Source of the DNA: an uncultured SAR86 cluster bacterium | GTDB taxonomy: Bacteria; Pseudomonadota; Gammaproteobacteria; Magnimaribacterales; D2472 | Length of the DNA stretch: 35,666 nucleotides | Direction: 5' to 3' | NCBI GenBank assembly: GCA_902558095.1 | Contig: CACECP010000010.1 | Location: forward strand, 1-35,666 | Shown here: positions 1-35,666 of the stretch, piece after piece | Numbering within the stretch: position 1 is the stretch's first letter | Layout: every line of letters begins with the position of its first letter | Notes under the pieces: model-generated | What the model was told of the DNA's origin: nothing | The model's input: the letters and a program-made list of their open reading frames with translations, nothing else | Databases searched by the model: none | Made by a program: the position numbers and the translations under genes

Positions 1-11
1 ATATATTATTA

Positions 12-1594
<1,583 letters not shown>

Positions 1595-1611
1595 CTAATA
1601 ATTGAATAAAA

Positions 1612-2547
1612 ATTAATACTAAGTTACCAATTGCCTTTCTCTTTGGGCCAACTGCATCTGGTAAAACAGATTTGGCTATAAAGCTTGCTGAAATACTCCC
1701 AGTCCAAATAATAAGCGTGGACTCTGTAATGGTTTATAGAGGGTGTGATATAGGTTCTGCAAAACCAAGTAGGAGTATCTTAAAAAAATTTCCGCATGAA
1801 ATGATTGATGTAGTTAATCCTGATGAAGTATTTACTGTTGCAGATTTTTGTAACATTTCTCTTGAATTAATAACACAGACACATTTAGAAAAAAAATTAC
1901 CATTATTTGTTGGTGGCTCAATGATGTATTTTAAGTCACTTCTTAATGGTATGCATGAATTACCTGAACGAAATAGCAAGTATAGAGATCAGCTTGAAAA
2001 GCTTAAAGAAGGCAAAGAAAAACATTACTTATTTAGTCTTTTAAATGATAAAGATCCTGAGTATGCAAAGTGTATAAATAAAAATGATGAAATTAGAATA
2101 ATCAGGGCGCTTGAGGTAATTCAAAAAACTGGAGAACCTTTAAGTAAAACTTTAAAAAAAAATAAAAATAATCCTATATTTGAAAAATATCACATTGAAC
2201 AATTTGGCCTACTGGATGAAAGAGAATTTATTCATAAAAGAATTGAAGAAAGATTAGAAAGTATTTTGTCAGATGGACTAGAGAATGAGGCTATAGAGAT
2301 ATTAAAGAAATATGAAATTCCAGATAATCATCCAATAAGAAAATCTATAAATTACAAACAAATTTTTGAATATATTGATGGAAGATATGATATTGAAACT
2401 TTTTTTCAAAAGGCGCTATTTGCAACACGTCAATTAGCTAAAAGGCAAATAACTTGGATGAGAAGTTGGGATAATTACACTGAAATAAGAATTAATGAGT
2501 TTAAAGCTGTAAAAGATAAGCTTAAAAATATCATATCTTTACTTTAA
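1612..2547 (+). CDS. miaA: tRNA dimethylallyltransferase (MiaA), non-canonical start
   Basis: MiaA transfers the dimethylallyl group to A37 of tRNAs reading UNN codons, the first step of ms2i6A synthesis. The body matches the family: ISVDSVMVYRG, a DIGSAKP motif, VGGSMMYFK, and a C-terminal CATRQLAKRQITW-type sequence seen here as ATRQLAKRQITWMRSW. The essential P-loop GPTASGKT is encoded at 1645-1668, upstream of the first canonical start codon (TTG at 1672). The frame is open back only to a TGA at 1603-1605 and contains no ATG, GTG or TTG before the P-loop. The start is therefore ATT at 1612 (chosen here, giving 311 residues, close to the usual 316), ATA at 1606 or ATT at 1630. Alternatively a one-base insertion in the A5 run at 1608-1612 has separated a TTG at 1602 from the frame. 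In E. coli miaA is followed by hfq and hflX; here hflK follows directly. Confidence 0.88.
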   Translation: MNTKLPIAFLFGPTASGKTDLAIKLAEILPVQIISVDSVMVYRGCDIGSAKPSRSILKKFPHEMIDVVNPDEVFTVADFCNISLELITQTHLEKKLPLFVGGSMMYFKSLLNGMHELPERNSKYRDQLEKLKEGKEKHYLFSLLNDKDPEYAKCINKNDEIRIIRALEVIQKTGEPLSKTLKKNKNNPIFEKYHIEQFGLLDEREFIHKRIEERLESILSDGLENEAIEILKKYEIPDNHPIRKSINYKQIFEYIDGRYDIETFFQKALFATRQLAKRQITWMRSWDNYTEIRINEFKAVKDKLKNIISLL

Positions 2548-2551
2548 ATAT

Positions 2552-2580
2552 GATCATAAGCCCCAACATAAGACTATAAT
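2552..2580 (+). promoter_or_regulatory. Candidate sigma-70 promoter for hflK-hflC-purA
   Basis: A perfect -10 hexamer TATAAT lies at 2575-2580 in the 59-bp miaA-hflK gap. The -35 region (GATCAT at 2552-2557 with a 17-bp spacer) is poor. A transcript would start near 2587, leaving a leader of about 20 nt that contains GAGG at 2594-2597 before the GTG at 2607. The -10 match is seen directly; promoter activity is inferred. Confidence 0.4.
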
Positions 2581-2606
2581 AGATAAACAAATCGAGGTAA
2601 TTAAAA

Positions 2607-3645
2607 GTGAATTGGGATAATAAAGATAAAGATCCATGGGGTAATAAAAACGATGCTCCAGACTTTGATGAGCTTATGAAAAAGTTTTCATCAATTCTAG
2701 GTAGAAAAAAAACAAATAGTAGTGGCTCCGGTAAAAGTGGAAAAGGCGGCGGTTTTAAGTATTCACCAAAAAGAATTCTTATGTACGCATTTTTTGGTTT
2801 TTCAATAGTGTATGCGTCACAATGTATTTATCAACTTGATGCTTCTGAAAGAGCAGTTATTTTAAGATTTGGTTCTTTCCTTGAAGAACAAGACGAGGGA
2901 TTAAACTTTAGACTAGCTGGTATTGATGAAAGATACATAGAAAATGTTACCACAACAAGAAGATATACTCAGACAAATAGCATGTTAACAAAAGATGAAA
3001 ATATCGTTGACGTCACTATTTCAGCCCAATATAGGATTTCAAATTTAAAAGATTTTGTTATAAATGTTAAAGATCCGGAAGGAAGCCTCAGAAATGCAAT
3101 TGAAAGTGCATTAAGACATGTTGTTGGAGATAACACACTTGATCAAACACTTACAGTGGGAAGAGAGAATATTGCTGTGGAGGTTAAGGATAGACTTCAA
3201 CAGTATTTAGACAATTATCAAACTGGTTTATTTGTTCAGCAGGTTAATATTGAAAAGACAGACCCACCGGCAGCAGTAAAGAATGCTTTTGATGATGTTG
3301 TTGCAGCCAGAGAAGATAAAGAAAGGCTTCAAAATGAAGCAGAGAGGTATGCTTTATCAATTGTCCCTGAAGCTCGTGGACAGGCTCAAGCAGAAATAAG
3401 AGCAGCTGAAGCTTATAAAGAAGAGGTAGTTGCTAAAGCAGAAGGTGAGGTAGACAGATTTAATAAACTTCTTGCTGAGTATTTAAAAGCTCCCGAGGTG
3501 ACAAGAGATAGGCTGTATCTTGATGCTTTACAGTCTGTTCTTTCTAACTCAACAAAGATTATGGTTGATGTAGAAGGTGGAAATAATTTACTTTACCTTC
3601 CATTGGATAAAATAATGGAAGAAAACAAAAAGAAAGGTGATGATG

Positions 3646-3653
<8 letters not shown>
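2607..3653 (+). CDS. hflK: FtsH protease regulator HflK
   Basis: HflK is an SPFH/band-7 (prohibitin-like) protein that forms the periplasm-facing HflKC cage around the FtsH protease. The 348-residue product has a hydrophilic N-terminus with DPWG (residues 9-12) and a Gly/Ser/Lys-rich linker, one transmembrane segment at about 57-75, then the band-7 domain beginning at the SERAVILRFG stretch. A charged helical region rich in Ala/Glu (about 225-285) follows. Translation starts at GTG, with GAGG about 9 bases upstream. Its 3' end overlaps hflC by 8 bp or slightly more, as expected for two subunits made together. The hfq and hflX genes that normally precede it are absent here. Confidence 0.95.
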
Positions 3654-5744
<2,091 letters not shown>

Positions 5745-5746
5745 AT

Positions 5747-6157
5747 TTAGATAGTTTTAAGAAATTTATCTAAAGCTGCATTAATAAATTTATAAGATTC
5801 TGGACTTGAAAACTTTTTTGAAAGTCGAAGAGATTCATCTATCGTCACAGGTTTGTCTAGTACTCCAAAAAGCATTTCATTAATTGCGAAATAGAGAATA
5901 GATTTATCTATAAGCTCCATACTTGATTTTTTTATATTAAGTGATGAAATAACATCTTCAATCTTTGTTTTATTTTTTTCAATTGATTTCATGGATGAAG
6001 AAAACATCTTAAAGTCTACTTTTTTTGTTTTATGCTCACTTTTAAATTGTTTAATTATTTTCACAGATTTTTGATCATCAAATAGCATTTGAAATATTGC
6101 TTGTATCAAATATTCTCTAGTTTTTACTGCTATTTTGAAATTAGCTAGATTTTTCAT
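5747..6157 (-). CDS. nusB: Transcription antitermination factor NusB
   Basis: NusB binds boxA RNA with S10 (NusE) and takes part in rRNA antitermination. The 136-residue product has the family length. The N-terminal half is divergent and Lys-rich, while the C-terminal half carries the diagnostic region with KPVTIDESLRLSKKFSSPES followed by KFINAALDKFL. It overlaps the 3' end of ribH by 17 bp and is the last gene of the glyA-nrdR-ribD-ribB-ribH-nusB block. ribH-nusB adjacency matches E. coli, but thiL, which normally follows nusB, lies 6 kb away on the other strand. Confidence 0.9.
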   Translation of the reverse strand: MKNLANFKIAVKTREYLIQAIFQMLFDDQKSVKIIKQFKSEHKTKKVDFKMFSSSMKSIEKNKTKIEDVISSLNIKKSSMELIDKSILYFAINEMLFGVLDKPVTIDESLRLSKKFSSPESYKFINAALDKFLKTI

Positions 6158-6545
6158 GAATAAGTTGTATTAAAGCTTTGGCATTATTAGTGCTATTTTT
6201 AACAAGTCTTGCCTCAAGTTGTTCGATATTTTCAACGCAGATAACATTATTTATGATTGCTAGCTTGTAGTTATTAAGAGATAAGTTTGATATAGATCTA
6301 AAAGTTTCTTTAGTTACCAATTCATAATGAGATGTTTCTCCTCTTATAACTATTCCTAAAAAGAGCACACCTATGAATGATGAATCTTGGAGTTTTTGAG
6401 CAGCCAAGGCCGCAAGCTCTAGGGCTCCTGGCGCAACTGCATTAGTGCAGTTAAAATCTTCAAGTGTTTCTTGAGAAATAGCTAACATTTTAGATATATA
6501 CTCTTGGTACCAGGCAGTATGCACGATTAATATTTCTTTATTCAT
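6141..6545 (-). CDS. ribH: 6,7-dimethyl-8-ribityllumazine synthase, short form
   Basis: RibH condenses 3,4-dihydroxy-2-butanone 4-phosphate with the ribitylaminouracil intermediate to make lumazine. Recognisable motifs are TAWYQEY near residue 10 (equivalent of the ARFN region), VAPGALELA at 37-45 (family VPGAYELP), and GIVIRGETSHYELV with the general-base His73. A SIEQ-like element appears as VENIEQLEARL. The protein is only 134 residues against about 155 usually, lacking the N-terminal strand and part of the C-terminal region. The ATG overlaps ribB by 8 bp, which supports this start. Riboflavin synthase (ribE) is not in the window. Confidence 0.88.
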   Translation of the reverse strand: MNKEILIVHTAWYQEYISKMLAISQETLEDFNCTNAVAPGALELAALAAQKLQDSSFIGVLFLGIVIRGETSHYELVTKETFRSISNLSLNNYKLAIINNVICVENIEQLEARLVKNSTNNAKALIQLIHEKSS

Positions 6546-7617
6546 TTACAAAACCAGTTATATCTATGTCAAAACCTGATACAGCATTGTATTTTGTTGG
6601 AGTGCCAAGAACAGTAATTTTCTTTAAATCTAATGCTCTTAATATTTGCGAACCTACTCCTATAACCCTTCGATTGCTTTTTGGTTCAATTTCTTTTTCT
6701 TCAAGTTTGTTGAGCCAATAACTTTTTGCATCTTTATAATTAATTAGTACAAATAATCCTGTGCCTTCATTTGAAATTCTTTTTAATGAATCTCTGATAG
6801 ACCAATTTTTACCAAGTTCATTTATCCCCAAGGTATCTTGAAGAATACTTTGAGTTTGTACTCTTACCAGAGGTGACTCAACTGATTTAAGATCACCCAT
6901 TGAGAGAGAAAAATGGTATTCATCATGAATTTTATCTCTCCATACATTCAATTTAAATTTACCAAACTCGTTTTCTACATTTTTATCAAGAACAGATTCA
7001 ACAGTTGCATCCATTGAAAGTCTGTAATCTATTAAATCTGCAATAGTGCCAACTTTAATATTATTTTCTTCACCGAACTTAATTAGATCATCTCTTCTAG
7101 CCATTGTTCCATCGTCATTCATAATTTCACAAATAACACCAGCTGACTGCAAGCCAGCTAATTTTGCTAAGTCACAAGCTGCTTCAGTATGACCAGCTCT
7201 GCTAAGAACACCACCTTTCATTGCTTTCAATGGAAAAACATGTCCAGGCTGGACAATATCTGAGGGCTTTGAATTTTTATCTACTGCTGTCTTAATTGTA
7301 TGAGATCGATCTGCTGCAGATATTCCTGTAGAAATACCTTCGGCAGCTTCGATTGATACTGTGAAGGCTGTTTTATTTGCAGCTCTATTATTATTAGTCA
7401 TCATTTGAAGGTCATATTTTTGACATAAATCTGTACTCATTGGAAGACAAATTAAACCCTTACCCTTTGATGCCATAAAGTTAATAATTTCAGGAGTAAC
7501 TAAATCAGCAGCGCAAACCAAATCACCTTCATTTTCTCGTGCCTCATCATCAACAATAATAACCATCTTCCCATCTTTGATGTCTTGAATTATTTCTAAA
7601 ATATTACTTTTATTCAT
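6538..7617 (-). CDS. ribB: 3,4-dihydroxy-2-butanone 4-phosphate synthase with degenerate GTP cyclohydrolase II domain
   Basis: Residues 1-200 form a full RibB domain: [12 protein letters not shown] (23-34), the AADRSHTI motif, PGHVFPL (124-130) and [12 protein letters not shown]. It converts ribulose 5-phosphate to the four-carbon riboflavin precursor. Residues about 205-359 follow the GTP cyclohydrolase II fold, but the zinc-binding cysteine cluster of active RibA is missing: the segment after PLVRVQTQ reads SILQDTLG, where active enzymes have a CxxD...C.C pattern. This RibB-plus-inactive-RibA architecture (sometimes called RibBX) is known in gammaproteobacteria, which then carry a separate ribA. 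Overlaps of 8 bp with both ribD and ribH indicate translational coupling. Confidence 0.93.
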
Positions 7618-8617
7618 CTTTTATAAATATCTCTTTTAAGTCAGTATCAATTTTATATGAGGATTCTAATTTAAAACCATAGTTTTCAATAGCATTATCT
7701 TTATCAAACCAATTAACCCCTTTTTCTCCAAGAATTTTTTTTGAGGTATAGACAATTAATTCATCAACTATTCCTTCTTTAAGAAATGCATTTACTAAGC
7801 TTGGTCCAGCTTCTACTAAAATCGAACATATCTCACTATCTTGATATGAATTAATAATTTCATTTAAATCATTAATTCCAAAAACATCAACGGAAGCATT
7901 ATTAAAAAAATCTAATTTATTATTATAAGGCTTGCTTGTTAATAAAATCTTTTTTGCTTGGTTAACTGCAAAATCAACACGCGCATCCATTTTTGGATTA
8001 TCATTTCTTAAAGTGTTACCGCCAGTTAATATGGCATCATGATTAGCTCTAATTTTTTGAACGTCATTTCTTGATGATTCAGATGTTATAAAAACTCTTT
8101 CGTCGTTTATATGAGACATACCATCAAAAGAGGATGCAATTTTAACAGTAATATGAGGCTTGCCAGTCTTATGCTTGTAAAAGAAAAATTTATTTTGTTT
8201 TTCTACAAGATCTTTAAATAAACCATACTCAACTTCAATATTATTATTCTCTAGAATTTCTATTCCGCGACCTGCAACTCTTGGATTAGGATCAATAGAG
8301 CCAATTATTACCTTTTTAAAACCTTTTTTAACTATAAAATCTGCACATGAGCCTGTTTTTCCAATGTGACTGCATGGCTCTAAGGTACAGATTAAGGTTA
8401 ATTCTGAAAACTTCTCAAATTTTTTACCTTGATGTTTTTGTGCTTCTTGAATTGCATTAATTTCAGCATGATTTTCACCATAAATTTGATGATAACCTTC
8501 TGAAATTATTTCGTTATTTTTAATAATTATTGCACCCACAACTGGATTTGGTTTTGCAGTGTATTTAAATTTCTCTGCCCTGGTGATTGCACGAAGCATA
8601 AGTTCTTCGTAATTCAT
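7610..8617 (-). CDS. ribD: Bifunctional riboflavin deaminase/reductase (RibD)
   Basis: RibD carries out deamination and NADPH-dependent side-chain reduction of the pyrimidine intermediate of riboflavin synthesis. The N-terminal cytidine-deaminase-like domain has the zinc motif HAE (His50, Glu52) and the PCSHIGKTGSC element (Cys82, Cys91). The C-terminal reductase domain begins near residue 153 with PHITVKIASSFDG and includes TGGNTLRNDNP and EAGPSLVNAFL. At 335 residues it is slightly shorter than E. coli RibD (367). The ATG overlaps the nrdR stop by 4 bp; this nrdR-ribD pairing is conserved in gammaproteobacteria. No FMN riboswitch is seen, as the rib genes sit inside an operon without leaders. 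Confidence 0.95.
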   Translation of the reverse strand: MNYEELMLRAITRAEKFKYTAKPNPVVGAIIIKNNEIISEGYHQIYGENHAEINAIQEAQKHQGKKFEKFSELTLICTLEPCSHIGKTGSCADFIVKKGFKKVIIGSIDPNPRVAGRGIEILENNNIEVEYGLFKDLVEKQNKFFFYKHKTGKPHITVKIASSFDGMSHINDERVFITSESSRNDVQKIRANHDAILTGGNTLRNDNPKMDARVDFAVNQAKKILLTSKPYNNKLDFFNNASVDVFGINDLNEIINSYQDSEICSILVEAGPSLVNAFLKEGIVDELIVYTSKKILGEKGVNWFDKDNAIENYGFKLESSYKIDTDLKEIFIKDE

Positions 8618-9093
8618 TTTTTTAATTTTTTATTTTTAGGGCTTTCCTTGTTAAGCGAATTTATTTCCTCTGAAAAATCTTTTATATCTTGGAAATCTCT
8701 ATAAACCGAAGCAAAACGAACGTAAGCAACAGTATCTACATCTTTTAAAGCATTCATCATAATTTCTCCGATTTCAATGGATTTAATCTCTCGAACACCT
8801 CTTGTTCTAATTTCTTTTAAGATTTTCCCAAATACAGAGTCTATTTCTTCAACAGATAAAGGTCTTTTTTCGAGAGCTCTTAACATACCTTTTTTTAATT
8901 TAGATCCATTGAAAGGTTGTCTTTCACCATTACTTTTTATAACTCTTGGCAGGGCAAGGTCAGCTGTTTCAAATGTTGTAAATCTTGATTGACATACTTC
9001 ACAAGATCTTCTTCTTCTAATTTGCGTTCCATCAGTGACTAATCTAGAGTCAATTACTTTAGTATCTTCAGCTTGGCAGAAGGGACAGAACAT
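8614..9093 (-). CDS. nrdR: Ribonucleotide reductase regulator NrdR
   Basis: NrdR is an ATP/dATP-sensing repressor of ribonucleotide reductase genes. The N-terminal zinc ribbon is complete (CPFC at residues 3-6, then CEVC about 28 residues later), with the RRRR DNA-contact stretch just before it. The ATP-cone domain follows (PRVIKSNGERQPFNGSKL, then VAYVRFASVYRDF at the C-terminal side). It has 159 residues against about 150 usually, with a Lys-rich tail. It begins exactly one base before the glyA stop codon (glyA ends at 9094), so the two genes abut. The window contains one candidate palindrome resembling a shortened NrdR box, upstream of scpA. Confidence 0.96.
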   Translation of the reverse strand: MFCPFCQAEDTKVIDSRLVTDGTQIRRRRSCEVCQSRFTTFETADLALPRVIKSNGERQPFNGSKLKKGMLRALEKRPLSVEEIDSVFGKILKEIRTRGVREIKSIEIGEIMMNALKDVDTVAYVRFASVYRDFQDIKDFSEEINSLNKESPKNKKLKK

Positions 9094-10374
9094 TTAAACA
9101 CTATATACCGGAAAATTACTTGTAAGATTAAGCACTTTCTCTTTAATACTTTTTTGCAATTCTGTGTTTTCAAAATCATCGATAATATCTGAGATCCAAT
9201 TACTAATTTGAATTATTTCCTTTTCTTTAAATCCTCTTGTAGTTACAGCGGGGGTCCCAATTCTAATACCTGAAGTAATAAATGGTGAGGCAGGGTCATT
9301 TGGAACTGAGTTTTTATTGACAGTTATGTTCACATCTCCCAATACCCTTTCTAAATCCTTTCCTGTAATATTCTTACTTCTTAGGTCAACTAACACTATA
9401 TGATTTTCAGTACCATTACATACAATATCAATACCATTAGACATAATTGTTTTAGCCATAATTTTTGCATTATCCATAACTTGTTGAATATAGATTTTAA
9501 AATCAGGTTCCAGAGCTTCTTTAAAGCATAAAGCTTTTGCTGCAACTACATGCATTAGGGGGCCGCCCTGTGATCCAGGAAAAACAGCAGAGTTTAGTTT
9601 TTTTTCTATTTCTTTATTTTCTTTGGCAAGAATGATTCCAGACCTTGGTCCTCTGAGAGTTTTATGAGTGGTTGATGTTACAACATCAGCATATGGAATA
9701 GGCGATGGATATAAGTCAGCAGCTACAAGACCTGAAACATGAGCCATATCAACTAAAAAATAAGCTCCAACTTCATCAGCAATTTTTCTAAATTCTTGCC
9801 AATCAATAATTCCAGTAAAAGCAGAGAATCCTGCAATAATTAGTTTTGGATTATGTTCTTTTGCAAGCGATCTTACTTCATCATAATTTATATCATTAGT
9901 TCCAGGATGTAGACCATATTGATAACTTTTATAATTTCTACCAGAAAAATTTACTTTTGATCCGTGAGTTAAATGACCTCCATGATCTAGACTCATTCCT
10001 AAAATAGTATCGTTTGGTTCTAGCAAGGCTAGATAGGCAGCAGCATTTGCAGATGAGCCAGAGTGAGGTTGAACATTTGCATAATCTGCTTTAAAAAGTT
10101 CTTTGGCTCTTTCTATTGCAAGATTTTCTGCAATATCAACATTTTCACATCCACCGTAATATCTTTTTGATGGATATCCTTCTGCATATTTATTTGTAAG
10201 AATAGAGCCTTGTGCCTCTAGAATTCTTTTTGAAGCATAGTTCTCCGATGCAATTAGTTCTATATGATCCTCTTGTCTATTAGCCTCATATTCAAATGAT
10301 GCCCATAAATCCGAATCATACTCTTTTATTGAATTTGAATTAGAGAAAATACTATCGCTTCTAGATGATTTCAT
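9094..10374 (-). CDS. glyA: Serine hydroxymethyltransferase (GlyA)
   Basis: GlyA is a PLP enzyme that interconverts serine and glycine and loads tetrahydrofolate with one-carbon units. Signature sequences are [12 protein letters not shown] (37-48), the [17 protein letters not shown] stretch, HGGHLTHGS (131-139), the [12 protein letters not shown] region and the PLP lysine in [13 protein letters not shown] (Lys238). The length is 426 against 417 in E. coli; the extra residues are a Ser/Asn-rich N-terminus ([15 protein letters not shown]). The ATG at 10374 lies 39 bp below the nth stop in an AT-only spacer with no obvious Shine-Dalgarno. glyA-nrdR-ribD adjacency is widespread in proteobacteria. 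Confidence 0.96.
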
Positions 10375-10413
10375 TGTTACAAAAATAAAGAATTAAATTT
10401 AATTTTATATTAT

Positions 10414-11067
10414 CTAAGGCTTTTTGTGCACAAAAGGTTTTTTTCTTTTTGAACAACATATTTTGCAAATCTCACAATCGAGGCCATAACACGATCTTGC
10501 TGTGCAATATTCTCTTCCCCAAAAGATAATTTGTAAATGGAGCTTGTTCCATAGCTCTTCTGGAAAAATATTTTTAAGATCTTTTTCAGTTTGTTTAACA
10601 TTTTTTCCATTTGTTAAGCCCCATCTTTGAGCTAATCTGTGAATGTGTGTATCAACAGCAAATGCAGGAATTCCGAATCCCTGACTCATGACAACTGATG
10701 CTGTTTTGTGGCCAACACCTGGAAGCTGCTCTAGTTCTTCAAAAGTATTTGGAACTTTACCATTGAATTTTTCCATTAAGATATTTGAAAGTTCTTTTAT
10801 TGCTTTAGATTTTTGAGGCCCTAAACCACATGGTTTAATAATTTTATAAATATTATTAATAGTAAGTTTTGACATGCTTTTTGGATCAGGTGCAACTGAA
10901 AATAGTTTTGGCGTTATTTTATTAACTCTTTCATCAGTACACTGCGCAGACAAAAGAACAGCAATTAGCAATGTATAAACATTATTATGATTAAGTGGTA
11001 CAGGGGTTTCTGGATAAAATTTATCTAGAATTTTTATAATAATTTTTGCTTTGTCAGATTTCTTCAT
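10414..11067 (-). CDS. nth: Endonuclease III (Nth), unusual Fe-S cysteine spacing
   Basis: Nth is a bifunctional DNA glycosylase/AP lyase for oxidised pyrimidines. Numbering from the upstream ATG at 11085, the helix-hairpin-helix and catalytic lysine are in QLPGVGHKTASVV (Lys127) and the catalytic aspartate in AVDTHIHR (Asp145). LLIAVLLSAQCTDERVN is also typical. I prefer the ATG at 11067, which gives 217 residues and aligns with the E. coli N-terminus; a start at 11085 would add six residues. The C-terminus has cysteines at 194, 199, 204, 207, 210 and 211, whereas the classic [4Fe-4S] motif is C-X6-C-X2-C-X5-C. First, third and fourth positions can be matched (194, 204, 210), but the second is Gly. 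The gene diverges from the LETM1-like gene with about 33 bp between starts. Confidence 0.93.
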   Translation of the reverse strand: MKKSDKAKIIIKILDKFYPETPVPLNHNNVYTLLIAVLLSAQCTDERVNKITPKLFSVAPDPKSMSKLTINNIYKIIKPCGLGPQKSKAIKELSNILMEKFNGKVPNTFEELEQLPGVGHKTASVVMSQGFGIPAFAVDTHIHRLAQRWGLTNGKNVKQTEKDLKNIFPEELWNKLHLQIIFWGREYCTARSCYGLDCEICKICCSKRKKPFVHKKP

Positions 11068-11100
11068 CTTGGTTAAATGTAGCATAATATTTTAATTCAC

Positions 11101-11412
11101 ATGAATACAAAAAAAATTAAACAATACATCCTAAGAATTAAAGATTCATTTATTGAAGAAACTGATGAAAACAGGCAAATGCTAGATATTTATATGAAGC
11201 ATATAGATGGCAGCGCAAGCGATAATGAGGTTAAGAAAGCAAATCATCAGCTAAAACAAGTTTTTAAGAGTTTTGGCATGGGTATTTTAGTAATTCTTCC
11301 CTTTAGTCCAATTTCAATTCCCTATGTTTTAAAGAAAGCAAAAGAACTAGAAATTGAATTAATTCCTGATTGGTATAAGGCTTTAAGAAAGGATGAAGAT
11401 AGTCTAGAATAG
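11101..11412 (+). CDS. Small LETM1-like membrane protein, unknown function
   Basis: This is a 103-residue protein. It has a charged N-terminal half (residues 1-55, probably helical), one hydrophobic segment at about 58-77 (FGMGILVILPFSPISIPYVL), then a Lys/Glu-rich tail with KELEIELIPDWYK. The pattern of a hydrophobic stretch with Pro-Phe/Gly-Ser, then PYVLKKAKELEIELIP, recalls the short LETM1-type segment found in many uncharacterised bacterial proteins. I see no catalytic motif. It lies directly upstream of the thiolase gene (22-bp gap), may share its transcript, and diverges from nth. The function cannot be stated from sequence; the LETM1 resemblance is inference. Confidence 0.7.
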   Translation: MNTKKIKQYILRIKDSFIEETDENRQMLDIYMKHIDGSASDNEVKKANHQLKQVFKSFGMGILVILPFSPISIPYVLKKAKELEIELIPDWYKALRKDEDSLE

Positions 11413-11420
11413 TCTAGAAT
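11401..11420. repeat. Perfect 10-bp tandem duplication at a stop codon
   Basis: The decamer AGTCTAGAAT occurs twice in immediate succession. The first copy encodes the last codons of the LETM1-like protein and the junction forms its TAG stop (11410-11412). The second copy is in the spacer before the thiolase ribosome-binding site. It looks like a recent slippage duplication and does not disturb the downstream GGAG (11425-11428) of the thiolase. Confidence 0.85.
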
Positions 11421-11434
11421 TTATTGGAGATCTT

Positions 11435-12622
11435 ATGAAAAATGTAGTAATTATTGATAGTGTTCGTACAGGATTGGCGAAGTCTCATAGAGGCGGATTT
11501 AATATGACTAGACCAGATGAAATGTTAGCCCATATTATCAATGCTATGTTAGACAGAAATCCAAATTTACCTCCTGAAGAAGTTGAAGATATTATTATGG
11601 GTTGTGGTAATCCAGAGGGCGCTCAAGGACATAACATTGCAAGAAATGCTGCTGTTTTATCAAAATTACCTATAACTACTGGAGGCACAACTATTAATAG
11701 ATATTGCTCTTCAGGACTCCAATCAATTTCAATGGCAGCAAGTCAAATTATGGCAGGTTGTTATGACACCGTTATAGCAGGCGGTGCTGAGACTATATCA
11801 ATGATGAATATGAATATGGATAATTTTGTTAACGAAAGACTAGCTCAAGAATCACCAGGTATTTATTTTCCTATGGGAATGACAGCAGAGGTTGTTGCTA
11901 AACGATATGATGTTTCAAGAGAAGCACAAGATGAATATGCATTTGAGAGTCAAATGAGAACTGCAGCAGCTCAACAATCTGGTGGTTATGATGATGAAAT
12001 CATTCCAATGGATACTAAAATGTTGTTAATGAATAAAGAAACTGGAGAATCTAAAGAAATAGATTACACAGTTGATAAAGATGAGTGTAATAGACCAGAG
12101 ACTACCCTGGAAGGATTATCAGCACTAAAACCTGTGTTTGATCCCGAAAATGGATCAGTTACCGCAGGAAATTCTTCTCAATTATCTGATGGCGCTTCAG
12201 TAACATTAGTTATGTCAGAAGAAAAAGCCAAAGATTTAGGTTTAAAACCAATTGCATATTTTAGAGGATTTACAACTATGGGTTGTGAGCCGGATGAGAT
12301 GGGAATTGGACCAGTTTATTCGGTGCCTAAACTTCTTAAAAACTACAAATTATCTATGGAAGATATAGATATATGGGAGTTAAATGAAGCTTTTGCAGTT
12401 CAAGTAGTATATTGCAGAGATAAGCTTGGTATTCCAATGGACAAATTGAACTTAGATGGAGGCTCAATTTCAATAGGACATCCATTTGGCATGACAGGAT
12501 CTAGACAAGTAGGTCATTTAACTCGTCAACTCCAGAATTTAGATAAACAATTCGGTGTTGTAACAATGTGTATTGGCGGCGGTATGGGAGCCAGTGGGTT
12601 ATTCGAACGATATCCTTCTTGA
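11435..12622 (+). CDS. Thiolase (acetyl-CoA acyltransferase, FadA-like)
   Basis: This enzyme of the thiolase superfamily cleaves 3-ketoacyl-CoA or condenses two acyl-CoAs. The nucleophilic Cys91 lies in INRYCSSGLQSI. NEAFA (residues near 314), GGSISIGHPFGMTGSR with His349, and CIGGGMGASGLFE with Cys379 complete the active site. At 395 residues it has the usual length. A good Shine-Dalgarno (TTGGAG) precedes the ATG by 5-6 bases, one of few in this window. No fadB partner is adjacent, so fatty-acid degradation versus biosynthetic thiolase cannot be settled here. The 3' end overlaps the probable thiL start (TTGA). Confidence 0.93.
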   Translation: MKNVVIIDSVRTGLAKSHRGGFNMTRPDEMLAHIINAMLDRNPNLPPEEVEDIIMGCGNPEGAQGHNIARNAAVLSKLPITTGGTTINRYCSSGLQSISMAASQIMAGCYDTVIAGGAETISMMNMNMDNFVNERLAQESPGIYFPMGMTAEVVAKRYDVSREAQDEYAFESQMRTAAAQQSGGYDDEIIPMDTKMLLMNKETGESKEIDYTVDKDECNRPETTLEGLSALKPVFDPENGSVTAGNSSQLSDGASVTLVMSEEKAKDLGLKPIAYFRGFTTMGCEPDEMGIGPVYSVPKLLKNYKLSMEDIDIWELNEAFAVQVVYCRDKLGIPMDKLNLDGGSISIGHPFGMTGSRQVGHLTRQLQNLDKQFGVVTMCIGGGMGASGLFERYPS

Positions 12623-13509
12623 TATCTGAATCTGATATTCTGGGATCTTTTCAACATTTAGTTGAAAATAATAATAACGACTTTGTTATTGTTGGATCTG
12701 GTGATGATGCTGCTGTAATAAAATCCCAAAAAAAAGATCTTGTTCATTCATTAGATATATCAAAAGAAGGCACACATTTTCCTGATAATTCGAGTGCAGA
12801 AGATATTGCCTATAGATCAATAGCTGTCGCATTAAGTGATTTGGCAGCTATGGGAGCGTATCCATCTTTTATTACTGTCGGCCTTACATCAAATAAAACA
12901 GATATTAAATGGTATAAAGACTTTACTAGAGGAATAGAAATAATAACGAATGAATATGATATTAGGCTTGTAGGTGGAGATATTACATATGGTGATTTAA
13001 ATGTTTGTGTAAATGTTTTTGGATATTGTTATAAAAATCCTATATTAAGATCGAATGCAAAACCAAATGATCTGATATATATTTCAGGGACTCTTGGAAA
13101 AGGGCGCAAAGGTTTAACAGATTGGCAAAATAATAAAAAATCTGAATATATATCAGATTTTTTTAGACCCAAAGCTCGATTTGATATCGCTGAATACATA
13201 TCAAATTTTGCTTCTTCTTGTATAGATGTTTCTGACGGATTGATTAAAGATCTAAGTTCTATATGTAAATTATCAAAAGTAGGAGCAATTATAAAGTTTG
13301 AGGATATTCCCATTACAAATGATATAAAGGATCTTTCTTATGGCGATGACTATGAGCTATGTTTTACTTGTGGAAAGGAGTATGAGGATATTCTTAATGC
13401 TCAAGGTCTCAAGCCTATTGGAAAAATAGTTGAGGGATTAAATCTTGAGTTATTAAAAGAAAATAAAAAAGTTAAATTTACAGAAAGTGGGTGGGATTCT
13501 TTTGAATAG
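12619..13509 (+). CDS. thiL: Thiamine-monophosphate kinase (ThiL)
   Basis: ThiL phosphorylates thiamine monophosphate to the cofactor thiamine diphosphate. The VGSGDDAAVI motif binds Mg-ATP, and the AIAVALSDLAAMGAYP region, VGGDITYG, CIDVSDGLIKDLSSI and the GDDYELCFTC signature near the C-terminus are all present. The frame extends upstream into the thiolase, but family alignment puts the start near ISESDIL. TTG at 12619 overlaps the thiolase stop as TTGA, which suggests translational coupling and gives 296 residues, somewhat shorter than E. coli (325). pgpA follows after 23 bp, as in many gammaproteobacteria. The usual upstream neighbour nusB has been separated. Confidence 0.92.
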   Translation: MISESDILGSFQHLVENNNNDFVIVGSGDDAAVIKSQKKDLVHSLDISKEGTHFPDNSSAEDIAYRSIAVALSDLAAMGAYPSFITVGLTSNKTDIKWYKDFTRGIEIITNEYDIRLVGGDITYGDLNVCVNVFGYCYKNPILRSNAKPNDLIYISGTLGKGRKGLTDWQNNKKSEYISDFFRPKARFDIAEYISNFASSCIDVSDGLIKDLSSICKLSKVGAIIKFEDIPITNDIKDLSYGDDYELCFTCGKEYEDILNAQGLKPIGKIVEGLNLELLKENKKVKFTESGWDSFE

Positions 13510-13532
13510 AAAAGTTGTTAAAATCAATATAA

Positions 13533-14018
13533 ATGAGTAAATTTCCAAATTTAAAAAAGCCATATGACTTTATTGCAAGCCTTGGTGGCATTGGTTTAAT
13601 TCCTTTTGCACCTGGGACATTCGGAAGTATTTTTGCTTGGCTCGTTTTTGTAATAATGTCTCATTTTGTTAATATGCTTATTTATACAATAGCTATTGTT
13701 TTTATTGCAATTTGGGTATGTGAAAAGGCTTCTGTCAATTTAATACAAAAAGATCACAAATCTATTGTCATTGATGAATTAGCAGGTATGTGGGTAGCCT
13801 TAGTACCTGTTATATATTTCGCGTCAAATCAATTTGAAAGAATTATATATGCATGTCTTGCTTTAGTATTTTTCAGAGTATTTGATATATTAAAACCTTT
13901 TCCAATATCATACTTTGACAAAAAATATAAAAATGGTTTTGGTATTGTCCTTGATGATATTATTGCTGGAATATTTTCAGGAATTCTAAGTGTGCTTATA
14001 GTAGTTTTTTTAATTTAG
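13533..14018 (+). CDS. pgpA: Phosphatidylglycerophosphatase A (PgpA)
   Basis: PgpA is an inner-membrane enzyme that dephosphorylates phosphatidylglycerophosphate to phosphatidylglycerol. Motifs are LIPFAPGTFGS (near residue 22) and the acidic VIDELAGMW, with a further conserved FRVFDILKPFP and GIVLDDIIAG. Three or four hydrophobic helices are visible over 161 residues. thiL-pgpA adjacency is conserved in gammaproteobacteria. Its last 23 bases overlap the 3' end of dxs on the opposite strand, so the two convergent genes share coding sequence and there is no separate terminator. Confidence 0.93.
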   Translation: MSKFPNLKKPYDFIASLGGIGLIPFAPGTFGSIFAWLVFVIMSHFVNMLIYTIAIVFIAIWVCEKASVNLIQKDHKSIVIDELAGMWVALVPVIYFASNQFERIIYACLALVFFRVFDILKPFPISYFDKKYKNGFGIVLDDIIAGIFSGILSVLIVVFLI

Positions 14019-15885
14019 ATTTTATTTTATTTGCACTAAGTCCTGCACCTTCTATCATTTCTTCTCTTGAAGCATGATCAATAAATTTATCAGGTATTCC
14101 AAATAATATCGATTTGATATTTATCCCTTCTCTTGAACAGAATTCCTGAACAGAACTTCCAGCCCCGCCCATAATAGAACCGTCTTCAATAGTTATAAAC
14201 CAGTCTGCTTTTGATAAATATTCCTTTAAGATTTCTTCATCTAACGGCTTTACAAATCTCATATCAATTAGTGTTAATTCAAGACTACTAGCAACTTCTT
14301 TTGCTTCTGAAATAAGAGCACCAAAATTTAAGATTATTATTTTTGGACTTCCTTTAATAATCAATTTAGCTTTGCCTATATCAAAAGGATCCAAATCTTC
14401 ATTAATTTTTGTGTTTGGACCGATTCCTCTGGGATATCTTACTGAGGCAGGACCTTTATGAAGAAATGCTGTTGTTAATAAATGTCTTGCTTCATTCTCA
14501 TCAGAAGGAGTACAAATTATCATATTAGGAATGCACCTTAGATATGCAATATCATAATTTCCTGAATGAGTCGGTCCATCCTCTCCAACAAGACCTGATC
14601 TGTCTAGTGCAAACGTCACATCAAGATTTTGAACTGCAACATCATGAATTAATTGGTCGTAGGCTCTTTGAAGAAATGTTGAATAAATTGCTACCACCGG
14701 TTTCTTATTTTCACATGCCAGACCAGCTGCAAAAGTCACAGAATGCTGCTCAGCTATTGCAACATCAAAATATCTATCAGGATATTTCTCGCTAAATTTT
14801 ACCAATCCAGAACCCTCTCTCATAGCAGGAGTTATTCCTATAAGATTCTCATCAAAGGAAGCCATGTCTACTATCCAATCACTAAAAACATCTTGATATT
14901 TTTTTTGTTTAGGTTTGTTGCTTTTTAGAGAATTTATTTTTCCAATCGCATGGAATCCAATTCTATCGGTTTCAGCTTGATCTAATCCAGCACCCTTTTT
15001 GGTTATTACGTGCAAAAACTGAGGACCATCAAATTCTTTTAAATTTGATATAACATCTTTTAATTCTTTAATATTGTGACCATCTATAGGCCCAATATAA
15101 TTCAATCCTAGATCTTCAAATATTGTGCCTGGTGCAACAACACCTTTCATTTGAGATTCAACTTTTCTTGCTAGATGATGAGCTTGAGGTAATGTTTTTA
15201 AAAAACTCGCACCACTTTTTTTTATTCCTTTGTATATTTTAGATGCCCATATTCTTGAGAAATAATTTGATAGACCTCCGATATTTTCAGAAATAGACAT
15301 ATCATTATCATTTAAAATAATTAGAATGTTTGGCTTTAGATGGCCTGCATTGCTTAAGGCTTCAAAAGCCATTCCAGCGGTCATTGCTCCATCTCCTATA
15401 ACTGCGATATGTTTTTTATTTGGATTAGATTCTTTAGAACCAATAGCCATACCAAGAAGGGCACTAATCGATGTGCTTGAATGTCCTACACCAAATGCAT
15501 CATATTCACTCTCATCCCTAGAAGGAAATGGAGCTAATCCATCTTTTTTTCTAATTGTTTCAATATGATTTTTTCTTCCTGTCAAAATTTTATGAGGATA
15601 TGCTTGATGACCTACATCCCAAATTAGATTGTCGTATGGAGTATCAAATAAATGATGAATAATTATTGTAAGCTCTATTACACCTAGACCGCCACCAAGG
15701 TGACCACCACTTTTACCAACAGAATATAGGAGAAATTCTCTCAATTCGTCAGATAAAGTTTCAAGCTCTTTTATTGAAAATGTCTTAAGATCAGATGGAG
15801 AATTTATACCGTCTAGTAAAGGTGTATTTGGTTTCTCAGTAGGAATTTGTTTGAAAATTCTCAATTTATTTTTCTCTGTAAGCAA
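13996..15885 (-). CDS. dxs: 1-deoxy-D-xylulose-5-phosphate synthase (Dxs)
   Basis: Dxs condenses pyruvate and glyceraldehyde 3-phosphate, the thiamine-diphosphate-dependent entry step of the MEP isoprenoid pathway. The sequence carries LIWDVGHQAYPHKILTGR, GHSSTSIS, the ThDP motif from GDGAMTAGMAFEALSNAG to NDNDMSIS, and the catalytic Glu region AIAEQHSVTFAAG, followed by RSGLVGEDGPTH. At 629 residues it matches the family (620). The ATG overlaps ispA by 20 bp. A TTG at 15864, one base past the ispA end, would give a start closer to the conserved FKQIPTE segment and is an alternative. The gene ends convergently inside pgpA and is the last of a five-gene unit starting at 20967. Confidence 0.96.
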   Translation of the reverse strand: MLTEKNKLRIFKQIPTEKPNTPLLDGINSPSDLKTFSIKELETLSDELREFLLYSVGKSGGHLGGGLGVIELTIIIHHLFDTPYDNLIWDVGHQAYPHKILTGRKNHIETIRKKDGLAPFPSRDESEYDAFGVGHSSTSISALLGMAIGSKESNPNKKHIAVIGDGAMTAGMAFEALSNAGHLKPNILIILNDNDMSISENIGGLSNYFSRIWASKIYKGIKKSGASFLKTLPQAHHLARKVESQMKGVVAPGTIFEDLGLNYIGPIDGHNIKELKDVISNLKEFDGPQFLHVITKKGAGLDQAETDRIGFHAIGKINSLKSNKPKQKKYQDVFSDWIVDMASFDENLIGITPAMREGSGLVKFSEKYPDRYFDVAIAEQHSVTFAAGLACENKKPVVAIYSTFLQRAYDQLIHDVAVQNLDVTFALDRSGLVGEDGPTHSGNYDIAYLRCIPNMIICTPSDENEARHLLTTAFLHKGPASVRYPRGIGPNTKINEDLDPFDIGKAKLIIKGSPKIIILNFGALISEAKEVASSLELTLIDMRFVKPLDEEILKEYLSKADWFITIEDGSIMGGAGSSVQEFCSREGINIKSILFGIPDKFIDHASREEMIEGAGLSANKIKSKLKKLL

Positions 15886-16735
15886 TATATTTTGCTAATT
15901 CTATCAGCATATTAACCTTGTTAGAGCAAAGAGTTTCTAAATTACCTATCGCATCTTCGGAGAGACTCATCGTTTTTTCTTTTGCTTTATCTATACCAAG
16001 AATGTTTGCATATGTAGATTTATGATTCTTTTGATCAGAATTAGTATTTTTTCCAAGAGTTTCTTTATTTGATGTAACTTCAAGAATATCATCTTTAATT
16101 TGAAAAGCTAATCCGATCTTTTTAGCATAAGATTTAAGAACTTTTTTAACATTTTTTTCGGGATTGCCTATTTGACCATACATAACCGAGCATTCAATTA
16201 ATTTGCCAGTTTTAAGAGCATGAATATTTTCTATAGATTGTTTATCGATAGACTTTGATTCGCTTTCAATGTCAAGAAATTGTCCATAAACCATGCCATT
16301 TTTTCCACAAGCTGATGCAAGTAACTTAATTGCAACTACTTTTTCATCAGATGAGAGATCTTCATCATCTGATATTATTTCGTATGAAAGTGCTTGCAAT
16401 GCATCTCCAACAAGTATTGCATTAGCTTCTCCAAATTTAACATGTGATGAGTCTTGACCTCGTCTCAATTCATCATCATCCATTGATGGCAGGTCATCAT
16501 GAATGAGCGAATATGTGTGCATTAACTCAATTGAAGTTGACAGGTTTATCAAAGACTTATTTGATATATTATTATTTAAATCACCAGATGCAAATACTAA
16601 TGCTGCTCTAAACATTTTACTTTCAGCTAAAGCAGAATATTTCATAGCTCCTTCAATGAAGTTAGAATCACCAATATATTTTTCAATATTTGAAGAAACT
16701 TGGTCCCTAATATGAGACATAAATTCTTTCAGCAT
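15866..16735 (-). CDS. ispA: Farnesyl diphosphate synthase type polyprenyl synthase (IspA)
   Basis: This trans-prenyltransferase extends DMAPP/GPP with IPP, probably to farnesyl diphosphate for quinones and undecaprenol. The first Asp-rich motif is LIHDDLPSMDDDELRRG (residues 78-93) and the second QIKDDILEVTSNKETLGK, with Glu where DDILD is usual. The DxxxxD spacing of the first motif with a two-residue insertion is that of bacterial short-chain synthases. The length is 289 (E. coli IspA 299). It sits between xseB (6-bp gap) and dxs (overlap), the canonical xseB-ispA-dxs order. Confidence 0.93.
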   Translation of the reverse strand: MLKEFMSHIRDQVSSNIEKYIGDSNFIEGAMKYSALAESKMFRAALVFASGDLNNNISNKSLINLSTSIELMHTYSLIHDDLPSMDDDELRRGQDSSHVKFGEANAILVGDALQALSYEIISDDEDLSSDEKVVAIKLLASACGKNGMVYGQFLDIESESKSIDKQSIENIHALKTGKLIECSVMYGQIGNPEKNVKKVLKSYAKKIGLAFQIKDDILEVTSNKETLGKNTNSDQKNHKSTYANILGIDKAKEKTMSLSEDAIGNLETLCSNKVNMLIELAKYIAYREK

Positions 16736-16741
16736 GCCAAT

Positions 16742-16966
16742 TTAAGATTTATTTATTTCTAATGATGAGCCATCATCAAGTAATTTTTTGACTTTTAATT
16801 CAGCATCTTGAAGTTGCTTTTGGCATTGCTTTACCAAATTAACACCTTCTTCAAATGATTTTACTGAATCTTCAAGATTAATATTTTCATCTTCTAATTT
16901 TTCTACAATAGATTCAAGCTCTTTTAAAGAGGACTCGAAATCTATTTTTTTATCTTCCTTAGCCAT
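16742..16966 (-). CDS. xseB: Exodeoxyribonuclease VII small subunit (XseB)
   Basis: XseB is the small subunit of the single-strand-specific exonuclease VII. The 74-residue sequence shows the family core: FESSLKELESIVEKLE, then LEDSVKSFEEGVNLVKQCQ and a helical tail ending LKVKKLL. It starts 3 bp after the RND permease stop, so it seems to depend on the efflux-pump promoter for expression. The large subunit xseA is not in the window. Confidence 0.93.
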   Translation of the reverse strand: MAKEDKKIDFESSLKELESIVEKLEDENINLEDSVKSFEEGVNLVKQCQKQLQDAELKVKKLLDDGSSLEINKS

Positions 16967-16969
16967 AAT

Positions 16970-19900
16970 TTATTGTATGTCATTAACTTGAGTTTTAAAG
17001 TATTTTTTATACTCATTTTTCAATGCATTGGGTAGTGATAGCACAGCGGGAGTTAATATTAAGGTCATAAATGTACTAAAACCAAGTCCCCATACTATGG
17101 AGACGGCAAGATTTGACCACCAATCCACAACTCTACTGCCTATGACTATGTCTCTTGAAATTATATCTACACTAACACCCATTGCTAATGGCAATAGGCC
17201 AAAAATTGTTGTAAGTGATGTTAAAATTATTGGTCTGAGTCTTTGCTTACAAGCGTTTATTATATGGATTGATTGATCTACTTGAGGAGCCTCTGCCCTA
17301 AGCTTATTAAAAGTATCAATTAATACAATATTGTTGTTTACAACAATTCCTGCAAGAGTAACTATAGATATTCCTGTCATAGTGGTGCTGAATGATTTAC
17401 CTGTAATAAGCAATCCTAATAAAACACCTACAAAAGAGATGGTAACAGCTGAAAGAATGATGAAAGATTGGTAAAAACTATTAAATTGAGTAATCAGCAT
17501 TAGTAGCATCATAAAAATTGCAGTTATTCCTGCAATAACTATAAACCTATTTACATCTTCCGTTTCTTCAGCCATTCCACTAAATTGATAGCTAATGCCA
17601 GGCCCAAGGTCTGTTGATTCTAGCCAGTCATTTAATTCATCTATTTTTTTAGATACTTTGGATTCATCATCTGTTCCTGCACCAATTTCTTGAAAGTACT
17701 TTCCATTTTTTCGATTGACTGTTTGTCGATTTTCTTTTGGAATAACTTTTACAAATGAGCTTACTGGAACAGTTCCTTGTCTTGTTACCACGTTTAAATC
17801 TCTAATGCCTGTAATCGTTCTATCAGAATCAGGAAATCTTGCTCTAATTTCAACCTCATCTTTTGCATCATCTGGCCTATATTCTCCAACCTTAAATCCA
17901 GATGTTAGCATTTGAACCAAAGCCCCAACATCACTGACACTAACACCTAACTGCGCAGCTTTTTGCTTATCAACCTCAACACTCCACTCAACTGAAGGAT
18001 ATGCTTTAGATGAAAAAATATTATTTAGGTCGGTCATATTATTACGCATATAATTTTCAATTTTTGTTACTGCCTCATTAACCTGCTCTTCAGTATCTCC
18101 ATAGATATCCAACTCAATAGGTGAATCAAAAGACGGTCCACCTTCATCCGCTTCAATCTCAACAGTTATTCCTGGTAAATCTTTGATAGATTCTTTCAAT
18201 AGGTCCATGATTTCAAAGCCAGATATTTTTGTTTGTGATGGCTCTAATGTTTCAATAAAACCACCTCCAACTCTATCTGAACCTGATTGCCACCATTCCG
18301 AACCCGATCGAAGATAAACATTTTTAATACCTTCAACTTCTAAAAATCTTTCTTCAACATCCTCAATTATCTCTTTGGTCTCAAGAGCAGAAAAATTACC
18401 TCTAGCCTTGATTGTTACATTGGCTTGGATTGGATCAACTATTGCAAAATATATAGTTCCCATGCCCGAAATAGAGTAACTCATTATAATAATGAGCAGG
18501 ACTGAAACAACTGCAGTTACTGTTTCGATTGGATTTCTTACGAATCTTTTAATGTACTTTCCATACCAATCAGTTAGAGTTACAAATATTGACTTATGCC
18601 CGTCTTCATTATTGAGTGCAGATTTTTTTTGTCCAAAATATGCTCCGAGAACTGGAATAACAATAAGAGAGTAGAACAAAGAAGCCGACAAAACGAAGAA
18701 AATAGTTATAGGCAGATATTTCATGAATTGACCAGTAAAACCAGGCCAGAACATCATGGGTATAAAAGCAGCAAGTGTTGTACCTGTAGAAGCTATAATT
18801 GGATAAAACATCCTCTTAGAAGCAAGTGTATAGCCCTCAACTCGAGACAAGCCTTCGGATATTTTCTTATCGGCATACTCAGTAATAACTATTGATCCAT
18901 CTATCAACATTCCCATTCCAAGGAGTAAGCCCATCATAACTAAAAAATTCACTTCCATATCTAAGGTATATAGGATTAGATAGGTCATTAAAAAACAGAA
19001 TGGAATAGATAATCCAACAAGCATAGAAACTCTAGTCCCCATGCTTGCTATTACAAGCACCATAATTAATACAACAGCAGCAATAATATTTCCGTTAAGC
19101 TCTTTCACCATAAGATTTGCATAAATTGTATCGTCATTGGAAACTACAATATTCAAGTTTTGTGGGAGTGTTTTTTCAAAATCTGAAAGAATTTCTCGTA
19201 TTGCGTTTGAGGCATCAATGGCATTTGCACTTTCTCTTAGTGAAATTTCTAAAGTAACTGCATCTTGACCATTTACTCTTGCGTATGAAGTAAAGTCTTT
19301 AAATGTTCTTTTAATACTCGCAATGTCTCCAAGTGTAACAATAGCGTCATTTGTAACTTTGACAGGTATTGCATAAACATCTTTAGCAGACTCAATAATA
19401 CTTGGAACTTCAATGTTGAAACTTCCTCTACCGGTATCTTGTTTGCCACCAGGAATAATGAGGTTATTGTTTGATACTGAGTAATAAATGTCAGACAATG
19501 TCACTCCATATGATTCCATTTTTGCCTTATCTATAACTCCTTCAAGAACTTCCTCTGGAGCACCAGTCATTCTCACTTCAAGAATTTGTTCAATGGGCTC
19601 AATGTTATCCTTTAGCTCTCTTGCATAAAAAACCTTCTGTCTTACTGAGCTTCCTCCCACAATACTTATATTCATTACAGGAAAGCTTGCTTCACTATAT
19701 TCTTGAATCTGAGGATCCTCAGCTTCAAGTGGAAGTTGATATTTAATTTCTTCAACTCCTTGCTTTACATCAACCAAAGCTTGATCAATATCGAAACCTA
19801 CTTCAAATTCAAGAAATACCCTTGCGTAGCTTAAATAACTTGTAGACCTAATGCTTTTTACACCAGTGACATTTTTTAATCTATTTTCTAGAGGTCTTGC

Positions 19901-20092
19901 AATTAATCTAGATGTATCGCTGGGTGAAGCTCCGTCAAGAAACACAGATACTGTTATAAATGGTAATTGGACGTTTGGCGATGCTGCAATTGGAATTTCT
20001 TGTCTGGCATAACTTCCAGCGATTATTACCATAAATGCAATTAATAGAGTTGTTTTTGCTTTCTTTATAGCAAAGTCAATTATTTGAATCAT
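16970..20092 (-). CDS. RND efflux permease (AcrB/HAE1-related)
   Basis: This is an inner-membrane proton-driven exporter of the resistance-nodulation-division family. It has 1040 residues, two repeated halves with an N-terminal membrane helix, large periplasmic loops (about 35-335 and 560-870) and two membrane bundles (about 336-500 and 875-1025). In the first bundle the proton-relay motif reads LLGMGMLIDGSIVITEY: Asp398 matches AcrB Asp407, but the neighbouring Asp408 is Gly. The second-half motif is GIVVNNNIVLIDTF, with Asn where AcrB has Lys940. Such changes occur in RND branches outside the AcrB core group. It overlaps the adaptor gene by 4 bp (ATGA). No TolC-like gene is adjacent. The substrate is unknown. 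Confidence 0.9.
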   Translation of the reverse strand: MIQIIDFAIKKAKTTLLIAFMVIIAGSYARQEIPIAASPNVQLPFITVSVFLDGASPSDTSRLIARPLENRLKNVTGVKSIRSTSYLSYARVFLEFEVGFDIDQALVDVKQGVEEIKYQLPLEAEDPQIQEYSEASFPVMNISIVGGSSVRQKVFYARELKDNIEPIEQILEVRMTGAPEEVLEGVIDKAKMESYGVTLSDIYYSVSNNNLIIPGGKQDTGRGSFNIEVPSIIESAKDVYAIPVKVTNDAIVTLGDIASIKRTFKDFTSYARVNGQDAVTLEISLRESANAIDASNAIREILSDFEKTLPQNLNIVVSNDDTIYANLMVKELNGNIIAAVVLIMVLVIASMGTRVSMLVGLSIPFCFLMTYLILYTLDMEVNFLVMMGLLLGMGMLIDGSIVITEYADKKISEGLSRVEGYTLASKRMFYPIIASTGTTLAAFIPMMFWPGFTGQFMKYLPITIFFVLSASLFYSLIVIPVLGAYFGQKKSALNNEDGHKSIFVTLTDWYGKYIKRFVRNPIETVTAVVSVLLIIIMSYSISGMGTIYFAIVDPIQANVTIKARGNFSALETKEIIEDVEERFLEVEGIKNVYLRSGSEWWQSGSDRVGGGFIETLEPSQTKISGFEIMDLLKESIKDLPGITVEIEADEGGPSFDSPIELDIYGDTEEQVNEAVTKIENYMRNNMTDLNNIFSSKAYPSVEWSVEVDKQKAAQLGVSVSDVGALVQMLTSGFKVGEYRPDDAKDEVEIRARFPDSDRTITGIRDLNVVTRQGTVPVSSFVKVIPKENRQTVNRKNGKYFQEIGAGTDDESKVSKKIDELNDWLESTDLGPGISYQFSGMAEETEDVNRFIVIAGITAIFMMLLMLITQFNSFYQSFIILSAVTISFVGVLLGLLITGKSFSTTMTGISIVTLAGIVVNNNIVLIDTFNKLRAEAPQVDQSIHIINACKQRLRPIILTSLTTIFGLLPLAMGVSVDIISRDIVIGSRVVDWWSNLAVSIVWGLGFSTFMTLILTPAVLSLPNALKNEYKKYFKTQVNDIQ

Positions 20093-20967
20093 ATGCGATT
20101 TGTAATAACTTCCTGACCGTCTTCAACAAAACCTTGTCCTTGAATTACTATTTCAACTTCTTCTGGTATTCCAGTAACCCATAATCCTTCTTCAGAATCC
20201 TCTAATATAATTATTTCAATAAACTTGGCGTATTTGTTTTTATTAACAATCCTTATTCCTAATTTACCTTCATCATTTAAAAGTAAAATGGAAGGAGATA
20301 TTTTATGAGCCATCACCTTATCAATTTCTATACTTATTTCTGCAGTGAGTCCATCTTTGATTTTGCCATCAGAGTTTTCTATCTGTGATTCAACGATAAA
20401 AGTTCTTGTATCAGGAGATGCGCTTTTAGAAACAAAAGTAAGCTTGCCCTTAATTTTTTGTCCTGTTACTAGTTCAACAAGCACATTCTGGCCAATACGA
20501 ACTTTATTGATATCATATTCAGGCACTCCAGCAATTAATGTAATAGGATCTAATTGAATAATTGTTGCGCATACCTGGCCTCTTTCTAAGAAATTTCCTG
20601 GTTTAACAATTTGCTCAATAAACCCAGAAAATGGAGCCTTAACCTCTGTTCTATTAAGCTCAACAATACCTAAACTACACAAAACTGTATCTTTCTCAAC
20701 ATATGCGCCCTGAATTGCTCCAATTTTGACAACCTCACCCGATGTTTTTGCTTTTACATTTATTCTTTTTTCTGATTTTGTAGATGCCTTAAGTTTTATT
20801 AAAGGTTGGAATTCTGAAGCTTCACTTAATATTGTTTGGACATTAAATAAGTCACCTGTTTCAGTTGGTTTTTGACGCTCCTCTTCTTTAAAAAATCCTG
20901 AGATCATCCATAAAAGGATTGGCACAAGAATGTATAAAGATATTCTTACGTTTTTAGTTAATTTCAT
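20089..20967 (-). CDS. RND periplasmic adaptor (membrane fusion protein) lacking the coiled-coil hairpin
   Basis: The adaptor links the downstream permease to an outer-membrane channel. It has an N-terminal membrane anchor (about residues 8-26) with no lipobox cysteine. The lipoyl half-motifs INVKAKTSGEVVKI and VKAPFSGFIEQIVKPGN are separated by only about 30 residues, so the long alpha-helical hairpin of AcrA-type adaptors is absent. A beta-barrel region (about 145-225) and a membrane-proximal domain follow. At 292 residues it is short for the family (about 360-400). A hairpin-less adaptor is known in BesA of Borrelia. The gene has its own strong promoter with a leader of only a few bases. 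Confidence 0.88.
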   Translation of the reverse strand: MKLTKNVRISLYILVPILLWMISGFFKEEERQKPTETGDLFNVQTILSEASEFQPLIKLKASTKSEKRINVKAKTSGEVVKIGAIQGAYVEKDTVLCSLGIVELNRTEVKAPFSGFIEQIVKPGNFLERGQVCATIIQLDPITLIAGVPEYDINKVRIGQNVLVELVTGQKIKGKLTFVSKSASPDTRTFIVESQIENSDGKIKDGLTAEISIEIDKVMAHKISPSILLLNDEGKLGIRIVNKNKYAKFIEIIILEDSEEGLWVTGIPEEVEIVIQGQGFVEDGQEVITNRI

Positions 20968-20977
20968 AATATATAGT

Positions 20978-21006
20978 TATTATAGATATTGACATAAATA
21001 CTGCCA
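20978..21006 (-). promoter_or_regulatory. Strong sigma-70 promoter of the MFP-RND-xseB-ispA-dxs unit
   Basis: On the minus strand, TTGGCA (21001-21006) and a perfect TATAAT (20978-20983) are separated by exactly 17 bp. This is the best consensus match seen in the window. Only 10 bases separate the -10 from the ATG at 20967, so the predicted start point leaves a leader of about 4 nt and essentially leaderless translation. Confidence 0.75.
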
Positions 21007-21022
21007 ATAGTTAATTTTTCAT

Positions 21023-21667
21023 CTAAACCTTGTGTTTATTCCTAAGTTTTTTAAATAGACTCTTGTTAAAAGGCTTTAGAATTTTTTTATTTTCATTATT
21101 TTGAATACTAAATCTTTTTCCTTTTTGAGCCTCTTTTTTAAGAGAAATAAAAGTATTTTTAAATAGTGTAAAGGTTTCCTTTGTATCCCTTTCATTTAAT
21201 ATATCCCATCCAACTTTCTTACCGGTATAAAAAACAATAGGATGGGACCAATTAAATTTTTTTCTAGGTTGATAGGATCGCCTTGCCTCCAAATACGCCT
21301 CTTCTACAGATGGAAATCCATCATTTTTATTAATATCATTACAAGCTTTAAGTAAATCGGTAAGAGTTGGTAGATAGGATTGAGAAATAATTACATTTTC
21401 AATTCCCTTAAGAATTATGTCTGGAGGTAAATTTTTTAAGCTTAGTGCCCAAAGTTTTTTACCTTCTCTTAATTTTTCATCTGTTCCAAAAACTTTATAA
21501 AACTGATAATGATATGCTAGCTCAAGTTTCAAGAATAATGAATCAACTGCTTGAACTAAATTTTCTTTAGTCGAGGTTGATTTCGTTTGCCCATGTTGTA
21601 TCATTTTTTCTTGCATTAAAGTCCTTTGAGTACTGGCCTGGCTCAATATATTTTTTATCTTTTTCAT
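21023..21667 (-). CDS. Phage lambda P-like replicative helicase loader
   Basis: This 214-residue protein resembles replication protein P of lambdoid phages, which delivers DnaB helicase to the origin. The similar pattern, judged by eye, is VDSLFLKL near residue 41 (P has a like segment at about the same position), a KKLWALSLKNLPPDII stretch, SYLPTLTDLLKACND, FPSVEEAYLEARR, then HPIVFYTGKKVGWDIL and a basic tail. There is no Walker A motif, so it is not a DnaC/DnaI ATPase. Two starts are possible: ATG 21667 (AGGT upstream, N-terminus MKKIKNILSQ resembling that of lambda P) or ATG 21616, with a better Shine-Dalgarno (AAAGGA). Either way it overlaps the DnaT-like gene, by 101 or 50 bp. No other phage genes are nearby, which suggests domestication. 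Confidence 0.72.
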   Translation of the reverse strand: MKKIKNILSQASTQRTLMQEKMIQHGQTKSTSTKENLVQAVDSLFLKLELAYHYQFYKVFGTDEKLREGKKLWALSLKNLPPDIILKGIENVIISQSYLPTLTDLLKACNDINKNDGFPSVEEAYLEARRSYQPRKKFNWSHPIVFYTGKKVGWDILNERDTKETFTLFKNTFISLKKEAQKGKRFSIQNNENKKILKPFNKSLFKKLRNKHKV

Positions 21668-22367
21668 TATTACCTATATTATTATCATTCATCATATGTC
21701 TTCTTTTGACATGATCAATAAATTTAGAGTTCCATGTTGTAAAAGCCGCGCCTTTATCTTTCCAATATAGAATAAATTCTCTAAGGTATCTTAAAGCAGA
21801 ATCTTTAGTGATTTCTGATAAGTTTAGGATATCAAATACATCATCATCAGGAAACCACTTTTCATCAATTGTATGCGGAAGGGTTTTTTTTGAGTTACTT
21901 TCTTTTGCCCATTCTCTTCTGATAAAGTCTAGAAAAGTAATATTCCAATTATTTTTCTTTTGTCCTCGCTCGACCCAATATAATTTAAATTCTTTTAACT
22001 TAAGATTAATAAAATCATCAGATATTTCAGTCATTTTAATGATTTCAAGAGTATCATTTGAAGGTTTCCAATTATTGCTAATTTTTCCAGATTCTTTTGT
22101 TTGAGGTGGATTTTTAACAACGTAATTAGTTTTATGTGAATTTTGATTTAATTCAATAAGATTAAATTTGTTCAATTTTTTTAAAGATTTTTCTATTACG
22201 CTTTCATCAATAAAGGGTAAATTATTTTTTACCGATTCTAAGATATTTTCATATGGGGGAATCATAATTAATTTATTTTTATTAAATAAATCAAGAATAA
22301 TGGCACACTCCAATCCTAATGTTTCTGCAACTTCTTTTGAGAATGATAGGTTTTCTTTTTTCCCCAA
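21567..22367 (-). CDS. DnaT-like replication protein with two DnaT DNA-binding domains
   Basis: This 266-residue protein has three visible parts. Residues about 10-75 look like a winged-helix domain (KEVAETLGLECAIILDLF...LPFIDESVIEKSLKKLNKFNLIELN). Residues 100-153 and 171-223 are two copies of the DnaT DNA-binding pattern: W-x-P, a short helix, LKEFKLYW or LREFILYW, then NNWNITFLDFI or TTWNSKFIDHV. E. coli DnaT, a primosome protein acting with DnaC, has one copy. The start is TTG (22367), 5 bp after the aroG stop, with GAGG inside the aroG end; the next Met is residue 35, which would cut the winged helix. It overlaps the lambda P-like gene, so the pair looks like a helicase-loading module. 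Function is inferred. Confidence 0.72.
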   Translation of the reverse strand: MGKKENLSFSKEVAETLGLECAIILDLFNKNKLIMIPPYENILESVKNNLPFIDESVIEKSLKKLNKFNLIELNQNSHKTNYVVKNPPQTKESGKISNNWKPSNDTLEIIKMTEISDDFINLKLKEFKLYWVERGQKKNNWNITFLDFIRREWAKESNSKKTLPHTIDEKWFPDDDVFDILNLSEITKDSALRYLREFILYWKDKGAAFTTWNSKFIDHVKRRHMMNDNNIGNNEKDKKYIEPGQYSKDFNARKNDTTWANEINLD

Positions 22368-22372
22368 TTAAA

Positions 22373-23422
22373 CTATTTACCTCTTTTTTTAATAACAGCT
22401 TCGTTAAGCATTCTTAAACACATTAAGGTATCGTCCCAACCCAAACATGCATCAGTAATGCTTTGTCCATATTTTAAGTTTTCTGTAATATTTTGATTTC
22501 CCTCATTCAAGTGACTTTCAATCATAACTCCTTTTATGCATCGGTCTCCATTGATGATCTGATCGCAAATAGATTCAACAACAGGGATTTGTTGTTTAAA
22601 TTTCTTTTGGCTATTGCCATGACTGGCATCAATCATTATTGATTCATTTACCTCAGCTTCTTTCAGCGCAGTCAGAGTGTTGTTAATTGATTCATTATCA
22701 TAATTAGGAGTCTTTCCACCTCTTAGGATAATATGAGCATCATTATTTCCAGCAGTTTTAAGCATAGCAATATCTGCTTCTTTTGTTGCACCCAGAAAGA
22801 CGTGTGAATGATTCGCTGCTTGTATTCCATCTATAGCAGCTTTTAGACTTCCATCAGTACCATTTTTGATACCAATTGGACATGATAGACCTGAAGCAAG
22901 TTCTCTATGAATTTGACTTTCAGCAGTTCTTGCTCCAATTGCGCCCCAAGATATTATATCTGTGACATATTGCGGTGAGATTGGATCTAGAAATTCAGTA
23001 CCCGCTGGCAGTCCTAATTCAGCAATCTCAATTAATAATTTTCTTGCCAATTCTACGCCTTTGGCAATGTTATATGTCTCATTTAGATCTGGGTCATTGA
23101 TCAAACCTTTCCAACCAACTGTAGTTCTAGGCTTTTCAAAATAAACCCTCATTATTATCAATAAATTCTCATTAAAATTTTTGCTCTCATTTGATAATTT
23201 ATTTGCATATTCAATTGCACTTTCTGGATCATGAATAGAGCAGGGACCAACGACAACAAATACCCGATCGTCTTTATCATGAAGTATTTGACTGACTTGA
23301 TTTCTTGTTCCATATACAAGTTTTGCTATTTCATCATTTATTGGATATTTATTAACCAGCTCATATGGAGCAGGCACTTTCCTTCTATCAATAATCCTTG
23401 TATTGTCAGTTGAATAATTCAT
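22373..23422 (-). CDS. aroG: 3-deoxy-7-phosphoheptulonate synthase, class I (AroG/F/H type)
   Basis: DAHP synthase joins phosphoenolpyruvate and erythrose 4-phosphate, the first step of the shikimate pathway. Diagnostic segments are VVVGPCSIHDPESA (about 56-69), MRVYFEKPRTTVGWKGLINDP, the GLPAGTEFLDPISPQY region, GARTAESQIHRELASG, ILRGGKTPNYD and IDASHGNSQK. At 349 residues it matches the E. coli isozymes. Which feedback specificity it has cannot be read with confidence. It has a plausible own promoter and is followed after 5 bp by the DnaT-like gene, so shikimate entry and the replication module would share a transcript. Confidence 0.95.
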   Translation of the reverse strand: MNYSTDNTRIIDRRKVPAPYELVNKYPINDEIAKLVYGTRNQVSQILHDKDDRVFVVVGPCSIHDPESAIEYANKLSNESKNFNENLLIIMRVYFEKPRTTVGWKGLINDPDLNETYNIAKGVELARKLLIEIAELGLPAGTEFLDPISPQYVTDIISWGAIGARTAESQIHRELASGLSCPIGIKNGTDGSLKAAIDGIQAANHSHVFLGATKEADIAMLKTAGNNDAHIILRGGKTPNYDNESINNTLTALKEAEVNESIMIDASHGNSQKKFKQQIPVVESICDQIINGDRCIKGVMIESHLNEGNQNITENLKYGQSITDACLGWDDTLMCLRMLNEAVIKKRGK

Positions 23423-23432
23423 ATATTCTTAT

Positions 23433-23460
23433 TTTATATCTCTTATTTGAAAATGGTTAA
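23433..23460 (-). promoter_or_regulatory. Candidate promoter of aroG and the replication module
   Basis: On the minus strand TTAACC (23455-23460) and TATAAA (23433-23438) are spaced by 16 bp. Ten bases separate the -10 from the ATG at 23422, giving a leader of about 4 nt like that of the efflux operon. The surroundings are very AT-rich, so chance matches are likely; no Shine-Dalgarno is present. Confidence 0.4.
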
Positions 23461-23586
23461 ATATTATTAAATGAAAGCGAGATAATAGAAACAATTAAAG
23501 CTAAATTATTTATTAATAATTTTATTATTTATATTGAATATTTTTAAGGAAATGCACAAGATATTGTATTAAAATAGGTGAAACGT

Positions 23587-23600
23587 ACACTATATAGTGT
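23587..23600. promoter_or_regulatory. Perfect 14-bp palindrome over the probable scpA -10 region
   Basis: ACACTATATAGTGT is self-complementary over all 14 positions and ends 6 bases before the scpA ATG. TATATA (23591-23596) in its centre, with TTAAAA at 23569-23574 and a 16-bp spacer, could form the scpA promoter, so a protein binding here would block transcription. The arms resemble the NrdR box (acaC...Gtgt), but the centre is 2 bp shorter than in that consensus. Confidence 0.5.
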
Positions 23601-23606
23601 TTATAT

Positions 23607-24401
23607 ATGCAAAATAATAATCTTGCACAACTAGAATTTCCGACTGTAATGGGACAGCAGTTTGAAGAGATGCCTGAAGATCTCTTTATTCCTCCAAATG
23701 CTCTAGAAATTTTTCTTGAGTCATTTTCTGGACCTTTAGACCTTCTTTTATATTTAATAAAAAAGGATGATATAAACATTCTTGATTTAGATGTATCTAA
23801 AATAACAGATCAATATCTTGAATATATTGAATTAATGGACTCCTTAAAATTTGAATTAGCAGCAGATTATTTGGTTATGGCTGCAACTTTAGCTGAAATT
23901 AAATCTAGATTAATGCTTCCAAGAGAATCATTTGAAGAAGAAGATGATGATCCAAGAGCTGACTTAATAAAAAGACTACAGGAGTATAAAAGGTTTAAAA
24001 ATGTTTCTGAAAAAATTGCATTAATTCCAAGAGTTGATAGAGACTTTTTTACTGTTTCAACTAAGTTACCAAAATTTGAAAAAGAAAAAGTTATAAAAAT
24101 ATCATTAACAAAAGATGAAATATATAACTCAATCCTTGAGGTCTTAAAGAGACCTAATTATAAAACCAATCACCAAGTTGATTTTGAAGAACTTTCAACT
24201 CAAGAACGTATTCAAATGATTTTGGATATTTTGTCAAAAACAAATGTAATTAGATTTTCAAAAACATTAAAAAAACATGAGGGTAAGAAAGGTATTGTTG
24301 TAACCCTTCTTGCTTCATTAGAGCTAGCTAAAGATGGTTATATAGAGCTAATTCAAAATAAAAGTGAAGAGTTATTTATAAAACTATCTGGGAGAGCATA
24401 G
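23607..24401 (+). CDS. scpA: Segregation and condensation protein A (ScpA)
   Basis: ScpA is the kleisin subunit that bridges SMC heads in the SMC-ScpAB condensin. After a 32-residue variable start the kleisin signature FSGPLDLLLYLIKKDDINILDL begins, followed by DQYLEYIE, AADYLVMAATLAEIKSRLMLP and an acidic linker. The C-terminal winged helix includes RIQMILDILSKTN and VTLLASLELAKDGYIELIQ. At 264 residues it is of normal length. Alternative starts at internal Met15 or Met22 would also preserve the domain. scpB follows with 1 bp between. smc is not in the window. The use of SMC-ScpAB rather than MukBEF is typical of gammaproteobacteria outside the enterics. Confidence 0.95.
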   Translation: MQNNNLAQLEFPTVMGQQFEEMPEDLFIPPNALEIFLESFSGPLDLLLYLIKKDDINILDLDVSKITDQYLEYIELMDSLKFELAADYLVMAATLAEIKSRLMLPRESFEEEDDDPRADLIKRLQEYKRFKNVSEKIALIPRVDRDFFTVSTKLPKFEKEKVIKISLTKDEIYNSILEVLKRPNYKTNHQVDFEELSTQERIQMILDILSKTNVIRFSKTLKKHEGKKGIVVTLLASLELAKDGYIELIQNKSEELFIKLSGRA

Positions 24402-24402
24402 A

Positions 24403-24963
24403 TTGAATATTCATCTAATAAATTCTATCGAAGCATTGCTTTATGGCGCAGGAAGACCAATAACCTTATCAGAAATTAGAAATATTCTTGGTAATACTAG
24501 CGATGGTGATATTGAATTATCTGATATTAAAAAAGCATTAAATTTTTTAGAACAAAGATATATAGATACATCTATAGAAATTCGTGAAGTAGCCTCTGGC
24601 TATAGGTTACAAATAAAACAAGATCATAGTACAAGCCTTGCAAATTTATGGAATGACAAGGCACCAAGAATATCAAAGGCATTAATGGAAACTATTTCAA
24701 TTATTGCATTTAAACAACCAGTAACAAGGGGTGATATAGAAGATATTAGAGGTGTATCAGTAAGTACAAGAAGCATTAGATCATTATTGGAAAGAAATTG
24801 GATAAAAGTTTCAGGCTTTAGAGATGTTCCAGGAAGGCCAGCTCTTTATGAAACAACTAAAGAATTTTTGGATGACTTAAATTTAAAAGATATTTCTGAT
24901 CTCCCAGAATTACCAGAAATAACTGATATCTCTGAGGATGATTTACTTTCAAAAGTTGTTTAG
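24403..24963 (+). CDS. scpB: Segregation and condensation protein B (ScpB)
   Basis: ScpB dimerises through tandem winged helices and binds ScpA in condensin. Family sequences are NSIEALLYGAGRPITLSEI (near residue 6), IREVASGYRLQIK, the strongly conserved ALMETISIIAFKQPVTRGDIEDIRG and a later GFRDVPGRPALYETTKEFL. The length is 186, with an acidic C-terminal tail. Translation starts with TTG (24403), one base after the scpA stop, and rluB begins 3 bp downstream. The scpA-scpB-rluB order is common in gammaproteobacteria. Confidence 0.95.
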   Translation: MNIHLINSIEALLYGAGRPITLSEIRNILGNTSDGDIELSDIKKALNFLEQRYIDTSIEIREVASGYRLQIKQDHSTSLANLWNDKAPRISKALMETISIIAFKQPVTRGDIEDIRGVSVSTRSIRSLLERNWIKVSGFRDVPGRPALYETTKEFLDDLNLKDISDLPELPEITDISEDDLLSKVV

Positions 24964-24966
24964 TTA

Positions 24967-25692
24967 ATGGCAGAAAGACTTCAAAAGTTTTTAGCTAGAT
25001 CTGGAGTAGGCTCAAGAAGAGATTGCGAAAAATTAATTAAATCAAAAAAAGTTATTGTAAATGGGCAAATAGCAGAAATTGGATCTTCAGTAAATAAAAA
25101 TGATATTGTTGAATATAATGGTAAAACTTTATCTTTTATTCAGACTGAAATAAAACTTCTTATTCTAAATAAACCTGAAGGGGTTCTTTCTTCAACCAAA
25201 AGAGAAAAAGATATACCAATAGTGTTTGATTTTCTGCCTGAATCAAATAAAAAGATGAGATGGATATCGGTTGGAAGACTTGATATAAACTCATCAGGAT
25301 TAATGTTATTTACGAATGACGGAGAGTTTGCAAATTTTTGCATGCATCCCTCATCAATGATTGACAGAGAGTACTTAGTTAGAGCTCGCGGAGATTTTTC
25401 AAATGAAATAAAAAAACAAATGCTTGATGGGGTTATTATTGATGGAGTGAAGTATCAATTATCTGATATTGTCGAGGGTGATAAGAATTCCTCAAATCAA
25501 TGGTACTCCGTTTGCTTGATGTCTGGTAAAAACAAAGAAGTTAGGAAAATATTTAAAGCGTTTAATATGGAAATAAGCAGGCTAAAAAGAACTAGGTTTG
25601 GACCAATATTTTTACCATCAAATCTCAGGAAGGGTAAATGTGTTGAGTTATCTAATAAAGAAATTGATGCTCTAAAGAATTATGGAAGGTAA
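24967..25692 (+). CDS. rluB: 23S rRNA pseudouridine synthase (RluB family)
   Basis: This enzyme isomerises a uridine of 23S rRNA (U2605 in E. coli). Residues 1-55 form an S4 RNA-binding domain (RLQKFLARSGVGSRRDCEKLI). The catalytic domain has LNKPEGVLSSTK, the active-site Asp106 in VGRLDINSSGLMLFTNDG, and the C-terminal GKNKEVRKIFKAFNMEISRLKRTRFGP block. At 241 residues it is shorter than E. coli RluB (291), lacking the long basic tail. RluE/RluF specificity is less likely given the scpB neighbourhood. It overlaps the next gene by 11 bp. Confidence 0.92.
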   Translation: MAERLQKFLARSGVGSRRDCEKLIKSKKVIVNGQIAEIGSSVNKNDIVEYNGKTLSFIQTEIKLLILNKPEGVLSSTKREKDIPIVFDFLPESNKKMRWISVGRLDINSSGLMLFTNDGEFANFCMHPSSMIDREYLVRARGDFSNEIKKQMLDGVIIDGVKYQLSDIVEGDKNSSNQWYSVCLMSGKNKEVRKIFKAFNMEISRLKRTRFGPIFLPSNLRKGKCVELSNKEIDALKNYGR

Positions 25693-26296
25693 GAAAGCAT
25701 TTGGATTTTTATATGACATAGCTCTTAAAAATAAATATAAACATTTAGCTGAGCATATAAAAAAAATTGGCCCCTTAAAGATTAAATTATCAAGGATGAA
25801 TTTTGTCGATCACCTTGCGAAAATAATTGTTGGACAACAACTTTCAGTGAAATCTGCTGCTGCAATATGGTCAAGAACCGAAGTTCTGCTTAAGACAAAT
25901 AAATATAAAAAAATTAATGAGAAATTAAATATACAATTTAGAAACGCTGGACTATCAAGACAAAAGATTGAGTATCTTAATGGAATTATTTTTAATAAAA
26001 AGTTTAAAAACACAACCAAAAATGAATTAAAGAAGATGAGTCCATCAGTTTTTTACGATTTTCTTATATCGGTAAAGGGAATTGGACCATGGTCTATTGA
26101 GATGTCTAGAATTTTTTATATTGGAGATCCAGATGTTTTTTCTATATTAGATCTTGGACTTAAAAATGCTCATATAAAAATGTTTAATAGTATAGAAAGC
26201 TATAACAAAAGTTTTTATGAACAATTTAGCCCCTATAGGAGTTATATGTGTTTATATATGTGGAGAGTTTTAGAAGACGAAAACGTAACTATATAG
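25682..26296 (+). CDS. AlkA-type DNA-3-methyladenine glycosylase
   Basis: This base-excision glycosylase belongs to the helix-hairpin-helix GPD superfamily. The 204 residues include IIVGQQLSVKSAAAIW (about 49-64), the HhH segment LISVKGIGPWSIEMSRIF (128-145) and the catalytic Asp157 in FSILDLGLKNA. The tail SPYRSYMCLYMWR matches the AlkA/Mag C-terminal pattern. It lacks the N-terminal domain of E. coli AlkA and so resembles the yeast Mag1-type core. The ATG lies within the rluB 3' end (11-bp overlap), indicating coupling. It converges with the yciK-like gene across 6 bp. Confidence 0.88.
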   Translation: MEGKKAFGFLYDIALKNKYKHLAEHIKKIGPLKIKLSRMNFVDHLAKIIVGQQLSVKSAAAIWSRTEVLLKTNKYKKINEKLNIQFRNAGLSRQKIEYLNGIIFNKKFKNTTKNELKKMSPSVFYDFLISVKGIGPWSIEMSRIFYIGDPDVFSILDLGLKNAHIKMFNSIESYNKSFYEQFSPYRSYMCLYMWRVLEDENVTI

Positions 26297-26310
26297 CATA
26301 GCTTATAGTT
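26287..26310. terminator. Hairpin spanning two convergent stop codons
   Basis: Arms AACTATA (26287-26293) and TATAGTT (26304-26310) extend inwards through AGC-ATA-GCT, giving about a 10-bp stem with one bulged T and a 3-base loop. The stem contains the stops of both the glycosylase (26294-26296) and the yciK-like gene (26303-26305). Reading leftwards it is followed by ACGTTTTC, so it could work as a weak terminator for the minus-strand operon; on the plus strand there is no U run. Confidence 0.45.
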
Positions 26311-27043
26311 CTTCCCCAAACTCAATATAGGTTTTTGAGCAAGTAGAACTTTCTTCAGATAGCATCCAAAGATAGTAGCTGATTAGTTGATAAGGATCTT
26401 TATTTTGAAGAGGATCTTCAGCAGGAAATGCAAGAGCTCTCATATCTGTTCTCGTTGCCTTAGGATTAAAGTTAAAAACTTTTAATTCAGGTATTGTTTC
26501 AAGCTCTTCTTTTAGAATTTCAGATAGTGCTTTAAGGCCAGCTTTCGAAACAGAGTAAGCACCCCAATATGCTTTTCCTTTTTGGGCCACACTTGTTGAG
26601 GTAAAAATTAATCTAGGTATTTTAGAATTTGATAAAAGTGGGATCATATATTTTGATAAAAGAAAAGCGCTTGTTAAATTAGTACTTAAAGTTTTTTCCC
26701 AACTTTTTAAATCATAATCTTGTATCGATGACATCTTACCTAAAGTTGCAGCATTATTTATTAATGCACTCAATGAGCTATAGTTTTCAGATATTACGTT
26801 TGCGATTTCTTGAGCTTTACTTTCATCGAGATCATTAAGATCACATTTTAATATCATAGGCTCTGTTTTATATTTGTCTTTAATTTCGTCATATATTAGA
26901 TCTAATGCTGCTTCATTTTTTGAAAGCATAATTACATTAGCACCAAGTTTGCTTAGTTCTAATGTAATTGACTTACCAATACCTCTTGTAGCTCCGGTGA
27001 TAAGTATATTCTTACCTTTATAATAATTTTGTTTTATATTCAT
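26303..27043 (-). CDS. yciK: Short-chain dehydrogenase/reductase (YciK family)
   Basis: This is an NAD(P)-dependent SDR oxidoreductase. The nucleotide motif is ITGATRGIG (15-23), NNAA is at 96-99, and the catalytic Tyr163/Lys167 lie in AYWGAYSVSKAGLKAL, with Ser in FTSTSVAQKGKA. The C-terminal RTDMRALAFPAEDPLQNKDP is typical of YciK. It has 246 residues. It overlaps the upstream phosphatase gene by 4 bp. The ubiG-phosphatase-yciK order is that of Pseudomonas and relatives. The physiological substrate of YciK is not established. Confidence 0.88.
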   Translation of the reverse strand: MNIKQNYYKGKNILITGATRGIGKSITLELSKLGANVIMLSKNEAALDLIYDEIKDKYKTEPMILKCDLNDLDESKAQEIANVISENYSSLSALINNAATLGKMSSIQDYDLKSWEKTLSTNLTSAFLLSKYMIPLLSNSKIPRLIFTSTSVAQKGKAYWGAYSVSKAGLKALSEILKEELETIPELKVFNFNPKATRTDMRALAFPAEDPLQNKDPYQLISYYLWMLSEESSTCSKTYIEFGEEL

Positions 27044-27705
27044 GAACTAATCTTTGAGATGATTTCGCTTGCTGTATTCACAAATTTGCAATCATATATT
27101 TCTTTGTCAATTTCTGAGAGAGAGTATCCATATAAGCATCCAATAACATTTGCGCCTGCTGAAATGCCTGCCCTAAGATCATTCTGATGATCGCCAAGAA
27201 ACACTGTTTGTTTAGGACTAACACCAAGTTTTTTACATGCAAGAAATATACCCTCCGGATCTGGCTTTGAAACACTTACATCATCTGGACAAACAACTAT
27301 TTTTAGATTTCTTAGTTGAGGAAATGATTTAATAATTGGGTCTGTGTATTCATGATATTTATTAGTAACTATGCCAAAAAAGATATTATTTTTATCAAGA
27401 TAGGCTAGCACTTCCTCGATTCCATCAAAAAGATTTGAGTCTATCGTGAGATTTTTTTTATATTCCTGCAAGAATTCATTTTTAAATTTTTCAAATTCCT
27501 CATGATCTTCTTTAATCTTAAATGCATATTTAATTAGTTTTGATGACCCCTCTGAAATATGCGTTTTTATCTCACTAGGAGATAATTTTTTTTTGTTGTA
27601 TTTGCTAAGCACATTATTCAACGAAGTAATAAAGTCAGGAGCGGTGTCAATTAGAGTTCCATCTAGGTCAAAGAGAACTAGCTTGATATTAGATTTTTCT
27701 TGCAT
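27040..27705 (-). CDS. gph: HAD phosphatase, Gph/MupP type
   Basis: This haloacid-dehalogenase phosphatase has its nucleophile motif in LVLFDLDGTLIDT (Asp13, Asp15), motif II TNK (near residue 114), a KPDPEGIFLACKKLGV stretch and motif IV LGDHQNDLRAG. Its 221 residues fit phosphoglycolate phosphatases. In Pseudomonas the HAD gene between ubiG and yciK is MupP, the N-acetylmuramic acid 6-phosphate phosphatase of cell-wall recycling, and this gene holds the same place. The TAPDFI and CPDDVSVSKPDPE segments also recall MupP, judged from memory. Phosphoglycolate and MurNAc-6P specificity cannot be separated by sequence alone here. It overlaps ubiG by 17 bp and yciK by 4 bp. Confidence 0.88.
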   Translation of the reverse strand: MQEKSNIKLVLFDLDGTLIDTAPDFITSLNNVLSKYNKKKLSPSEIKTHISEGSSKLIKYAFKIKEDHEEFEKFKNEFLQEYKKNLTIDSNLFDGIEEVLAYLDKNNIFFGIVTNKYHEYTDPIIKSFPQLRNLKIVVCPDDVSVSKPDPEGIFLACKKLGVSPKQTVFLGDHQNDLRAGISAGANVIGCLYGYSLSEIDKEIYDCKFVNTASEIISKISS

Positions 27706-28384
27706 ACATTAAGTAATTAACACCAAGGTCATTATTAAGATTAGCCTTATGAGTAATAGGATTATAAAACATTCCTTTAGTTTCAATTAATTCAGCATTT
27801 GCATTTCTTACATAACAAGCAAGCTCAGATGGCTTAATAAATTTTTTAAATTCATGAGTCCCTTTTGGAAGAATATTGAAAATATACTCAGCACCCACAA
27901 TGGCTGTAATCCATGATCTAGGGTTTTTATTTATTGTAGATAAAAAAAGCAGACCACCTGGTTTGAGAAGCTCTGTACATGTTTTAACTAGATTTTCTGG
28001 GTCTGGAACATGTTCTAATACTTCTAAACAGGTCACAATATCAAAAGTACCTGATTTTTCTTTGTTAAGAACTTCCGCTGTCTTTTCAAAATATGAAATA
28101 TTCTTATTATTTTTTTTAGCATGAATCTTTGCAACTTCAATTCCAGGGCCAGCAGCGTCAATTCCAGTTACAACCCCACCTAAATCATAAAGAGCTTCAG
28201 ATAAAAGACCTCCTCCACAACCAACATCTAAAATATTTTTATTTGTTAAATCAGTTTTTTCTTTTATGTAATTTGCTCTTAAAGGGTTAATAACATGAAG
28301 TGGTTTAAAATCTCCTTTTTCATTCCACCATTCTTTAGCGAGGTCAGCAAATTTTTTAACTTCTTGTTTATCAATATTTTCCAT
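27689..28384 (-). CDS. ubiG: Ubiquinone biosynthesis O-methyltransferase (UbiG)
   Basis: UbiG carries out both SAM-dependent O-methylations of ubiquinone synthesis. The N-terminal KFADLAKEWWNEKGDFKPLH (11-30) and NPLRANYI are typical. SAM motif I is ILDVGCGGGLLSEAL (51-65), followed by VTGIDAAGPGIEVAK and CLEVLEHVPDP. The 231 residues agree with E. coli (240). The gene is first in a three-gene operon with the phosphatase and yciK, and diverges from pntAA over 172 bp that contain two palindromes. Its presence implies aerobic, ubiquinone-based respiration. Confidence 0.95.
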   Translation of the reverse strand: MENIDKQEVKKFADLAKEWWNEKGDFKPLHVINPLRANYIKEKTDLTNKNILDVGCGGGLLSEALYDLGGVVTGIDAAGPGIEVAKIHAKKNNKNISYFEKTAEVLNKEKSGTFDIVTCLEVLEHVPDPENLVKTCTELLKPGGLLFLSTINKNPRSWITAIVGAEYIFNILPKGTHEFKKFIKPSELACYVRNANAELIETKGMFYNPITHKANLNNDLGVNYLMYARKI

Positions 28385-28438
28385 TTGTTTATTTTAACCT
28401 TTTAAATCAAATAAAGAATAACCAAACAATACATAATC

Positions 28439-28453
28439 TGTAGCATAGCTACA
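28439..28453. promoter_or_regulatory. Inverted repeat in the ubiG-pntAA spacer (proximal to ubiG)
   Basis: TGTAGC-ATA-GCTACA forms a perfect inverted repeat of 6-bp arms around 3 bases, 54 bp upstream of the ubiG ATG. Its core TAGCATAGCT recurs at 26294-26303, in the hairpin at the other end of the same operon. It has the size and symmetry of an operator; no regulator is identified. Confidence 0.45.
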
Positions 28454-28470
28454 AATTCAATCTATCAAAG

Positions 28471-28486
28471 TTAGCTTATAAGCTAA
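28471..28486. promoter_or_regulatory. Perfect 16-bp palindrome in the ubiG-pntAA spacer
   Basis: TTAGCTTATAAGCTAA is self-complementary throughout. It sits mid-way in the divergent spacer, just before a TTGACT (28500-28505) that could be a -35 element for pntAA, although no good -10 follows at standard spacing. A second weak option is TTAATA (28517-28522) with TTTAAT (28540-28545). Like the neighbouring repeat it has TAGC/GCTA half-sites, suggesting one regulator, by inference. Confidence 0.45.
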
Positions 28487-28556
28487 TATTTTAATTTTAT
28501 TGACTTAAAACAGCTATTAATATTAAATTCACTACATAATTTAATTTATTCAAACT

Positions 28557-29675
28557 GTGATAATTTCAGCGTTAAAGTCAAACAATTCAGGCGACCAAAG
28601 ATCTCCAATTCATAAAGATACTGTTAAAAATCTATTAGATCTTGGTATCGAAATATGTTTTGAAGAAAGCATTGGTAAGGGAATAAATATTAATGACAAA
28701 ACATTTGAAGAACTTGGTTTAAAGAAATATAAAAGAGAAGATTGTTTAAAAAATTCAGATTTAATAATTACAAATCAAGCGCTTCATATCTCTGAGCTAG
28801 CTTTAATGAAAAAAGATTCGACTGTTCTTGGAATGGTAAATCCTTTTAGCAATAAAGACTTCATTATCGAATGCTCTAAAAAAAGTGTTAATTTGGTAAG
28901 TATGGAATTTATACCAAGGATTACTAGAGCACAAAAGATGGATGTACTAAGTTCTCAAGCAAACTTAGCTGGATATGTTGCTGTAATTGAGGCTGCTAAA
29001 CACCTTTCAACTGCCTTGCCTATGATGATGACTGCTGCCGGGACTTTAAAACCAGCAAAGGTTTTTGTAATAGGTGTTGGAGTTGCAGGCCTTCAAGCAA
29101 TTGCAACAGCCAAAAGACTTGGTGCGAGGGTTGAGGCATTTGATACAAGAGATGTTGTTGAAGAACAAGTAAAATCTTTAGGTGCTAAATTTGTAAAAAT
29201 TGATCTTGGTAAAACCGGTGAGACTGACCAGGGGTACGCCAAAGAATTAACAGATGAGCAAATTAACAAACAAAAAGAATTACAAGCAAAAGTATGCCAA
29301 CAATCAGATATTGTAATCACCACAGCTCAACTTTTTGGCAGACCAGCCCCTTTATTAATTGATAATAGAACTATAGATAAAATGAAACCTGGAAGCGTAA
29401 TCTTTGATATGGCTGTTGAGACAGGTGGCAATGTTGAAGGCTCTAAAGTTGATCAAATAATTGATAGAAATGGAATTAAAATTATTGGGATATCTAATCT
29501 TGCATCTCAGGTTTCAGACCATGCCTCATTAGCTTTATCAAATAATTATAATAATTGGATTACTGATTTTTTTGACAAAGAATCACAAACAATAAATTTT
29601 GATTTTCAAGATGAAATTATTAATAACAGTGTTTTGGTTTATGCTGGTGAAATTAAAAACGAGAGGTTTAAATAA
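28557..29675 (+). CDS. pntAA: Proton-translocating NAD(P) transhydrogenase subunit alpha 1 (PntAA)
   Basis: This is the NAD(H)-binding domain I of the proton-pumping transhydrogenase, which makes NADPH from NADH at the cost of proton-motive force. Key segments are RSPIHKDTVKNL, MEFIPRITRAQKMD (near 117-130), SSQANLAGYVAVIEA and the dinucleotide fold VFVIGVGVAGLQAIATAKRLGA (GVGVAG at 173-178). The 372 residues correspond to domain I alone. Translation starts at GTG (28557). Its stop codon shares one base with the pntAB start. This three-subunit split is the Rhodospirillum type rather than the fused E. coli PntA. Confidence 0.94.
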   Translation: MIISALKSNNSGDQRSPIHKDTVKNLLDLGIEICFEESIGKGININDKTFEELGLKKYKREDCLKNSDLIITNQALHISELALMKKDSTVLGMVNPFSNKDFIIECSKKSVNLVSMEFIPRITRAQKMDVLSSQANLAGYVAVIEAAKHLSTALPMMMTAAGTLKPAKVFVIGVGVAGLQAIATAKRLGARVEAFDTRDVVEEQVKSLGAKFVKIDLGKTGETDQGYAKELTDEQINKQKELQAKVCQQSDIVITTAQLFGRPAPLLIDNRTIDKMKPGSVIFDMAVETGGNVEGSKVDQIIDRNGIKIIGISNLASQVSDHASLALSNNYNNWITDFFDKESQTINFDFQDEIINNSVLVYAGEIKNERFK

Positions 29676-29947
29676 TGGAAGAATATATTTTGCTTGGTTT
29701 TGTGCTCATCCTTTCGATTTATTTGGGCTTAGAATTAATTTCTAAAGTTCCAAGCACACTCCACACACCTTTAATGTCTGGTGCAAATGCTATTTCTGGA
29801 GTTGCTTTAGTTGGTGCATTAGTTTTGGGTAGTGAGGGACAGCTTCAAAATATATTAGCTTTTTTAGCAGTTACTTTTGCATCAATAAATGTTTTTGGTG
29901 GATATTTAGTCACAAACAGAATGTTAAAAATGTTTAAGAAAAAATAA
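29675..29947 (+). CDS. pntAB: Transhydrogenase subunit alpha 2 (PntAB)
   Basis: This is the small membrane part of the transhydrogenase alpha chain. The 90 residues contain about three hydrophobic helices (4-24, 36-53, 58-80) and the conserved LHTPLMSGANAISGVALVGA stretch. It begins on the last base of the pntAA stop (TAATG), which couples their translation, and pntB follows 2 bp after its end. Residues in the loop around the HTPLMSG motif take part in the proton channel in the family. Confidence 0.93.
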   Translation: MEEYILLGFVLILSIYLGLELISKVPSTLHTPLMSGANAISGVALVGALVLGSEGQLQNILAFLAVTFASINVFGGYLVTNRMLKMFKKK

Positions 29948-29949
29948 TC

Positions 29950-31341
29950 ATGAGTTTTCTTGAAAATATCTCAACAGAACTTCAAAATTTAATATATATA
30001 TTCGCATCTATTCTATTTATTACTGGAATAAAGATGCTTGGTAAAGAGGATACTGCCGTTAAAGGTAATTTTTTATCAGCTCTTGCAATGTTTATTGCTG
30101 TAATTGTAACATTCTTGGGTCCTGAAATAACTGTTAATCCATATATTATCCTAGCAGGAATAGTTGTTGGTGCACTAATTGGGTCATTGATAGCTCTGAA
30201 GGTAAAAATGACTTCAATACCTGAAATGGTTGCTCTTTTTAACGGATTCGGAGGTCTTGCAACTTTCTTTATAGCTTGGTCTGAGTTTAATTCAAATGCT
30301 GACAATACATTTCAATACGTATTAATTATGATCACAACATACATTGGTGGAGTTACTTTTTCAGGAAGCATAGTAGCTTACGGAAAATTATCTGAAAAAT
30401 TAAGAATTCAAAAAGGGTCTTTTATAACAAAATTATTCACTACTGTGTTCTACGCATCTCTAATATATTTGCTATATGCTATATTTTTGACTAAAACACT
30501 CTCTCTACCTTTTGATTTCTACATTTTGCTATTAGCTTTGACATTAATTGGTGGCATAGGTTTTGTTCTTCCAATTGGCGGTGGTGATATGCCAGTAGTG
30601 ATCTCTTTATTAAATTCTTTTTCTGGAATAGCTGCTGCTTTTGCAGGATTGTTGTTAACAAATAACGTTTTAATTGTTGCAGGTTCGCTTGTTGGTGCAA
30701 GTGGATTAATTTTGACTGTGATCATGGCAAAGGCCATGAACAGATCAATTGGAAATATTTTATTTGTCGGTTATGCATTATCCTCAACCAAGTCAAGTTC
30801 TGAAGAAACTGGTGAAGTAAAACCAATAAATGTTTCAGATGCATATCTAATTCTTGAAAATGCAAGTTCCGTATTAATCATACCTGGTTACGGAATGGCA
30901 GTTGCTCAGGCACAACATGTAGTTAGAGAGCTAGGCGAACTTTTGGAGGCGAATGGAACTGAAGTAAAATATGGAATTCATCCGGTTGCTGGAAGAATGC
31001 CAGGCCATATGAATGTTTTGTTAGCAGAAGCAAATGTTCCATATGATGTTTTGGTTGAACCTGATGATGTAAATCCTATGATGGATACAGTTGATGTTGC
31101 TGTTGTAATAGGGGCAAATGATGTGGTTAATCCGTCAGCAACTGAAGAACCTGGAAGTCCAATTTATGGCATGCCAATCATAGAGGTGCATAATGCAAGG
31201 ACTGTTTTTGTTCTCAAACGATCGATGTCCTCTGGTTTTGCTGGTGTTCAAAATCCTCTTTTTTTTAAAGAAAATACAAGAATGTTATTTGGAGATGCAA
31301 AAGACTCTATAGGGGGTCTTGTATCAGAATTTAAAGAATAA
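29950..31341 (+). CDS. pntB: Transhydrogenase subunit beta (PntB)
   Basis: PntB has a membrane domain of about eight or nine helices (residues about 10-265) and an NADP(H)-binding domain III (about 285-463). Domain III carries VLIIPGYGMAVAQAQHVV, the KYGIHPVAGRMPGHMNVLLAEA region, DDVNPMMDTVDVAVVIGANDVVNP and VLKRSMSSGFAGVQNPLFF, all diagnostic. At 463 residues it is the standard length. It completes the pntAA-AB-B operon. gyrA follows after 81 bp that hold only a weak imperfect hairpin near 31344-31361, so read-through into gyrA is possible. Confidence 0.95.
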   Translation: MSFLENISTELQNLIYIFASILFITGIKMLGKEDTAVKGNFLSALAMFIAVIVTFLGPEITVNPYIILAGIVVGALIGSLIALKVKMTSIPEMVALFNGFGGLATFFIAWSEFNSNADNTFQYVLIMITTYIGGVTFSGSIVAYGKLSEKLRIQKGSFITKLFTTVFYASLIYLLYAIFLTKTLSLPFDFYILLLALTLIGGIGFVLPIGGGDMPVVISLLNSFSGIAAAFAGLLLTNNVLIVAGSLVGASGLILTVIMAKAMNRSIGNILFVGYALSSTKSSSEETGEVKPINVSDAYLILENASSVLIIPGYGMAVAQAQHVVRELGELLEANGTEVKYGIHPVAGRMPGHMNVLLAEANVPYDVLVEPDDVNPMMDTVDVAVVIGANDVVNPSATEEPGSPIYGMPIIEVHNARTVFVLKRSMSSGFAGVQNPLFFKENTRMLFGDAKDSIGGLVSEFKE

Positions 31342-31422
31342 AATACCTCATAAATATGGTAAAATAATATCTAATTTTAGTAGAAATATTTATATATAAA
31401 ATAAGGGTCAAGCAAGCAAAAA

Positions 31423-33963
31423 ATGAGTGATTTTGCCAAAGAAGTTATTTCAGTAAATATTGAGGATGAACTAAAACAATCCTATTTAAGCTATGCTTTA
31501 AGTGTTATTCATGGAAGAGCTCTTCCAGATATTAGAGATGGTTTAAAACCTGTTCACAGAAGAATATTATACGCAATGTATGATTTAAAAAATTATTACA
31601 ACAGACCCTATAAAAAATCAGCAAGAGTTGTCGGAGATGTGATTGGAAAATATCATCCTCATGGTGATTCAGCTGTTTATGATGCTATGGTTCGTATGGC
31701 CCAGGATTTCTCAATGAGATATCCAATTGTAGAAGGTCAGGGTAATTTTGGTTCCATTGATGGCGACCCACCTGCAGCTATGCGATATACAGAAGTAAGA
31801 ATGGCAAAAATCACAGACCAAATGCTTGCTGATATCGAAAAGGAAACTATAAGTTATTCGCCTAATTATGACGGAAGTGAGGATATACCTGATGTATTGC
31901 CAACAAAAATTCCAAACTTATTGGTTAATGGATCATCAGGTATTGCTGTTGGTATGGCCACGAATATACCTCCGCATAACTTAAATGAGGTATTAAATGG
32001 ATGCATCAATTTAATAAAAAATCCAAAAATATCAATTGATGAATTAATTAAAGATATTTCTGGCCCTGATTTTCCCACAGGTGGAACTATTGACGGTAAA
32101 GCTGGCATATATGAGGCATACAAAACTGGTAGAGGAATTATTCATATTAGATCTAATACTTCTATTGAAGAGGATAAATCTGGTAAGCAATCATTAATTA
32201 TTAATGAAATACCATTCATGGTTAATAAAGCAAAAATGCTTGAAAAGATAGCTGAGTTAGTAAAAGAAAAAAAAATCGAGGGAATAACAGAAATTCGCGA
32301 TGAGTCTGATAAAGACGGTCTAAGAGTTGTTATTGAAGTAAGAAAAGGAGACTCAGTTGATGTTTTAGAAAATAATCTTTTTGCACAAACTCAACTTGAA
32401 CAATCTTTTGGTATTAATTTTACTGTTCTTTCTGAAGGGCAGCCCAAAGAAGTTAATCTCAAAGAAATGCTTCAAGCATTCATAAAGCATAGAAAAGATA
32501 TCATCACAAAAAGAACTAAGTTTGATCTAAGGAAGGCAAAAGAAAGAGGTCATGTTGTAGAAGGACTTATGGTCGCGATTGCTAATATTGACGAGATTAT
32601 TTCTATTATTAAGAAATCAAAGGATCCAAAAATAGCTGCTTCTGCTTTATGTAAGAAGGTATGGAAGTCTGGCCCTGTTGAAGCTATCTTAAAAAAAGTA
32701 GGAAGTGATGCATGCAAACCAAAAGGCTTAAGCAAAGATTTGGGACTAAAAGGAAAAAAATATAAGCTATCTTCAGATCAAGCAAAAGCAATTTTAGAAT
32801 TAAGATTAGGAAGATTAACTGGTCTTGAACAAGATAATCTGAGTAAAGAGTTTACAGATATAGTTGAAAAAATTCTTGATCTGCAAAAAATTCTTGATGA
32901 CAAAGAAACTCTTATTAATTTAATGATTAATGAGCTTGAAGAAATTAAGAATAATTTTGGTGATGACAGAAAAACTTTTATTAACGATACGAGAAGAGGG
33001 ATTACAAATGAAGACCTAATACCTGAAGAAACTAGAGTATTAACAGTATCAAGAAGTGGATATGCTAAGACACAACCTCTTGATGAGTATCGCGAGCAAA
33101 GAAGAGGCGGGCAAGGCAAAGCAGCTGCATCTGTCAAAGAAGAAGATTTAATACAGAACTTATATGTGCTTAGTAGCCATGTTCAAATTTTATGTTTTAC
33201 TACTAAAGGAAAAGTCTTTTGGCTTAAAGTTTATGAAATTCCTGTTGCATCAAGAACATCTAAAGGAAGACCTTTAGTTAATATGTTAAATCTTGATGAT
33301 GATGAAAGAGTAAGTGAAATACTTCCAGTTGAAGAATTTTCTGATAAACATTTCATTTTTATGGCTACAAGGAAAGGAATAACAAAAAAGACCAATTTAA
33401 GTCTATTTGCACGAAAATGGAAGTCAGGCATTAAAGCAATAAATTTAGATGAAGATGATAAATTAATCGGGACTGCCATCACAGACGGAACTAAGGAAAT
33501 CTTACTTGCTTCTTCTGCAGGAAAATTAATTAGATTTAAAGAGTCTAAAGTAAGACCAATGGGAAGAACAGCTCGAGGTGTTAAAGGAATAAAATTAAAG
33601 AAAGACCAAAAACTAATTTCTCTTAATGTAGCAGATCCTCTAAAAACAATTCTTTGTGTATCAGAGAATGGATATGGCAAAAAAACTAATTTAGATGATT
33701 TTCCAATACATAATAGAGGAGGACAAGGGGTTATTTCTATCAAAACTAGTGATAGGAATGGTCTTATGGTTGCTGCTACTTTAGTAGAAGATAATGATGG
33801 AATAATGTTAATTAGTGATAAAGGAACAATGATACGCACAAATGTTTCTCAAATCCCTACTCTAAGTAGAAATACACAAGGCGTAAAAATTATTACTCCA
33901 AAAGACGGCGAGAAACTTATGGAGTGTGTAACAATCCCTAAAGAAGAAGACGAAGCAGAATAG
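31423..33963 (+). CDS. gyrA: DNA gyrase subunit A (GyrA)
   Basis: GyrA is the breakage-reunion subunit of gyrase, which introduces negative supercoils. Numbering coincides with E. coli in the N-terminal domain: catalytic Tyr122 in [10 protein letters not shown], Ser83 and Asp87 in [15 protein letters not shown], so the quinolone-determining region is wild type at these positions. The GyrA box, which separates it from ParC, is QRRGGQG at 559-565. The C-terminal beta-pinwheel contains repeated blade motifs such as NRGGQGV. At 846 residues it is slightly shorter than E. coli (875), mostly in the acidic tail (KEEDEAE). The AAGGG at 31403 lies too far upstream to be a good Shine-Dalgarno. Confidence 0.97.
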
Positions 33964-33965
33964 TT

Positions 33966-35042
33966 ATGAGGAAATGGAATTTCTGTGCTGGACCAGCAGT
34001 AATTTCAGAGGATGTATTATTAGAAGTCCAATCAGAAACTCTTGAATATAATGATATTGGTTCTTCTGTTATGGAGATCAGCCATCGCTCTAAAATATAC
34101 AAAAACCTTGCCAACGAAGCTAAAGAAGATTTAAAGGAAATTCTAAGCATACCTGAAAACTTTGAAATATTGTTTCTTCAAGGGGGTGCAACCTTTCAAT
34201 TTACAATGATACCTATGAATTTTAAACATCTTACAGGAACAGCCGATTATGTAACCACTGGAACATGGACAAAAAAAGCCTTGAATGAGGGCTCAAAGAT
34301 TATGAATATTAATAATATATATTCTTCAGAAGATGATAATTTTACATATGCCCCGGACCTTGAAAAATTAAGTTATTCAAAAAATGCTTCTTATGTTCAT
34401 TATTGTCCAAATGAAACCATTCAGGGGAATGCAATACATAAAATACCTAAAATAGATAAACCATTAATTGCAGATATGTCATCTGTAATTCTTAGTGCGC
34501 CTTTTGATGTAAGTAATTTTGCTTTAATTTATGCAGGTGCTCAAAAGAATATTGGACCTGCTGGATTAACAATTGTAATAATTGATAAAGACTTTATGAA
34601 AAATGGTAATCCTAATTTACCAAATTTACTGAGGTATTCTGAACATTCAAAATCTGATTCAATGCTTAATACTCCTCCAACTTTTTCCTGGTATGTTGCT
34701 GGTAAAGTATTCAAATGGATAAAAAAATGTGGTGGATTAGACTATTTTAAGGAACAAAATAACTTAAAGGCTTCGAAGTTATATGATTTTATTGATAAAT
34801 CCGATTTTTATTCAAATCCAGTTAAAATTGAGAACCGATCTATTATGAATATTCCATTCATTCTCAGTGACAGCCTGCTTGAATCAGCCTTCTTGGCGGA
34901 ATCTGAACAAAATGGCCTTTTGAACTTAAAAGGTCACCGCTCAGTTGGAGGAATGAGAGCAAGCATATATAATGCTATGCCTCTTGAGGGGGTTCTTGAA
35001 TTAATTAAATTTTTAGATTATTTTGAAAAAAAATATGGTTAA
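33966..35042 (+). CDS. serC: Phosphoserine aminotransferase (SerC)
   Basis: SerC is a PLP enzyme that forms phosphoserine from 3-phosphohydroxypyruvate and also serves pyridoxal phosphate synthesis. It shows NFCAGPAVI at the N-terminus, the VMEISHRSK motif, FLQGGATFQF, and the PLP lysine (Lys194) in IYAGAQKNIGPAGLT. The C-terminus has GHRSVGGMRASIYNAMP. It has 358 residues (E. coli 362) and starts 2 bp after gyrA. The gyrA-serC-pheA order is characteristic of gammaproteobacteria such as Pseudomonas. Confidence 0.96.
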   Translation: MRKWNFCAGPAVISEDVLLEVQSETLEYNDIGSSVMEISHRSKIYKNLANEAKEDLKEILSIPENFEILFLQGGATFQFTMIPMNFKHLTGTADYVTTGTWTKKALNEGSKIMNINNIYSSEDDNFTYAPDLEKLSYSKNASYVHYCPNETIQGNAIHKIPKIDKPLIADMSSVILSAPFDVSNFALIYAGAQKNIGPAGLTIVIIDKDFMKNGNPNLPNLLRYSEHSKSDSMLNTPPTFSWYVAGKVFKWIKKCGGLDYFKEQNNLKASKLYDFIDKSDFYSNPVKIENRSIMNIPFILSDSLLESAFLAESEQNGLLNLKGHRSVGGMRASIYNAMPLEGVLELIKFLDYFEKKYG

Positions 35043-35047
35043 AGAAA

Positions 35048-35666
35048 ATGTCTGACAAAAATCTTAAAAGTCTAAGAAATAGGATTGATAAAATCGACAA
35101 AGATTTATATAAGCTTATTCAGAGAAGAGCTTCTTATGCTGTTGAGATTGGAAAAATTAAATCTAAGATTAGTCCTTCTTCATCTTTCTATAAACCTGAC
35201 AGAGAAACAAAAATTCTTAGAAATATTCTTAAAGCAAATGACAAAGGGTTGTTACCTGATTCAAAAATAAGGTTGATATACAAAGAACTTATATCAGGAT
35301 GCTTGTCATTAGAAGAAATTTTAAAAGTTGCATATCTTGGTCCAGAGGGCACACACTCTGAAGCTGCTGTATATAATCAATTCGGTTCTCAGGTTAAAAG
35401 AATACCAGCTTTGACAATTGATGATGTTTTTTTTCAAGTTATAAATGATGAAGTAAACATTGGTGTTGTTCCAGTTGAAAATTCATCCGAGGGCGTTATA
35501 AATACAACGTTAAATTGTTTAGCTGATAGTGAAAATATAAATATAATTGGAGAGATTTTTTTAGACATTGATCATCAATTAGCTTCTGGTAATAAATTTA
35601 ATATAAATGAAGCTTTTGCAATAGCATCTCATCCTCAGGCACTTGGTCAATGTTCAAAATGGATTG
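35048..35666 (+). CDS. pheA: Chorismate mutase/prephenate dehydratase (PheA), 3' end cut by window
   Basis: PheA converts chorismate via prephenate to phenylpyruvate for phenylalanine synthesis. The frame opens at ATG 35048, five bases after serC, and stays open to the window edge (206 codons). Residues 1-90 are an AroQ chorismate mutase domain (LRNRIDKIDKDLYKLIQRRA, VEIGKIK, YKPDRETKIL). From residue about 95 the dehydratase domain begins with VAYLGPEGTHSEAA and VVPVENSSEGVINTTL, then DHQLAS and SHPQALGQC. The C-terminal part, including any ACT domain, lies outside. The gene links with aroG in this window to aromatic amino acid synthesis. Confidence 0.95.
   Translation, partial: MSDKNLKSLRNRIDKIDKDLYKLIQRRASYAVEIGKIKSKISPSSSFYKPDRETKILRNILKANDKGLLPDSKIRLIYKELISGCLSLEEILKVAYLGPEGTHSEAAVYNQFGSQVKRIPALTIDDVFFQVINDEVNIGVVPVENSSEGVINTTLNCLADSENINIIGEIFLDIDHQLASGNKFNINEAFAIASHPQALGQCSKWI

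Follow-up and report, generated by a model that had tools for sequence, protein, structure and literature searches.

A putative DopC/DopE-type helicase loader in a gammaproteobacterial order, with a P-like tail on DnaT in two P-less families

Two overlapping genes in a 35,666-nucleotide stretch of SAR86 cluster DNA (hereafter the window, meaning the whole stretch analysed) encode a DnaT-type protein and a protein resembling the helicase loader P of phage lambda. It is highly probable that this pair loads the replicative helicase onto the chromosome throughout its order, as a domesticated lambda O/P-like loader of the DopC/DopE type that replaces the missing DciA and DnaC, and the pair most likely serves to start chromosome replication. 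The observations behind this assignment are the domains and folds of the two proteins, their conservation, their gene context, the lack of a DciA match and a tail motif. Two sister families of the order have no match to P, and their DnaT ends in the C-terminal motif of P. We give roughly even weight to the proposal that in each of them P was independently cut down to its C-terminal helix and fused in frame onto DnaT, forming a one-protein loader for which docking on DnaB beside single-stranded DNA (ssDNA), without the P body, would be enough for loading. We label the four families of the order f1 to f4, and use g, G and L for genera, genomes and loci.

The dnaT and P frames are both open on the minus strand and overlap. 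The DnaT/DopC-like gene (21567..22367, minus strand; 266 aa, TTG start) begins 5 bp behind aroG (22373..23422, minus strand), which encodes a DAHP synthase by Pfam. The lambda-P/DopE-like helicase-loader gene (21023..21604, minus strand) is matched by PF06992, by PHROG 109 and by a P profile built from the order. Its longest mechanical ORF starts at 21667. A start at 21604 is favoured because the match of the order-built profile, which spans 21026-21604, ends there; this would probably give a protein of ~193 aa and a 38-bp overlap with dnaT, though a broader P profile that includes phage rows reaches 21628. Downstream, 55 bp past P, lies a gene for an HlyD-type membrane-fusion protein (20089..20967, minus strand), followed by an RND transporter gene (ACR_tran by Pfam; 16970..20092, minus strand). 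Across 16970-23422 of the window, the loader genes, aroG and the HlyD-RND pair share one strand and are tightly spaced, as they are in all four families. The preliminary description had placed the pair in a non-phage context behind aroG, and this holds: no phage family occurs among aroG, the HlyD gene and ten further scanned neighbours, the ten being Dxs, a prenyl synthase, RND, ScpA, ScpB, a pseudouridine synthase, an SDR, a HAD, a methyltransferase and one protein without a match.

The DnaT-type protein belongs to the Pfam DnaT-domain family PF17948 (120.6 bits, cut-off 25), with two copies of the domain at 21888..22082 (67 bits) and 21696..21872 (61.8 bits), both on the minus strand. Its AlphaFold model has a pLDDT of 82.6, and the best fold match is the ssDNA-binding domain of DnaT (DnaT84-153; 4ou6/6aeq), a weak match at E 0.17 with probability 0.98. 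The NCBIfam equivalog model for E. coli DnaT does not match the protein at E 0.1, nor does the Pfam model Phage_rep_O (PF04492). By Pfam, neither protein of the pair has an AAA+ or other ATPase domain, IstB-type included, or a match to DciA (PF05258); the pair is therefore no member of the DnaC/DnaI type, in line with the earlier reading of a loader without a Walker motif. Viral contigs gave no close relative of the window DnaT protein, and phage records gave no match. Its sole plasmid match, at 32% identity, is NZ_CP048881.1:1976-2380, on a Spartinivicinus ruber plasmid and annotated as DnaT-like.

The P-type protein matches PF06992 (Phage_lambda_P) at 27.5 bits, barely above the curated cut-off of 26, and PHROG 109, 'P-like helicase loader', at 6e-14. 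Among PDB sequences, a P profile found lambda P (8v9t) at 2e-8 and G39P at 4e-4. An AlphaFold model built with 45 relatives (pLDDT 87.3) has helices as far as residue 160 and, after a loose segment (161-179), a terminal helix at 180-190. In Foldseek, ranks 1-5 were all lambda P (best E 3e-3, probability 1.00, none below 0.001), and structural re-comparison again placed lambda P (9oa1) on top, with an rmsd of 5.8 over 157 aligned residues and a Z of 10.9, which falls below the ~13 under which scores can be common among helical bundles. The N-terminal helical domain (21347..21562, minus strand; model residues 15-86) resembles SPP1 G39P (1no1; Z 9.5, rmsd 1.7 over 67 residues), and the C-terminal helical domain (21101..21319, minus strand; model residues 96-168) resembles residues 119-198 of lambda P (9oa2; Z 7.1, rmsd 2.4 over 71 residues). 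The terminal helix and end (residues 180-193; 21026..21067, minus strand) carry the motif that DnaT bears in the two sister families without P. With a profile score above the cut-off and lambda P as the best fold match, the protein is a member of PF06992. Two PF17948 copies, PF06992, PHROG 109 and the lambda P fold confirm the overlapping DnaT-type and lambda-P-like genes of the preliminary description.

Compared with seven members of its genus, the P gene has a dN of 0.19-0.25 and a dS of 1.3-2.6, as under purifying selection; this and the recurrence of the pair across the order argue that the P frame is not a chance frame. The protein has no close relative in viral contigs, and 13 phage records hold a distant relative at 24-30% identity. 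A tree of 36 P rows, in which the bootstrap had not settled and long branches are present, grouped the chromosomal P proteins (those of this order, of Cellvibrionales, of G202 and G244, and the fused protein of G359 described below) to the exclusion of the seven rows from phages or prophages, with support of 93/95. For the 28 chromosomal rows without G359 the support was 72/85, and with or without it the chromosomal P proteins come out as distinct from those of phages.

We sampled 199 genomes of the order, many of them incomplete drafts; the window's own genome is 80% complete. DnaT is present in 170 of the 199, including 39 of the 40 high-quality genomes, and in 22 of 22 genera, while P, sought with its own profile, is present in 123, all in f1 and f3. 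By family, the counts for DnaT are 86/103 in f1, 32/35 in f2, 36/40 in f3 and 16/21 in f4, and those for P are 87/103, 0/35, 36/40 and 0/21, respectively. Two related P profiles did match in f1/f3, and a search of 10 f2/f4 genomes for a relocated P, with a broad profile at E 10 and no positive-control genome in the set, found none. Since f2 and f4 give no P match, P itself cannot be needed throughout the order. The gene order aroG-dnaT-(P)-HlyD is common to all four families, and the pair is conserved among relatives with this synteny rather than occurring sporadically with phage genes. All 8 matched genomes of genus g13 (family f1) have a shortened P: the frames measure 145-151 aa, and the match ends at model position 92-99. 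One of these, at L107:4848-5288 (from G081), still has both its N-terminal domain and the tail at its end. Three f4 genomes (G044, G053 and G059), of which one consists of a single contig of 1.0 Mb, have neither a DnaT nor an AroG match, and another, G041, has both; the gap in the three is either a locus deletion or an assembly gap.

The preliminary description had proposed a domesticated phage-type loader, and the survey supports this. DciA, sought with one Pfam model (PF05258), is matched in 0/199 genomes of the order, the window's own included, against 221 of the 274 genomes in a sample of the class. DnaC is about 245 aa long. IstB/DnaC matches occur in 193 of the 199 genomes; among the matches listed, frames are 286-518 aa, and six are found near base 500 of chromosomes assembled as one contig, where DnaA would be expected. 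No DnaC-sized frame is among the matches listed, frame sizes from which we judge DnaC to be probably absent from the order; the window's own genome gives one weak IstB-family match (3.4e-5).

Outside the order, the class sample contains DnaT in 8 genomes and P in 15. Only two of these genomes, G202 and G244, have a chromosomal pair of a three-DnaT protein and P, and neither has a DciA match. The single-DnaT carriers G465, G298 and G275, which are prophage-like by eye, do have DciA, and in G465 and G298 a P gene and repressor-like genes lie close to the single DnaT (by eye). Since a single DnaT stands beside P in such prophage-like loci, the DnaT-P combination need not have arisen in a bacterium. 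Other P carriers with DciA are G239, G250, G282, G287, G353, G361 and G379; G301 and G359 carry P and are not among the DciA matches. In G359 (L129:5371-6528), one fused chromosomal protein combines N-terminal parts that by eye resemble the N-terminal domain of the DnaT protein with a C-terminal P domain; it ends in an L..LR run and is flanked by oxoprolinase-like and sigma-70-like genes (by eye). G301 (L128:4334-6086) has adjacent O-like (by eye, with no Pfam match) and P-like genes in chromosomal-looking surroundings, possibly another domesticated pair.

Among named records we took the best 80 of 359 related loci, of which 63 are Cellvibrionales by record title. A DnaT frame is present in 80/80 and a P frame in 78/80, mostly overlapping DnaT. 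The exceptions are L186, which ends at a contig edge, and L179 (Halioglobus sp. NAT121), where a Cellvibrionales-type DnaT has no adjacent P and no tail. L135 and L151, titled Verrucomicrobiaceae and Flavobacteriaceae, contain the Cellvibrionales-type pair and are probably mis-titled bins. The suggestion that a DnaT-P combination would be a distinct version of DopC/DopE is thereby rejected: the published pair is almost certainly the same system, since a multi-DnaT protein with P occurs in nearly all of these mostly Cellvibrionales loci. DopC and DopE are said to have been described by Brezellec et al. in 2017 as an adjacent pair derived from lambda O and lambda P, respectively, and reportedly belong to genomes without DciA and DnaC/I, at non-phage chromosomal loci. 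The window likewise has a P-like gene paired in a non-phage chromosomal locus, with a partner that has no Pfam O match, and its pair is related in sequence to that of Cellvibrionales. We infer that the Cellvibrionales pair is DopC/DopE, since that order has the same DnaT-P pair and is reported in PMC5109545 to lack dciA and dnaC/I. The window pair is then almost surely of the published type, with a predicted role as helicase matchmaker. PMC13326638, which cites Brezellec et al. 2017, states that bacteria without AAA+ loaders generally rely on DciA or DopE.

The tail of P recurs at the end of DnaT in the families without P. The pattern [LIVFMA]..[LMIH][RK] occurs within the last 14 residues of P in 74 of 78 named loci and in 41 of 42 distinct f1/f3 proteins; in the window P it falls in the terminal helix, and the C-terminus of lambda P has a similar run. 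At the end of DnaT, the pattern is found in 1/79 and 0/41 sequences of P-bearing lineages, against 26/26 complete sequences in f2, from 27 of the 32 DnaT-positive f2 genomes (the f2 sequence L034, truncated where its contig stops, was left out of the count), and 8/8 complete sequences examined in f4, of 16. The distance from the DnaT stop to the downstream HlyD gene is 28-56 bp in f2 (25 loci) and -1 to 35 bp in f4 (8 loci); from the P stop it is 1-100 bp in f1/f3 (37 loci). The f2/f4 arrangement would result if an in-frame deletion had fused dnaT to the final codons of P. A tail derived from an f3-like P in particular is not borne out for f2, whose tails score a mean of 25.7 against P tails of f1, 20.6 against f3 and 11.3 against the Cellvibrionales type, the f1 tails being at least as similar. 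These P-less families with the C-terminal motif of P on DnaT are what is new here, provisionally so, since the paper that defines DopC/DopE lies outside the literature searched; the open-licence literature, that paper excepted, yielded no report of DopC/DopE from this order and none of a P tail being transferred.

A tree of AroG and HlyD (42 rows) joined f1 with f4 (98/93) and f2 with f3 (96/84); f1 and f4 drew a warning for long branches. On account of this warning, a second tree added RND and left out the outgroup (19 rows, 1750 columns), and it separated f1 and f4 from f2 and f3 with 100/100 support. A single loss of P in f2 and f4 is rejected by this split and by an AU test in which the two families were held together (p-AU 0.001). 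Since the trees split f2 from f4, the loss of P and the gain of its tail by DnaT would so represent at least two events, unless P was regained.

How might such a loader work? The DnaT-type protein would bind the ssDNA that becomes exposed at oriC or restart forks and recruit the P-type protein, whose C-terminal helical domain would dock on DnaB and whose terminal helix, via the flexible linker, would dock on the linker-helix/docking-helix (LH-DH) module of DnaB. The DnaB ring would then open and ssDNA enter without ATP hydrolysis by the loader, and the pair is expected to be essential. In f1 and f3, DnaT would supply ssDNA binding, and P would both dock on DnaB and open the ring. In f2 and f4, DnaT itself would bear the docking helix, and the ring would have to open spontaneously or by some other drive. 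The reading of the P tail as a lambda-P-like docking helix draws on the E. coli DnaB-lambda P complex, in which, according to PMC6391071, a helical P domain lies between the C-terminal domains of neighbouring DnaB subunits and a lasso-like stretch of P sets a helix on the linker-helix site, with the direction of the chain assigned tentatively. DciA, DnaC and lambda P all target the LH-DH module, as stated in PMC9912922.

Two other accounts of the pair itself have to be weighed. DnaT and P might act in replication restart only, reloading DnaB with PriA at collapsed forks while at oriC DnaB is loaded by DnaA alone or loads itself. E. coli DnaT is indeed a restart protein, and the lack of a P match in f2/f4, together with the three f4 genomes also without DnaT, suggests that the pair may be conditionally dispensable. 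However, the chromosomal pair tracks the lack of DciA, as a replacement for an oriC loader would; it is retained in ~1 Mb genomes and is common in Cellvibrionales, and we regard a restart-only role as improbable. A prophage or satellite remnant, kept by chance and without host function, would fit the 13 phage records with a distant P relative and the DnaT domains adjoining P genes in prophage-like loci. Such a remnant is hard to reconcile with synteny across four families, a dN far below dS, ten further neighbours without a phage family, the lack of close relatives in viral contigs and the absence of any phage record for the DnaT protein, and it is the least credible account by far.

A further alternative concerns the tail, which in f2/f4 might be a chance convergence on a lysine-rich helix, with an undetected P or another loader serving these families. 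The tail is short and lysine-rich, and on a position matrix built from P tails, where DnaT ends have a median of 17.6 in f2 and 15.7 in f4, shuffled ends reach these medians in 0.13% and 0.29% of 6800 trials, respectively. The lowest f2 score (8.2) is reached by 4 of 833 other ORFs, and f2 tails resemble the P tails of f1 no less than those of f3, their sister family. Yet the same 833 ORFs have a mean of -8.3, and only 0 and 1 of them reach the f2 and f4 medians. Also against convergence are the presence of the motif at every complete f2/f4 end examined and its near absence from DnaT in P-bearing relatives, a DnaT stop about as close to HlyD as the P stop of the window, the shortened P of g13 that keeps the same tail, and the P profiles without a match in f2/f4. 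On balance convergence appears unlikely, though less so than a restart-only role for the pair.

Transfer of the P tail to DnaT, if it took place, bears on the minimal requirements of a helicase loader, an open question given that DnaC, DciA and lambda P are unrelated and target the same DnaB module. The order would then offer a natural deletion series at syntenic loci, from full P to shortened P to the tail on DnaT alone, ending in the three genomes with neither a DnaT nor an AroG match. This series indicates an element of ~12 residues as the last part retained. If the proposal is true, docking on DnaB next to ssDNA, without a ring-prying P body, suffices to load a replicative helicase.

The pair shares features with several known systems. 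PF05258 matches neither window protein nor any genome of the order, whereas the role predicted for the pair is that of DciA, and lambda P has the same LH-DH target (PMC9912922). With the SPP1 helicase loader/inhibitor G39P, the likeness lies in the N-terminal domain of P, to which the comparison is limited. In E. coli, the dnaT gene adjoins a loader gene, dnaC. The window likewise sets a DnaT-type protein, with the DnaT domain, beside a loader gene, but its loader is P-type and has no AAA+ domain. Lambda O/P is matched in the P fold, the similar terminal run and the adjacency of the genes; in contrast, the window DnaT lacks the Phage_rep_O domain, for which the O protein of Pseudomonas phage MPK9 gives a PF04492 match. 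The system differs from the putative DopC/DopE of the named loci in having two DnaT domains, against three in the two named relatives scanned, in lying behind aroG, which occurs in 0/80 named loci (flanks of ~3 kb), and in the two families of the order without a P match. It agrees with them in its multi-DnaT and P build, found in 78/80 named loci, and in P proteins that fall into one group. The putative DopC/DopE loader type is thereby extended to a further order of small-genome gammaproteobacteria.
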